From Enterobacter asburiae (lineage in GTDB: Bacteria > Pseudomonadota > Gammaproteobacteria > Enterobacterales > Enterobacteriaceae), in contig JAAQVN010000001.1 in NCBI GenBank assembly GCA_011754535.1, positions 1-64,000 on the forward strand: a stretch of 64,000 nucleotides of DNA, read 5' to 3'. The first letter of the stretch is position 1; every line of letters starts with the position of its first letter. The notes under the pieces were generated by a model, which searched no databases, was not told the DNA's origin, and was given only the letters and a program-made list of their open reading frames with translations. Below, in pieces: positions 1 to 64,000 of the stretch. Both the position numbers and the translations under genes were made by a program.

Positions 1-1395
1 GTGTCACTTTCGCTTTGGCAGCAGTGTCTTGCCCGATTGCAGGATGAGTTACCAGCCACAGAATTCAGTATGTGGATCCGCCCGTTGCAGGCGGAGCTGA
101 GCGATAACACGCTGGCTTTGTATGCGCCAAACCGTTTTGTGCTCGATTGGGTAAGGGACAAATACCTTAATAACATCAATGGTCTGCTGAACGATTTCTG
201 CGGGTCAGATGTCCCACAGCTGCGTTTTGAAGTGGGCACAAAGCCGGTCACCCAAACCGTTCGTGAAACCGTAAATGTAGCCGCGCCTGCTCAGGCTGTT
301 CCGGCTCCGGCACCTCGCGTCGCACCCGCTCGTCAGGGCTGGGATAACGTCCCTGCCCCCGCAGAGCCAACCTATCGCTCTAACGTTAACGTGAAACACA
401 CGTTCGATAACTTCGTTGAAGGTAAGTCGAACCAGCTGGCGCGCGCGGCGGCCCGTCAGGTTGCGGATAACCCCGGCGGAGCCTACAACCCGCTGTTCCT
501 CTATGGCGGCACGGGTCTCGGTAAAACCCACCTGCTGCATGCGGTAGGTAACGGCATTATGGCGCGCAAGCCTAACGCGAAAGTGGTGTATATGCACTCC
601 GAGCGCTTCGTTCAGGACATGGTAAAAGCCCTGCAAAACAATGCGATCGAAGAGTTTAAACGCTACTACCGTTCCGTTGACGCGCTGCTGATCGATGACA
701 TCCAGTTCTTTGCCAATAAAGAACGATCGCAGGAAGAATTTTTCCACACCTTCAACGCCCTGCTGGAAGGTAATCAGCAGATCATTTTGACCTCGGATCG
801 TTATCCAAAAGAGATCAACGGCGTTGAAGATCGTCTGAAATCCCGCTTCGGCTGGGGCCTGACCGTGGCGATCGAGCCACCGGAGCTGGAAACCCGCGTT
901 GCGATCCTGATGAAGAAAGCCGATGAGAACGACATTCGCCTGCCGGGTGAAGTGGCGTTCTTCATTGCCAAGCGTCTGCGCTCCAACGTGCGTGAGCTGG
1001 AAGGGGCGCTGAACCGCGTTATCGCCAATGCCAACTTTACCGGTCGTGCGATCACCATCGATTTTGTGCGTGAAGCGCTGCGTGATTTGCTGGCATTGCA
1101 GGAAAAACTGGTCACTATCGACAATATTCAAAAGACGGTGGCCGAGTACTACAAGATTAAAGTGGCAGATTTACTGTCTAAACGTCGTTCCCGCTCGGTG
1201 GCGCGTCCGCGTCAGATGGCGATGGCGCTGGCAAAGGAGTTAACCAACCACAGTCTGCCGGAAATCGGCGATGCGTTTGGTGGCCGTGACCATACGACCG
1301 TGCTGCACGCTTGTCGCAAGATTGAGCAGTTACGCGAAGAAAGCCACGACATAAAAGAAGATTTTTCCAATCTAATCAGAACATTATCATCGTGA
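1..1395 (+). CDS. dnaA: Chromosomal replication initiator DnaA
   Basis: AAA+ initiator that binds DnaA boxes at oriC, opens the origin and loads DnaB helicase; ATP-DnaA also represses its own operon. The 464 residues match the usual full length. An N-terminal interaction domain (about 1-85) is followed by a Pro/Ala-rich linker. Walker [10 protein letters not shown] lies near residues 169-177 and Walker [10 protein letters not shown] near 230-238. The C-terminal DNA-binding signature [11 protein letters not shown] is at about 427. The start is GTG at base 1, so the promoter and any oriC-side DnaA boxes are outside the window. dnaN follows after 4 bases, as in the classic dnaA-dnaN-recF operon. 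Confidence 0.99.
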
Positions 1396-1399
1396 CGCT

Positions 1400-2500
1400 A
1401 TGAAATTTACCGTTGAACGTGAACATTTATTAAAACCGCTGCAACAGGTGAGTGGCCCATTAGGCGGCCGCCCAACGCTGCCTATTCTCGGAAACCTGCT
1501 GCTTCAGGTCGCGGACGGTACGCTGTCGCTGACCGGTACAGATCTGGAAATGGAAATGATCGCGCGCGTTACGCTGACGCAGCCGCACGACGCGGGCGCG
1601 ACCACGGTTCCGGCACGTAAATTCTTTGATATCTGCCGCGGGCTGCCGGAAGGCGCTGAAATCGCCGTGCAGCTGGAAGGCGACCGCATGCTGGTGCGCT
1701 CTGGCCGCAGCCGTTTCTCACTCTCCACGCTGCCAGCTGCAGACTTCCCGAACCTGGACGACTGGCAGAGTGAAGTGGAATTCACCCTGCCGCAGGCGAC
1801 GATGAAGCGTCTGATTGAAGCCACGCAGTTCTCCATGGCGCATCAGGACGTTCGTTACTACTTAAACGGCATGCTGTTCGAAACCGAAGGTGAAGAGCTG
1901 CGTACCGTGGCTACCGACGGCCACCGTCTGGCGGTCTGTTCTATGCCGATTGGCGACTCACTGCCAAACCATTCGGTGATCGTGCCGCGTAAAGGGGTGA
2001 TTGAGCTGATGCGTATGCTCGACGGTGGCGACACGCCGCTGCGCGTGCAGATCGGCAGCAACAACATCCGCGCGCACGTGGGTGATTTTGTCTTCACATC
2101 GAAGCTGGTTGACGGCCGTTTCCCGGATTATCGCCGCGTGTTGCCGAAGAACCCGGACAAAACGCTGGAAGCGGGCTGCGATAGCCTCAAGCAGGCGTTT
2201 GCCCGTGCCGCTATCCTCTCTAACGAGAAATTCCGCGGCGTGCGCCTTTACGTGAGTGAAAACCAGATCAAAATCACCGCTAACAACCCGGAGCAGGAAG
2301 AGGCAGAAGAGATTCTGGACGTCACCTACGCCGGGGCTGAGATGGAAATCGGCTTTAACGTCAGCTACGTGCTGGATGTGCTCAATGCACTGAAATGCGA
2401 GAACGTGCGCATCCTGCTGACCGACTCCGTTTCGAGCGTACAGATTGAAGATGCCGCATCACAGTCGGCTGCTTATGTTGTCATGCCAATGAGACTGTAA
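1400..2500 (+). CDS. dnaN: DNA polymerase III sliding clamp, beta subunit
   Basis: Ring-shaped processivity clamp that tethers Pol III and other clamp-binding proteins to DNA. The protein is 366 residues, the standard length, and begins [17 protein letters not shown]. It ends YVVMPMRL, the conserved C-terminus that forms part of the peptide-binding pocket. It starts 4 bases after dnaA, and its TAA stop shares one base with the ATG of recF (TAATG), which suggests translational coupling. Identification rests on near-identity to the E. coli protein as recalled. Confidence 0.99.
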
Positions 2501-3573
2501 TGTCGCTCACCCGTCTGTTGATCCGTGACTTTCGCAATATCGAAAGCGCGGATCTCGCTTTATCCCCCGGCTTTAACTTCCTGGTTGGCGCGAACGGCAG
2601 CGGCAAAACCAGCGTGCTGGAAGCCATCTATACGCTCGGCCACGGTCGGGCGTTTCGCAGTTTGCAGATTGGTCGCGTCATTCGCCACGAGCAGGAATCC
2701 TTTGTTCTGCACGGACGTTTGCAGGGCGCAGAGCGGGAAACCGCCATCGGCCTGACCAAAGACAAGCAGGGCGACAGCAAGGTGCGCATCGACGGCACCG
2801 ACGGCCATAAAGTGGCGGAGCTGGCGCTGCTGATGCCGATGCAGCTGATTACGCCGGAGGGGTTTACTTTACTCAACGGCGGCCCCAAATACAGAAGAGC
2901 GTTCCTCGACTGGGGATGCTTTCACAATGAAGCCGGTTTCTTTAACGCCTGGAGCAACCTGAAGCGTCTGCTCAAGCAGCGTAACGCCGCGTTGCGTCAG
3001 GTTACCCGTTACGCCCAGCTGCGTCCGTGGGACATGGAGTTAATCCCTCTCGCGGAACAAATCAGCAACTGGCGTGCCGAATACAGCGCGGGTATCGCCG
3101 AAGACATGGCCGACACCTGCAAACAGTTTTTACCCGAGTTCTCTCTCACCTTCTCCTTCCAGCGTGGCTGGGAGAAAGAGACGGATTATGCCGAGGTGTT
3201 AGAGAGAAGCTTTGAGCGCGACCGCATGTTGACCTACACCGCGCACGGCCCGCACAAGGCGGATTTTCGCATTCGTGCTGACGGTGCGCCGGTGGAAGAT
3301 ACGCTGTCGCGCGGGCAGCTCAAGCTCCTGATGTGCGCGCTGCGCCTGGCGCAGGGGGAGTTCCTCACCCGCGAGAGCGGGCGGCGCTGCCTGTACCTGA
3401 TAGATGATTTTGCCTCGGAACTTGACGACGCGCGGCGCGGGCTGCTTGCCAGCCGCTTAAAAGCCACGCAGTCGCAGGTTTTCGTCAGCGCCATAAGCGC
3501 TGAACACGTTATGGACATGTCGGACGAAAATTCGAAGATGTTTACCGTGGAAAAGGGTAAAATAACGGATTAA
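2500..3573 (+). CDS. recF: Recombination mediator RecF
   Basis: SMC-like ATPase of the RecFOR pathway that helps load RecA at single-strand gaps and supports replication restart. The protein is 357 residues, full length. The Walker A motif GANGSGKTS is near residues 32-40. An ABC-type signature (LSRGQLKLL) lies near residue 270 and a Walker B-like segment [14 protein letters not shown] follows. It overlaps dnaN by one base, and gyrB begins 28 bases downstream. Confidence 0.98.
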
Positions 3574-3583
3574 CCCAAGTTGA

Positions 3584-6013
<2,430 letters not shown>

Positions 6014-6033
6014 TGCCGTTACACTGCGATAAA

Positions 6034-6058
6034 AGCCGCGCTTCAGCGCGGCTTTTTT
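6034..6058 (+). terminator. Intrinsic terminator after gyrB
   Basis: The 7-bp stem GCCGCGC/GCGCGGC with a TTCA loop is followed by six T. AAAA precedes the stem, so it can also act on the opposite strand for the convergent LysR gene, whose stop codon lies in the loop. Confidence 0.9.
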
Positions 6059-6978
6059 ATGGGCGCAGGAAGGTCCAGCGACATCACAGCCGGTAAACGG
6101 CTCGCCAGCGTATCTACAGCAATTCTAACCCTCAGCGGCAGATGAGGCGTCAGCTGCCAGACGGCATGAACGTTGAAGTGAACATCCGGCGCCTGCTTCA
6201 GGAGCGGGACGAGTTTTCCCTGATGAATTTCTTTGATGACCATCCAGCAGGGCAACCAGGCAATGCCGTGCCCGGCCAGCGCAGCGTCGCAAATAGCCTG
6301 CAAATCATCCATGTTTAGCGACGAACGGGGAGTAAAGGTGCGAGACGTTCCTTCGTCATCCATCAACTGCCAGGGCAACACTCTGCCCGCGCGCAGATAG
6401 TTAATGGCAGTATGCTGGGGTAAATCATCAACGCGTTGTGGCTGGCCTTTCTTCTGCAGGTAATCCGGCGCGGCGCACAGCACCATGCGGTGTTCTCCAA
6501 GCTTTCTGGCCACCAGCACGCTGCTGTCCTGCAGCGTGCCGTTACGTACCGCCATATCAAACCCTTCCTCGACCAGATCCACCACGCGGTCGCTGAATGA
6601 CATTTCCAGTTCAAGCCCGGGGTGTTCCTGCGCCAGCGCGATCAGCAGCGGGGCGACGCACTGACGGCCAAACAGTACCGGCATGGCAACGCGCAGGCGG
6701 CCACTGACCTGCTGTTTCCCTGTTTCAAGTAGCGATTCCGCGCCACGGATTTCCTCCAGCGCGCGCAGGCAGCGTTCATAAAAAAGGGCGCCGTTATCGG
6801 TCAGCCTCTGGCTGCGGGTGGTGCGGTGAAAAAGACGAACTCCCAACCGCTGTTCGAGGCGAGCGATGCTTTTTCCTACCGCCGAGCGTGACAAATGCAG
6901 ACGAATGGCGGCCTGCGCAAAACTACCCGCCTCAACGGCGGCCACAAAAACAGGAATATCCTTCAGCGTATCGGACAT
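6043..6978 (-). CDS. LysR-family transcriptional regulator
   Basis: A 311-residue LTTR. The N-terminal winged helix-turn-helix (about 1-60: FAQAAIRLHLSRSAVGKSIARLEQRLGVRLF) is followed by a periplasmic-binding-protein-like effector domain (RLRVAMPVLFG onward). It is divergent from the oxidoreductase at 7087, with 108 bases between the starts, so it most likely controls that gene; this is inference from arrangement. The effector is unknown. Its stop codon lies inside the gyrB terminator hairpin. E. coli has yidB at this position. Confidence 0.9.
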   Translation of the reverse strand: MSDTLKDIPVFVAAVEAGSFAQAAIRLHLSRSAVGKSIARLEQRLGVRLFHRTTRSQRLTDNGALFYERCLRALEEIRGAESLLETGKQQVSGRLRVAMPVLFGRQCVAPLLIALAQEHPGLELEMSFSDRVVDLVEEGFDMAVRNGTLQDSSVLVARKLGEHRMVLCAAPDYLQKKGQPQRVDDLPQHTAINYLRAGRVLPWQLMDDEGTSRTFTPRSSLNMDDLQAICDAALAGHGIAWLPCWMVIKEIHQGKLVPLLKQAPDVHFNVHAVWQLTPHLPLRVRIAVDTLASRLPAVMSLDLPAPIKKPR

Positions 6979-7086
6979 AGATTGTCTCTATTCTGGCGTC
7001 AATAAAGGGAAAACTTATCGCCACTGGAGAATATGAGTCAACGGTAGACTGTCATTACTGAAGCTTATCTGATGGCAGGAGAAAAA

Positions 7087-8112
7087 ATGACAGAAACAAT
7101 GCAGCGCTGGTCAATGAACGCCCTCGGGCGCGAGAATCTTAAACTCGTTCATGAACCGGTTCCCCAGCCAGGCCCGGGTGAAGTGCGCGTGCGGGTAAAT
7201 GCCGTTGCGCTCAACTACCGCGATAAAATGGTCATTGAAGGCACGATGCCGATCCCGCTTTCCTTCCCGTTCACCCCGGCGTCTGACATGGCGGGCGTGG
7301 TGGACAGCGTGGGTGAAGGCGTTACGCGTTTCAAACCTGGCGCTCGCGTCATTTCAACCTTCTTCCCGGAGTGGATCGACGGCAAGCCGCAGGCAGACGC
7401 GCGCAACTTGCCCTACAAAACGTCCGGCGGCTATTTCCAGGGAATGCTGGCCGAGTATGTGATTGTAAATGAAAACGCGCTGGTGGCTTCCCCGGAAACC
7501 CTGGATGACGCAGAGGCCAGCACGTTACCCTGCGCAGGTCTTACCGCCTGGTTCGCACTGGTGGAGCGGGGTCAGCTCCGCGCCGGGCAATCGATACTGG
7601 TACAGGGGACGGGCGGCGTGGCGATTTTCGCCCTGCAAATTGCAAAAGCGCACGGCGCAGAGGTCATTGTCACGTCCGGGAGCGATGAAAAGCTGGCGCT
7701 CGCCAAAAAACTGGGCGCCAGACAGGGCGTCAACCGCCTGAAAAGTGACTGGGCTGAAGAGGCATTGGCGCTGACTCAGGATCGCGGCATCGACCATATT
7801 ATCGAAACCGTAGGTGGGGAGAACCTGAAGCATTCCCTGCGCGCCGTTGCCGTTCACGGGCGTATCTCCGTCATTGGCGTGCTGGGCGGAACTGACATTT
7901 CGCTGCCTGCTGGCGAGCTGCTGCTTAAATCCCCCGTCATTCAGGGGATTGGCGTGGGGCACCGTCGGGCGCTGGAAGATTTTGTCCGCGCTGTTGACGT
8001 CACGGGACTGAAGCCGGTGATTGAGCATCGCTACCGTTTTAACGAGCTTGAACAGGCCCTTGAACATCTGGATCGCGGCGCATTCGGTAAAATCGTTCTC
8101 ACCCGCGAGTAA
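7087..8112 (+). CDS. NAD(P)-dependent MDR-family oxidoreductase (quinone reductase-like)
   Basis: Medium-chain dehydrogenase/reductase with an N-terminal GroES-like domain (GEVRVRVNAVALNYRD) and a Rossmann nucleotide-binding fold (VQGTGGVAIFALQIAKA). The cysteine and histidine ligands of zinc-dependent alcohol dehydrogenases are not evident, so it may be a zinc-free quinone or enone reductase. I chose ATG 7087 (MTETMQRW) rather than 7072 because AGGAGA sits about 5 bases upstream of it and the shorter protein (341 residues) fits the family. The likely regulator is the divergent LysR gene. The substrate cannot be read from the sequence. Confidence 0.85.
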   Translation: MTETMQRWSMNALGRENLKLVHEPVPQPGPGEVRVRVNAVALNYRDKMVIEGTMPIPLSFPFTPASDMAGVVDSVGEGVTRFKPGARVISTFFPEWIDGKPQADARNLPYKTSGGYFQGMLAEYVIVNENALVASPETLDDAEASTLPCAGLTAWFALVERGQLRAGQSILVQGTGGVAIFALQIAKAHGAEVIVTSGSDEKLALAKKLGARQGVNRLKSDWAEEALALTQDRGIDHIIETVGGENLKHSLRAVAVHGRISVIGVLGGTDISLPAGELLLKSPVIQGIGVGHRRALEDFVRAVDVTGLKPVIEHRYRFNELEQALEHLDRGAFGKIVLTRE

Positions 8113-8227
8113 GTCGTCGTTCCCCGGGATTTGCGTAAAAGGGGTGTTTCTGTTGCGCAATGTAGCTCTATTTTTGTGTGCTTAATCGCGTTAGCATGAG
8201 GCAGCACTCATTTATCCCGGGGAACTC

Positions 8228-9040
8228 ATGGCTATCAAACTTATTGCAATCGATATGGACGGCACGCTGCTGCTGCCAGACCACACTATCTCTCCAGCCG
8301 TTAAAAATGCGATCGCCGCCGCACGCGCAAAGGGTGTGAATGTGGTTCTGACCACGGGGCGTCCGTATGCGGGCGTTCACAGCTACCTGAAAGAGCTGCA
8401 CATGAATCAGCCGGGTGATTACTGCATCACTTATAACGGCGCGCTGGTGCAGAAAGCCGCAGATGGCAGTACGGTTGCGCAAACCGCGCTGAACTATGAC
8501 GACTACCTGTTCCTGGAAAAACTGTCCCGCGAAGTGGGGTCCCACTTCCACGCGCTCGATCGCAATACGCTTTATACCGCTAACCGCGATATCAGCTACT
8601 ACACGGTACATGAATCCTACGTTGCGACCATTCCGCTGGTGTTCTGTGAAGCCGAGAAAATGGACCCGGCGACCCAGTTCTTGAAAGTAATGATGATCGA
8701 CGAGCCGGAGATCCTGGATAAAGCCATCGCGCGCATTCCGGTCGAGGTAAAAGAGAAGTACACCGTGCTGAAAAGTGCGCCGTATTTCCTCGAAATCCTC
8801 GATAAACGCGTCAATAAGGGTACCGGTGTGAAATCGCTTGCTGATACGCTGGGCATCAAACCTGAAGAGATCATGGCGCTCGGCGACCAGGAGAACGACA
8901 TCGCGATGATTGAATTCGCGGGTGTGGGCGTGGCGATGGATAACGCCATTCCGTCGGTGAAAGAAGTGGCTAATTTCGTCACCAAATCCAACCTGGAAGA
9001 CGGCGTTGCCTACGCGATCGAGAAGTTTGTGCTGCAGTAA
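8228..9040 (+). CDS. yidA: Sugar-phosphatase YidA (HAD superfamily IIB)
   Basis: Cof-type HAD hydrolase that dephosphorylates sugar phosphates in vitro in E. coli. HAD motif I is IDMDGTLL near residue 8, motif II is LTTGRP near 43, and motif IV is MALGDQENDIAMIEFAG near 215. The 270 residues equal the E. coli length. GGGGAACTC just upstream supplies a ribosome-binding site. It stands alone, with a terminator 20 bases after the stop. Confidence 0.97.
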   Translation: MAIKLIAIDMDGTLLLPDHTISPAVKNAIAAARAKGVNVVLTTGRPYAGVHSYLKELHMNQPGDYCITYNGALVQKAADGSTVAQTALNYDDYLFLEKLSREVGSHFHALDRNTLYTANRDISYYTVHESYVATIPLVFCEAEKMDPATQFLKVMMIDEPEILDKAIARIPVEVKEKYTVLKSAPYFLEILDKRVNKGTGVKSLADTLGIKPEEIMALGDQENDIAMIEFAGVGVAMDNAIPSVKEVANFVTKSNLEDGVAYAIEKFVLQ

Positions 9041-9060
9041 CGCTTATTTTCAATCATCAG

Positions 9061-9088
9061 CCTCGGTTATCAACCGGGGCTTTTTTTT
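9061..9088 (+). terminator. Intrinsic terminator after yidA
   Basis: CCTCGGTT/AACCGGGG stem (one T-G wobble) with an ATC loop, followed by C and a run of eight T. Confidence 0.88.
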
Positions 9089-9126
9089 GCGCTGAACTTA
9101 TCCAATTGTTCTTTTTGTGATCTTGA

Positions 9127-9158
9127 TTGTAGTACAACATTAATTGATTGTACTACAT
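9127..9158 (+). promoter_or_regulatory. Paired DgoR operator candidates upstream of dgoR
   Basis: Two near-palindromes, TTGTAGTACAA (9127-9137) and TTGTACTACAT (9148-9158), have centres 21 bases apart, two helical turns. Each resembles the inverted repeats reported for DgoR autoregulation in E. coli. They lie 109 bases upstream of the dgoR start, so the operon would be repressed by its first gene product until galactonate is present. Assignment is by similarity and position. Confidence 0.7.
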
Positions 9159-9266
9159 TGTCACCACAGCAAAGACGAACTCTCTCACGTTTGTACTGCA
9201 AAAGTGAGGTGAAATTCAGCGGTCGCGGTAAAGTAGTGCTGGACATACAGAGCACAAGGACTCTCC

Positions 9267-9956
9267 ATGACACTCAATAAAACCGATCGCATTGTTATCA
9301 CGCTGGGTACCCAGATTGTGGGCGGTAAATACGTTCCCGGTTCGCCGCTCCCCGCAGAGGCTGAACTGTGCGAGGAGTTTGAAACCTCGCGCAACATCAT
9401 CCGGGAAGTGTTCCGCTCGCTGATGGCGAAGCGGCTGATTGAAATGAAGCGCTATCGCGGCGCGTTTGTTGCCCCGCGCAACCAGTGGAACTACCTCGAT
9501 ACCGACGTGCTGCAGTGGGTGCTGGAAAACGACTACGACCCGAGGCTTATCGGCGCGATGAGTGAAGTTCGAAACCTGGTGGAGCCGGCAATTGCGCGCT
9601 GGGCGGCGGAACGCGCGACCTCCGGTGATTTGGCCCAGATTGAATCGGCTTTAAACGACATGATCGCCAATAACCAGAACCGGGAGGCGTTCAACGAGGC
9701 GGACATTCGCTATCACGAAGCGGTGCTGCAGTCGGTGCATAACCCGGTATTACAGCAGCTTAGCGTGGCGATCAGCTCGCTACAGCGAGCGGTATTTGAA
9801 CGTACCTGGATGGGTGATGAGGCCAACATGCCAAAAACGCTCCAGGAACATAAAGCGCTGTTCGATGCGATACGGCATCAGGACGGCGATGCGGCAGAGC
9901 AGGCGGCGCTTACCATGATTGCCAGCTCGACACGAAGGCTGAAGGAAATCACATGA
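9267..9956 (+). CDS. dgoR: D-galactonate operon repressor DgoR (GntR/FadR subfamily)
   Basis: Winged-helix repressor of the galactonate operon; D-galactonate is the inducer in E. coli. The N-terminal HTH covers residues about 8-75 (PAEAELCEEFETSRNIIREVFRSL, overlapping 20-residue parts) and an FCD effector-binding domain follows, with acidic and histidine metal or ligand residues (DIRYHEAVLQ). The 229 residues are almost identical to E. coli DgoR as recalled. It is the first gene of dgoRKADT and overlaps dgoK by 4 bases (ATGA). Candidate operators lie upstream. Confidence 0.97.
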   Translation: MTLNKTDRIVITLGTQIVGGKYVPGSPLPAEAELCEEFETSRNIIREVFRSLMAKRLIEMKRYRGAFVAPRNQWNYLDTDVLQWVLENDYDPRLIGAMSEVRNLVEPAIARWAAERATSGDLAQIESALNDMIANNQNREAFNEADIRYHEAVLQSVHNPVLQQLSVAISSLQRAVFERTWMGDEANMPKTLQEHKALFDAIRHQDGDAAEQAALTMIASSTRRLKEIT

Positions 9957-10831
9957 CATCTCGCTACATCGCAATTGACTGGGGATCGACCAATCTGCGC
10001 GCCTGGCTATACCAGGGCGAGCAGTGCCTGGAGAGCAGGCAATCAGAAGCAGGCGTGACGCGCCTGAACGGTAAATCCCCCGAGGCGGTGTTAGCTGAGG
10101 TCACACAAAACTGGCGCGACAGCGCCACGTCGGTGGTAATGGCGGGAATGGTGGGCAGTAACGTAGGCTGGAAAATTGCACCTTATCTGCCGGTTCCCGC
10201 CCGTTTCTCCGCTATTGGTGAGCAGTTAACGTCCGTTGGCGACAATATCTGGATTATTCCCGGTTTGAGCGTCTCTCGCGACGATAACCGCAACGTGATG
10301 CGCGGCGAAGAGACGCAGCTGCTTGGCGCGCGCGCTCTCTCTCCTTCTTCTGTCTACGTCATGCCCGGCACGCACTGTAAGTGGGTCCAGGCTGACGCTG
10401 AGCAAATCCACGATTTTCGCACCGTAATGACCGGCGAGCTGCACCATTTGCTGCTCAACCATTCGCTGGTCGGGGCCGGTTTACCTGAGCAGGAATCCTC
10501 GTCAGAGGCGTTTGCCGCCGGGCTTGAACGTGGGATCGCCTCCCCTGACGTTTTGCCGCAGCTTTTTGAGGTTCGCGCCTCGCACGTGCTGGGACTTCTC
10601 CCGCGCGAGCAGGTCAGCGAGTTTCTCTCCGGCCTGCTGATTGGCGCAGAGGTCGCCAGCATGCGTGAGTTCATCGCGCACGAGCAGGCCATTACGATTG
10701 TCGCAGGCGCATCGCTAACGTCGCGCTACGAACAGGCATTTCGCGCCGTTGGGCGTGATGTTTCGACGGTATCCGGCGACACGGCATTTCAGGCAGGAAT
10801 AAGGAGCATCGCTCATGCAGTGGCAAACTGA
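9953..10831 (+). CDS. dgoK: 2-dehydro-3-deoxygalactonokinase
   Basis: Phosphorylates 2-keto-3-deoxy-D-galactonate to its 6-phosphate with ATP, the second cytoplasmic step of galactonate catabolism. The 292-residue protein opens with the sugar-kinase phosphate loop IDWGSTNLRAW. MPGTHCKWVQ, the segment typical of the DgoK family, lies at about 138. It starts inside the end of dgoR (ATGA) and overlaps dgoA by 17 bases, consistent with a translationally coupled operon. Confidence 0.97.
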   Translation: MTSRYIAIDWGSTNLRAWLYQGEQCLESRQSEAGVTRLNGKSPEAVLAEVTQNWRDSATSVVMAGMVGSNVGWKIAPYLPVPARFSAIGEQLTSVGDNIWIIPGLSVSRDDNRNVMRGEETQLLGARALSPSSVYVMPGTHCKWVQADAEQIHDFRTVMTGELHHLLLNHSLVGAGLPEQESSSEAFAAGLERGIASPDVLPQLFEVRASHVLGLLPREQVSEFLSGLLIGAEVASMREFIAHEQAITIVAGASLTSRYEQAFRAVGRDVSTVSGDTAFQAGIRSIAHAVAN

Positions 10832-11432
10832 TCTTCCCCTTATCGCGATTTTGCGCGGCATCACGCCCGATGAGGTGTTAGACCACGTCGGCGCGGTTAT
10901 CGACGCCGGGTTCGACGCGGTAGAAATCCCGCTCAACTCGCCCGAGTGGGAAAAAAGCATTCCGGCCGTGGTGGAGGCCTTCGGCGATAAGGCGCTGATT
11001 GGCGCAGGTACCGTGTTACAGCCTGAGCAGGTCGATCGGCTGGCAAAGATGGGCTGCAGGCTTATCGTCACACCCAATATTCAGCCTGAGGTGATCCGCC
11101 GCGCAGTGGGTTACGGCATGACAGTCTGCCCGGGCTGCGCCACCGCCACAGAAGCCTTTACTGCCCTTGATGCGGGCGCGCAGTCGCTCAAAATTTTCCC
11201 GTCATCGGCTTTTGGACCGGACTACATCAAGGCGTTGAAAGCGGTATTGCCCGCCAGCGTGCCGGTCTTTGCCGTGGGCGGCGTAACGCCAGAAAACCTG
11301 GGCCAGTGGATGAGCGCTGGTTGTGTGGGCGCAGGGCTGGGCAGCGATCTTTATCGTGCCGGACAGGCCGTGGAACGTACCGCACAGCAGGCGGCAGCAT
11401 TTGTGAAAGCGTATCGAGAGGCAGTGAAATGA
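10815..11432 (+). CDS. dgoA: 2-dehydro-3-deoxy-6-phosphogalactonate aldolase
   Basis: Class I KDPG/KDPGal aldolase that cleaves the 6-phosphate into pyruvate and glyceraldehyde 3-phosphate. It is a TIM-barrel protein of 205 residues. The GAGTVL strand and the Schiff-base lysine in [13 protein letters not shown] are visible, with [14 protein letters not shown] in the phosphate-binding region. It overlaps dgoK upstream and dgoD downstream (ATGA). Confidence 0.97.
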
Positions 11433-12577
11433 AAATAACCAAACTCACCACGTACCGTTTACCCCCGCGCTGGATGTTCCTGAAAATCGAAACCGATGAA
11501 GGGGTTGTAGGCTGGGGCGAACCGGTGATTGAAGGGCGCGCGCGCACCGTTGAAGCGGCAGTACACGAGCTGGGCGAATACCTGATTGGTCAGGATCCGG
11601 CGCGCATTAACGACCTCTGGCAGGTGATGTACCGCGCGGGCTTCTACCGCGGTGGTCCGATCCTGATGAGCGCCATCGCCGGTATCGACCAGGCGCTGTG
11701 GGATATCAAAGGTAAAGTGCTTAACGCGCCGGTCTGGCAGCTTATGGGCGGCCTGGTGCGCGACAAAATCAAAGCCTACAGCTGGGTCGGTGGCGACCGT
11801 CCGGCGGAAGTGATCGACGGCATCACGCAGCTGCGCAACATCGGCTTTGACACCTTCAAGCTCAACGGCTGCGAAGAGATGGGCGTTATCGACAATTCGC
11901 GTGCGGTAGACCGGGCGGTCAATACCGTGGCGCAAATTCGTGAAGCCTTCGGCAACGAGATTGAGTTTGGCCTGGATTTCCACGGCCGCGTCAGCGCGCC
12001 GATGGCCAAAGTGCTGATTAAAGAGCTGGAGCCTTATCGCCCGCTGTTTATCGAAGAGCCGGTGCTGGCCGAGCAGGCGGAGTACTATCCGAAGCTGGCT
12101 GAACAGACCCACATTCCTATCGCGGCGGGTGAACGTATGTTCTCGCGCTTCGAGTTTAAACGCGTGCTTGAAGCGGGCGGGATTGCGATCCTGCAGCCTG
12201 ATCTCTCTCATGCGGGCGGCATCACCGAATGCTACAAAATTGCCGGGATGGCAGAAGCTTACGACGTGGCGCTGGCACCGCACTGCCCGCTCGGCCCAAT
12301 CGCGCTGGCGGCCTGCCTGCACGTCGACTTCGTCTCCCGCAATGCGGTGTTCCAGGAACAGAGCATGGGGATTCACTACAACAAGGGCGCGGAACTGCTC
12401 GATTTTGTGAAAAATAAAGAAGACTTCTGCATGGAAGGCGGTTTCTTTAAACCGCTTATGAAGCCGGGCCTTGGCGTGGAAATTGACGAAGCTAAAGTCA
12501 TTGAGCTGAGTAAGAATGCGCCGGACTGGCGAAACCCGCTGTGGCGTCATGAGGACGGCAGCGTAGCCGAATGGTAA
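11429..12577 (+). CDS. dgoD: D-galactonate dehydratase
   Basis: Enolase-superfamily enzyme that converts D-galactonate to 2-keto-3-deoxygalactonate, the first catabolic step. The 382 residues equal the E. coli length. Metal-binding segments [17 protein letters not shown] and [12 protein letters not shown] are present, followed by the His region [11 protein letters not shown] chose ATG 11429 ([15 protein letters not shown]), which overlaps the dgoA stop as ATGA, over an in-frame opening 41 codons upstream inside dgoA. Confidence 0.98.
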
Positions 12578-12593
12578 ATGCGCGTCATACTTC

Positions 12594-12687
12594 GCGCTGG
12601 TGATGCGTTGGCTGCGTTTTCTTACCCCGGTCACATACTTTTGTATGCTCCCGGGGATGCGAAAACTTGCCGCCTTCCCCCAGCACG
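12594..12687. repeat. Intergenic imperfect palindrome between dgoD and dgoT
   Basis: A ~94-base imperfect palindrome. Paired arms are GCTGG/CCAGC (outer), GTTTTC/GAAAAC, CCCCGG/CCGGGG and CATAC/GTATG (inner). It resembles a dispersed enterobacterial intergenic palindrome I recall from many genomes, whose ends read CGTCATACTTC and CGAATTATTTAG. I cannot confirm a copy number here; only this copy was noticed in the window. Confidence 0.55.
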
Positions 12688-12802
12688 AATTATTTAGCGC
12701 ATTCTGTTTACGTTTTTAATTAAAAAAACCAAATACACCCTCTGTAAATTACAGGGCATGGTGAGCGGCTTCGCTATGCCCAAAATCTGGAGACAGATTG
12801 CG

Positions 12803-14095
12803 ATGGATATTCCAGTTACCGCTACAAAAACCGGGCGTCGCCGCTACCTGACGCTGATTATGATCTTTATTACCGTGGTCATTTGCTATGTCGACCGCGC
12901 CAACCTTGCCGTGGCATCGGCCCATATTCAGGAAGAGTTTGGCATCACCAAAGCGGAAATGGGCTACGTCTTCTCGGCGTTTGCCCGGCTGTATACCTTA
13001 TGCCAGATCCCCGGCGGCTGGTTTCTTGACCGCGTGGGTTCACGTCTGACCTACTTTATCGCCATATTAGGCTGGTCCGTGGCGACCCTGTTCCAGGGCT
13101 TCGCCACCGGGCTGATGTCGCTGATTGGCCTGCGTGCCATCACCGGGGTTTTCGAAGCGCCCGCGTTTCCGACCAACAACCGTATGGTGACCAGCTGGTT
13201 CCCGGAACACGAGCGTGCGTCCGCCGTTGGTTTTTACACTTCCGGGCAGTTTGTCGGCCTGGCGTTCCTGACGCCGCTGCTGATCTGGATCCAGGAGCTG
13301 CTGAGTTGGCACTGGGTGTTCATCGTCACCGGCGGGATTGGCATTATCTGGTCGCTTATCTGGTTCAAGGTCTACCAGCCGCCGCGTCTGACCAAAAGTA
13401 TCACCAGGGCCGAGCTGGATTACATCCGCGACGGTGGCGGTCTGGTGGATGGTGATGCGCCGGTGAAAAAAGAGGCGCGCCAGCCGCTGACCAAAGCGGA
13501 CTGGAAGCTGGTCTTCCACCGTAAGCTGGTTGGCGTTTATCTGGGCCAGTTCGCGGTTACTTCTACGCTGTGGTTCTTCCTCACCTGGTTCCCGAACTAC
13601 CTGACCCAGGAAAAGGGGATCGCGGCGCTGAAGGCGGGCTTTATGACCACCGTGCCGTTCCTCGCCGCATTTTTCGGCGTGCTGCTCTCCGGCTGGCTGG
13701 CCGATAAGCTGGTGAAAAAAGGGTACTCGCTGGGCGTGGCGCGTAAAACGCCGATTATCTGCGGCTTGCTGATCTCAACCTGCATTATGGGTGCCAACTA
13801 CACCAACGATCCGGTGTGGATTATGGCCCTGATGGCGGTGGCGTTCTTTGGTAACGGTTTCGCCTCTATCACCTGGTCGCTGGTGTCGTCCCTTGCGCCG
13901 ATGCGGCTGATTGGCCTGACCGGCGGCGTGTTCAACTTTGTCGGCGGACTGGGCGGGATCACCGTACCGCTGGTCATCGGCTACCTGGCGCAGGACTACG
14001 GCTTCGGTCCGGCGCTGGTCTACATCTCTGCCGTAGCGCTGATCGGGGCTCTCTCCTACATCCTGCTGGTGGGCGATGTGAAACGAGTAGGCTAA
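12803..14095 (+). CDS. dgoT: D-galactonate:H+ symporter DgoT (MFS)
   Basis: Anion:cation symporter of the major facilitator superfamily, inner membrane, with about 12 hydrophobic segments. It starts [16 protein letters not shown] at ATG 12803, with TGGAGA about 9 bases upstream, giving 430 residues; an in-frame start at 12758 would add 15. The Asp-Arg pair in [12 protein letters not shown] (residues 31-32) is the conserved coupling and substrate site. One oddity is [11 protein letters not shown], where I recall Trp in E. coli (SAFAWLYT); the codon is CGG rather than TGG, a one-base difference in transmembrane helix 2. It is separated from dgoD by 225 bases holding a palindrome. Confidence 0.94.
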
Positions 14096-14110
14096 TCCCT
14101 GCGGATGTTT

Positions 14111-14141
14111 TACCCTGATGCACTCACCGTGCATCAGGGTA
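14111..14141 (+). promoter_or_regulatory. Perfect 13-bp hairpin covering the yidR ribosome-binding site
   Basis: TACCCTGATGCAC (14111-14123) and GTGCATCAGGGTA (14129-14141) are exact reverse complements around a TCACC loop. The 3' arm contains CAGGG, the only Shine-Dalgarno-like run before the yidR ATG at 14147. There is no T-run, so it is a poor intrinsic terminator. It could restrain yidR translation or mark the 3' end of the dgo transcript. Confidence 0.7.
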
Positions 14142-14146
14142 TCCTC

Positions 14147-15370
14147 ATGAAACAAATCACCTTCGCCTCCCGCAACCACCAGCTCACCAACGTCAATACC
14201 TGGACGCCGGACAGCCGGTGGCTGGTCTACGACGTACGTCCGTCAGGCGCGTCCTTCACCGGCGAAACCATTGAGCGGGTCAATGTCGCTACGGGTGAGG
14301 TGGAGGTGGTCTATCGCGCCACTGACGGCGCGCATGTTGGCGTGGTGACCGTTCATCCGGCAGAGGATAAATACGTCTTTATCCACGGCCCGAAAAATCC
14401 GGATGCAGGCTGGCGCTACGATTTTCATCATCGTCAGGGGGTGATCGCGCATAACGGTCAGGTCAGCAATCTGGACGCGCTGGATATCACTGCCCCTTAC
14501 ACCGCAGGCGCGCTGCGCGGCGGCAGCCACGTGCACGTCTTCAGCCCGAACGGGCAGTTCGTCAGCTTCACCTATAACGACCATGTTTTACATGAGCGCG
14601 ATCCAAAGCTCGATTTACGCAATGTCGGCGTGGCGGCGCCTTTCGGCCCGGTGAACCCGCAGGGGAACCATCCGCGTGAATATTCTGGCACGTTCTGGAG
14701 CGTGCTGGTCAGCCGCACGACGCCCGACCCGCAGCCGGGCAGCGATGAAATCAATCGCGCCTATGAAGAGGGCTGGGTGGGCAACAACAGGCTGGCGTTT
14801 ATCGGCGATACCCTGTCCGCGCAGGGCGAAAAAGTGCCTGAACTGTTTATTGTTAACCTGCCAGAAGACGAGCAGGGCTGGAAACAAGCGGGCGATGCGC
14901 CGCTGCAGGGAACGCCAGACACCCTGCCAGCGCCGCCTGCCGGGGTGATGCAGCGTCGTTTGACCTTTACGCATAAGAGGGCGTATCCGGGCCTGGTGAA
15001 CGTGCCGCGTCACTGGGTACGCAGTAATCCGCAGGAGACGCAGATCGCGTTTCTGATGCGGGATGATAACGGCATTGTGCAGCTGTGGCTGATCTCTCCT
15101 GAGGGCGGCGAGCCGCGCCAGTTAACCCATACGGAGAGCGGGATTCAGTCTGCGTTTAACTGGCACCCTTCCGGGAACATGCTGGGATTTGTGCTTGAAA
15201 ACCGGATCGCCTGCTGCGACGCGCAGAGCGGAGAGGTAACGTTTTTGACGTCCGATCACGGCAACCCGCCGTCTGCTGATGCCGTCGTGTTTTCCCCTGA
15301 CGGGCGCTTTATTGCATGGATGGAAGAGACGGGCGGTTTCCGCCAGCTGTGGCTAACGGAAACCGCTTAG
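14147..15370 (+). CDS. yidR: YidR, DUF3748 beta-propeller-like protein
   Basis: A 407-residue protein of unknown function, homologous to E. coli YidR. It has TolB/WD-like repeat segments (LTNVNTWTPDSRWLVYDV; QSAFNWHPSGNMLGFV; AVVFSPDGRFIAWMEETGG), which suggest a beta-propeller. No signal peptide is evident from the start chosen. ATG 14147 (MKQITFASRNH) gives the family N-terminus; an opening at 14105 would read through the hairpin. It lies 51 bases after dgoT on the same strand and may be co-transcribed. Confidence 0.9.
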   Translation: MKQITFASRNHQLTNVNTWTPDSRWLVYDVRPSGASFTGETIERVNVATGEVEVVYRATDGAHVGVVTVHPAEDKYVFIHGPKNPDAGWRYDFHHRQGVIAHNGQVSNLDALDITAPYTAGALRGGSHVHVFSPNGQFVSFTYNDHVLHERDPKLDLRNVGVAAPFGPVNPQGNHPREYSGTFWSVLVSRTTPDPQPGSDEINRAYEEGWVGNNRLAFIGDTLSAQGEKVPELFIVNLPEDEQGWKQAGDAPLQGTPDTLPAPPAGVMQRRLTFTHKRAYPGLVNVPRHWVRSNPQETQIAFLMRDDNGIVQLWLISPEGGEPRQLTHTESGIQSAFNWHPSGNMLGFVLENRIACCDAQSGEVTFLTSDHGNPPSADAVVFSPDGRFIAWMEETGGFRQLWLTETA

Positions 15371-15372
15371 GA

Positions 15373-15705
15373 CTAGCGCGGGGGCATTGCAGCGGGCGGG
15401 ATGACGGAATTGGTCGCCAGATTTTCCTGCTCGCTTTTCTCAACGCGTGAGCGCACGGAATTGTCCGTGCGGAACATGTCCCACGGCAGCAGCAGCGTAT
15501 CGGCGACTGCCGTGAAAGGCATATCCAGGATAACCAGGGATTTGGTGCCCCAGTTGGTATCGTCATCGGAGATCATCGCCGCGCTGGCGCGCGTCCCCGG
15601 ATATGTTCCTTCTTTACCGCCGGTGTGAGACATCACGCTCGAACACCCGCAAAGCAAAACTACCCCGCTGAACGCCGTCAGCTTTATCAGAACATTTTTC
15701 ATCAT
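15373..15705 (-). CDS. yidQ: YidQ lipoprotein (YceK/YidQ family)
   Basis: Small predicted lipoprotein of about 110 residues. A hydrophobic signal segment ends in the lipobox LLCGC (Cys near residue 21), followed by SSVMSHTGGKEGTYPGTRA, typical of the YidQ/YceK family. Two ATG codons (15705 and 15702) and a GTG (15708) are stacked at the start; I use 15705. It is convergent with yidR, with only 2 bases between the stops. The function is unknown in the family. Confidence 0.9.
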   Translation of the reverse strand: MMKNVLIKLTAFSGVVLLCGCSSVMSHTGGKEGTYPGTRASAAMISDDDTNWGTKSLVILDMPFTAVADTLLLPWDMFRTDNSVRSRVEKSEQENLATNSVIPPAAMPPR

Positions 15706-15886
15706 CACTCAGTCATCGTTAATGGCACTGCATAGACCTGCAACTCAGGGTTATAGCGAGCCTTATCCGAAATGAATAGCCCGATAACCCCGCACTGTGG
15801 CAGCCATCGCAATTTAACCCTTTGTGCTGTTGTCCCAGAGTCTATGCGACAACCAGCAAAGTGCAAAAAAATCTCACAACAATACG

Positions 15887-15916
15887 CTTGAAAAGCCCGA
15901 TTCCAGACCCATTTTA
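15887..15916 (+). promoter_or_regulatory. Sigma-32 heat-shock promoter of ibpAB
   Basis: CTTGAAA (15887-15893) and ACCCATTTTA (15907-15916) are separated by 13 bases, close to the sigma-32 consensus CTTGAAA...CCCCATnT. The promoter lies about 105 bases upstream of ibpA, leaving room for a thermosensing leader. Confidence 0.88.
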
Positions 15917-15924
15917 AGAATGTG

Positions 15925-16020
15925 GCCCGATAACGAGCACGCCTGATGGGTGTTCGGGGGCGCAAAGGCCTGTCCATGGTGGAAGGCTACAATTTCTCGC
16001 TGATTTCAGGAGTTTTATTT
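15925..16020 (+). promoter_or_regulatory. ibpA 5' leader with ROSE-type RNA thermometer
   Basis: ROSE thermometers hide the Shine-Dalgarno by pairing it with a U(U/C)GCU motif. Here TCGCT (15997-16001) lies just before AGGAG (16008-16012), and ibpA starts at 16021. The arrangement is conserved for ibpA in enterobacteria; the fold was judged by eye only. Confidence 0.75.
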
Positions 16021-16431
16021 ATGCGTAACTTCGATCTTTCTCCGCTATACCGTTCTGCAATTGGTTTTGATCGCCTGTTTAACCATTTAGAAAATAACCA
16101 AAGCCAGAGCAACGGCTACCCTCCATACAATGTTGAGCTGGTTGACGAAAACCACTATCGCATCGCCATTGCCGTCGCCGGTTTTGCAGAACACGAACTG
16201 GAGATCACCGCGCAGGACAACCTGCTGGTGGTGAAAGGTTCCCATACGGCCGAGCAGAAAGAACGTACCTACCTTTATCAGGGCATCGCCGAGCGCAACT
16301 TTGAACGCAAGTTCCAGTTAGCCGAGAACATTCACGTTAAAGGCGCGAACCTGGTCAACGGCCTGCTGTTTATCGAACTGGAACGTGTGATTCCGGAAGA
16401 GAAAAAACCGCGCCGTATCGAAATTAACTAA
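16021..16431 (+). CDS. ibpA: Small heat-shock protein IbpA
   Basis: ATP-independent holdase that binds unfolding proteins and co-aggregates with IbpB for later rescue by DnaK/ClpB. The 136 residues form an alpha-crystallin domain (about 35-125: [31 protein letters not shown]). The C-terminal IEI motif (RRIEIN) is used for oligomer contacts. It starts at ATG 16021 after AGGAG and is driven by the sigma-32 promoter upstream. Confidence 0.98.
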
Positions 16432-16499
16432 TTACGCGGGTCGCGTGAGCGGCCCACCCGGACTTGCTTGCCGTAACGGGAGCATATGCGAATCCATCA

Positions 16500-16567
16500 C
16501 GATTTGCAGGAACAACTGCGCACAAAATTAAACTGTGCCGAACTCGCTTCTCAGAAGGAGATTTAGT
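16500..16567 (+). promoter_or_regulatory. ibpB leader with second ROSE-like element
   Basis: The ibpA-ibpB spacer ends with TCGCT (16544-16548) followed by AAGGAG (16555-16560) and ATG at 16568, the same motif order as the ibpA leader. Temperature control of ibpB translation is therefore likely. Confidence 0.6.
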
Positions 16568-16996
16568 ATGCGTAACTATGATTTATCCCCCCTGCTGCGT
16601 CAGTGGATTGGTTTTGACAAGCTGGCTAACGCCCTGCAAAGCACCACCGAGCAACAGACGTTTCCGCCGTACAACATCGAAAAAAGCGACGATAACCACT
16701 ATCGCATTACCCTTGCGCTGGCCGGTTTCCGCCAGGACGATCTGGACATCCAGCTTGAAGGCACTCGCCTGACCGTGAAGGGGTCGCCGGAAAAACAAGA
16801 GGCTGAGACCCGGTGGCTGCATCAGGGGCTGGTTAATCAGCCGTTTAGCCTGAGCTTTACCCTGGCAGACCATATGGAAGTGTCCGGTGCGACGTTTACT
16901 AACGGGCTGTTGAATATCGACCTGATCCGTAACGTACCGGAGGCCATCGCGCCGCAGCGTATCGCCATTAGCGAGCGCCCGGCGTTGAATAGCTAA
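16568..16996 (+). CDS. ibpB: Small heat-shock protein IbpB
   Basis: Partner of IbpA, with an alpha-crystallin domain ([36 protein letters not shown]). The C-terminal RIAI corresponds to the I-x-I type contact motif. It is 142 residues from ATG 16568 ([13 protein letters not shown]), with AAGGAG 8 bases upstream. An IS481-family element now lies between its stop and its presumed terminator. Confidence 0.98.
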
Positions 16997-17031
16997 TAGT
17001 GTGCGGGCTGATGCCCTCACCCCAGCCCTCT

Positions 17032-18326
17032 CCCACTGTACAGTCCGGGGACATAGTGAACACTTGTTCGGGGACATGGTAGACACTTACAACTGAGGCA
17101 TAAGAACCCGTTTATGGAGTCGCTTATGCCCTGGGATGCGAGAGATACCATGTCATTACGTACCGGGTTTGTTTTGTTCGCCTCGCAGGACGGGGCGAAC
17201 ATCCGTTCCCTCTGCCGTCGCTTTGGCATTTCACCTGCCACCGGCTACAAGTGGCTTCGCCGCTGGGCTCACGAAGGCCCGTCCGGCCTTCAGGACCGCC
17301 CGCGCATACCGCACCATTCCCCGAACCGCTCATCTGACGACATCACAGCCCTGCTGCGCATGGCGCATGACCGTCATGAACGCTGGGGCGCACGCAAGAT
17401 TAAGCGCTGGCTCGAAGACCAGGGGCACCCCATGCCCGCCTTCAGCACCGTCCATAACCTCATGGCCCGTCACGGCCTGCTGCCGGGCGCTTCACCGGGC
17501 ATTCCCGCCACGGGACGCTTCGAATACGACGCGCCGAACCGCCTCTGGCAGATGGATTTTAAGGGCCACTTTCTCTTTGGCGGTGGCCGCTGCCATCCGC
17601 TCACCCTGCTGGACGACCACTCCCGTTTTTCCCTGTGCCTTGCGCACTGTACTGATGAACGGCGCGAGACCGTGCAGCAGCAGCTGGTCAGCGTGTTTGA
17701 GCGTTACGGCCTGCCGGACCGGATGACGATGGACAACGGCTCACCGTGGGGCGACACCACCGGCACCTGGACGGCGCTGGAGCTGTGGCTGATGCGTCTG
17801 GGTATCCGGGTGGGGCACTCCCGGCCTTACCATCCGCAGACGCAGGGCAAGCTGGAGCGTTTTCACCGCAGCCTGAAGGCGGAAGTGCTGCAGGGAAAAT
17901 GGTTCGCGGACAGCGGTGAGCTGCAGCGCGCCTTCGACCACTGGCGGACGGTCTATAACCTTGAACGCCCGCACGAGGCGCTGGATATGGCGGTACCGGG
18001 CTCGCGGTATCAGCCGTCAGCCCGGCAGTACAGCGGCAACACAACGCCACCGGAATATGACGAGGGCGTGATGGTCAGGAAAGTGGATGTCAGCGGAAAG
18101 CTGAGCGTGAAAGGTGTAAGTCTGAGCGCAGGCAAGGCGTTCAGGGGAGAACGGGTCGGGCTGAAGGAGACGGTGAAAGATGGCTGCTATGAAGTATGGT
18201 GGTACAGCACGAAAGTGGGGGTGATCGACCTGAAGAAAAAGTCGATCACCATGGGTAAAGGATGTTAAAAAGTGTTCATCATGTCCCCGAACACCTGTCT
18301 ACCATGTCCCCGGACTGTACACCCAC
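17032..18326. mobile_element. IS481-family insertion sequence with 5-bp target duplication
   Basis: The element proper spans 17037-18321 (1,285 bp). Its ends are inverted repeats starting TGTACAGTCCGGGGACAT; the left arm continues AGTGAACACTTGTTCGGGG and the right arm GGTGTTCGGGGACATGATG in reverse complement. Each end carries two tandem copies of a GGGGACATRGT-type motif, probably transposase-binding sites. It is flanked by the direct repeat CCCAC (17032-17036 and 18322-18326). The perfect duplication and intact transposase indicate a recent insertion. Joining the flanks restores a palindrome, CCCTCTCCC-ACA-GGGAGAGGG, of the REP-like type seen elsewhere in the window. Confidence 0.93.
17126..18268 (+). 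CDS. IS481-family transposase (DDE/rve integrase fold)
   Basis: A 380-residue transposase. The N-terminal helix-turn-helix (RSLCRRFGISPATGYKWLRR) is followed by a second HTH (SDDITALLRMAHDRHERWGA) and an rve catalytic core. Core residues are the Asp in LWQMDFKGHF, the Asp in MTMDNGSPW and the Glu in QTQGKLERFHRSLK. I chose ATG 17126 (MPWDARDTM), with GGAG 6 bases upstream, over 17114. The reading frame is intact, so the element is probably active. Confidence 0.95.
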   Translation: MPWDARDTMSLRTGFVLFASQDGANIRSLCRRFGISPATGYKWLRRWAHEGPSGLQDRPRIPHHSPNRSSDDITALLRMAHDRHERWGARKIKRWLEDQGHPMPAFSTVHNLMARHGLLPGASPGIPATGRFEYDAPNRLWQMDFKGHFLFGGGRCHPLTLLDDHSRFSLCLAHCTDERRETVQQQLVSVFERYGLPDRMTMDNGSPWGDTTGTWTALELWLMRLGIRVGHSRPYHPQTQGKLERFHRSLKAEVLQGKWFADSGELQRAFDHWRTVYNLERPHEALDMAVPGSRYQPSARQYSGNTTPPEYDEGVMVRKVDVSGKLSVKGVSLSAGKAFRGERVGLKETVKDGCYEVWWYSTKVGVIDLKKKSITMGKGC

Positions 18327-18348
18327 AGGGAGAGGGTGAAAAGATAAA

Positions 18349-18372
18349 GCCCTGCCCCGGCAGGGCTTTTTT
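18349..18372 (+). terminator. Intrinsic terminator, probably the original ibpAB terminator
   Basis: GCCCTGCC/GGCAGGGC stem followed by six T, just downstream of the IS element. Before the insertion it would have lain about 70 bases after ibpB. Confidence 0.85.
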
Positions 18373-18451
18373 GTGCGCCATCGCCCATACAACCGCCCCC
18401 GGCTCTGAGAGAATCCTTAGCATAACTAAGGTTATGCCAAGGAAGTGGATC

Positions 18452-20113
18452 ATGAGTGATATCGCGTTAACCGTAAGCGTGTTGGCCCTGGTCGCTGTTG
18501 TTGGCCTGTGGATAGGGAATATCAAAATTCGCGGCGTCGGGTTTGGGATAGGCGGGGTGCTGTTTGGCGGCATTTTTGTCGGACACTTCGCCGACAAGCT
18601 CGGGCTGGTTCTCAGCGCCGAAATGCTCCACTTTACTCAGGAGTTCGGCCTGATCCTCTTCGTCTACACCATCGGGATTCAGGTAGGGCCGGGCTTTTTC
18701 GCTTCCCTGCGCGTCTCCGGGCTACGGCTAAACCTGTTTGCCCTCGGCATTGTGGTAATGGGTGGGCTGGTCACCGCGATCCTGCACAAAATCTTTGCTA
18801 TCCCGCTGCCCGTGGTGCTGGGCATTTTCTCCGGGGCGGTCACCAACACGCCGGCGCTCGGTGCCGGGCAGCAAATCCTGCGCGATTTGGGCATTGAGTC
18901 CGGCATTGTCGACCAAATGGGGATGAGCTACGCCATGGCCTATCCGTTTGGTATTTGCGGCATTTTGCTCTCCATGTGGCTGGTACGCGTCCTGTTTCGT
19001 ATTAACGTCGAAACAGAGGCAAAAGATCACGAAACCACGCTTACCAACGGCCATATGCCGATCAAAACCATCAACATTCGCGTCGATAACCCCAATCTGA
19101 ACAATATGGCGATTCAGGACGTACCGATCCTGAACAGCGCCAATATCATCTGCTCCCGCCTTAAGCGTGACGATATGCTGATGGTGCCTGCGCCTGGCAC
19201 CGTCATTCGGCAAGGCGATCTGCTGCACCTGGTCGGCCAGCCGGGGGATTTAAATAACGCGCGGCTGGTGATTGGTCAGGAAGTGGATACCTCGCTCTCA
19301 ACCCGCGGCACCGATATGCGCGTGGAGCGCGTAGTGGTGACTAACGAGCACGTTCTTGGCAAAAAAATTCGCGATCTGCAGGTAAAAGAGCGCTATGACG
19401 TGGTGATCTCTCGACTTAACCGTGCAGGTGTCGAACTGGTCGCCAGCCCGGAGGCCAGCCTGCAGTTCGGTGATATCCTCAACCTGGTCGGGCGCCCGTC
19501 GTCCATCGACGCCGTGGCGGATATGGTGGGTAACGCCCAGCAGAAACTGCAGCAGGTGCAGATGCTGCCGGTGTTTATCGGTATCGGGCTCGGCGTGCTG
19601 CTCGGTTCTATTCCTGTGTACGTGCCGGGCTTCCCGGTGGCGCTCAAGCTCGGCCTGGCGGGCGGGCCGCTGATTATGGCGCTGATCCTCGGGCGTATCG
19701 GCTGTATCGGGAAGCTCTACTGGTTTATGCCGCCGAGCGCCAACCTGGCGCTGCGCGAGCTGGGCATCGTGCTGTTCCTGGCGGTAGTCGGGCTAAAATC
19801 CGGAGGGGATTTTGTCGATACCCTGGTCAAGGGCGAAGGGATGAGCTGGGTCGGCTACGGCATCTTCATCACGGCGATTCCGCTGCTGACGGTGGCAATC
19901 CTGGCGCGGATGTTCGCCAGAATGAACTACCTGACGCTTTGCGGCATGCTGGCGGGCTCCATGACCGATCCGCCCGCGCTGGCCTTTGCCAACAACCTGC
20001 ACGCCACCAGCGGCGCGGCCGCGCTCTCCTATGCCACCGTCTACCCGCTGGTGATGTTTCTGCGTATCATCACCCCACAGCTACTGGCGGTGCTGTTCTG
20101 GGGGATGGGCTAG
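18452..20113 (+). CDS. yidE: YidE, putative transporter of the AAEx family
   Basis: Inner-membrane protein of the aspartate:alanine exchanger family. Two hydrophobic halves (about residues 1-185 and 375-553), each with several membrane spans, flank two central RCK_C/TrkA_C domains ([12 protein letters not shown] onward; [19 protein letters not shown] onward). The 553 residues equal the E. coli YidE length. I chose ATG 18452 ([10 protein letters not shown]), preceded by AAGGAAG; the frame opens far upstream, into the IS end. The substrate is unknown. Its 3' end overlaps convergent yidP by 33 bases. Confidence 0.95.
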
Positions 20114-20827
20114 CAGATCGTCCGGGTGGATGCGCCGCAGATGGTAGTCCACCTGGTAATCGCTGGTATTTCGGAACATCACGGAATAATTGAGGAACTC
20201 GCCGCTGTCGCTGTAGGAAAGAGAGGTAATGCGCAGCAGCGGCGTCTGTTCCGGCAGGTTCATATAACCGGCCAGCGTTTTATCTGCCAGCACCGGCGTC
20301 AGGCTTTCGTAGTTGCCGCTGATGGTGATCCCGCACTCCTTCTCGATGTAATCGAACTTAGACCCCTCAAGATGCGCCAGCGACAGGTTGCGGAACAGCT
20401 TCACCGGCATAAAGCTGTCCTCCAGCATCAGCGGCTTCCCGTCCACGTAGCGTACCCGCCGTGAAAAGTAGATCCGCTCATCCACCTGAATCCGAAGCTG
20501 GCTGGCGATGGCGGGCGGGGCGGGCATCACTTCGAACTGCAGCACCTTGCTCTGCACCTCTTTTCCCTGCTGACGCAGCACCTCCACCAGCCCGGTCAGG
20601 TTGGTGGTTTCGTGATGTACGTCTTTGCGTGAGACAAACGTTCCGCTGCCGTGCCGCCGCTCAACCAGCCCCCAGCTCACAAGCAGGTCTAACGCTTTTC
20701 GAATGGTCATTCGCGCCACGCCGAACTCCTGCGCCAGCGCTTTTTCGCCGGGCAGCGGGCTGCCGATATTGTAGTCCGACGAGTTCAGCCGCAGCCGCAA
20801 CCTGTCGGCAATAGATTTGTAGATCAC
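20081..20827 (-). CDS. yidP: GntR/UTRA-family regulator YidP
   Basis: HutC-type regulator. The N-terminal winged helix ([20 protein letters not shown]) is followed by a UTRA ligand-binding domain ([20 protein letters not shown], then [19 protein letters not shown]). Two GTG codons lie in tandem; the second (20827, [10 protein letters not shown]) matches the E. coli N-terminus and sits 7 bases from GAGAGG. It is about 248 residues, some 10 more than E. coli at the C-terminus, and that tail overlaps yidE. It is divergent from the alpha-glucoside PTS genes and is probably their regulator. Confidence 0.92.
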
Positions 20828-21048
20828 CACCAGACCTCTCTGCCCTTATCAGGGCGTGGATTACGTCCTTACATGTCCATATTTACCGCAAAAAGTAGAC
20901 CTGATTGGTCAAAATAAAACCATGAATGCGATCACGAATCGCAGCGGCACGCCATGTTCACGCATCAGTAAGTTCTTATGCTCACCTCAGGCCAGCAAAA
21001 AACCATAAAGGCCTCTACCCCTACAGGTTGTTTCATGAGGATTTAAAA

Positions 21049-23990
<2,942 letters not shown>

Positions 23991-23997
23991 TCGTCCT

Positions 23998-24021
23998 GAC
24001 CGGCATCGCCCGATGCCGGTC
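23998..24021 (+). terminator. Probable terminator after glvCA
   Basis: Perfect 11-bp stem GACCGGCATCG/CGATGCCGGTC with a 2-base centre. The following sequence, TCCTTGTCCTTG, is only moderately T-rich, so termination may be partial. Confidence 0.6.
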
Positions 24022-24082
24022 TCCTTGTCCTTGTCGATTTACGCTATGCTGAAGCCTGCCTGTAGCACGACAAGGAACCTCC

Positions 24083-24430
24083 ATGAAAATTTCCCGCCTC
24101 GGCGAAGCGCCGGACTACCGCTTCTCTCTGGCTAATGAACGCACTTTTTTAGCGTGGATCCGCACCGCACTGGGCTTTCTGGCCGCAGGTGTCGGCCTTG
24201 ACCAGCTCGCACCCGATTTTGCCACGCCCTTGATTCGTGAAGTGCTGGCGCTGCTGCTGTGCCTGTTCGCGGGCGTGCTGGCGATTTACGGTTACCTGCG
24301 CTGGCTTCGCAATGAGAAGGCGATGCGTCTGAAGCAGGATCTGCCCTATACGCGCGGGTTACTCATCATCAGCGTGATTCTGCTGACGGTGGCGGGCGTG
24401 GTAATGGTGCTGGTGTTCTATGCCGGATAG
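24083..24430 (+). CDS. yidH: YidH, DUF202 inner-membrane protein
   Basis: A 115-residue membrane protein with three hydrophobic segments (FLAWIRTALGFLAAGVGL; REVLALLLCLFAGVLAIYGY; GLLIISVILLTVAGVVMV). The family signature ANERTFLAWIRT lies at the start of the first. The function is unknown. It overlaps yidG by 11 bases on the same strand. Confidence 0.93.
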   Translation: MKISRLGEAPDYRFSLANERTFLAWIRTALGFLAAGVGLDQLAPDFATPLIREVLALLLCLFAGVLAIYGYLRWLRNEKAMRLKQDLPYTRGLLIISVILLTVAGVVMVLVFYAG

Positions 24431-24767
24431 CCGCAAAGCGCGGCGCGAAGCGGACCCTGGCCTGCAGCCTGAGCGAACGTCGCTGGCCTGGCTGCGCACG
24501 CTGCTGGGGTATGGCGCGCTGATTGCCCTTGCGATTAAGCACAACTGGCACCGCACCGGGGTGCCATTCTGGATCTCGATTGTTGTGCTGGCGCTGGTAG
24601 CCATCATTTTATGGCGCTATACCCGCAGCCGTAACCTGATGGACGTGGCGCAGAACGACTTTGTCCAGCCGAAAGCGGTACGGGATAAGTTCCTGATCGC
24701 ACTCGCTGTTCTCTCGCTGTCGCTGCTGTTTGCGGTAACCCATATTCAGCAAATTTTGAGCCTGTAA
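24420..24767 (+). CDS. yidG: YidG, DUF202 inner-membrane protein
   Basis: A 115-residue paralogue of YidH with the same layout: PERTSLAWLRTLLGYGALIA, a second span WISIVVLALVAIILWRY and a third FLIALAVLSLSLLFAV. The start ATG lies inside the end of yidH, so the two are probably translated together and may associate. The function is unknown. Confidence 0.93.
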   Translation: MPDSRKARREADPGLQPERTSLAWLRTLLGYGALIALAIKHNWHRTGVPFWISIVVLALVAIILWRYTRSRNLMDVAQNDFVQPKAVRDKFLIALAVLSLSLLFAVTHIQQILSL

Positions 24768-24784
24768 GCCGGGTGGCGGCTTAA

Positions 24785-26071
24785 TTACTTCCCTTTAGCC
24801 AGATACTTCGCCATCTCGTCTTCCGGCACCATGCCGCCGCCGGTTGCCCACACCAGGTGGGTAACGCTGGCATCCGAATGAACGCGCACCGGCCCGGCCA
24901 TCCCCGCCAGCGCCGACGGTTCCAGACGGATCCCTTCCTCCTGCGCCAGCCAGCCGAGCATGTCGTACATGCTCTGGTCGGAAAGTGTATAGAACCCGTC
25001 GAGCAGTCGCTCCATCGCGCGGCCGACGAAGCCGGACGCGCGCCCAACCGCCAGACCGTCCGCCGCCGTCACGTTATCAATGCCCAGATCCTGCACCGCG
25101 ATTTCATCGTGCAGACCGGTGTAAACGCCCAGAAGCATGCACGGGGAGTGCGTTGGCTCTGCGAAGAAGCAGTGGACGTTATCGCCAAAGGCCAGCTTCA
25201 GGCCAAACGCCACCCCGCCGGGGCCGCCGCCGACGCCGCACGGCAGGTAGACGTACAGCGGGTGATCCGCATCCACCACGCGGCCCTGTTCGGCAAACTG
25301 CGCCTTCAGGCGCTCGCCTGCAACGGCGTAGCCCAGGAATAAGGTGCGGGAATTTTCATCGTCAATGAAGAAGCAGTTCGGATCGCTTTCCGCCGCTTTT
25401 CGTCCTTGCTCTACCGCCACGCCGTAATCCTGCTCATATTCCACGACGATGACGCCGTGACTGCGCAGTTTGGCTTTTTTCCACTCGCGGGCGTCGGCAG
25501 ACATATGTACCGTCACTTTAAAGCCGATGCGTGCGCTCATTATGCCGATAGACAACCCCAGGTTGCCGGTTGAGCCCACCGCAATGCTGTACTGGCTGAA
25601 AAAGGCCTTAAAGCGCGGCTCCAGCAGAATGCTGTAATCGTCTTCGATGGTCAGCAACCCGGCTTCCAGCGCCAGCTTCTCCGCGTGGGCCAGCACTTCA
25701 TAGATGCCGCCGCGCGCTTTAATCGAGCCGGAAATCGGCAGGTGGCTGTCTTTTTTCAGCAGCAGCGTGCCGGGAATGGCCTTGCCAGATTCTTTCTCCA
25801 GCCGTTTTTTCATTGCCGGAATAGCAACCAGCTCGGACTCGATAATCCCGCCCGTTGCCGCCGTTTCCGGGAAGGCTTTCGCCAGATACGGCGCGAAGCG
25901 TTTCAGGCGCGCGTGGGCGTCGTCCGCGTCGGCTTTGGTCAGCCCGACGTACGGCAATCCTTCCGCAAGCGTCGTGGTGCGCGGGTTAAGCCAGGTGGTT
26001 TCTTTCAGGGCAATCAGATCCTCAACCAGAGGAAACTGCGCGATGAGTGTATTGATGGCCGTTGCGTTCAT
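24785..26071 (-). CDS. dsdA: D-serine dehydratase (short C-terminal form)
   Basis: PLP enzyme that converts D-serine to pyruvate and ammonia, detoxifying D-serine. The PLP lysine is in [11 protein letters not shown] and the phosphate-binding glycines in [13 protein letters not shown]. It is 428 residues from ATG 26071 (MNATAINTL) against 442 in E. coli. The whole difference lies near the C-terminus: [17 protein letters not shown] here, where the E. coli protein as I recall it has about 14 more residues between GPQRV and THLVW. The frame is otherwise intact. The usual partners dsdX and dsdC are not in the window. Confidence 0.92.
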
Positions 26072-26166
26072 AATTTTTCTCAGCAATTAGTTCGTTCTGA
26101 CTCTACACCAAATGTGAAAAAGCGTGCTAAATACAGGTAATGCTTTCGATTTATCCAGGGTAAACC

Positions 26167-27255
26167 GTGCTAAAGCCTCTTATTGCTACCGCGTTACTGA
26201 TCTCTTCCGGCTGGGCCATTGCCGCCGAGCCGCCGCTGACGGCTGCCCGTTATGCGCAGCAGCTGGGCGTCGGGATGGATGTGGACTGGGCGCGCACCGA
26301 GCGCGGCATACGCGAATTCGACCCGCTGGTGGTACGGGATTTTCGTGCAAAAGGCATTACCCACGTGCGCATTCGCGTCGCCGATGAGCCGACGGAAGCG
26401 CGGTTGATCCACCTGCGCAAGCTGGTGGAAGCCTGCGAGCAGTATGGCGTGATCCCGATTATCGCTTATCAGGCTGATGAATATAAAAACGACCCCAAAG
26501 CCGATAACGAGAAAGAGACGATCAACTGGTGGATTGCCGTGGCGCACTATTTCGGTCAGAGCTACCCGCTGCTGGGTTTTGATCTCATTTATGAGCCAGC
26601 CGACAAGCTTAACCACAACCTCGCGTCGTTAAACCGTGTGTATGAAAAAACCATTAAAGCGATCCACGATATAGACCCGCAGCGCATGATTTTCATTGCG
26701 CCGCGCCTGCGTGCCGCGCCGGAAGATTTATCCAGCCTGAAGCTGCCTGCGCACAGTCAAAACTACCTGCTGGCGGAATGGCATATTTTCCCGTGGGGGC
26801 CGCTGAAAAATAGCGGTAAATACCCGTGGACGTCCGGCACGGCGGCGGAGAAGGCGGCTATCCGTAACCGCATCAGCACCGCACTGCGCTGGCAGCAAAA
26901 AACCGGGCACGTCAGCTGGGTCGGAGGCTGGGGCGTGGGGGAGTCAAGCCGTCTTACGCCCACCGCCTCGCAAATGGCCTTCGCCACTTTTATGGCCTGC
27001 GAGCTGCAAAAGGCGAAAATCCCGTATGCGCTTAACGCGGATTTCCAGTTTTACGACGGGGAAGAGGGAGCCTGGCGGCCAGCACCAGAGCCGTTATTGC
27101 AGGCGATGATTGCGCCCGTCTGTGAAAAGCCCGGCGAGAAGCCGGGCCATCATGCGGTTAAACCGGCTGCTCGTGATGCGGAACACGCGACGCCAGCGGC
27201 AGCCAGCACAGTAAAATCAGCAGCCCCATCAGCGTCATCAGCAGGCCCAAACTAG
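26167..27255 (+). CDS. Secreted GH5-like (cellulase-fold) protein
   Basis: It has an N-terminal signal peptide (MLKPLIATALLISSGWAIAA) and a glycoside hydrolase family 5-like body. ITHVRIRV, GFDLIYEPADKL (putative acid/base Glu) and WVGGWGVGESS (possible second Glu) are visible. The usual Asn before the acid/base Glu (NEP) is Tyr here, so activity is uncertain. The GTG start at 26167 follows CAGGGTA at good spacing. The last ~33 codons form an Ala/Pro/Ser-rich tail antisense to emrD, and the emrD terminator lies just before them inside the frame. The true ancestral end may have been earlier. Confidence 0.72.
   Translation: MLKPLIATALLISSGWAIAAEPPLTAARYAQQLGVGMDVDWARTERGIREFDPLVVRDFRAKGITHVRIRVADEPTEARLIHLRKLVEACEQYGVIPIIAYQADEYKNDPKADNEKETINWWIAVAHYFGQSYPLLGFDLIYEPADKLNHNLASLNRVYEKTIKAIHDIDPQRMIFIAPRLRAAPEDLSSLKLPAHSQNYLLAEWHIFPWGPLKNSGKYPWTSGTAAEKAAIRNRISTALRWQQKTGHVSWVGGWGVGESSRLTPTASQMAFATFMACELQKAKIPYALNADFQFYDGEEGAWRPAPEPLLQAMIAPVCEKPGEKPGHHAVKPAARDAEHATPAAASTVKSAAPSASSAGPN
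27125..27147 (-). terminator. Intrinsic terminator of emrD, inside the GH5 frame
   Basis: GCCCGGC/GCCGGGC stem with a 5-base loop. Read on the minus strand it is followed by TTTT. It is 11 bases beyond the emrD stop and lies within the coding frame of the opposing gene. Confidence 0.8.
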
Positions 27256-28342
27256 CCTGCCCAGTCTGTGGCATCATAGCCGAGAGCCAGGCCAGCGCGC
27301 CGGAACCGATGTTCTGCAAACCGCCCACCAGCGCGCCTGCCGTGCCTGCGAGGAACGGGAACGGCTCCATTGCGCCGCTGGTGGCGAGAGGGAACAGCAT
27401 TCCCGCGCCGAAGAAGAACAGCGCTGCCGGAATCAGCAGTGTCCAGACCGTCATCACGCCAAACAGCCCTGGGATCCACATCATCAGACCCGCCAGCAGA
27501 CAGCTAATTACGGCCTGCCACATCAGGGTGGAGAAGCGCTTGTTCTGACGCCCGGCAAACCACGCGCCGAAGAACGCCGCCGGGATCGGCAGAATAAACA
27601 GAATGCTCACCACCATGCTACTCAGGCCAAGACCCGCACCCAGCAGCACGCCGGAGCAGGCTTCAAACACCGCAATGCCCGCCAGGCCGCCGATCAGCAT
27701 CAGCAGGTAGCAGGTAAACGCACCGTTGCCGAACAGCGTTTTGTAGCTGGCGATAAGCTTTGTGCGCGGCGCGTCTTTTGGGCGGGTTTCCGGCATCCAG
27801 CGCGCCATGCTGAAGGTGACAATGATGCACAGTACCAGCAGGAAGGCGTAGCAGGCGCGCCAGGACCACATCGTGTCCAGCAGGCCGCCAATCAGCGGGG
27901 CCAGCAGCGGGCTGACCAGAATGCCCATGTTTAACAGGCTGTTGGCGTGGCGGAGCTGGGTGCCCTGATACATATCGCGCGGTAAGGTTCGCGCCATCAC
28001 CCCGCCGACACCCGTCCCAACGCCCTGCAGGGCGCTGGCGGCAATCAGCACGGTCAGGCTGTGCGTGGTAATGGCAATCACCGTCGCCACCATGAAAATG
28101 CTCATGCCTACCAGGATCACCGGACGACGCCCGACGCGGTCGGAGAGCGGGCCGTAGAAGAGCTGTGAAACGCCATAGGTCAGCAGGTACGCTGCCATCA
28201 CGCTCTGCACCGCACCCTCGCGGACGTTCAGTTCCTTTGCCATGTCGGCGATCGCCGGAATGTAGATCGTTTGCGCCATCTGACCGACGGCCACCAGTAA
28301 CACCAGCATCAACAATAAGTTAACGTTCCGTTGCTTTTTCAT
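27158..28342 (-). CDS. emrD: Multidrug efflux MFS transporter EmrD
   Basis: Twelve-span proton-driven drug exporter of the inner membrane (DHA1 family). The 394 residues equal the E. coli length. The family motif A-type loop FYGPLSDRVGRRPVILVG follows the second span. I chose ATG 28342 (MKKQRNVNLLL), which matches the E. coli N-terminus, over an upstream in-frame extension of 7 codons. Its 3' end is antisense to the tail of the GH5-like gene. Confidence 0.97.
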   Translation of the reverse strand: MKKQRNVNLLLMLVLLVAVGQMAQTIYIPAIADMAKELNVREGAVQSVMAAYLLTYGVSQLFYGPLSDRVGRRPVILVGMSIFMVATVIAITTHSLTVLIAASALQGVGTGVGGVMARTLPRDMYQGTQLRHANSLLNMGILVSPLLAPLIGGLLDTMWSWRACYAFLLVLCIIVTFSMARWMPETRPKDAPRTKLIASYKTLFGNGAFTCYLLMLIGGLAGIAVFEACSGVLLGAGLGLSSMVVSILFILPIPAAFFGAWFAGRQNKRFSTLMWQAVISCLLAGLMMWIPGLFGVMTVWTLLIPAALFFFGAGMLFPLATSGAMEPFPFLAGTAGALVGGLQNIGSGALAWLSAMMPQTGQASLGLLMTLMGLLILLCWLPLASRVPHHEQPV

Positions 28343-28517
28343 GTCGCTGAATACTTTTGCCAAAAGAGGAAAATGAAGAATAAGTGACTACGCATTCCCA
28401 TAAATGCGCGAGGAATCTACCACAGTAAGATGACAATTTAAGCATTGTCGTGGTGAATCAAAAAACCGGTAAAGGCAGGATTTGTAAACAAGAACGGCAA
28501 CTAATGTTGCCAGTAAT

Positions 28518-29351
28518 TTACGCCAGGCGCAGCAGAATGGCTCCGGCTGCAATGCCCAGCGCCGCCGCGATGCGCAGGCCCGCAACCTTCTCTTTTAAAA
28601 GGACAAACGCGATCAGCGCCCCGAAAAGAACGGAGGTTTCACGCAGCGCCGCGACCACCGCCAGCGGTGCCTGCGTCATTGCCCAGAGGGCCAGACCGTA
28701 AGAGCCCATAGTGCCAACGCCGCCGAGCAACCCCTTTTTCCAGTGCAGGCGCAGGTAGCCGGACGCCTCGCGCCGACGTGCCACCATCGCCCAGCCGAGC
28801 ATGCAGAAGCCGTTCATAAAGAAGGTCCAGAGCGTGTAGCCCAGCGCGGTATCCGACAGCCGCACGCCGGTGCCGTCCACCAGCGTATACCCGGCGATAA
28901 AACAGGCGTTCAGCAGCGCCAGCCAGATCCCCCTGCGTGACTGCATGCGGCCATTCATCGCCATCGCCAGAATCGACAGGCAGATTACGCCAATGCCGGA
29001 CCAGGCAAGCCAGGAGAGACGATCGCCGAGCACCAGCACGCTAATCAGCGCCACCAGCAGCGGGGCGGTGCCGCGCATCAGCGGGTAAGTCTGGCTCATG
29101 TCAGAGACCTGATAGGTCTTCGCTACCAGCACGGTGTAGACCACCTGTAAGGCGCAGGAGACGATCAAAAACGGCCAGCTCTCTGCAGATGGCTGTGTTG
29201 AGAAGGGCAATAAAATCAGGGCAATAATCGCAGCTGAGCCGCTAACGCCGATCGCAGAGTAGAGCTTGTCCGTTCCGGCTTTAACGATGGCGTTCCAGCT
29301 GGCATGCAGCAGTGCGGCGAAAAGCAAAATGCAGAAAACGGTAATGGTCAT
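28518..29351 (-). CDS. DMT-superfamily (EamA) permease
   Basis: A 277-residue membrane protein with about ten hydrophobic segments in two EamA repeats, beginning MTITVFCILLFAALLHASWN. The second half contains LWAMTQAPLAVVAALRETSV, typical of EamA carriers. It is probably a metabolite exporter; the substrate is unknown. It is a single gene between emrD and the acetyltransferase on the same strand. Confidence 0.88.
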   Translation of the reverse strand: MTITVFCILLFAALLHASWNAIVKAGTDKLYSAIGVSGSAAIIALILLPFSTQPSAESWPFLIVSCALQVVYTVLVAKTYQVSDMSQTYPLMRGTAPLLVALISVLVLGDRLSWLAWSGIGVICLSILAMAMNGRMQSRRGIWLALLNACFIAGYTLVDGTGVRLSDTALGYTLWTFFMNGFCMLGWAMVARRREASGYLRLHWKKGLLGGVGTMGSYGLALWAMTQAPLAVVAALRETSVLFGALIAFVLLKEKVAGLRIAAALGIAAGAILLRLA

Positions 29352-29413
29352 GGCGTATCGGGTGGTGAATTGTCACTCAACTGTAACATTCACATCCTGA
29401 TGCCGCCAGCCGG

Positions 29414-29860
29414 TTACACCGCACAAAAAAGGCGGTGCGTCACCCGCGGTTCGTCCGAGACCAGCGTAAAACCGGCTCGATTGTAAAATCCGTACGCGCT
29501 GTCCGGCGCGTGGGTATTCAGGAAATCAAACCAGATGCTGGCATCGGCCATCACCACGGTTAAAAGCTGTTTGCCAATGCCCAGCCCGCGGCACTTCTCG
29601 CTGACGTAGAGATGGCGAATGCGCCCGGCACGCGGCTGCTGGCTGAACGGATCGCGGTTGAGGCCACACACGCCCACCAGCCTGCCGTTGAGAAACGCGC
29701 CCAGCAGCTTTTCACCCGGCGCGTTAAAGCGGTTCTCACCACGCAGCCAGTTCTCTTCCAGCCTGCGCAGCATGTTGAAATTCAATGCGATACTTTCAGC
29801 CTTCAGGGCGATATACCCCGGCTCATCGGGCGTGACAGGCTCAATTAACAGACGCGACAT
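29414..29860 (-). CDS. GNAT-family N-acetyltransferase
   Basis: A 148-residue acetyl-CoA-dependent acetyltransferase. The strand-loop motif IRHLYVSEKCRGLGIGKQLL carries the (R/Q)xxGxG/A acetyl-CoA loop, and AYGFYNRAGF is the conserved C-terminal strand. The substrate is unknown. It lies between the DMT permease and the tisB terminator. Confidence 0.88.
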   Translation of the reverse strand: MSRLLIEPVTPDEPGYIALKAESIALNFNMLRRLEENWLRGENRFNAPGEKLLGAFLNGRLVGVCGLNRDPFSQQPRAGRIRHLYVSEKCRGLGIGKQLLTVVMADASIWFDFLNTHAPDSAYGFYNRAGFTLVSDEPRVTHRLFCAV

Positions 29861-29880
29861 AGCATTCCCTCGTTATTAAA

Positions 29881-29902
29881 GAGGGGCGGTTGCCCGCCCC
29901 TC
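29881..29902 (-). terminator. Terminator of the tisB transcript
   Basis: GAGGGGCGG/CCGCCCCTC stem with a TTGC loop, 23 bases past the tisB stop. On the minus strand it is followed by TTTAATAA. Confidence 0.75.
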
Positions 29903-29924
29903 TCAGGTGCGACTTGAACCTGAA

Positions 29925-30014
29925 TTACCGAACGAATTTCAGGACAGCATCAAGCAGTTGCAGTACTGCAACAATGAGTTTGAGGATAAGTATCACCATA
30001 TCCACTACGCTCAT
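29925..30014 (-). CDS. tisB: SOS-induced type I toxin TisB
   Basis: A 29-residue hydrophobic peptide beginning MSVVDMVILILKL and ending LLDAVLKFVR, aligning along its whole length with E. coli TisB (LILKLIV and QLLDAVLK are shared). TisB inserts in the inner membrane, collapses the proton motive force and promotes persistence after DNA damage. AAAGGAG sits 6 bases before the ATG but is locked in a hairpin. An upstream LexA box and the antisense RNA gene istR-1 complete the known arrangement. The locus between emrD and ivbL is the same as in E. coli. Confidence 0.95.
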   Translation of the reverse strand: MSVVDMVILILKLIVAVLQLLDAVLKFVR

Positions 30015-30020
30015 ACGCGT

Positions 30021-30040
30021 CTCCTTTTGGTTAAAAGGAG
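30021..30040 (-). promoter_or_regulatory. Hairpin sequestering the tisB Shine-Dalgarno
   Basis: CTCCTTTT (30021-30028) and AAAAGGAG (30033-30040) form a perfect 8-bp stem with a 4-base loop. In the tisB mRNA one arm is the AAAAGGAG ribosome-binding site, so direct initiation should be blocked, as known for E. coli tisB, which needs an upstream standby site. Confidence 0.8.
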
Positions 30041-30085
30041 CACGATGCTGGCGTACCTTTCCGCCGCCTGTTGCCAGCACCTGGA

Positions 30086-30106
30086 TTGACGTAACACAGT
30101 GTGCTC
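30086..30106 (-). promoter_or_regulatory. IstR-1 target (standby) site in the tisB 5' UTR
   Basis: The plus-strand sequence TTGACGTAACACAGTGTG (30086-30103) is repeated exactly at the 5' end of istR-1 (30333-30350), and two of the next three bases also match. The tisB mRNA is read from the opposite strand, so this segment is complementary to the antisense RNA. It lies about 70 bases upstream of the tisB ATG. Confidence 0.85.
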
Positions 30107-30216
30107 ACTTCAGGGGGTTAAGGCACTGACGGCACCACCCGTTTCAGCCAGGACTTCGTTGCGCCGGTAGAACTGCGGCCCCCTCGCTCACTGCGAACAC
30201 CCTCAGTATAGATAAA

Positions 30217-30236
30217 TACTGTATGCATGAACAGTA
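30217..30236. promoter_or_regulatory. LexA box in the tisB/istR promoter region
   Basis: TACTGTATGCATGAACAGTA fits the SOS box consensus (CTG-N10-CAG core with flanking TA...TA). On the minus strand TATACT (30204-30209) is a good -10 for the tisB mRNA, with TGTTCA 17 bases upstream overlapping the box. This explains SOS control. Confidence 0.9.
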
Positions 30237-30331
30237 TTTTTTGGACAAAATCATGAAGGTGATCCATACTCAAAAACGTCAAAATCCGTGCCGGAATTGC
30301 GCGTTCGTCTTCGATCGCGTATACTTTTTGC

Positions 30332-30407
30332 GTTGACGTAACACAGTGTGTTCTGCGGCAACCAACCGCAAAACCCTGATAAAAACCTCGCTTAGGCGGG
30401 GTTTTTT
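30332..30407 (+). ncRNA. istR: Antitoxin small RNA IstR-1
   Basis: The ~76-nt RNA gene starts GTTGACGTAACACAGTGTG, has a central CTGCGG/CCGCA-type stem, and ends in the terminator AACCTCGC-TTAG-GCGGGGTT plus T-run (30384-30407). The layout matches E. coli IstR-1. The promoter TATACT (30320-30325) with TTGCGC 17 bases upstream (30297-30302) suggests constitutive expression. Its 5' segment is complementary to the tisB standby site, so it should block ribosome access. The LexA-controlled longer form, IstR-2, could start near the LexA box but was not resolved. Confidence 0.9.
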
Positions 30408-30733
30408 GTTTTCTGGTCTATCCATAAAAAACTGCTGGATAAGCGAGGGTTCTGCTATTTGGCTTCGCTGTGAACTACTTTGGATCGCTTAAGTAATTTT
30501 CTTTAAATTAGAGGTATTAGACTCATTTTGTAAGATAACACCACTTAATTTATAAACTAATATAACTATTAATAGTCCTCAGGTAGTTAAATTTCTTCGC
30601 CTATAATAGTAATAAATAAAATCGAGCTAACTCATTATTTAAGTGAATGTTTAGTTTAAATAATATGGCTGGTTTGAATTCCAGAGATTTTCATTGTATA
30701 TTTCTAGAGCCGCAAATACTGTATGGATACATT

Positions 30734-31447
30734 ATGAAAGCATCTGAATATTTAAAGATGAAGTTCCAGAGTGACAGGCAGTTAGCTCTTTATGGACAGC
30801 AAGGTGTTGCAGGGACTTGGAGAGCATTAAAGGGGATCGGCTCTGATATTTACTCAGGAATAGAGCGAGTAAGTTGGTACTCTTCTTGCTTAATCCCCAG
30901 CTATCACGATGTATGTGATGAGCTTCTCTCAGAAGAAAAAAGGATGTACCTCTCAATTCTCTCGCTTTACCGTTATCGCGATGTAATAGCCCACATGCTA
31001 TACCTTTATTTTGAAAGTGTTATTACCGATTCTGAAAATGGAAATGAACAAAATCGCGTTCGTAAGATGGATTCAAAAGTAACGGGGCTTGTTAACAACA
31101 TACCGACAAGCAAGGCCGCGCGTTTGGCGATAGCATGGGGGCTGGCCAAATTCTTTTCCGAATCTGGCATACTCTCTGAAATCGTCGTGGAACGGCTTGC
31201 ACGCCGCGTACCTAACGTTGTCATGGCGCTTCAATTGATTGGAACGGAACAGAAGTGTACTCTTGCCGCTCGTCGCCTGAAAACATTGGACCCTAAGTAT
31301 TACGCTACCCTCTATGCCGCACAACTGGAGATGCTTTACTACTTTTTTGAGCCTTTCCTGTCTGAACTTATTAAGAAGGTGCAGATGGGATTCTATAAGG
31401 ATTTCGATGCAATTTATAACGACTTAAAGGGCAAGGAGCATGTTTAA
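30734..31447 (+). CDS. Unrecognised protein upstream of orphan hcp
   Basis: I do not recognise this gene. From ATG 30734 (MKASEYLKMKFQSDRQ) it encodes 237 mostly helical residues. A moderately hydrophobic stretch (about 125-165: ARLAIAWGLAKFFSESG) is followed by an aromatic-rich C-terminal segment (YYATLYAAQLEMLYYFFEPF). There is no signal peptide. An in-frame ATG at 30647 would add 29 residues that look non-coding. Base composition is clearly more AT-rich than the flanks. It overlaps the next gene by 8 bases, and hcp follows, so a role with the type VI system (cargo effector or adaptor) is possible but only inferred. Confidence 0.7.
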   Translation: MKASEYLKMKFQSDRQLALYGQQGVAGTWRALKGIGSDIYSGIERVSWYSSCLIPSYHDVCDELLSEEKRMYLSILSLYRYRDVIAHMLYLYFESVITDSENGNEQNRVRKMDSKVTGLVNNIPTSKAARLAIAWGLAKFFSESGILSEIVVERLARRVPNVVMALQLIGTEQKCTLAARRLKTLDPKYYATLYAAQLEMLYYFFEPFLSELIKKVQMGFYKDFDAIYNDLKGKEHV

Positions 31448-31622
31448 GAGTCTGTTATCAATTCTATTTACGGATATTTTATTCCCCGTTTATATTTTTG
31501 CGTTCGCCTCTTTATTCCTTTGGTCGGTGCCTGACCACTGGGTATTACTAACATTTATTTCTATCATTGTATTTATTATTGTTCATCCGATGATTTTTGG
31601 CCGCTTTGATAAGTACGATTAA
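31440..31622 (+). CDS. Small two-span membrane protein in the hcp cassette
   Basis: A 60-residue protein made almost entirely of two hydrophobic segments (LLSILFTDILFPVYIFAFAS and WVLLTFISIIVFIIVHPMIF) joined by a short polar turn, with a charged tail GRFDKYD. The ATG lies inside the end of the preceding gene, so translation is probably coupled. I do not recognise the family. Size, membrane nature and coupling would suit an immunity protein to the upstream product, but this is a hypothesis. Confidence 0.6.
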   Translation: MFKSLLSILFTDILFPVYIFAFASLFLWSVPDHWVLLTFISIIVFIIVHPMIFGRFDKYD

Positions 31623-31643
31623 ATTTTATAAAAAGGATTTTTT

Positions 31644-32123
31644 ATGTCAAACCCAGCTTATTTGTTTTTAACAGATGAAAATGGTTCTCCCATGGTTGGT
31701 CCTTGCCTTGTGTCAGGGCGTGAGGGTGCGATTGAACTCAAATCGTTCACTCATAATGTCAACATCCCAGTCAACGGGAATACCGGGAAATTGACGGGCA
31801 CGCGTATACACATGCCCATCATGTTCCAGAAAGAATTTGATCGTGTAACCCCACTTCTCTTTCGCGCGCTGAGTACGGGAAGAACGCTTCAGTCAGCCAC
31901 CATTAAGATGTATCAGATTAATGAGGCGGGTTTAGAACAGGAGTATTTTAATATCCTCCTGGAGAATGTGAAAATAACCTCAATCACACCAGACCTGTAT
32001 CTCGGCGCAAACACTGGCACACACCTTGAAACGGTTCTCATACGCTACGAGAAAATCACCTGGAAGCATTGCGAAGGAAACGTCATCTTTAGTGACTCCT
32101 GGAATGAGCGAGCAACGTACTGA
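31644..32123 (+). CDS. hcp: Orphan type VI secretion tube protein Hcp
   Basis: A 159-residue Hcp-family protein whose hexameric rings form the inner tube of the type VI secretion machine. Hcp features are visible: KSFTHNVNIPVNGNTGKLTG, RIHMPIMFQKEFDRVTPLLF, then YFNILLENVKITSITP and HLETVLIRYEKITWKH near the C-terminus. AAAAGGA lies 7 bases before the ATG. No other T6SS structural gene is in the window, so it is an orphan hcp that would depend on a machine encoded elsewhere. It sits immediately upstream of the ivbL promoter region. Confidence 0.92.
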   Translation: MSNPAYLFLTDENGSPMVGPCLVSGREGAIELKSFTHNVNIPVNGNTGKLTGTRIHMPIMFQKEFDRVTPLLFRALSTGRTLQSATIKMYQINEAGLEQEYFNILLENVKITSITPDLYLGANTGTHLETVLIRYEKITWKHCEGNVIFSDSWNERATY

Positions 32124-32230
32124 AACGTGATCCCTGACGCATTTTTGCGCAGATGAAAATATTTCCATTGTCACGCCCTAAAAGCTGTGTTTGTATAAAT
32201 TCCATCAATGATTCCAAACACAGGTCCCCA

Positions 32231-32329
32231 ATGACTTCATCCATCTTCACTTCGACCCTACTAAAAACTGCGCAACCAGCCGCAGTGGTCGTCGTGCGTG
32301 TGGTGGTGGTCGTCGGCAATGCGCCGTAG
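32231..32329 (+). CDS. ivbL: ilvB operon leader peptide IvbL
   Basis: A 32-residue leader, MTSSIFTSTLLKTA followed by two valine runs (AAVVVVRVVVVVGNAP). Stalling at the Val codons when valyl- or leucyl-tRNA is scarce lets ilvBN escape attenuation. The C-terminal half is identical to E. coli IvbL as recalled. A terminator follows 23 bases after the stop. Confidence 0.97.
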   Translation: MTSSIFTSTLLKTAQPAAVVVVRVVVVVGNAP

Positions 32330-32352
32330 GGACTGGATCAACACACGAATCC

Positions 32353-32386
32353 AAAACCCCGCCGGCGCAAACCGGGCGGGGTTTTT
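32353..32386 (+). terminator. Attenuator terminator of ilvBN
   Basis: An 11-bp stem AAAACCCCGCC/GGCGGGGTTTT with a GC-paired loop and five T, between ivbL and ilvB; it is the terminator arm of Val/Leu attenuation. Confidence 0.92.
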
Positions 32387-32435
32387 CGTTTAGGACCCTC
32401 CCCGGAAGGCTGGCTCAGAAGAAAAGGACTGGAGC

Positions 32436-34124
32436 ATGGCAAGTTCGGGCACAACATCCACCAAGACGCGTTTTACCGGCGCGCAGCTGATCGTTCATTT
32501 GCTGGAACGACAGGGCATCACCACGGTTGCGGGCATCCCTGGCGGCACGGTGCTGCCGCTGTACGATGCGTTAAGCCAAAGCACGCAGATCCGCCACGTG
32601 CTGGCGCGCCACGAACAGGGGGCAGGCTTTATCGCTCAGGGCATGGCGCGTACGCAGGGCAAACCGGCGGTCTGTATGGCCTGCAGCGGCCCGGGCGCAA
32701 CCAACCTGGTCACCGCCATCGCCGACGCGCGTCTCGACTCCATTCCGCTGATCTGCATTACCGGCCAGGTACCGTCCTCCATGATCGGCACCGATGCGTT
32801 CCAGGAAGTGGACACCTACGGCATCTCTATCCCCATCACCAAACATAACTATTTAGTTCGCGATATCACCGAGCTTCCTCAGGTTATCAGCGATGCGTTC
32901 CGCATTGCGCAGTCAGGCCGCCCGGGCCCGGTGTGGATAGATATTCCTAAGGATGTCCAGACCGCAGAGATCGAGATCGACGTGCTGCCGGAGCCGGGCG
33001 AGCGCGCGGCCGCGCCGGAATTCAGCGCTGAGAGCGTGCGCGATGCCGCCGCCATGATTAACGCCGCCAAACGCCCGGTGCTCTATCTGGGCGGCGGGGC
33101 GATTAACGCCGCGGATGAAATCCGCCAGTTTGCGGAAAAAGCCAACCTGCCGACCACCATGACCCTGATGGCGCTGGGTATGCTGCCTAAAGCGCACCCA
33201 TTGTCATTAGGCATGTTGGGCATGCACGGCGCGCGCAGCACTAACTACATCCTGCAAGAGGCTGATTTGCTGATTGTTATGGGCGCGCGTTTTGATGACC
33301 GGGCGATCGGCAAAACCGAGCAGTTCTGCCCGAACGCCAAAATCATTCACGTGGATATCGACCGCGCCGAGCTGGGTAAAATCAAGCAGCCGCACGTGGC
33401 GATTCAGGGCGACGTGGCCGAAGTGCTGGCGCAGTTGATCCCGCAAACCGATGCAGCCGAGCGCGCCGACTGGCGTCAACTGGTGGCCGATCTGCAGCGC
33501 GAGTTCCCGGGCGCCATCCCAACCGAGGGCGACCCGCTCAGCCACTACGGGCTGATCAACGCCGTGGCCGCCTGCGTGGACGACAGCGCGATTATCACCA
33601 CCGACGTCGGCCAGCATCAGATGTGGACCGCCCAGGCGTATCCGCTGAACCGTCCGCGTCAGTGGCTGACATCCGGCGGCCTGGGCACTATGGGCTTTGG
33701 CCTGCCCGCCGCCGTGGGTGCGGCGCTGGCGAATCCGGACCGCAAGGTCATCTGCTTCTCCGGCGACGGCAGCCTGATGATGAACATTCAGGAAATGGCG
33801 ACTGCGGCCGAAAACCAGTTAGACGTGAAAATTATCCTGATGAACAACGAGGCGCTGGGCCTAGTGCACCAGCAGCAGAGTCTGTTCTACAAGCAGGGGG
33901 TGTTTGCGGCGACCTATCCGGGGATGATTAACTTTATGCAGATTGCCGCCGGTTTTGGCCTGCACACCTGCGATCTGAACGCGGAAGAAGACGCACACGC
34001 GGCGCTGCAGGCGATGATTTCTCGCCCCGGCCCGGCGCTGATCCACGTGCGTATCGACCCTGAACAAAAAGTGTATCCGATGGTGCCGCCGGGTGCGGCA
34101 AATACTGAGATGGTGGGAGAATAA
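32436..34124 (+). CDS. ilvB: Acetolactate synthase I, large subunit
   Basis: ThDP-, FAD- and Mg-dependent catalytic subunit that makes acetolactate or acetohydroxybutyrate, the first common step to Val, Leu and Ile. The catalytic Glu is in ARHEQGAGF (residue 60). The ThDP motif is GDGSLMMNIQEMATAAENQL, starting with the GDG triad. The 562 residues equal the E. coli length. It starts ATG 32436 (MASSGTTSTK) after GGAGC. The gap to ilvN is 3 bases, and the gene is controlled by the ivbL attenuator. Confidence 0.98.
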   Translation: MASSGTTSTKTRFTGAQLIVHLLERQGITTVAGIPGGTVLPLYDALSQSTQIRHVLARHEQGAGFIAQGMARTQGKPAVCMACSGPGATNLVTAIADARLDSIPLICITGQVPSSMIGTDAFQEVDTYGISIPITKHNYLVRDITELPQVISDAFRIAQSGRPGPVWIDIPKDVQTAEIEIDVLPEPGERAAAPEFSAESVRDAAAMINAAKRPVLYLGGGAINAADEIRQFAEKANLPTTMTLMALGMLPKAHPLSLGMLGMHGARSTNYILQEADLLIVMGARFDDRAIGKTEQFCPNAKIIHVDIDRAELGKIKQPHVAIQGDVAEVLAQLIPQTDAAERADWRQLVADLQREFPGAIPTEGDPLSHYGLINAVAACVDDSAIITTDVGQHQMWTAQAYPLNRPRQWLTSGGLGTMGFGLPAAVGAALANPDRKVICFSGDGSLMMNIQEMATAAENQLDVKIILMNNEALGLVHQQQSLFYKQGVFAATYPGMINFMQIAAGFGLHTCDLNAEEDAHAALQAMISRPGPALIHVRIDPEQKVYPMVPPGAANTEMVGE

Positions 34125-34127
34125 GCC

Positions 34128-34415
34128 ATGCAGAAACAACATGATAACGTCATTCTGGAACTCACCGTCCGCAACCACCCTGGCGTCATGACCCACGTCT
34201 GCGGGCTCTTTGCCCGTCGGGCGTTTAACGTGGAAGGCATTCTCTGTCTGCCGATTCAGGGCAGCGAGCACAGCCGCATCTGGCTACTGGTCAACGACGA
34301 TCAGCGTCTGGAGCAGATGATGGCGCAGATCGACAAGCTGGAAGATGTCACCAAAGTGGCGCGCAACCAGTCCGATCCCACCATGTTTAACAAAATTGCG
34401 GTGTTTTTCGAGTAA
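34128..34415 (+). CDS. ilvN: Acetolactate synthase I, regulatory subunit
   Basis: A 95-residue ACT-domain subunit that activates IlvB and confers valine feedback inhibition. The ACT fold begins [20 protein letters not shown] and continues [15 protein letters not shown]. It follows ilvB after 3 bases and is terminated by a REP-like hairpin with a T-run. Confidence 0.98.
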
Positions 34416-34448
34416 ATCGCTTAAGGTAAGCGTCTTTCGCTCTTGTAG

Positions 34449-34479
34449 GCCGGATAAGCGCAGCGCCATCCGGCTTTTT
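34449..34479 (+). terminator. REP-type hairpin serving as ilvBN terminator
   Basis: GCCGGAT/ATCCGGC arms around AAGCGCAGCGCC, followed by five T. The same unit, with GCCGGGT/ACCCGGC arms, recurs at 51636 and 53093 without the T-run, so this copy combines a repeat and a terminator. Confidence 0.8.
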
Positions 34480-34497
34480 CAGACCGCAGGAACACAC

Positions 34498-35091
34498 ATG
34501 ACCACCATCGCTCTCATCGATGATCACCTTATCGTTCGCTCCGGCTTTGCCCAGCTTCTGAACCTCGAACCAGATTTTCAGGTCGTAGCCGAGTTTGGCT
34601 CTGGCCGCGAGGCGCTGGCGGGCCTGCCGGGACGCGGGGTGCAGGTCTGTATCTGCGACATCTCGATGCCGGATCTCTCCGGGCTGGAGCTGTTAAGCCA
34701 GCTGCCAAAAGGAATGGCGACGATCATGCTCTCGGTTCACGACAGCCCGGCGCTGGTCGAGCAGGCGCTCAACGCGGGCGCGCGGGGCTTCCTCTCTAAA
34801 CGCTGTAGCCCGGACGAGCTTATTGCCGCGGTGCGCACCGTCTCCACCGGCGGCTGCTATTTAACGCCGGATATCGCCGTCAAGCTGGCGGCCGGAAGGC
34901 AGGATCCGCTCACCAGACGCGAACGTCAGGTGGCGGAGAAGCTCGCGCAGGGCATGTCGGTGAAAGAGATTGCCGCCGAGCTGGATCTGTCGCCAAAAAC
35001 CGTGCACGTCCATCGCGCCAACCTGATGGAAAAACTCAACGTCAGCAACGACGTCGAGCTGGCGCGCCGCATGTTCGACAGCTGGCAATGA
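34498..35091 (+). CDS. uhpA: Response regulator UhpA
   Basis: NarL/FixJ-type regulator that activates uhpT when phosphorylated by UhpB. The receiver domain has phospho-acceptor Asp54 in CICDISMPD, the acidic pair DDH at 8-10 and the conserved Lys in FLSKR. The C-terminal LuxR-type HTH is [20 protein letters not shown] and onward. It is 197 residues from ATG 34498 ([10 protein letters not shown]); the frame opens upstream inside ilvN. It overlaps uhpB by 4 bases. Confidence 0.98.
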
Positions 35092-36593
35092 GTTCCGCTT
35101 TTTCACGGCTGATCGCCGTCGTCGCCAGCTTTTTTATCTTCTCCGCCGCTTGGTTCTGCCTGTGGAGCATCAGCCTGCATCTTGTCGAGCGCCCCGAGCT
35201 GGCGGTGCTGCTGTTTCCCTTCGGCCTGCGTCTGGGGCTAATGCTCCAGTGCCCGCGCGGCTACTGGCCGGTTTTGCTGGGCGCAGAGTGGCTGATGCTG
35301 GTCTGGCTGGCGCAGGAAGTTGCCCTCGCGCACCTGCCCTTATTGATGACCGGAAGCGTGCTCACGCTTCTCCCGGTCGCGCTCATTTCCCGCTACCGCC
35401 ACCAGCGCGACTGGCGCACGCTGCTGCGGCAGGGGGCGGCGCTGATTGCCGCCGCGTTGCTACAATCCCTGCCGTGGATTGGCGAGAAGGAGATGCTCAA
35501 CGCCCTGCTGCTGACCCTCACCGGCGGCCTGACGCTGGCACCAACCTGTCTCGTTATTTGGCACTACCTCACCAGCACCGTCTGGCAGCCGCTCGGCCCG
35601 GCGCTGGTTTCTCAACCGGTGAACTGGCGCGCCCGGCACCTTATCTGGTATCTGCTGCTGTTTGTGGTGAGCCTGTGGCTCCAGCTTGGCCTGCCCGCCG
35701 AGCTTTCACGCTTCACGCCATTTTGTCTGGCGCTGCCGATTATCGCCCTGGCCTGGCACTACGGCTGGCAGGGGGCGCTGATCGCCACGCTGATGAACGC
35801 TATCGCGCTGATTGCCAGCCAGACCTGGCACGATCATCCCGTAGATTTACTGCTTTCCCTGCTGGCCCAGAGCCTGACCGGGCTGCTGCTCGGGGCGGGC
35901 ATTCAGCGCCTGCGCGAGCTGAACCAGTCCCTGCAAACCGAGCTGGCGCGCAACCGCCGTCTGGCGGAGCGTCTGCTGGAGACGGAAGAGAGCGTGCGGC
36001 AGGAGGTGGCCCGCGAGCTGCACGACGATATCGGCCAGACCATCACCGCCATCCGCACGCAGGCGGGCATTGTTCAGCGCCTGGCGGCCGAAAACGCGGG
36101 CGTGAAGCAGGGCGGGGCGCATATCGAACAGCTTTCGCTGGGCGTCTATGATTCCGTTCGTCGCCTGTTAGGACGGCTGCGCCCGCGCCAGCTTGACGAC
36201 CTTACGCTTGAGCAGGCGGTACGTTCCCTGATGCGCGAGATGGAGCTGGAAAGCCGCGGTATTGTCAGCCATCTCGACTGGCGCATTAACGAATCTTCGC
36301 TCAGCGAAGGCCAGCGCGTGACGCTGTTCCGCGTCTGTCAGGAGGGGCTGAACAACATCGTCAAGCACGCCAGCGCCAGCGCGGTCACCATCCAGGGCTG
36401 GCAGCAGGACGAGCGCCTGATGCTGGTGATTGAAGACGACGGCTGCGGCCTGCCGCCGGGCTCCGGCCAGCAGGGCTTTGGCCTGGCGGGCATGCGCGAG
36501 CGCGTGAAGGCGCTGGGCGGCACGCTGACCCTCTCCTGCACCCACGGGACGCGCGTCAGCGTCAGTTTGCCGTTAAGGACGTCTCATGTTTAA
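35088..36593 (+). CDS. uhpB: Sensor histidine kinase UhpB
   Basis: Membrane sensor of the HPK7 class that phosphorylates UhpA when UhpC detects external glucose 6-phosphate. The N-terminal half has about eight hydrophobic segments. The dimerisation/phospho-acceptor box [17 protein letters not shown] carries His at about residue 312, and the ATPase domain has [10 protein letters not shown] and DDGCGLPPG with [11 protein letters not shown]. It is 501 residues. It starts within the uhpA stop (ATGA) and overlaps uhpC by 8 bases. Confidence 0.97.
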
Positions 36594-37905
36594 AACCCCA
36601 GCCAGCGCAGCCCCATTAATCAACAAAGCGGAAATCGACGCCCGCTACCGCTACTGGCGTCGCCATATCCTGATTACCATCTGGCTCGGCTACGCGCTGT
36701 TCTACTTCACCCGCAAAAGCTTCAACGCCGCCGCGCCAGAAATCCTGGCCAGCGGCGTGATGACGCGCACCGATATCGGCCTGCTGGCGACGCTGTTTTA
36801 CATCACCTACGGCCTGTCGAAGTTCTTCTCGGGCATCGTCAGCGATCGCTCCAACGCGCGCTACTTTATGGGCGTTGGGCTGATCGCCACCGGCGTGGTG
36901 AACATCCTGTTCGGCTTCTCCACCTCGCTGTGGGCCTTCGCCCTGCTGTGGGCGCTGAACGCCTTTTTCCAGGGCTGGGGCGCGCCGGTCTGCGCCCGCC
37001 TGCTCACCGCCTGGTACTCGCGCAACGAGCGCGGCGGCTGGTGGGCAATCTGGAACACCGCGCATAACGTCGGCGGGGCGCTGATCCCGATGGTGGTGGG
37101 TGCCGCGGCGCTGCACTACGGCTGGCGCGCGGGGATGATGATTGCCGGTGGCCTGGCGATTGTCGCCGGGCTGTTCCTCTGCTGGCGCCTGCGCGACAGG
37201 CCGCAAACCGTCGGCCTTCCGCCGGTGGGCGACTGGCGGCACGACGAGATGGAGATCGCCCAGCAGCAGGAGGGCGCGGGGCTGACCCGCAGGGAGATCC
37301 TCACCCGATACGTGCTGAAAAACCCGTACATCTGGCTGCTGTCGCTCTGCTACGTACTGGTCTACGTGGTGCGCGCGGCCATCAACGACTGGGGCAATCT
37401 GTACATGTCCGAGACGCTCGGCGTGGACCTGGTGACCGCCAACTCCGCGGTGACGATGTTCGAGCTGGGCGGGTTTATCGGCGCGCTGGTGGCGGGCTGG
37501 GGCTCGGACAAGCTGTTCAACGGCAACCGTGGTCCGATGAACCTGATTTTCGCCGCCGGGATTTTGCTCTCCGTCGGCTCGCTGTGGCTGATGCCGTTTG
37601 CCAGCTACGTGATGCAGGCGGCATGCTTCTTCACCATCGGCTTCTTCGTGTTTGGCCCGCAGATGCTGATCGGCATGGCGGCGGCTGAGTGTTCCCACAA
37701 AGAGGCGGCAGGCGCGGCGACGGGCTTTGTCGGGCTGTTTGCCTACCTGGGCGCATCGCTCTCCGGCTGGCCGCTGGCGCGGGTGATCGACGTCTGGCAC
37801 TGGAGCGGTTTCTTCGCGGTGATCGCCATCGCGGCGGGGATTTCCGCCCTGCTGCTGTTGCCTTTCCTGCACGCGCAGGCCCCGCGCGAAGCCAGCGTGA
37901 TGTGA
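36586..37905 (+). CDS. uhpC: Glucose-6-phosphate receptor UhpC (MFS)
   Basis: Transporter-like receptor of the organophosphate:phosphate antiporter family, 439 residues with about 12 spans. It binds external glucose 6-phosphate and switches on UhpB. Conserved segments [26 protein letters not shown] and [20 protein letters not shown] are present. It overlaps uhpB, giving a tight uhpABC operon, and is followed by the uhpT promoter region. Confidence 0.97.
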
Positions 37906-38037
37906 TGCGCTTCACCTTTTCACCCCGTATGGCGCAAAACTAGGAAATTTTCCCGGTTTTACCTGGACGCTGTCTCAGGCATCTCTCCCGGCTGATTTTT
38001 ACAATGCTGCAAAAATCAGCTCAGGAGTAAACTAACC
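37906..38037 (+). promoter_or_regulatory. uhpT promoter region with 10-bp dyad
   Basis: The 132-base uhpC-uhpT gap. Its ACCTGG...CTCAGG part (about 37960-37980) resembles the E. coli UhpA-binding region as recalled. A candidate -10 TACAAT is at 38000-38005. The perfect inverted repeat GCTGATTTTT/AAAAATCAGC (37991-38000, 38011-38020) surrounds that -10. AGGAG precedes the uhpT ATG. Confidence 0.6.
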
Positions 38038-39435
38038 ATGCTGGCCTTCTTAAATCAGGTGCGCAAGCCGACCCTGGATCTGCCGCTCGACGTGCGGCGC
38101 AAAATGTGGTTCAAACCGTTCATGCAGTCCTATCTGGTGGTCTTCATCGGCTACCTGACCATGTACCTGATCCGCAAAAACTTTAACATCGCGCAGAACG
38201 ACATGATCTCAACCTACGGGTTGAGCATGACGCAGCTGGGGATGATTGGCCTGGGCTTCTCCATTACCTACGGCGTGGGGAAAACCGTTGTGTCCTACTA
38301 CGCGGACGGCAAAAACACCAAGCAGTTCCTGCCGTTTATGCTGATCCTCTCCGCCATCTGTATGCTCGGCTTCAGCGCCAGCATGGGCGCGGGCTCCGTC
38401 AGCCTGTTCCTGATGATCGCCTTCTACGCCCTGAGCGGTTTCTTCCAGAGTACCGGCGGGTCGTGCAGCTACTCCACCATCACCAAATGGACCCCGCGCC
38501 GCAAGCGTGGTTCCTACCTCGGCATGTGGAACATCTCCCACAACCTCGGCGGGGCGGGTGCGGCAGGCGTGGCGCTGTTTGGCGCGAACTACCTGTTCGA
38601 CGGCCACGTGATCGGCATGTTTATCTTCCCGTCGATTATCGCCCTGATTGTCGGCTTTATCGGCCTGCGCTTCGGCAGCGACTCCCCGGAATCCTACGGC
38701 CTCGGCAAAGCCGAAGAGCTGTTCGGCGAGGAGATCAGCGAAGAGGACAAAGAGACCGAAGAAAACGAGATGTCCAAATGGCAGATTTTTGTTGAGTACG
38801 TGCTGAAAAACAAAGTGATCTGGCTGCTGTGCTTCTCAAACATCTTCCTCTATGTGGTGCGTATCGGTATTGACCAGTGGTCGACGGTGTATGCCTTCCA
38901 GGAGCTGAAGCTTTCTAAAGAAGTGGCGATTCAGGGCTTCACCCTGTTCGAAGCGGGTGCGCTGGTCGGCACGCTGCTGTGGGGCTGGCTCTCGGACCTC
39001 GCCAACGGCCGTCGCGCGCTGGTGGCCTGCGTCGCGCTGGCACTGATTATTGCCACGCTCGGCGTCTACCAGCACGCCAGCAACCAGTACGTTTACCTGG
39101 CGTCCCTGTTCGCGCTCGGCTTCCTGGTGTTTGGCCCGCAGCTGCTGATCGGCGTGGCGGCGGTCGGCTTCGTGCCGAAAAAAGCGATCGGCGCCGCCGA
39201 TGGAATTAAAGGCACCTTCGCCTACCTGATCGGCGACAGCTTCGCCAAGCTGGGTCTGGGGATGATCGCCGACGGCACGCCGATTTTCGGCCTGACCGGC
39301 TGGGCGGGCACCTTCGCGGCGCTGGATGCTGCAGCGATCGGCTGTATCGTCCTGATGGCGATGGTAGCGGTGCTGGAAGAACGTAAAATTCGCCGTGAGA
39401 ATCGTGCGCAGAAGCAGAAATTGAAAGCGGCCTGA
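38038..39435 (+). CDS. uhpT: Hexose-6-phosphate:phosphate antiporter UhpT
   Basis: Inner-membrane MFS antiporter that takes up glucose 6-phosphate and other hexose phosphates in exchange for phosphate; it is also the entry route for fosfomycin. It has 465 residues and about 12 spans. The conserved Arg46 ([14 protein letters not shown]) is a phosphate-binding residue, and [11 protein letters not shown] and [19 protein letters not shown] are family segments. The frame is complete with no disruption. Expression depends on UhpA. Confidence 0.98.
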
Positions 39436-39454
39436 GTGTGCAGGTAACTTCTTT

Positions 39455-39479
39455 GCCCGGCTGACCACCGGGCTTTTTT
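39455..39479 (+). terminator. Intrinsic terminator after uhpT
   Basis: GCCCGG/CCGGGC stem with a 7-base loop and six T. Confidence 0.9.
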
Positions 39480-39583
39480 ATTTACAGGCTCTACCTTTAC
39501 CCCGCTTTACACACCCGCTCCTCTCCATGCTCTACAGTGTTTTTGCTGCCGCCATTCGTGCAGCCTTAGAACGGAGAACCTGC

Positions 39584-40588
39584 ATGTTGACCCGACGATT
39601 GTCCTGCCTGGCGCTGCTGATGGCGCTGGCGTCCCCCGCGATGGCCGCGGATAACCCTACCTACGGCGAAAAACTGGAAGGTTTTGACTATGGCTGGCCG
39701 GTAAAACACTTTGCCTTTACCTCGCAAAACCAGCCTCTGGAAATGGCCTACCTGGACGTTAAGCCGGAAAACCCTAACGGCCGCACCGTGGTGCTGATGC
39801 ACGGAAAAAACTTCTGCGCCGGTACCTGGAACGGCACGATCCGCGCGCTTTCAGCCAGCGGGTATCGGGTGATTGCCCCTGACCAGATCGGCTTCTGTAA
39901 ATCCACCAAGCCGGAGCGGTATCAGTACACTTTCCAGCAGCTGGCGGATAACACCCACGCCTTGCTCAAATCGCTCGGCGTCGATCGCGTGACGGTCATC
40001 GGCCACTCGACCGGCGGCATGCTGGCGACCCGCTACGCCCTCATGTGGCCGCAGCAGGTGGAGCAGCTGGTGATGGTCAATCCGATAGGCCTGGAAGACT
40101 GGAAAGCACGCGGCGTGCCGCATATTACGGTCGACCAGTGGTATCAGCGCGAGCTGAAGGTCAGCGCCGACGGCATTCGCCAGTATGAGAAAAACACCTA
40201 TTACGCCGGGGAGTGGAAGCCGGAATACGAGCGTTGGGTAACCATGCTTGCCGGGCTGAACAACGGGCCGGGCAAAACGCGCGTGGCCTGGAACTCGGCG
40301 CTGCTTTACGACATGATCTACACCCAGCCGGTTATCTACGAATTTAGCGACCTGAAGATGCCGGTATTATTGATGATCGGCACGAAGGACAACACTGCCA
40401 TCGGGAAAGATCTCGCCCCACCGGAAATCCGCAAGACGCTTGGCAACTATGCGGTGCTGGGGAAAGAGACGGCGAAGCGCATTCCGCACGCGACGCTGGT
40501 GGAATTTAACGACATGGGCCACGCGCCGCAGATGCAGGACCCCGCACGCTTCCACGAGGCGCTGCTGAAGGAACTTCAGGCTCGCTGA
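39584..40588 (+). CDS. Secreted alpha/beta-hydrolase
   Basis: It is 334 residues from ATG 39584, with CGGAGA 7 bases upstream. A signal peptide (MLTRRLSCLALLMALASPAMAA) indicates export to the periplasm. The alpha/beta-hydrolase fold shows the nucleophile elbow GHSTGGML, the oxyanion region MHGKNFC and the catalytic His in NDMGHAPQMQ. The substrate is unknown. It converges with the LysR gene, overlapping it by 13 bases. E. coli has adeD and yicO between uhpT and yicN, so this is a local replacement. Confidence 0.87.
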   Translation: MLTRRLSCLALLMALASPAMAADNPTYGEKLEGFDYGWPVKHFAFTSQNQPLEMAYLDVKPENPNGRTVVLMHGKNFCAGTWNGTIRALSASGYRVIAPDQIGFCKSTKPERYQYTFQQLADNTHALLKSLGVDRVTVIGHSTGGMLATRYALMWPQQVEQLVMVNPIGLEDWKARGVPHITVDQWYQRELKVSADGIRQYEKNTYYAGEWKPEYERWVTMLAGLNNGPGKTRVAWNSALLYDMIYTQPVIYEFSDLKMPVLLMIGTKDNTAIGKDLAPPEIRKTLGNYAVLGKETAKRIPHATLVEFNDMGHAPQMQDPARFHEALLKELQAR

Positions 40589-41478
40589 CTGGTTTCCAGC
40601 AACAGCCCGCGCAGCCACGCCTGCGAGGGATTGCGGTGCGTTCTGCCGTGCCAGGCCATACTTTTGGTAAAGCCGGGTACGGCCACTGGTGTTTCGCACA
40701 CGAACATCCCCGTCTGGTTTTCCGCTATGCGTGACGGCACGACGGCAATCATATCGCTGAGAGCCAGCACGTCCGGCAGGACCAAAAAGTTGCTCACTGA
40801 AAGCCCCACGTGCCGCATGCGGCCAATTTTCTCCAGCGCACCATCGGTAACGCCACGAAAACCGTCGCCTTCGTAAGAGACCAGCACATGCTCCAGAGTG
40901 CAGAATCGGTCTAACGCCATAGTCTTTCCCGCATCCGGATGGTCGGCGCGCATCATGCAAACGTACCGTTCATCATAAAGCGCCCGGCTGTGAAGCTCAT
41001 CGGGCGTGGTATGTGGGGTGATCAGCGCCACGTCAACGCTGCCCTGTTCAAGCTGGCTGACCAGGCGACCAGATTCCACGGGCACCACGCGCACGCGAAT
41101 GCCAGGCGCCTGCACTTTAAGGGCGGCGATAAAAGGTACGACCACCGCGCGCAGGGCGTAGTCGGTCGCGGCGAGGGTGAAGGTGAGCGTTGCGGTGATC
41201 GGGTCAAAAGCCACGGGCTGTAACAGCACGTCGATATCAGCAAGTATACGCTTCACCGGAGCGGCTAACGCTTCAGAGCGTGTAGTTGGCACCATCCCAT
41301 GCGGGGCGCGGATGAAGAGCGGATCGTTGAAGTAATCCCGCAGGCGGTTGAGCATGCCGCTTACGGCGGGCTGGGTCAGGGCAAGACGCGCCGCCGCGCG
41401 GGTGACACTGCGTTCATCCAGCAGGGCGTCGAGCGTTTTCAGCAGGTTAAGATCCAGCGTGCGAAGATCCGCTTTCAT
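40576..41478 (-). CDS. LysR-family transcriptional regulator
   Basis: A 300-residue LTTR. The HTH is at the N-terminus (LDALLDERSVTRAAARLALT, QPAVSGMLNRLRDYF) and an effector domain follows (LTFTLAATDYALRAVVVPFI). Its type resembles NodD/PcpR-like LTTRs with an MKADLRTLDLNLL start. It is convergent with the hydrolase and divergent from yicN (99 bases). The target and ligand are unknown. Confidence 0.9.
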   Translation of the reverse strand: MKADLRTLDLNLLKTLDALLDERSVTRAAARLALTQPAVSGMLNRLRDYFNDPLFIRAPHGMVPTTRSEALAAPVKRILADIDVLLQPVAFDPITATLTFTLAATDYALRAVVVPFIAALKVQAPGIRVRVVPVESGRLVSQLEQGSVDVALITPHTTPDELHSRALYDERYVCMMRADHPDAGKTMALDRFCTLEHVLVSYEGDGFRGVTDGALEKIGRMRHVGLSVSNFLVLPDVLALSDMIAVVPSRIAENQTGMFVCETPVAVPGFTKSMAWHGRTHRNPSQAWLRGLLLETSQRA

Positions 41479-41577
41479 GACGTTTTTCCACCTCTTTTCC
41501 GTACACTATTCTGGTGCCGCCCGCTGTCGACGCGCTGCGTTTCCCGCTATGATGAGCGGCTAGTCAAAGGAGAACAC

Positions 41578-42030
41578 ATGGTCTGGATAATGCTGGCAAC
41601 GCTTGCCGTGGTCTTTGTGGTGGGATTTCGCGTCCTGACCTCAGATTCCCGCCGCGCCATCAAACGTTTAAGCGAGCGTCTGGGCATTACCCCAATGCCT
41701 GTTGAGTCGATGATCGATCAGTTCGGTAAAACGCCGGGCAATGAGTTTATCCGCTACCTTGAGCGCCCGGACGAGGCGCATCTGCAAAACGCCGCGCAGG
41801 TGCTGCTTATCTGGCAGGTCTGCATTGTCGACGGTAGCGAAGAGAACCTGCATACCTGGCACCGCCTGCTGCGTAAAGCTCGCCTGGCCGCGCCGATTAC
41901 CGATGCACAAATTCGTCTGGCGCTTGGCTTTATGCGCGAGATGGAACCTGACCCGCAGGAGCTTAACGCCTTTCAACTGCGTTATAACCAGCTCTTCCTG
42001 CCGGAAGAGGGCGTGTTTTACCTGCACTGA
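41578..42030 (+). CDS. yicN: YicN, DUF1198 protein
   Basis: A 150-residue protein with one N-terminal membrane segment (MVWIMLATLAVVFVVGFRVL) and a soluble helical domain (NAAQVLLIWQVCIVDGSEEN). It matches E. coli YicN over its length as recalled; the function is unknown. ATG 41578 follows AAAGGAG; the frame extends upstream only as antisense of the LysR gene. Confidence 0.93.
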   Translation: MVWIMLATLAVVFVVGFRVLTSDSRRAIKRLSERLGITPMPVESMIDQFGKTPGNEFIRYLERPDEAHLQNAAQVLLIWQVCIVDGSEENLHTWHRLLRKARLAAPITDAQIRLALGFMREMEPDPQELNAFQLRYNQLFLPEEGVFYLH

Positions 42031-42128
42031 TATCACGAACCGTGATGAAGAGTATAAAGCATCGTCATTAGATTTATACCACTCACGGGTGCACCATCAC
42101 CTCATCCACTAAAACGATGAGGTGAACC

Positions 42129-42656
42129 ATGAAACAATCCGCCATTATCTGGCCGAACGACTACCTGCCAGGCACTACCGATAACTTTGCATCTAACGAA
42201 ATCATCGTCGCCGGGCTGAGCGCGAAAGAGATCTGGGCGCAGCTCAACGACACCACCCTGTGGCCGTCTTATTACAGCAACGCCGAGGATATCCGTTTCC
42301 ATGACGGCAGCGGCCCGGCGTTGAGTGCTAACGCTCGCTTTCGCTTTACCACCTTTGGCTTTCCGGTTGAGGCGCAGGTAACGGAGTATGTTCCACCTGT
42401 GGACGGTGAAGCCGCGCGTATCGCGTGGCACGGCTGGGTGGAAGGGGATGCGAATTCTCGTCTGGATGTGATCCACGCCTGGCTGTTTGAAGACCTGCCC
42501 GGAAACCGAGTGCGGATTCTGACTCAGGAATCGCAGAAAGGCGCACCAGCGCAGGAACTTGCTCGCGCCGTGCCGAACCCGATGATTAACGGGCATCAGG
42601 AGTGGATCGTCGGGCTGGCGAATGCGGCGATGCAAGAAAAGTTGTCAAATCGTTAA
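42129..42656 (+). CDS. SRPBCC-family protein
   Basis: A 175-residue START/Bet v1-like (polyketide cyclase type) fold. The N-terminal strand and helices NEIIVAGLSAKEIWAQL, the tryptophans in LWPSYYSNAEDI and the C-terminal helix NGHQEWIVGLANAAMQEKL are typical. It probably binds a small hydrophobic ligand; the function is unknown. It is a single gene between yicN and nepI; GAGGTGA precedes the ATG. Confidence 0.82.
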   Translation: MKQSAIIWPNDYLPGTTDNFASNEIIVAGLSAKEIWAQLNDTTLWPSYYSNAEDIRFHDGSGPALSANARFRFTTFGFPVEAQVTEYVPPVDGEAARIAWHGWVEGDANSRLDVIHAWLFEDLPGNRVRILTQESQKGAPAQELARAVPNPMINGHQEWIVGLANAAMQEKLSNR

Positions 42657-42721
42657 ATCCGTCACACTTTTGATGATAAACTGCGCGACTTTTCCGCACG
42701 TTTTTATCTTCAGGTGACGCC

Positions 42722-43912
42722 ATGACAGAACATATCCAGCCCACGACCAGACCGCAGACCAACGAGGTTTCTCGGCCCAACTGGTCGGCGGTTTTCTCCG
42801 TGGCGTTCTGCGTCGCCTGCCTGATTACCGTTGAGTTTCTGCCGGTAAGCCTCCTGACGCCGATGGCGCAGGATCTGGGCATTTCCGAAGGCGTGGCGGG
42901 GCAGTCCGTTACCGTCACCGCCTTCGTGGCGATGTTCGCCAGCCTGTTTATCACCCAGGTGATTGGCACCATCGACCGCCGCAAGGTGGTCATTCTGTTC
43001 AGCGTGCTGCTGACGCTCTCCTGCCTGCTGGTCTCCTTCGCGGAAAGCTTCACCCTGCTGCTGCTCGGTCGCGCCTGCCTGGGGCTGGGGCTCGGCGGCT
43101 TCTGGGCGATGTCGGCCTCGCTGACTATGCGCCTGGTGCCCGCGCGCACGGTGCCAAAAGCGCTTTCCGTTATCTTCGGTGCGGTCTCTATCGCGCTGGT
43201 GATCGCCGCGCCGCTGGGCAGCTTCCTCGGTGGGATTATCGGCTGGCGTAACGTCTTTAACGCCGCGGCGGTGATGGGCCTGCTCTGTATCATTTGGGTG
43301 TGGAAAGCGCTGCCGTCGCTGCCGGGCGAAGCGGCGCACCACAAACAGAACATGTTCAGCCTGCTCAAGCGGCCGGGCGTGCTGGCGGGGATGACCGCGA
43401 TCTTCATGGCCTTTGCCGGGCAGTTTGCCTTCTTCACCTATATCCGCCCGGTGTACATGACCATGGCGGGTTTTGACGTTGACGGCCTGACGCTGGTGCT
43501 GCTGAGCTTCGGTATCGCCAGCTTTGTCGGCACCTCGCTGTCGTCGCAGTTCCTGAAACGCTCCCTGAAGGTGGCGCTGGCGGGCGCGCCGCTGGTGCTG
43601 GCGGCGAGCGCCACGGTGCTGGTGCTGTGGGGCAGCGATAAGTGGGTGGCGTCTGCCATCGCGATTATCTGGGGCTTTGCCTTTGCGCTGGTGCCGGTGG
43701 GCTGGTCGACGTGGATCACCCGCTCTCTGGCCGATCAGGCGGAAAAAGCCGGGTCGATTCAGGTGGCGGTAATCCAGCTGGCGAACACCTGCGGCGCGGC
43801 TATTGGCGGCGTGGCGCTTGACCATCTGGGGCTGACGTCACCGCTGGTGATTTCCGGTACGCTGATGCTGCTGACGGCGCTGCTGGTGGCGGGGAAGGTT
43901 AAGGCGAAGTAG
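42722..43912 (+). CDS. nepI: Purine ribonucleoside exporter NepI (MFS)
   Basis: A 396-residue, 12-span drug:H+ antiporter-type carrier. In E. coli NepI (YicM) exports inosine and guanosine and gives resistance to 6-mercaptopurine. Landmarks are [20 protein letters not shown], the loop [13 protein letters not shown] after the second span, and [31 protein letters not shown] precedes the ATG. Two opposed repeat units follow it. Confidence 0.95.
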
Positions 43913-43920
43913 TAAATTCC

Positions 43921-44016
43921 CCCCCTCACCCTAACCCTCTCCCCAAAGGGGAGAGGGGACTGCTCGGTACTGTCTTTTCACCCTCGCCCCTTTGGGGAGA
44001 GGGCCGGGGTGAGGGG
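43921..44016. repeat. Paired inverted REP-like units (BIME-like)
   Basis: Two head-to-head units: CCCTCACCC...CCCTCTCCCC-AAA-GGGGAGAGGG (43923-43957) and CACCCTCGCCCC-TTT-GGGGAGAGGGCCGGGGTGAGGGG (43979-44016). Each forms a strong hairpin. The family also occurs at 17014 (split by the IS), 44998 and 45371. They lie between the convergent genes nepI and yicL. Confidence 0.8.
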
Positions 44017-44024
44017 ACATCAGG

Positions 44025-44930
44025 CTACGCCGATGCCTTAATCCTTCTACGCGAATCCATCGAAATCAGCACCACCGACGACACGATCAGCAGCGTGCCC
44101 AGCCAGTCCGGCAGGGTGAACGCCACCCCCAGCAACACCACCGACAGCAGCGCGCTGCTCAGCGGCTCGGCGCAGCTCAGAATGCTCGCCTTCGGTCCGC
44201 CAATCATCTGCGCGCCTTTCAGGTACAGGCTGAACGTCAGCGCCGTGCCAATCACCACCAGATAGAAAAACGCCAGCAGCAGGCCGCCGTCAATCACGAA
44301 AGTGGTGCCGCGCCCGGCGTAGAACGGCGTCAGCATCAATCCGGCAATCAGCATGCTCCAGCCGACAATCGGCAGCGTGCCGTAGCGGGCGATCAGCGTC
44401 GACGGATAGGTCGTATAAAACGCGGCGGCAAACGCCGAGGCGATACCGAAGAACAACGCGGCAGGGGAAATGGAGAGCGAGGTCGGATCGCCGTGGGTCA
44501 CCAGCAGGAAAGTGCCGATCAACGACGTAAAAATCGCTGACAGGACAAATACGCCGGGACGCTTTTTCCGCGCCAGGGCGAACCACGCCACAATGATGGT
44601 CGGTGACAGAAACTGCAGCACGGTAGCGGTCGCCGCGTTGGATTTTTCAATCGTCAGCAGGAAGGTGAGCTGCACGGTGAGCGCGCCGACCAGCGAGAAA
44701 AACAGCAGGCTGAGGGCGTCCTTGCGGTTTTTGATGACCGAGAAAATCTTGTCGCCGTGAACGAAGGAGAGCGTCAGGAGGATCACGCCGGTAAACAGCA
44801 GGCGAACCATGGTCAGGTAAGGCGAAGAAATGTGGCTTTTCTCCATGATGTACTGCGCGCAAACCCCCGAGCTGCCCCATAAAACGGCGGCGATCAGGAC
44901 GTTCAGCATCCCTTTACGTGTGGAACCCAT
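44025..44930 (-). CDS. yicL: YicL, EamA-family permease
   Basis: A 301-residue DMT-superfamily protein with ten hydrophobic spans, nearly identical to E. coli YicL across [20 protein letters not shown] and [20 protein letters not shown]. It is a probable exporter of an unknown metabolite. I chose ATG 44930 ([10 protein letters not shown]), with GGGGAG upstream; the frame extends 24 codons further without a family match. Confidence 0.95.
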
Positions 44931-44997
44931 GTTCTCCCCTGCTATGTTGTCGTTAATTCGGTCAACAGCATAGCATGGTTGTGTACGGCCTGATGTC

Positions 44998-45470
44998 CTC
45001 ACCCCGGCCCTCTCCCACGGGGCTGAGGAATCCCCAGTAATTTTTAAGCAGAAGCAATAATGTTGTTTCAGAACGAGTTAAAGCTTTCAGCGATGCCCTG
45101 GTCCGGCTGTAAATCGCCGAAGCGTTTCCGTAAGGCCGGGGCGAGGCGCACGGATGCGCCGAGAGGGCGTGGCCTGCAGGGATGCAGGCTCATGCCCGAC
45201 CCGATAGCCTGAAGGAATAAGCTGAGGGCACCGCGAAGCGGCGATTTACCGCCGGGAGCCTGGGTCGCCAGGGCGGTGGCGATTGAGCCGCCCTGGCACG
45301 TTCACCGGTACAGAAATCACAGAGTAGCAAGGAACATAAAGTGAACGGAATGACCACCAGAGCCGTATGTTCCCCCTCACCCCAGCCCTCTCCCTCAAGG
45401 GAGAGGGGGTCGTCCATGCAAACATTATTTTGTGGGGATCCCTCAGCCCACGGGAAGAGGGAGCAAACAC
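44998..45470. mobile_element. Possible MITE-like insertion in a REP-like unit
   Basis: This fills most of the 578-base gap between yicL and the porin operon. The inner element (45022-45446) begins GCTGAGGAATCCCCA and ends TGGGGATCCCTCAG, which are inverted repeats with one mismatch. It is flanked on both sides by CCCACGGG (45014-45021, 45447-45454), an apparent 8-bp duplication. Outside lie the two halves of a REP-like palindrome (CCTCACCCCGGCCCTCTCCC and AAGAGGGAG). A further REP-like copy (CCCTCACCCCAGCCCTCTCC; 45371-45409) is inside. No transposase is encoded; short frames within look non-functional. Confidence 0.5.
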
Positions 45471-45471
45471 T

Positions 45472-45499
45472 AAAAACGGCAACGTTGCGTTGCCGTTTT
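45472..45499 (-). terminator. Terminator of the beta-glucoside operon
   Basis: A 12-bp perfect stem AAAACGGCAACG/CGTTGCCGTTTT with a 3-base loop, followed on the minus strand by a T-run. It lies 10 bases past the porin stop. Confidence 0.88.
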
Positions 45500-45508
45500 G
45501 CTTTTACC

Positions 45509-46888
45509 TTAGAACCACGCCTCCCACATCGCGCCGACGTTGAAGTCGTCGAGCGTTTCGTCTTTGGTATTGTTCACGCGCGCGGTGCGTTCGTTGTCCA
45601 CTTTGCCGCCGGTCACGTAGAAGCGCAGCATCGGGCGGAACTCCGGCCCCATGGCGATAGACATGTTCTGCGACAGGGTCAGCTTCCAGCCCTTGTTGTC
45701 GCCGCCGTTGTCGTAGTCAACGTGCTGCCAGCCTGCTTCCAGCCAGGTGGAGTGAACGTCGTTCCACCAGTGCATCGGGCGCACGATGGCGTTGTAGTTC
45801 TTGCGGTTGTCGGTCTTATCGCGGCTGTTGTCGTAGTCGTGGAAGGCGAGGATGTATTCCACCTGCGTCGCCTGGGTGAATTTGTACAGCCCTTCGAAGC
45901 TGGCGTAGACCGTGGTCAGATCCTCGGTTTTGTTGAACACGCTGTTGTCCGCGTTATCGGAGTAGCGGGCAATCACCTTGTTCACGCCGCTGTCGTTAGT
46001 GTGGCTCAGCACCACGCCGCCCTGCCAGGCGTTCAGACGCTCGTCGCTCTCCACCGCTTTGGAGTCAAAGCCGTAGTTGGCGTACAGCTCCATGTCGATC
46101 GGACCGAGCTTCATGCCGTGGATTTTCGAGGTTGCGGCGTAGTTGCCTTTATCGCCCGTCCCGGAACCGCCGGTACAGGTGATGCGCGACGGGTTGGCTT
46201 CATCTTCCATCACTTCCGGGCTACAGGATTCCACCGCCGCCACGGCGGCCACGTCAAACTGCACGCCGCCGATGTCGAAGTTCTTCACCCCGGCGCCCTG
46301 GCCGTCGTGGTTCATCCAGAAGTAGTCGTTGATGCCCTGCTGCGGACGCTGGTGGAAGTCACGACCGGCCCAGAAATAGGCGTTCGGATTGGAGGCCATA
46401 ATGTTGGTCACCCCCGCGTAGGCTTTTTTCAGGTTAACTTCGTCGCCCCAGTGGTCGATCATCACGTTGATGTCCCAGATGGCGCCGTTGTCACCCTTGA
46501 AGGCCTTGGAGAGCTGGAATTCCCCGCCGTTACCTTCGTTGCCCAGACGACCAATCGCTGACGCGCCGTTGTAGGAGCCATCCACCGCCACGTATTTCTG
46601 ATCGGCGGCCTGGAAGTGCGCGCCGTAGCGGGCGTAGCCGGTAAATTTCACGCCGAACGGGATCGCCATATCCGGGGATTGCGCCGCGCTTTGCGGCTCG
46701 GTCACGATGTCCGCTTTTTTCGCGACTGCCGCATCCATTTTGGCCTGACGCTCCGCCAGGGCTTTATCTACCGCTTTCGCCACAATGGCGTCGATTTGCT
46801 CCTGGGTAAATTCTTGTGCGAGCACGGAAATTGGGCAAAGCGCGGCGATAACCGCCATGGTTAATGGAAGTTTTTTAATCGTATTCAT
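45509..46888 (-). CDS. LamB-family carbohydrate porin
   Basis: Outer-membrane sugar porin, 459 residues. The signal peptide (MNTIKKLPLTMAVIAALCPI...SVLAQ) is followed by an Ala/Lys-rich stretch (QIDAIVAKAVDKALAERQAK) that may form a short coiled coil. The maltoporin-type barrel then starts GVKFTGYARYGAHFQ and ends with aromatic MWEAWF, the barrel-assembly signature. It has the usual YFWAGRDFHQR segment of LamB relatives. It is the last gene of the beta-glucoside PTS operon and probably admits the same sugars, like BglH. Confidence 0.9.
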   Translation of the reverse strand: MNTIKKLPLTMAVIAALCPISVLAQEFTQEQIDAIVAKAVDKALAERQAKMDAAVAKKADIVTEPQSAAQSPDMAIPFGVKFTGYARYGAHFQAADQKYVAVDGSYNGASAIGRLGNEGNGGEFQLSKAFKGDNGAIWDINVMIDHWGDEVNLKKAYAGVTNIMASNPNAYFWAGRDFHQRPQQGINDYFWMNHDGQGAGVKNFDIGGVQFDVAAVAAVESCSPEVMEDEANPSRITCTGGSGTGDKGNYAATSKIHGMKLGPIDMELYANYGFDSKAVESDERLNAWQGGVVLSHTNDSGVNKVIARYSDNADNSVFNKTEDLTTVYASFEGLYKFTQATQVEYILAFHDYDNSRDKTDNRKNYNAIVRPMHWWNDVHSTWLEAGWQHVDYDNGGDNKGWKLTLSQNMSIAMGPEFRPMLRFYVTGGKVDNERTARVNNTKDETLDDFNVGAMWEAWF

Positions 46889-47024
46889 GGTTATCTCAAT
46901 ATAGTTTAATTTTATTCAGACAATAACCATCCCGCTCCGATCTGACAGAGTATGTCGCTATCATCAGAACAAGTGGATCTCTATTTAGGGTACAGAGGTA
47001 TTACAGTAATTATTTCGCCATAGA

Positions 47025-47330
47025 CTATCTCTGATATAAATGAATAATTTCTTCGGACAGTTCACGCGCTAATAAAGAATTCATTAAATGATCCTGCGCG
47101 TGCACCATGATTAACGTCATCGGCTGGCGGCCTTCGCCTGCATCCTGCTCGATCAGTTTGGTCTGCATCTTGTGCGCCTGGCGCGAGTAGCCGTCGGCTT
47201 CGCGCAGCAGGCTTTTGGCCTCGTCAAAGTTGCCCTGACGCGCCGCGTGCAGAGCTTCAAAGCACAGACTGCGTGACTGTCCGGCATTGACGATAATTTC
47301 CATTACGGCTTCTTCTAGTGCGATCATCAT
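47025..47330 (-). CDS. PTS lactose/cellobiose-family EIIA
   Basis: A 101-residue phosphocarrier (CelC/ChbA/LacF type), a helical trimer. The phospho-acceptor His is in IMVHAQDHLMNS (His77 from ATG 47330; a second ATG follows directly). It passes phosphate from HPr to the EIIB encoded in the same operon. It is 2 bases after the GH1 gene. A 136-base gap separates it from the porin. Confidence 0.93.
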   Translation of the reverse strand: MMIALEEAVMEIIVNAGQSRSLCFEALHAARQGNFDEAKSLLREADGYSRQAHKMQTKLIEQDAGEGRQPMTLIMVHAQDHLMNSLLARELSEEIIHLYQR

Positions 47331-47332
47331 TA

Positions 47333-48709
47333 TTACTCTTTTTCAAAACTATTATTTAAGGCGGTGGCGGCAAACCACTCTCCGCTTTTCTTAATGGTGC
47401 GCTGCTGCGTCTCTAAATCGAGCTGGATAAATCCGTAGCGATTTTTATAAGCATTGCACCACGACCAGTTATCAATAAACGTCCACATATGGTAGCCAAG
47501 ACAATTGCACTCTTCGCTAATCCCTTTATGCAGCCATGCTAAATGCTCGGAAATAAACTCAATGCGGTACCGATCGTTAATCTGGCCGTTTTCAATAAAG
47601 CGCTGCTCATTTTCGACGCCCATGCCGTTTTCAGAAATAAAGCAGCGAGGGTTGCCGTAATTGTCGCGCAGGTTAACCAGAATATCGTAAATACCCGGCT
47701 CGTAGATTTCCCAGCCGCGGTACGGGTTCATCTTGCGGCCCGGCATCTCGTAGCTATCAAAGAACCACTCCGGCATAAACGGCGCCTGCGGGTTCACCGC
47801 GCTTTCGCGACACTTTACGCGACGCGGCTGATAGTAGTTCACGCCGAGCAGGTCGATTTTCCCTTCCGCAATCAGAGCGCTGTCTTCCGGCCTGCAGGCA
47901 GGCAGCTGATCGTAAGCCTTCAGCAGCGCCACCAGGTCCGCCGGGTATTCGCCGCGCAGCACCGGGTCGAGGAAGCTGCGGTTAAACATCAGGTCCGCGA
48001 TGTGCGCCGCCTTCACGTCCGCCGGGTTCTGCGAGCGCGGATAGGACGGCGTCAGGTTCAGCACGATGCCAATTTCCCCGGCGTAATGCCCGGCGCGGTA
48101 GGCCTGAACCGCCTTCGCATGGGCCAGCACGGTGTGATACGCCACGGTGGCTGCCCGACGAAAATCCACCACGTTCGGGTAGTGGAAGTCGTACAGATAA
48201 CCGCCTTCCACCGGGACAATCGGCTCGTTGAAGGTAAACCAGTGCAACACGCGATCGCCGAACAGCTCGAAGCAGATCTGCGCATAGCGGGCGTAAGCCT
48301 CCACCACGTCGCGGTTTTCCCAGCCGCCAATCTCCTGCATCGCCATCGGCATGTCGAAATGGAACAGGGTCATAAACGGCGTGATGCCCTGTTCATTCAG
48401 CTCATCAATGACCTGATTGTAAAAATCGACCGCTTCCGGATTCACTTCACCGATACCGTCGGGGATCAGGCGCGCCCAGCTAATCGAGGTGCGAAAGCTG
48501 TTGTGGTTCAGCTGCTTTAACAGCTGAATGTCCGTTTTCCAGTGCTGATAAAACGTGGAGGTCTGCTGCGGCCCCACGCCGTTGTGAAAACGGTTTGGCT
48601 CGCGGGCAAACCAGTAATCCCACGTGGTTTCTCCCTCTCTTGCCCCTTCGGTCTGGAGAGCGGAGCTTGCGCTGCCCCACCAGAAGTTATCGGGAAATGC
48701 GTATTTCAT
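47333..48709 (-). CDS. 6-phospho-beta-glucosidase (GH1)
   Basis: A 458-residue family 1 glycosidase that cleaves phosphorylated beta-glucosides after PTS uptake. The N-terminal signature is FPDNFWWGSASSALQTEG. The acid/base Glu is in WFTFNEPIV and the nucleophile Glu in CFISENGMG. The C-terminal GYHMWTFIDNWSWCNAYKNR with RYGFIQLD is the usual phosphate-binding end. It lies between the EIIC and EIIA genes. Confidence 0.95.
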   Translation of the reverse strand: MKYAFPDNFWWGSASSALQTEGAREGETTWDYWFAREPNRFHNGVGPQQTSTFYQHWKTDIQLLKQLNHNSFRTSISWARLIPDGIGEVNPEAVDFYNQVIDELNEQGITPFMTLFHFDMPMAMQEIGGWENRDVVEAYARYAQICFELFGDRVLHWFTFNEPIVPVEGGYLYDFHYPNVVDFRRAATVAYHTVLAHAKAVQAYRAGHYAGEIGIVLNLTPSYPRSQNPADVKAAHIADLMFNRSFLDPVLRGEYPADLVALLKAYDQLPACRPEDSALIAEGKIDLLGVNYYQPRRVKCRESAVNPQAPFMPEWFFDSYEMPGRKMNPYRGWEIYEPGIYDILVNLRDNYGNPRCFISENGMGVENEQRFIENGQINDRYRIEFISEHLAWLHKGISEECNCLGYHMWTFIDNWSWCNAYKNRYGFIQLDLETQQRTIKKSGEWFAATALNNSFEKE

Positions 48710-48726
48710 GTCCTTTCCTCTTTGAC

Positions 48727-50052
48727 TTAATTACTTGCGGCTTCAGCGGTACCGACGGTTGCCTGGGCTTTCTGCTCTTCGTTTTTCATCAGCGTACGCT
48801 CATAGGCGCGCAGGAACGGCAGGTACATCAGCGCGGACATCACCATACAGACCAGGCACATGATCACCGGACTGAGCGCCCAGTTTGCCGCCCACGAGGC
48901 ACCAATCGGCGCGGGGGTGGTCCACGGGGTCAACGACACAACCTGTGCCAGCCAGCCGAGTTTGGTTGCGCCGTACGCCAGGCAGGCGTTGACCAGCGGA
49001 ACAAACACGAACGGGATAAACAGCATCGGGTTCATGATGATCGGCGCGCCGAACAGAATCGGCTCATTGATGTTAAAGAAGCTCGGCACAATGCCCATTT
49101 TGCCGATGGTGCGCAAATGCGTGGCGCGGCTGCGCAGCAGCAGGAACGCCAGCGGCAGCGTGGAGCCTACGCCGCCAATCAGCAGGTAGTGATCCCAGAA
49201 GCCCTGCAGGTAAACGTGCGGCAGCGCTGCGCCAGCGGCCAGTGCCGCCTGGTTTGCGGAGAGGTTTGCCATCCAGAACGGGTTCATGATGCCGGTGACG
49301 ATCAGCGAGCCGTGGATACCGGCAAACCAGAAGATCTGGCACAGCAGCACGGAGAGCAGAATCGCGGGCAGGGAGTCAGACGCGGACACCAGCGGTTCCA
49401 GCAGGTGCATAATCGCCTGCGGGATAATCATTCCGGTCTGCGCTTCTATGAACAGGTTCAGCGGGTGCAGGGTACCAATCACCACCATCACCGGGATGAG
49501 GATTTCGAACGAGCGCGCCACGCCGGTTGGCACTTCCTTCGGCAGGCGGATGGTCACGTTGTTCTGCTTCAGCCACGCATAGACGCGGGTGGAGTAGATT
49601 GCGGTGATAAGCGCGGTGAAGATGCCCTGGCCGGAGAGATACTGGGTCGAGATTTTGCCGTCGGCATACGGCGCGGCGACCAGCAGGAAGGCCATAAAGG
49701 CCAGCAGGCCGGACATCACCGGGTCGAGGTTAAACTGACGCCCCAGGCTCGCCCCAATCCCCACCGAGATGAAGAAGGTCATCACGCCCATGCTGAGGTT
49801 AAACGGCAGCATCAGCTGTTCGCGGTAGGTCTGGGAGAAATCCAGCCAGCCGCGGGCGAAGCTATTGGTGGTATCCGCCGAGAACGGCGGGAAGATGAAC
49901 ACCAGCATAAACGAGCCGATGATCATAAACGGCAGCGCGGCGGTAAAGCCGTCGCGGATGGCAATCACATACTTTTGCTGACCCAGCTTCGCGGCCAGCG
50001 GGGTAATTGACTGCTCAATCACCGCGACCATGGATTGATATAACGAACTCAT
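48727..50052 (-). CDS. PTS cellobiose-family EIIC permease
   Basis: Inner-membrane translocation subunit (CelB/ChbC type), 441 residues with about ten hydrophobic segments. The substrate-binding loop NINEPILFGAPIIMNP is conserved. It begins MSSLYQSMVAVIEQ and has a charged, Ala/Thr-rich C-terminal tail. Together with the EIIB and EIIA of this operon it forms a complete three-part permease. It is 11 bases after the EIIB gene and 17 before GH1. Confidence 0.95.
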   Translation of the reverse strand: MSSLYQSMVAVIEQSITPLAAKLGQQKYVIAIRDGFTAALPFMIIGSFMLVFIFPPFSADTTNSFARGWLDFSQTYREQLMLPFNLSMGVMTFFISVGIGASLGRQFNLDPVMSGLLAFMAFLLVAAPYADGKISTQYLSGQGIFTALITAIYSTRVYAWLKQNNVTIRLPKEVPTGVARSFEILIPVMVVIGTLHPLNLFIEAQTGMIIPQAIMHLLEPLVSASDSLPAILLSVLLCQIFWFAGIHGSLIVTGIMNPFWMANLSANQAALAAGAALPHVYLQGFWDHYLLIGGVGSTLPLAFLLLRSRATHLRTIGKMGIVPSFFNINEPILFGAPIIMNPMLFIPFVFVPLVNACLAYGATKLGWLAQVVSLTPWTTPAPIGASWAANWALSPVIMCLVCMVMSALMYLPFLRAYERTLMKNEEQKAQATVGTAEAASN

Positions 50053-50063
50053 GTGAACACCTT

Positions 50064-50378
50064 CTAGTGTGCCGCTTTGATGAGCGACAGAGCATAGTCC
50101 AGTACTTTATCGCCACGCTGCATGCCGTAGTCCATCATGTCGATGGGCTGCACCGGAATGCCTTTCGTAGCCGCCTTGTCTGAGAGTGTCTGTAACATGT
50201 ATTTCACTTGCGGTCCGAGAAGTACCACCTGATATTGCGGAAACTGCGTATCAAATTCGGAAACACCGTACGCATCAATCTTTACCGGAACACCACGTTC
50301 TTTCGCGACATCGACCATTTTGCTGACCAACAGGCTGGTGGACATCCCGGCAGAGCAGCACAGCATAATCTTGAACAT
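50064..50378 (-). CDS. PTS cellobiose-family EIIB
   Basis: A 104-residue cytoplasmic phosphotransfer subunit. The active cysteine and P-loop are in MLCCSAGMSTSLLVSKM near the N-terminus. I chose ATG 50378 (MFKIMLCC), with GAGGAT upstream; an in-frame TTG two codons earlier is less likely. It is the first gene of the operon EIIB-EIIC-GH1-EIIA-porin, preceded by candidate LacI operators. Confidence 0.93.
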   Translation of the reverse strand: MFKIMLCCSAGMSTSLLVSKMVDVAKERGVPVKIDAYGVSEFDTQFPQYQVVLLGPQVKYMLQTLSDKAATKGIPVQPIDMMDYGMQRGDKVLDYALSLIKAAH

Positions 50379-50433
50379 CGACAACCATCCTCTAAATGTA
50401 AAAAGTTATTGCGAGGATGATTGGACATGATAC

Positions 50434-50447
50434 GGAAACCGGTTTCC
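50434..50447. promoter_or_regulatory. LacI-type operator 1 (perfect palindrome)
   Basis: GGAAACCGGTTTCC is a 14-bp perfect palindrome with the central CG typical of LacI/GalR-family operators. It lies 56 bases upstream of the EIIB start, in the promoter zone of the PTS operon. Confidence 0.8.
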
Positions 50448-50559
50448 ATTCATAAAAGACAGAAGTGTGACAATCATCAAGATCCCTTACTTATGAGGCT
50501 AATTAACCGGATGTGGGTCACATAATTTGGCTGTATTTGCGTCATTTTGAGTGGAAACG

Positions 50560-50573
50560 GAAAATCGGTTTCC
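50560..50573. promoter_or_regulatory. LacI-type operator 2 (imperfect)
   Basis: GAAAATCGGTTTCC shares the right half and central CG with operator 1. It lies 99 bases upstream of the LacI-family gene, suggesting autoregulation and possible looping, with 126 bases between centres. Another GGAAACGGA half-site lies nearby at about 50583. Confidence 0.65.
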
Positions 50574-50671
50574 ATGAAAAACGGAAACGGATATACTCCG
50601 TTCTGGCTATAATGTGAGCCGTAGCGGTGATGGAATTTGCAGGCGCGAGGTTAGCCTGCCAGGGGAAAGAG

Positions 50672-51622
50672 ATGTCGACAATCAATGATGTATCACGTCT
50701 GGCCGGGGTGTCTAAAGCCACGGTATCGCGAGTGTTGAGTGGGTCACGTGGCGTTAAGGAAGCCAGCCGTCAGGCTGTGCTGAAGGCGGTGGATGAGCTG
50801 AACTATCGTCCCAACGTGATTGCCCAGTCGCTGCTGAGCCAGTCGACGGGCTGCATTGGGGTGATCTGCGCGCAGGAAAACATTAACCAGACCACCGGGT
50901 ATCTGTACGCGCTGGAAAAACAGCTCAGCCAGCATCAAAAACACCTGCTGCTGCGCTTCGCGCATAGCAAAGCGGAAGTGATGAACGCTCTCGAAGAACT
51001 CTCCTGCGGCCTGTGTGACGACATCCTGGTGATTGGTGCCCGTTTCCCGCTGGACGTGGATATGGAAAACGTCATCCTGGTGGACTGCATGGAGGCTGAT
51101 AATTCCAACAGCATCCAGTTCGACCACGCTTTTGCCGCCGAAACCGCCTGTAACTACCTGACCAGCCAGGGGCGACGCCAGATTGCCCTGATCCACCCCC
51201 ACGGCAGCGGGTTTGCCGACCAGGTGCTGCTTGGCTACAAGCACGCGCTGGAGAAAAATTTCCTGCCCTTTAATCGCAACCTCGTCTTTATGGACGCGAC
51301 CTCCTCGTCCGTTGCGCTGCAGGAGCTGCTTAACAACGCCAGCACCCTGAATTTCAACGCGCTTCTGGTGGCGGACGAGCAGGAAGCTCAGCGGGTGATC
51401 CCGCAGCTGCAGGCGTTTAATAAATCGGTGCCGGAAGACATCATGGTCTTCAGTCTTGCCGGATCGCTGCACCTGCCGGGTATTCCGGTGATCCCGGCCA
51501 TTGAATATTCCATGGACGCGATGGCGGCACGCATCGTGAGCTGGCTGACGGAGAAAACGCAGATGCTCGGGTCCTATGTTCTGCGCGGGGATCTCATCAT
51601 TCCGGACGTGCGGAAGCGTTAA
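50672..51622 (+). CDS. LacI-family repressor of the beta-glucoside operon
   Basis: A 316-residue repressor. The HTH at residues 3-25 (TINDVSRLAGVSKATVSRVL) and the hinge helix (RPNVIAQSLLS) are followed by a periplasmic-binding-protein-like ligand domain. I chose ATG 50672 (MSTINDVSRLAG), with GGGGAAAGAG upstream; an earlier in-frame start adds 15 unrelated residues. It is divergent from the PTS operon, with two operator candidates between them. It is comparable to AscG or CasR-type regulators; the inducer is probably a beta-glucoside or its phosphate. Confidence 0.92.
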   Translation: MSTINDVSRLAGVSKATVSRVLSGSRGVKEASRQAVLKAVDELNYRPNVIAQSLLSQSTGCIGVICAQENINQTTGYLYALEKQLSQHQKHLLLRFAHSKAEVMNALEELSCGLCDDILVIGARFPLDVDMENVILVDCMEADNSNSIQFDHAFAAETACNYLTSQGRRQIALIHPHGSGFADQVLLGYKHALEKNFLPFNRNLVFMDATSSSVALQELLNNASTLNFNALLVADEQEAQRVIPQLQAFNKSVPEDIMVFSLAGSLHLPGIPVIPAIEYSMDAMAARIVSWLTEKTQMLGSYVLRGDLIIPDVRKR

Positions 51623-51635
51623 AAACGTTTTCCAG

Positions 51636-51661
51636 GCCGGGTAAGCGCAGCGCCACCCGGC
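51636..51661. repeat. REP-type palindrome
   Basis: GCCGGGT/ACCCGGC arms around AAGCGCAGCGCC, between the LacI gene and convergent yicS. It is the same unit as at 53093 and, with one change per arm, at 34449. Confidence 0.8.
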
Positions 51662-51667
51662 GAGAAC

Positions 51668-51964
51668 TCAATAATCCTCCATGCAATCCACCTGACTTAC
51701 TGCATCCCAGTAGGCGTCAAGGTTGTCGCGCTTCACGGCGGTAACGGCATTTTTGATCAGCAGCTGGTTGGCCTCTGAAGACAAAATCATTGCCTGCCAG
51801 GCCTTATCGCTCTGCTTTTTCTGCGGCGTACAGGCTTTCTTCACATCTTTCAGAACCTGCTGTTTTATTTGTGCATCCTTTGCCGGATCGTCTTTTTCCT
51901 GAGCATGGACAAACGCGGCGAAGAGCAGACAAACCAGCAGGCAGACCAGGTGCGCAGCTTTCAT
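51668..51964 (-). CDS. yicS: YicS-family small exported protein
   Basis: A 98-residue protein with a signal peptide (MKAAHLVCLLVCLLFAAFVHAQ). The mature part contains VLKDVKKACTPQ, DKAWQAMILSSEANQ and YWDAVSQVDCME, which parallel E. coli YicS; the two Cys may pair in the periplasm. The function is unknown. I chose ATG 51964, preceded by AAGGGGG. In E. coli it is likewise next to nlpA. Confidence 0.85.
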   Translation of the reverse strand: MKAAHLVCLLVCLLFAAFVHAQEKDDPAKDAQIKQQVLKDVKKACTPQKKQSDKAWQAMILSSEANQLLIKNAVTAVKRDNLDAYWDAVSQVDCMEDY

Positions 51965-52103
51965 CAAAACCCCCTTGAGAAGTCACAGGCTTCCCATGAA
52001 ATATATCGTTACATTCAGTGTCGCGACGCCAGTCGAAAGTATGAATTTTCTCCAGAGTGTGGGTATGCGATAGTGAAACGGCAGAAAAAATAAGGAGAAA
52101 AAT

Positions 52104-52523
52104 ATGTACCTGAGCATTACTGATAATGTCACGACGCAGGAGAAAGAGGAGTTACTGACGGGTCTGAGGGCTTTTAACGGGCAGTTTCTCGATCTGACAA
52201 ATTTTAGCGGCGACGTTGGGGTTTACGTGCGTGACGATAATGGCGCAATGCTGGGCGGGTTAATCGGCGTGCGTAAAGGCGACTGGCTTAATATCGACTA
52301 TCTCTGGGTGAGCGACACCGTGCGAGGTACCGGCGTGGGCAGCCAGCTCATCAGAACGGCCGAAGAGGAAGCCAGACGCAAAGGCTGCAAGCACGCGCTG
52401 GTGGATACCGTCAGCTTCCAGGCGCGCCCGTTTTATGAAAAACAGGGGTACCAGTTGCAGATGTCTTTGCAGGATTATCCTTATCCGGGTATGCAGCGAC
52501 ATTACCTGGCGAAAGCGCTTTAA
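52104..52523 (+). CDS. GNAT-family N-acetyltransferase
   Basis: A 139-residue acetyltransferase. The acetyl-CoA motif is [18 protein letters not shown], followed by the conserved [24 protein letters not shown] precedes the ATG. The substrate is unknown. It is a single gene between yicS and the VapB-like antitoxin. Confidence 0.88.
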
Positions 52524-52652
52524 GTCCGCTGCGGTGATTATGGATTCTGCTATTTATTGCGAGTCGCTTTCCTAATTTGAAGCGTGCTGCTTGTCTTCTT
52601 TTCAGGCCCTGGCGCATGCTTTGGCCTGGTCAAATAAAGCATGGAGATGTCA

Positions 52653-52919
52653 ATGGAACGGACAGCAAAACTCTTCAAAAAGGGGCGGAATCAGGCGGTG
52701 ATGCTGCCTGCTGAATTCGCGTTTGATACGGAGAGCGTCTACATCCGGCGGGATGAGGTGGGGAATGTCGTTTTGGCGGCAAAACCTGTTCAGACAAAGA
52801 GTTGGGATAATTTTTTCCGCCTGCTGGCAGTTACAGACGTACCGGATTCGTTTCTGAGCAAAGAGGAGCGCAATCAGAGTGTTACGACAAGAGACCCTCT
52901 GGATGGAGCCTGTTCATGA
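52653..52919 (+). CDS. VapB/VagC-type antitoxin (SpoVT-AbrB fold)
   Basis: An 88-residue antitoxin. The N-terminal swapped-hairpin DNA-binding domain reads ERTAKLFKKGRNQAVMLPAE followed by FAFDTESVYIRRDEVGNVVL; the C-terminal tail would bind VapC. I chose ATG 52653 (MERTAKLF), with GGAG 6 bases upstream, rather than the in-frame ATGs at 52641 or 52647. It overlaps the vapC remnant by 4 bases (ATGA), the usual coupling. Its toxin partner is broken, so it is now an orphan antitoxin, possibly still able to repress its promoter or neutralise a related toxin. Confidence 0.88.
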   Translation: MERTAKLFKKGRNQAVMLPAEFAFDTESVYIRRDEVGNVVLAAKPVQTKSWDNFFRLLAVTDVPDSFLSKEERNQSVTTRDPLDGACS

Positions 52920-53084
52920 GGCATATGCTGGATACGAATATCGTGAGCCACTTGTTTAAACGACACCCGGAGGTTGTAAGCAGAATGACATGCCTGACTC
53001 CGGGGGACAACGATTGTGACAAACGATCGTGCATTCAGAATGGTGCAGGAGCTTGCCGTCGAGGACTGGACGACAACGTCGTGA
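52916..53084 (+). pseudogene. vapC toxin remnant with internal deletion
   Basis: The frame begins like a PIN-domain VapC (MRHMLDTNIVSHLFKRHPEV...), with the first catalytic Asp in LDTN. After about codon 32 it jumps to another frame that encodes the normal C-terminus (TTIVTNDRAFRMVQELAVED, then WTTTS), ending at 53084. The middle of the PIN domain (roughly 75-85 codons, including the other acidic residues) is missing and the frame is shifted; read through, it gives a 61-residue non-functional product. The junction lies near CCGGGGGACAACG (about 53000-53012). Confidence 0.85.
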
Positions 53085-53092
53085 TCCCTGAT

Positions 53093-53118
53093 GCCGGGTA
53101 AGCGCAGCGCCACCCGGC
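53093..53118. repeat. REP-type palindrome
   Basis: GCCGGGT/ACCCGGC arms around AAGCGCAGCGCC, identical to the copy at 51636. It lies 9 bases after the vapC remnant. Confidence 0.8.
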
Positions 53119-53224
53119 GATACTCGCATATAACTTATCCTTCTTATTGATTCTTTTTCGTTTTTTATTTCACCGCCTCGTTGTCGATATAGTCACTACA
53201 CCATTCAGCAAAAGGAACTGTCTC

Positions 53225-54025
53225 GTGAAACGTCGATTAGGTGCACTGGTACTCGCTGGCCTGCTGTTGGCAGGGTGCGATCAAAGTGGCAGCGATGCCA
53301 AACACATTAAAGTGGGCGTCATCAACGGCGCGGAACAGGACGTGGCGGAAGTCGCCAAAAAGGTGGCGAAAGAGAAATATGGCCTGGACGTGGAGCTGGT
53401 AGGGTTCAGCGGCTCGCTGTTGCCTAACGATGCCACAAATCAGGGAGAGCTGGATGCCAACGTCTTTCAGCACCGCCCGTTCCTTGCAGAAGATAACAAG
53501 GCGCATGGCTACAAGCTGGTGGCCGTGGCGAACACCTTCGTTTTCCCGATGGCCGGCTATTCCCGCAAAATCAAATCCGTGTCTGACCTGAAGGACGGGG
53601 CGACTATCGCCATTCCAAACGATCCGACCAACCTTGGCCGCGCGCTGCTGTTGCTGCAGAAAGAGAAGCTCATCACCCTGAAGCCGGACACCGGGCTGCT
53701 GCCGACGGCGCTGGATATTACCGCCAACCCTAAACAGCTGAAAATTATGGAGCTGGAAGGGGCACAGCTGCCGCGCGTGCTGGACGATCCGAAAGTGGAT
53801 GTCGCCATCATCAGCACTACCTATATTCAGCAAACCGGGCTGTCGCCGGTGCATGACAGCGTCTTTATTGAAGATAAAAACTCGGCGTACGTGAATATCG
53901 TGGTGACGCGCGAAGACAACAAAGACGCGGAGAACGTGAAGGCGTTTATCCAGTCCTATCAGTCACCGGAAGTGGCGAAAGCGGCGGAGACGATCTTTAA
54001 CGGCGGGGCGGTGCCGGGCTGGTAA
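53225..54025 (+). CDS. nlpA: Lipoprotein NlpA (MetQ-type binding protein)
   Basis: Inner-membrane lipoprotein-28, a D-methionine-binding-protein relative. The signal peptide ends in the lipobox LLLAGCDQ (Cys near residue 19). The NLPA-family body has IKVGVINGAEQDVAEVAKKV, the ligand region PNDPTNLGRALLLL and the C-terminus FNGGAVPGW. The GTG start at 53225 follows AAAGGAA; 267 residues. There is no ABC partner beside it, as in E. coli nlpA. Confidence 0.95.
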   Translation: MKRRLGALVLAGLLLAGCDQSGSDAKHIKVGVINGAEQDVAEVAKKVAKEKYGLDVELVGFSGSLLPNDATNQGELDANVFQHRPFLAEDNKAHGYKLVAVANTFVFPMAGYSRKIKSVSDLKDGATIAIPNDPTNLGRALLLLQKEKLITLKPDTGLLPTALDITANPKQLKIMELEGAQLPRVLDDPKVDVAIISTTYIQQTGLSPVHDSVFIEDKNSAYVNIVVTREDNKDAENVKAFIQSYQSPEVAKAAETIFNGGAVPGW

Positions 54026-54147
54026 AGGAACCGGCAGAAAACGCGGTGATTAAATTGGCCCGATTCCATCGGTAATCGCCCTTTAACCCACAGCGTTACC
54101 GGCGACGGCTGGCTATCCTCCTTATCACACCAACCGGAGGATAGCCC

Positions 54148-54927
54148 ATGAACATTACCCACATTCGCAACGCCACCCAGCTGATTACCTACGCCGGAAA
54201 ACGTCTTTTAATCGACCCGATGCTGGCCCCGAAGGGCGCTTATCCGGGTTTTCCCGGCACGGCGCATGCCGATATCCGTAACCCGACGGTCGAACTCCCC
54301 GTTGACGTCAACACGCTGCTGGATGTCGACGCGGTGATCGTCACTCATACACATGATGATCACTGGGATCGCGCCGCAGCAGAGCTGATCGCCAAAGATA
54401 AACCGATCTACGTGCAAAACGACCGTGACGCCGCGCTGCTGCGCAGCCAGGGGTTTAGCAACCTGACGGTCATGACCGACGCGACCACCTTTGGCGATAT
54501 TCAGATTACGAAAACCCGCGGCGGCCAGCACGGTACCGACCGCGCTTACGCCGTACCGGAGCTGGCAGAGCGGCTGGGCGAGGCCTGTGGCGTGGTGCTG
54601 CGTCATCCCGAGGAGAAGACGCTCTATCTTGCCGGGGATACCATCTGGCGTGATGAGGTGGCGGCCGATCTGCAAAAACACCAGCCGGATGTAGTGGTAC
54701 TGAACGCCGGCTATGCCCACGTCATTGGCTTTGGGCCCATTATTATGGGGCAGGAGGACGTGCTCAACGTTCATTTCCTGCTGCCGCAGGCTAAAATCGT
54801 CGCGAGCCATATGGAGGCGATTAATCACTGCCTGTTGACCCGCAGCGCGCTGCGTGAGTACGTGGAAGCCAATCAGGTGAGTGACGCGGTGAGCATTCCC
54901 CAGGATGGCGAAACCGTTATATTCTGA
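54148..54927 (+). CDS. Metallo-beta-lactamase-fold hydrolase
   Basis: A 259-residue MBL-fold protein of the UlaG-like type. The metal motif THTHDDHWD is near residue 66, a second-shell Asp is in YLAGDTIW, and a late His is in VASHMEAINH. There is no signal peptide. CCGGAGGAT precedes the ATG. It is followed after 26 bases by the GlxA-type regulator and is probably co-transcribed with it. The substrate is unknown. Confidence 0.88.
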   Translation: MNITHIRNATQLITYAGKRLLIDPMLAPKGAYPGFPGTAHADIRNPTVELPVDVNTLLDVDAVIVTHTHDDHWDRAAAELIAKDKPIYVQNDRDAALLRSQGFSNLTVMTDATTFGDIQITKTRGGQHGTDRAYAVPELAERLGEACGVVLRHPEEKTLYLAGDTIWRDEVAADLQKHQPDVVVLNAGYAHVIGFGPIIMGQEDVLNVHFLLPQAKIVASHMEAINHCLLTRSALREYVEANQVSDAVSIPQDGETVIF

Positions 54928-54953
54928 GTGCGTTAACGGGAAAGGAGAGACAG

Positions 54954-55907
54954 ATGTCGCTAGTCAACGTCGCGATTGTCGCGGTAGACGGGTTCAGCCC
55001 GTTCCACTACTCCGTTCCCTGCATTCTGTTTGGCGATTCGGTCTCCGGCGAAAAGCGCTTTAATGTGACGATCTGCGCCGAAACGCCGGGGTTTCTTAGC
55101 TCAAAAGACGGGTTCGCCCTCAATGCCACGCAGGATTACACCGCCATCGGGCTGGCCGATATTGTTGTCGTTCCCTACTGGCAGCACGTTCTTGAACGTC
55201 CGCCTCAGACGCTGCTCGACAGCCTGGTACAGGCGAGAGACCGCGGCGCAGAAATCGTCGGGCTATGTCTGGGGTCTTTTGTGCTCGCCTGGGCGGGGAT
55301 CCTCGACGGTAAACGGGCCGCTACCCACTGGGAATTTGAACGCCAGTTCCAGTCGCTCTTCCCGAACGTCGAGCTGGATATCAATGCCCTCTACGTGGAT
55401 GACGGCAATATCATCACCTCTGCCGGTACCGCAGCCGCGCTGGACTGCTGCCTGTATATTATTCGCCAGCGCTTTGGCAGCGTGGTCGCCAACCAGATTG
55501 CCCGCCGGATGATTGTACCGCCGCACCGCGAGGGCGGGCAGGCGCAGTTCATCGCCCAGCCGGTTCCAAAAGATACCCGTGACGCACGTATTAACTGCCT
55601 GATCGACTACCTGCAGCAGCACATTACCGAACCGCATAGCCTGGACTCGCTGGCGGAGGTGGTTTCGATGAGCCGCCGCACGCTGACCCGCCATTTTATT
55701 AAAGCCACGGGCATGAGCGTCGCCGACTGGCTTACCGCCGAACGCCTGCGGCGCAGCCAGATTTTGCTTGAAGCCGGAAATATGCCCGTTGAGAGCGTGG
55801 CGGAGCTGGTGGGATTTAATTCCGCCGTCACCTGGCGGCAGCAGTTTAAGGTGCGCTTTGGGGTGAGCCCTGCTGAGTGGCGGAAAACGTTCCGTCTGCA
55901 TATTTAA
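54954..55907 (+). CDS. GlxA-type AraC-family regulator (DJ-1/PfpI + HTH)
   Basis: A 317-residue regulator. The N-terminal DJ-1/PfpI-like domain (VAIVAVDGFSPFHYSVPCIL; nucleophile-elbow position IVGLCLGSFVLAWAG) is followed by an AraC-type double HTH at about 215-315 (LDSLAEVVSMSRRTLTRHFI; VESVAELVGFNSAVTWRQQF). AAAGGAGAGAC precedes the ATG. It probably controls the adjacent MBL-fold gene or itself; this is inference. Confidence 0.9.
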   Translation: MSLVNVAIVAVDGFSPFHYSVPCILFGDSVSGEKRFNVTICAETPGFLSSKDGFALNATQDYTAIGLADIVVVPYWQHVLERPPQTLLDSLVQARDRGAEIVGLCLGSFVLAWAGILDGKRAATHWEFERQFQSLFPNVELDINALYVDDGNIITSAGTAAALDCCLYIIRQRFGSVVANQIARRMIVPPHREGGQAQFIAQPVPKDTRDARINCLIDYLQQHITEPHSLDSLAEVVSMSRRTLTRHFIKATGMSVADWLTAERLRRSQILLEAGNMPVESVAELVGFNSAVTWRQQFKVRFGVSPAEWRKTFRLHI

Positions 55908-56087
55908 TGCATTGCAGCTAACTTAAGATTTAAGGGTTAGTTAAACATTTTTTATTTTTTGTTAAGTGACTTCTTACGCTTCTAAAATAATCTTTTTTAA
56001 GATGCCATAACTTAAATTAGATATACTCGCCTTAAGAATGCTCTTATATTGTACAGATTATAATTGCGTCTTAATTTTGTGGCATGG

Positions 56088-57785
56088 ATGAACACGTCTA
56101 AAATAAAAAATAAAATAATTTCATTTAGAAATTATGCTATTGCTATGTTCCTGGCTGCGCTATTTTCAGCGAGCGCTAACGCTGCACCGCTGTCTCCAGC
56201 GGATCGCGATGCTATCCAACAGCAACAGCAGCAGCTTTTACTTCAAAACCAGCAGCAGCGTGACGAGCTGGAGCGGAGTATTCCCCTCCCCGAACCTGCC
56301 AGACCAGGGCCTGTCACAGGCTCCGGGCCCTGTTTCACCATTAACAGCATTACGCTTTCCGGCGCGACCTTAATCTCTCCAAAAAACCAGCATAACCTTG
56401 TTGCGCCGTGGCAAGGACAGTGTCTGGATATGGCGAAAATAACGGAGCTTCTGGCCCATATTTCTGACTGGTATATCAGCCGGGGATATATCACCAGCCG
56501 CGCCTTTCTTACCGAACAGGATCTCTCCGGGGGCCAGCTGAATATTGTTGTGCTGGAAGGCCGGCTGGAAGCGATTCGCCTGGAAGGTGAAACGCCGCGG
56601 ATGCTGAAAATGGCGTTTCCGGGACGGGTGGGGCGCATCCTTAATTTACGCGACATCGAACAGGGCATGGAGCAAATAAACCGTTTGCGCGCCGAGCCGG
56701 TTCAGATAGAAATTCTTCCGGGAACCCAGCAAGGATATTCGATTGTTAATCTCACGGCAAAACCGGAATTTCCGTTAAGTGCATCGGTAAGCCTGGATAA
56801 TAGCGGGCAGAAGAGCACCGGTGAAGAGCAGCTTAATGGCGTGCTCACTGCCAATAATATGCTGGGGCTGGCGGATAAATGGTTCGTCAGCGGCGGGCGC
56901 AGCAGTGATTTTGCCAGCGCGTACGATGCGCAGAATTTCCAGGCGGGCGTCAGCGTGCCGTTTGGCTACGGCCTGCTGGACTACAGCTATGCCTGGAGCA
57001 ACTACCGAACCACCATCAATAACCAGGGGTTCAACTGGCTCTCTACGGGCGATACCAAAACCCACCGCGTCAACGCGTCGTGGGTGGTTTTCCGCAACGG
57101 GGATGTGAAAACCGGTATCGCGGCAGGCGTGGTTCAGCGTTCAAGCCGCAACTGGCTCAACGACGCGCCGCTTCAGAGCAGCACGCGCAATCTCTCCAGC
57201 CTGATCCTGGGGGTTACCCACACACAAAAAATGCTGGGCGGCGTCGCGACCTTCAACCCGACCTGGAGCCACGGCATGCCGTGGTTCAATGCCGAAACCG
57301 ACGAAGATAAATCCGGCGATATGCCGCGGGCTGAATTCCGCAAATGGAGCCTGAACGCCAGCTTCCAGCGTCCGATAGCCCGTAACGCCTGGTGGCTGAC
57401 CAGCGCCTACGGCCAGTGGTCGCCTGACCGGCTGTACGGCTCCGAGCGTCTGACGCTCGGCGGCGAAAGCTCCGTGCGCGGTTTTAAAGAGCAGTATCTG
57501 TCCGGGGATAACGGCGGCTACTGGCGTAACGAGCTGGGATATTCCCTCTTCACCCTCCCGGTGATTGGCGCGGTGAGCGCCACGGTCGCCGTTGACGGCG
57601 GCTGGCTGGAGAAAGACAGTCAGGACCGCTTTGCCTCCGGCACGTTATGGGGTGCCTCTGTAGGGCTGAGCAGCGCCGGGCGCTGGTACAGCAGCCAGGT
57701 TTCAGTCGGCACGCCGCTGCACTATCCCGACTGGCTCGGCCCGGATCATGTGAGCGTTAACTGGCGCATTGCCTTTATGCTTTAA
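56088..57785 (+). CDS. Two-partner secretion transporter TpsB (ShlB/FhaC/HecB family)
   Basis: Outer-membrane pore that exports the TpsA protein encoded next. From ATG 56088 (565 residues) it has a signal peptide ending FLAALFSASANA. A Gln-rich helix (QQQQQLLLQNQQQRDELERS) plugs the channel in this family. POTRA domains follow (CFTINSITLSGATLISPKNQ; ISRGYITSRAFLTEQDLSGG), then a beta-barrel with the lid-loop motif SVRGFKEQYLSGDNG and a C-terminal Phe-containing strand. No convincing Shine-Dalgarno is visible. The 180 bases upstream are AT-rich. TpsA begins 14 bases after the stop. Confidence 0.93.
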   Translation: MNTSKIKNKIISFRNYAIAMFLAALFSASANAAPLSPADRDAIQQQQQQLLLQNQQQRDELERSIPLPEPARPGPVTGSGPCFTINSITLSGATLISPKNQHNLVAPWQGQCLDMAKITELLAHISDWYISRGYITSRAFLTEQDLSGGQLNIVVLEGRLEAIRLEGETPRMLKMAFPGRVGRILNLRDIEQGMEQINRLRAEPVQIEILPGTQQGYSIVNLTAKPEFPLSASVSLDNSGQKSTGEEQLNGVLTANNMLGLADKWFVSGGRSSDFASAYDAQNFQAGVSVPFGYGLLDYSYAWSNYRTTINNQGFNWLSTGDTKTHRVNASWVVFRNGDVKTGIAAGVVQRSSRNWLNDAPLQSSTRNLSSLILGVTHTQKMLGGVATFNPTWSHGMPWFNAETDEDKSGDMPRAEFRKWSLNASFQRPIARNAWWLTSAYGQWSPDRLYGSERLTLGGESSVRGFKEQYLSGDNGGYWRNELGYSLFTLPVIGAVSATVAVDGGWLEKDSQDRFASGTLWGASVGLSSAGRWYSSQVSVGTPLHYPDWLGPDHVSVNWRIAFML

Positions 57786-57799
57786 GAGACTCTACGACT

Positions 57800-60700
57800 A
57801 TGGATACCCGTCACCCTCCCGTTCGTTTCTCGCAGCGTCTGATCAGCTGGATTGTCTGCGGCCTGATGATCTGGCAACCGATGGCTCCTGCCGTCGCGGC
57901 GGCGCTCACGCCGACCGGGCAGACCACGGTGGATCGGGCGGGGAACGGGGTTCCGGTCATCAATATCGCCACGCCGAACGGGGCGGGTATTTCGCATAAC
58001 CAGTTCCAGGATTACAACGTCGGCAAAGAGGGGCTTATCCTCAATAACGGCACGGACCGCTTAACCCAGACCCAGCTGGGCGGGCTTATCCAGAACAACC
58101 CCAACCTGCAGGCCGGGCGGGAAGCGAAAGGCATCATCAACGAAGTCACGGGAGCCAGCCGCTCGCAATTGCAGGGCTATACGGAAGTCGCCGGCAAGGC
58201 GGCAAACGTCATGGTGGCTAACCCGTACGGTATCACCTGTAACGGATGCGGGTTTATCAACACCCCCAATGCCACGCTGACTACGGGTAAACCGCAGTTT
58301 GACGCTAACGGTAACCTGCTGGCGCTGGATGTAACGAAAGGGGCCATCACGGTTGAAGGCCAGGGGCTGGACGCCAGCAGGAGCGACGCGCTGTCGATTA
58401 TTGCGCGCGCAACGGAAGTGAACGCCGCGATTCACGCGAACGACCTGAAGGTGACGGCGGGGGCGAACCGCGTTGGCGCAGATGGAAGCGTTAAGCCGAT
58501 TGCCGGTGAGGGGGCAGCACCCGTCGTGGCTGTGGATACCGGCGCGCTCGGCGGGATGTATGCCAACCGTATCCGCCTGGTCTCCAGCGAGGCGGGCGTG
58601 GGGGTGAACCTCGGCAACCTCAACGCGCGGCAGGGGGATATTCAGCTTGATGCGGGCGGCAAACTGACGGTCTCGAACAGCCTTGCCAGCGGAACGATCG
58701 CCGCCAGCGGCGCGGGGGTGGCCCTCAACGGCAGCCATCAGGCCGGTGGCGCGCTGAACGTGACCAGCTCGCAGGATGTGGAACTCAATAACAGCACGCT
58801 CGCCAGCAGCGGCGATATGCGCCTTTCCGGTGAGGGAAAAGTGCAGATGACGGGCGGCGGGACGAACAGCGCGGGCGCGCTGGCGGTCGTGGGCAGGCAG
58901 GGGATTGCGCTTTCGGATGCGACGCTGACAGGCCAGACCGACACCATGCTGTCTACCGACGGCAGCCTGACGCAGCGCGGCGGCAGCATCACCAGTAAAG
59001 GCGCGCTCAGCGTGGCGGCCGGAAAGGATATCGCGCTGACCAGTACCCGCGTCGGCAGCGATACCCGCACCACGCTGACCGGCGGCACGCTGTCAGCCAC
59101 GGGCAGTGCGATCTCGGCAGGGGAGAACCTTGCGCTGAGCGTCGGACAGCTGGTGCTGGACGGCCAGAGCCGGGCCGACGCCTCGGGCGATATCCGCCTG
59201 ACGGGCAGCACCGTCAGTAACCAGGGACAGGTGAATGCGGGGCGCGACATTGTGCTCTCCGGCGACAGGGTGTCAAACGGCGGCCAGCTGGCGGCGAAAG
59301 GCCATCTGGATGTGAATGCCGGAGATCTGACGAACGGCGGTGCGGTTCAGGGTAGCGACATCACTTTACGGGGGCAGACGGTTACCAATAGCGGTACTTT
59401 GCAGAGCGCGGGAACGCTGGCGTTGAACGCCGGTACCCTGGAGCAGCAGGGCACGCTGAGCGCGAAAGGGGATGCGAACGTCACGGCGCGGCAAACCCTG
59501 CGTAACGGCGGCAGCCTGCTGGCTGACGGCGCGATGAACGTGACAGCAGGCACACTTGAACAGAATGGCACCCTGTCCGGCACGACGGCGCTGACGGCGC
59601 AGGCCGATACCCTGACCAGCGGTCAGGCATCCCGTACCACCAGCCAGGGCAACGTCCAGCTTACCGCCAACCGTAGCGCCAACCTGAACGGGCAGACGGA
59701 CGCGGCGGGGGCATTAACCGTTTCCACCAGCGATCTGATCACCGATCGGGATGCCCGCCTGCAAAGCGGGCAGGCGCTTACCCTTCAGGCGCAGAATGCG
59801 ACGTTGAACGGCACCCAGGCGGCAAAAGGAGCGCTGTTGGCGACCGCAGGCACGCTGGCGCATGCCGGGAAATCCACCGGTAACACCCTGAATTTTAACG
59901 CGACCAACGACCTGACCAGCAGCGGGGAACTTACCGCCGGTACGATCGGCCTCAGCGGACAGAACATCCTCCTGTCCGGCGTCGCAAAAGCGGACCGCAT
60001 GACCCTGACGGCAGGCGACCGCATCACCACCCGCGGTTCGCTGGTGGCCGATACCCTGTCGCTGGACGGTGCGTCGGTAGAGAACGGCGGGCTGCTGCAG
60101 GGAACCACCCTGCTCAATCTGAAGACCGGATCGCTCGTGAACCTGAGTGGGGGATCGGTCTACAGCGCGCAGGATTTAACGCTGAACATCCCGGTGCTGG
60201 CTAACAGCGGTCTTATCACCACCGACGGCACGCTGCGCGTCAAAGGCGACACGCTGACAAACCAGGGTGAAATCAACGGCCTCAGTCTGAGCAGCGAATA
60301 TCTCAACCTGAGCAACAGCGGACGCCTGCTGGCGGACGAGCGGATCACGCTGAACGGCACCACGCTGGTTAACACGGGCAATATTGCGGCCAGCGACCTG
60401 CACGTGACGGCGAACAGCCTGCAAAACCAGGGCACCGTTCAGGGGGAAGATACCCTGACGCTCGGCGTGGCAGACATCAGTAACCGTGGCGCGCTGCGCA
60501 GCAGCGGAACGCTGAAGCTCAACGGCGACACGCTTGCTAACAGCGGCGAACTCAGCGCCACCGCGCTGCTGTTGAACCTGACCCGTCAGGCCAGCAACGA
60601 TGCCGACGGGCGGGTGATTGCCCGGGACGGCCTGACCCTGACTACCGCCAGCCTGACGAACGGCGGGCTGATGGCAGGTACCGACGCACAGTTCAACAGC

Positions 60701-63700
60701 GCGGCAGTCACTAACGGCGGCACGTTGCAGGGCACCCATTCCCTGACGGCGACGGGGGCGCAGCTCAGCAACCAGCAGTCGGGCATGCTGCTCTCCGGTG
60801 GCGCGCTCGATCTGCACCACACCACCTTAAACAACGCCGGGCTTTTGCAGGGCAAAACGCTAAACCTGGCCACCGGCGAGTGGATCAACACCGGTAACGC
60901 GCTGGGGGAAGCGGGCGTGACGGCGGAGGTGACCGGCGCGCTGACCAACAGCGGCAAGGTTCTCAGCCAGCAGGCGCTGGACGTGCAGGCCGGCAGCACC
61001 GATAACCGGGGCCAGCTGCTGGCGAAAGTGCTGACCCTGCGCGGCGATCTGCAGAACAGCGGCCTGCTTCAGGGCAGCAGCACGCTGGCCTGGTCCGGCG
61101 ATACTTTCGCGAACCAGGCCCAGGGGCAGGTGACGGGCGGCGAGACCCTGACCCTGAGCGGAAAAAACCTCAGCAATGCGGGCAGCCTTCAGGGACGCAG
61201 CGCGACGCTTGGCGCAGAGAGCCTGAGCAACCGGGGCAGCGTTCAGGCGCTGGACGCCCTGACGCTTTCCGCCACCGGCAGGCTGGACAACAAAGGGGCT
61301 CTGCTCAGCCAGAACCTGTTTACGCTGACGGCGGCGCAGCTGTTTAACGACGGCCAGCTGGCCGGGAAGTCGCTGGCGGTGAACGCCGCGCAGCTGACCA
61401 ACACCGGCATTCTGCAGGGTAACGACGCGCTGGCGCTGACCACCCACGCGCTGAGTAACAGGAATACCGGACAGCTGGTGAGCGGCAGCAACCTGGATTT
61501 ACACCTCGACACGCTTGATAACGCCGGTCTGCTGCTGGTGGACGGCGGGTTCACCCTCCGGGGAAGTGACCTGACGAACCAGGGCGATATTCAGGCGCAG
61601 AGTCTGGATCTTGGCCTGAGCAACACCCTGACAAATACGGGGAACCTCGTTGCCACTGAAAATGCCATCCTTAACGCAACGATGCTGACCAGCAGCGGCA
61701 CGGTGGCGGGCAAAACGCTGACCGCAGGCGCAACGGAACTGCGCAACAGCGGCCTGATGCAGGGCAGCAACACCGTTAACGCCACCGCCGATCGCTTTAT
61801 CAACGAGCTGAACGGCAAATGGCTCTCCGGCGGCGGCTTCACGCTGAAGAGCGGACAGCTGACAAACGCCGGTACGCTGCAGGGCGCGACGCTGGGCATG
61901 ACGGGCAGCACCCTAACCAACAGCGGCACGGTGAACGGGCTGACGGGACTCAGCGGCACGCTCAGCGGGGCGTTAACAAATACCGGGCTGCTGCAGAGCG
62001 GCGGCGCAACCACCTTCACCGCGGACATCCTGGAGAACCCGGGGCGCATCATGGGCGGCACGCTGTCCCTCAACGCTCGCGATCTCAACAACGGCGGGCT
62101 GATGCAGGGAACGAACGGCCTGGCGCTCATCGGCACCACGCTGACCACGAGCACGAATTCGCGCACGCTTTCCGGCGGCATGCTGACGCTGGATGCAGGC
62201 CTGCTGACCACCCAGGGCACGCTGCAGGGGAACGGCGCAGACGTCCGCGCCACCGATTGGTCGCACGGCGGGTCACTGCTCAGTCAGGGAACGCTGACGG
62301 CAAATGCAGGCGGCACGCTGACCTCAAACGGCTCGCTGATGAGCCAGGGCGGAGCGGATATCACCGCCCGGACGCTGGATAACCGCGGGCAGCTTCTCAG
62401 CGAGGATAACGTGACGCTCGGCGGCAGCACGCTCAAAAACAGCGGCACCGTGCAGGGGAAAAGCCTCACGCTGAGTCAGAGCAGCATCAACAACCAGGGC
62501 ACCTTAACCGGCCTGCAGAGCCTGACCCTGCAGGGGCAGCAGCGGCTGATGGCGCGCATGGCGATGGCCGCGCCGCAGCAGGAACTCATTAACGGCGCAG
62601 GCGGCAAGCTGCTTACTCAGGGCACCCTGACGATGACGTCCGGCGCGGTGACCAACGCCGGAAGCTGGCAGGCACAAAATATCCTGCTCAACGCCCAGTC
62701 GCTCACCAACAGCGGTGCGGTGCAGAGCGCAGACGCGCTGCAGATGACGCTGGTCGACACGCTCACTGGCACCGCAGGCAGCAAGATTACCGCGCTGGGC
62801 AGCGCGACGCTGCAGGCTGCCACGCTGGCGAACCAGGGGCAATGGGCGGCGAAAAACCTGACGCTGAAAAGCGGCACGCTCAGCAACAGCGGCGCCATCA
62901 GCGGCGTGAACGGCCTGACCCTCAGCCAGACCGGCGCGGTGAGGCAGCAGTCATCCGGCACCCTGCTCTCCGGCGGGGCGCTGAACGTCACGGCGGCCAC
63001 CGTCACCAGTGACGGGAAGATTCAGGGGAGCACGCTCGGCATCACTACCGGGGCGCTCACCAACGGCGGACGTTTGCAGGGCGATAACGGCGCGACGCTG
63101 GCCCTCAGCGGCACGCTGACCAACAACGGCGGGGGCGAAATCGTCAGCCGCGATGGCCTGACGCTGACCACACCCGCGTTGTTTAACTACGGCCTGATCC
63201 AGGGCGGCGGCGAGACGTGCGTGACCGCCTCCTCGCAGGCGCGTAATGACGGCAGGCTGCTTTCCGGCGCGCGCCTGACGCTCGGCACGCCGCAGTTCAC
63301 CGGCACCGGCTGGCTGCAGGCCACTGACCTGATCCTCAATGCGGCGAACGCCACTAACGGCGGCACGTGGGTGGCCGACCGGGCCACCCTGACCGGCACC
63401 ACGCTTGCCAGCCAGGGCACCACCCAGGCGGGACAGCTGACGGTTAACTACGGCCATCTGAACAACAGCGGCACGCTGCTCGGCAACGCGCAGCTGAATA
63501 TTAATGCCGACCAGGTGACCCAGAGCGCGGGCGGCAAGCTGCTGAGCGGCGGCAACCTGTGGCTGCAGAGCCGGGGGCTGGACCTCACCGGCCAGCTGGT
63601 TTCCCTGGGCGATTTAACGCTGCAGCTGACGAACGCGTTTACCAGCCGGACCGCCGTGGCGGCAGGCCGAACCCTGACCATCAGCAGCGGCGGCGACATC

Positions 63701-64000
63701 GATAACCGCAGCGTGCTGCAGGGGCAGGCGGTTAACCTCAGCGCGGGCGGGCAGCTCAGCAACAACGGACAAATCACTACCGGCGGCGGTGCCAGTATGC
63801 TCTCTGGCAGCAATGTGGCGCTGAACGCCGCGGGCTCGGTGCAGGGCGGGGGCGATATCACCGTGGCCAGCCGGAGCAATATTACCGTCGACGGCTTCAC
63901 CGGCACGCGCGGCTCGCTGACTCTCAGCGCGCCGGGCGCCATCGTCAACACCGCGCTGCTGTATGCGGCCAATAATCTGGCGCTGTTGGCCGACAGCATC
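57800..64000 (+). CDS. Haemagglutinin/CdiA-type exoprotein TpsA, 3' end beyond window
   Basis: A single open frame of 2,067 codons reaches the window end without a stop. The signal peptide (WIVCGLMIWQPMAPAVAAAL) is followed by a TPS secretion domain with NPNL and ANPYGITCNGCGF motifs. More than 1,500 residues of about 20-residue HecA/FHA-type beta-helix repeats follow (pattern L-N-x-G-x-LQG-x-x-L-x-L). Cysteine is nearly absent outside the TPS domain. The partner TpsB precedes it. It could be an adhesin or a contact-dependent inhibition CdiA; the decisive C-terminal VENN and toxin region and any cdiI lie outside the window. Confidence 0.93.
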   Translation, partial: MDTRHPPVRFSQRLISWIVCGLMIWQPMAPAVAAALTPTGQTTVDRAGNGVPVINIATPNGAGISHNQFQDYNVGKEGLILNNGTDRLTQTQLGGLIQNNPNLQAGREAKGIINEVTGASRSQLQGYTEVAGKAANVMVANPYGITCNGCGFINTPNATLTTGKPQFDANGNLLALDVTKGAITVEGQGLDASRSDALSIIARATEVNAAIHANDLKVTAGANRVGADGSVKPIAGEGAAPVVAVDTGALGGMYANRIRLVSSEAGVGVNLGNLNARQGDIQLDAGGKLTVSNSLASGTIAASGAGVALNGSHQAGGALNVTSSQDVELNNSTLASSGDMRLSGEGKVQMTGGGTNSAGALAVVGRQGIALSDATLTGQTDTMLSTDGSLTQRGGSITSKGALSVAAGKDIALTSTRVGSDTRTTLTGGTLSATGSAISAGENLALSVGQLVLDGQSRADASGDIRLTGSTVSNQGQVNAGRDIVLSGDRVSNGGQLAAKGHLDVNAGDLTNGGAVQGSDITLRGQTVTNSGTLQSAGTLALNAGTLEQQGTLSAKGDANVTARQTLRNGGSLLADGAMNVTAGTLEQNGTLSGTTALTAQADTLTSGQASRTTSQGNVQLTANRSANLNGQTDAAGALTVSTSDLITDRDARLQSGQALTLQAQNATLNGTQAAKGALLATAGTLAHAGKSTGNTLNFNATNDLTSSGELTAGTIGLSGQNILLSGVAKADRMTLTAGDRITTRGSLVADTLSLDGASVENGGLLQGTTLLNLKTGSLVNLSGGSVYSAQDLTLNIPVLANSGLITTDGTLRVKGDTLTNQGEINGLSLSSEYLNLSNSGRLLADERITLNGTTLVNTGNIAASDLHVTANSLQNQGTVQGEDTLTLGVADISNRGALRSSGTLKLNGDTLANSGELSATALLLNLTRQASNDADGRVIARDGLTLTTASLTNGGLMAGTDAQFNSAAVTNGGTLQGTHSLTATGAQLSNQQSGMLLSGGALDLHHTTLNNAGLLQGKTLNLATGEWINTGNALGEAGVTAEVTGALTNSGKVLSQQALDVQAGSTDNRGQLLAKVLTLRGDLQNSGLLQGSSTLAWSGDTFANQAQGQVTGGETLTLSGKNLSNAGSLQGRSATLGAESLSNRGSVQALDALTLSATGRLDNKGALLSQNLFTLTAAQLFNDGQLAGKSLAVNAAQLTNTGILQGNDALALTTHALSNRNTGQLVSGSNLDLHLDTLDNAGLLLVDGGFTLRGSDLTNQGDIQAQSLDLGLSNTLTNTGNLVATENAILNATMLTSSGTVAGKTLTAGATELRNSGLMQGSNTVNATADRFINELNGKWLSGGGFTLKSGQLTNAGTLQGATLGMTGSTLTNSGTVNGLTGLSGTLSGALTNTGLLQSGGATTFTADILENPGRIMGGTLSLNARDLNNGGLMQGTNGLALIGTTLTTSTNSRTLSGGMLTLDAGLLTTQGTLQGNGADVRATDWSHGGSLLSQGTLTANAGGTLTSNGSLMSQGGADITARTLDNRGQLLSEDNVTLGGSTLKNSGTVQGKSLTLSQSSINNQGTLTGLQSLTLQGQQRLMARMAMAAPQQELINGAGGKLLTQGTLTMTSGAVTNAGSWQAQNILLNAQSLTNSGAVQSADALQMTLVDTLTGTAGSKITALGSATLQAATLANQGQWAAKNLTLKSGTLSNSGAISGVNGLTLSQTGAVRQQSSGTLLSGGALNVTAATVTSDGKIQGSTLGITTGALTNGGRLQGDNGATLALSGTLTNNGGGEIVSRDGLTLTTPALFNYGLIQGGGETCVTASSQARNDGRLLSGARLTLGTPQFTGTGWLQATDLILNAANATNGGTWVADRATLTGTTLASQGTTQAGQLTVNYGHLNNSGTLLGNAQLNINADQVTQSAGGKLLSGGNLWLQSRGLDLTGQLVSLGDLTLQLTNAFTSRTAVAAGRTLTISSGGDIDNRSVLQGQAVNLSAGGQLSNNGQITTGGGASMLSGSNVALNAAGSVQGGGDITVASRSNITVDGFTGTRGSLTLSAPGAIVNTALLYAANNLALLADSI

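Follow-up and report, generated by a model that had tools for sequence, protein, structure and literature searches.

What occupies the gap between the istR antitoxin RNA and the ivbL leader gene of this Enterobacter asburiae genome, and how did it come to be there? The window analysed here, which covers the opening 64 kb of contig 1 in a genome of 4.96 Mb, carries at this point a 1.7-kb AT-rich operon of three genes on the plus strand. We regard this cassette as probably a T6SS effector-immunity-carrier operon with an Ssp6-like toxin.

The insert between istR and ivbL and its site across the genus

The features at and around the insert are these:

30277-30407, plus strand: istR antitoxin RNA (Rfam RF01400, 126.4 bits), whose terminator tail is the left border of the insert
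30381-30406: terminator-like stem of istR
30408-30733, plus strand: AT-rich leader of the cassette, which varies among carriers (12-carrier alignment)
30734-31447, plus strand: putative T6SS effector, 237 aa, Ssp6-like family
31440-31622, plus strand: putative immunity protein, 60 aa, with two hydrophobic segments; 8-nt overlap with the effector gene
31644-32123, plus strand: orphan hcp (tssD), 159 aa (PF05638, TIGR03344)
32122-32230, plus strand: right core flank, the ivbL upstream region, starting at the hcp stop codon
32231-32329, plus strand: leader peptide gene of 32 aa, the in-frame portion of an ORF at 32153-32329

We take the last of these to be ivbL, with coordinates read from the sequence. 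The initial annotation had described an AT-rich block with genes for a 237-aa protein, a 60-aa two-span protein and an Hcp between the istR terminator and ivbL, and the coordinates, the GC content and the Rfam match agree with this description. The ORF coordinates likewise bear out its statement that the first two genes overlap and that hcp begins 21 bases after the stop codon of the 60-aa ORF. Its right border has to be moved: the conserved flank had been said to resume at about 32162, and it instead does so at about 32122-32124, some 40 bases earlier and overlapping the hcp stop codon. In 500-base windows, the GC content is 0.35-0.45 over the cassette block versus mostly 0.52-0.68 in the flanks, and GC3 is 0.45 for the effector gene, 0.38 for the 60-aa gene and 0.51 for hcp, versus 0.76 for ilvB. 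The earliest ATG in the long ORF (30647) lacks conservation among relatives, so the effector likely starts at 30734. The leader contains a promoter-like match (9/12) at 30674-30702, and matches of this quality are no more numerous than chance would give.

A self-mobile element should bring its own integrase or transposase, or use a tRNA site. By eye, the ORF list of the insert contains no integrase or transposase, the three cassette proteins match no such family, and no tRNA was found within the 64-kb window, so that by this measure the cassette is not a self-mobile element.

For a view of the site across the genus, the stretch before ilvB was taken from 59 relatives, which together with the window gives 60 sites out of 61 genus genomes (one genome, G032, has no ilvB match and was omitted). 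We found 25 of these sites to be empty, meaning that the interval is shorter than 400 bases and has no match to six cargo proteins. The cassette is present at 12 sites, a HigB/HTH insert at 17, an antitoxin alone at two (L031 and L040, where the antitoxin gene lies at the site without a toxin gene), and a Tle1-like insert at four. One genome in this last group (G036), where a first pass found no istR, was assigned to its state by a later cargo search. Pfam searches on one example of each insert kind identified a HigB-like toxin (PF09907) with an HTH antitoxin in the first alternative insert, and a lipase (PF09994, PF22137) with one or three DUF3304 proteins, on the opposite strand, in the second. 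Three DUF3304 copies stand beside the Tle1-like gene in each of L054 and L059, and one in L033 and L085. The initial annotation had pointed to presence, absence and alternative genes in this interval as informative, and had named a cassette shared by all relatives with core composition as evidence against its view; what we see is an AT-rich cassette in 12 of 60 genomes, and other cargo or an empty gap in the rest.

The istR-ivbL gap is thus an exchange site in this genus. The inserts of 25 relatives and that of the window share their starting point, behind the istR terminator tail. A flank alignment of about 3.4 kb gave a tree of 51 sites (nine of the 60 were excluded for want of a usable flank), on which site state requires at least 22 changes, as compared with a mean of 26 and a minimum of 21 in 500 shuffled labellings; flank ancestry therefore says almost nothing about it. 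Counted by itself, presence of the cassette requires at least nine changes on this tree; recombination within the flanks is possible and would inflate both counts. The divergence of the cassette and that of the right flank are weakly correlated (r 0.37, 66 pairs). In 11 of the 12 carriers the end of the cassette is the stop codon of hcp, beside the same core flank, and the twelfth (G055) has about 530 extra bases; this would fit a single founding insertion, later spread or lost by way of the flanks, better than it would a self-mobile element. Outside the genus, a hand count of 23 genomes with istR and ilvB on one contig found 235-317 bases between the two, with the gap filled in none of them.

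Four of the 11 HigB/HTH inserts displayed (L062, L041, L065 and L067) carry at their right end another copy of TGTTTTC, a short motif from the tail of the istR terminator, possibly as a microhomology scar.

The three proteins and their relatives

Neither the effector nor the 60-aa protein has a credible family in Pfam, NCBIfam or PADLOC, and PADLOC gave no match for any of the three cassette proteins. The best PDB sequence match to the effector is a designed protein at E 0.013. An AlphaFold2 model of the effector is all-helical and of modest confidence (pLDDT 67.3, pTM 0.64), and Foldseek matched it to no PDB fold at E 0.001. Its most hydrophobic stretches lie within residues 129-169, where the best 19-residue mean hydropathy is 1.03. 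The predicted helices and the hydropathy are compatible with a helical pore former, and are no proof of one.

A protein search returned 159 relatives of the effector; the named ones among the matches listed are hypothetical proteins, mainly from Enterobacter, Leclercia, Atlantibacter and Raoultella. A search with a 13-row alignment gave matches in 118 of the 392 genomes sampled from the host's family, spread over 61 of 154 genera. The cassette DNA itself has no match in the E. coli and phage collections searched. We counted neighbouring genes by script for the best 80 of 107 relatives from named genomes: in 56, hcp follows on the same strand within 1.5 kb, and in 73 the next feature downstream includes a small ORF encoding one or more hydrophobic segments. 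The 24 without a nearby hcp still have, in many cases, the small membrane ORF.

The window's genome encodes a second, diverged unit of this kind, an effector relative followed by a 63-aa ORF and hcp, on the minus strand of contig 1 (112816-111400). Its effector is 25% identical to that of the cassette and its hcp 57%. In this region (L026, contig 1 110805-112816), the hcp gene overlaps a 214-aa ORF that has no Pfam family. A further relative, of 28.6% identity, is found on the 4.4-kb mobilizable plasmid pEAR4.3 of Erwinia amylovora (L092), where a 65-aa ORF lies directly behind it on the opposite strand. We take this gene order to be reminiscent of pore-forming colicin plasmids.

What kind of effector might this be? 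According to Mariano et al. (2019, PMC6889166), Ssp6 of Serratia is a cation-selective pore former that is delivered by a T6SS and neutralised by Sip6, sip6 being a 204-bp two-helix ORF that overlaps ssp6 by four bases. The same text places Ssp6-like genes in T6SS clusters or beside orphan hcp genes, naming K. pneumoniae, and describes their selection by a HMMER bit score of at least 20 and a T6SS gene cluster in the genome. In the window's genome such a cluster is present as T6SS-1, and the effector is followed by a small two-helix membrane ORF (60 aa, 8-nt overlap, two hydrophobic segments). In a K. pneumoniae record, a relative of the effector (25% identity, 87% of the query covered) is followed by a 64-aa ORF and then by an orphan tssD.

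On the Serratia side, in the genus of a named S. plymuthica genome, the family profile matches 12 of 30 genomes, some strongly and some weakly. A weak match (21.5 bits, E 4.8e-4) identified L188, a locus whose nearest named relatives are from Serratia; here a 215-aa gene is followed by a 204-bp two-helix ORF with a 4-nt overlap, just as described for Sip6. Loci of this kind in Serratia have no hcp within the stretch fetched. When an alignment of the window's family (32 rows) was compared with one of nine Serratia proteins headed by L188, the match had 98.7% probability (E 1.4e-16, 184 columns), which is supportive and not independent, as these Serratia proteins had been found with the family's own profile. 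As a single sequence against the window's family, L188 scored 78% in hhalign. No Ssp6 locus tag was found in the names among the protein matches listed. Given its anatomy, the K. pneumoniae counterpart and the profile match to the Serratia relatives, membership in the Ssp6-like family is the best reading of the cassette.

The third protein is a clear Hcp (TssD), with 100.5 bits against PF05638 (curated cut-off 23.5), 128.9 bits against TIGR03344, also exceeding the curated cut-off, and 154.6 bits against the solved chain 4hkh_A. The effector, the 60-aa gene and hcp are all under purifying selection: mean dN/dS is 0.12, 0.08 and 0.07, respectively (55 pairs from 11 carriers including the window), and none of the three has an internal stop across the compared stretch in these carriers. 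The twelfth carrier, G055, was left out of this set as it alone has early stops in the effector; its ClpV gives 14 matches, and we infer from this that sequencing indels are likely. Effectors that had appeared broken in three other carriers (G017, G009 and G049) proved to have a lone TAG at codon 235, merely a slightly earlier end.

T6SS machines and the role of the cassette

Which machine could use the cassette? T6SS-1 of this genome, at about 2.80-2.83 Mb, encodes TssM, L, K, J, F, G, E and A by Pfam, and TssC, an Hcp and ClpV at 2801587-2804130, with Tae4 between tssC and hcp; these are the parts that the component search covered. Its ClpV is 47% identical to the second-type ClpV, and between its Hcp and the orphan one the identity is 25.5% across 98 residues. 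The T6SS-2 Hcps of G025 and G035 are 49-50% identical to the orphan (in G025, ClpV and VgrG come next after hcp); by sequence the orphan Hcp resembles the T6SS-2 type and not that of T6SS-1. In the window's genome, T6SS-2 is a remnant (L029, contig 1 3435-3442 kb) consisting of tssB, tssC, a tssK shortened to 388 codons versus 446-449, and fragments, with no hcp match there. A short ORF in the remnant region looks by eye like part of an integrase.

Among the matches listed, ClpV2 (at least 80% identity) was found in seven of the 12 carriers, two of them partial (G017 and G055), and in none of the other five, namely this genome, G040, G026, G045 and G049. No association between cassette and T6SS-2 is seen in this comparison (seven of 12 carriers versus 36 of 49 others), a hand count among the matches listed in which four of 43 matches are partial, short fragments were possibly missed and the site of G032 was not seen. 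TssC is present in 58 of the 61 genus genomes. The three without a TssC match, G045, G049 and G030, have seven, seven and five orphan Hcp matches, and T6SS-1 is present in this genome, G040 and G026. Constraint persists in the five carriers without ClpV2 (dN/dS 0.15 for the effector, 0.09 for the 60-aa protein and 0.10 for hcp; 10 pairs), slightly weaker than in six carriers with it (0.10, 0.06 and 0.05; 15 pairs). Recent loss of T6SS-2, use of Hcp across types, or retained immunity may each fit the carriers without ClpV2.

The phrase "mobile T6SS cargo module" in the initial annotation therefore holds in part: the cassette is an effector/immunity/orphan-hcp unit, patchy in the genus and accompanied by a second, diverged unit, and no integrase or transposase ORF is seen in it. 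That annotation had also suggested a search for a complete T6SS elsewhere in the genome; the listed parts of T6SS-1 are present, and the system whose Hcp resembles the orphan's is only a remnant. As for cassettes in genomes lacking any T6SS, which would speak against such a module, G045 and G049 are carriers in which TssC/VipB gave no match, two out of 12, yet their cassettes are intact; the other carriers have TssC.

If the cassette is an Ssp6-like operon, the 237-aa protein would be a small, mostly helical toxin that loads into the Hcp encoded beside it. A T6SS would fire the Hcp-borne toxin into neighbouring bacteria, where it would insert in the inner membrane as an ion-leaking pore, and the overlapping 60-aa two-helix membrane protein would shield the producer and its kin. 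With T6SS-2 a remnant in this strain, either T6SS-1 would accept the orphan Hcp or the unit would now be kept mainly for immunity. The gene order and overlap, which match the published ssp6-sip6 plan and its orphan-hcp variant, argue for this operon, as do the K. pneumoniae record, the hcp and small ORFs found beside the relatives, the profile match to the Serratia proteins, the purifying selection on all three genes and the all-helical model; the weak L188 match, low hydropathy, modest model and lack of a PDB fold argue against it, as do the remnant of the matching T6SS here, the two carriers without TssC and the slightly higher dN/dS without ClpV2.

The same facts about machines lend some weight to an immunity reserve, a possibility that we entertain tentatively: the unit would no longer fire here, and the small membrane protein would guard against the same toxin from neighbours while the effector and Hcp ride along. 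This is compatible with the Ssp6-like family reading and differs from it on the role of the unit in this strain. It would suit the T6SS-2 remnant, the five of 12 carriers without ClpV2 among the matches listed, and the retention of intact cassettes (G045, G049) and several Hcp matches (G045, G049 and G030) in genomes without a TssC match. However, a role in immunity alone predicts decay of the effector, and in 11 of 12 carriers the effector shows no more damage than the immunity gene does and is still constrained without ClpV2 (dN/dS 0.15); T6SS-1 exists here, in G040 and in G026.

Two other explanations deny that the 237-aa protein is a T6SS toxin. It is unlikely to be an adaptor or accessory for assembly of Hcp or other cargo: that it belongs to no known family, is helical without a strong membrane segment and, for 56 of the best 80 of 107 relatives, goes together with hcp would suit such a role, but 24 of those 80, many with the small membrane ORF, have no nearby hcp, nor do the L188-like Serratia loci within the fetched stretch. 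Still less credible is an intracellular toxin-antitoxin or phage-defence pair with hcp incidental. The site does hold a HigB/HTH toxin-antitoxin pair in 17 of 60 genomes, and that pair, not the cassette, matches the PD-Lambda-2 models of PADLOC; the absence of PADLOC matches to the cassette proteins and the recurrence of the hcp linkage speak against it.

Beyond the Ssp6-like operon itself, we lean, with reservations, towards a view of the gap as a docking place for conflict modules, in which Ssp6-like/Hcp, Tle1-like/DUF3304 and HigB/HTH units interchange behind the istR terminator without a visible mobility gene. The orphan-Hcp unit would outlive its matching T6SS, and small effector-immunity-Hcp units would serve as portable insurance passed on by recombination through core flanks. 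The locus links an operon that had no annotation with a family of pore-forming T6SS toxins, and its core-genome gap, met in five states (empty, cassette, toxin-antitoxin, antitoxin alone, Tle1-like lipase), amounts to a natural experiment. Together with orphan Hcp units that remain after their matching machine is gone, it makes two questions testable: whether one T6SS type can use the Hcp of another, and whether effector-immunity units are retained for immunity alone.

Comparison with known systems

Searches by title and abstract for ivbL with T6SS and for istR/ivbL/tisB returned no report of such a site, and the main text of a paper on the Enterobacter T6SS pan-genome (PMC13185608) mentions neither Ssp6 nor pore nor ilv. 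In the literature searched, we met neither an exchange site shared by three unrelated conflict modules nor an Hcp unit surviving without its matching machine. The Ssp6-like effector family, orphan-hcp loci included, was already described in 2019 (PMC6889166).

By that published description, the cassette has in common with Ssp6-Sip6 a small helical protein and, overlapping the end of its gene, an ORF for a membrane protein with two helices; its arrangement is that of the orphan-hcp copies of the family, such as the one in K. pneumoniae. The overlap is 8 nt in the cassette versus 4 nt for Sip6, and the operon of the cassette includes hcp, unlike ssp6-sip6. To the Serratia locus with Sip6-like anatomy (L188), the cassette with its predicted toxin bears only remote similarity.

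The Tle1-like/DUF3304 unit is, like the cassette, a T6SS effector-type unit in the istR-ivbL gap, but it encodes an unrelated enzyme on the opposite strand, and there is no hcp match at its four loci. Finally, Reglinski et al. (2025, PMC12669606) describe in S. marcescens an insertion close to ilv genes that carries a T6SS effector together with a membrane immunity gene. By this description the two systems have an effector and a membrane immunity gene near ilv genes in common, whereas the S. marcescens effector is larger (at least 331 residues) and paired with a four-helix immunity protein, as against 237 aa and a two-helix protein in the cassette.
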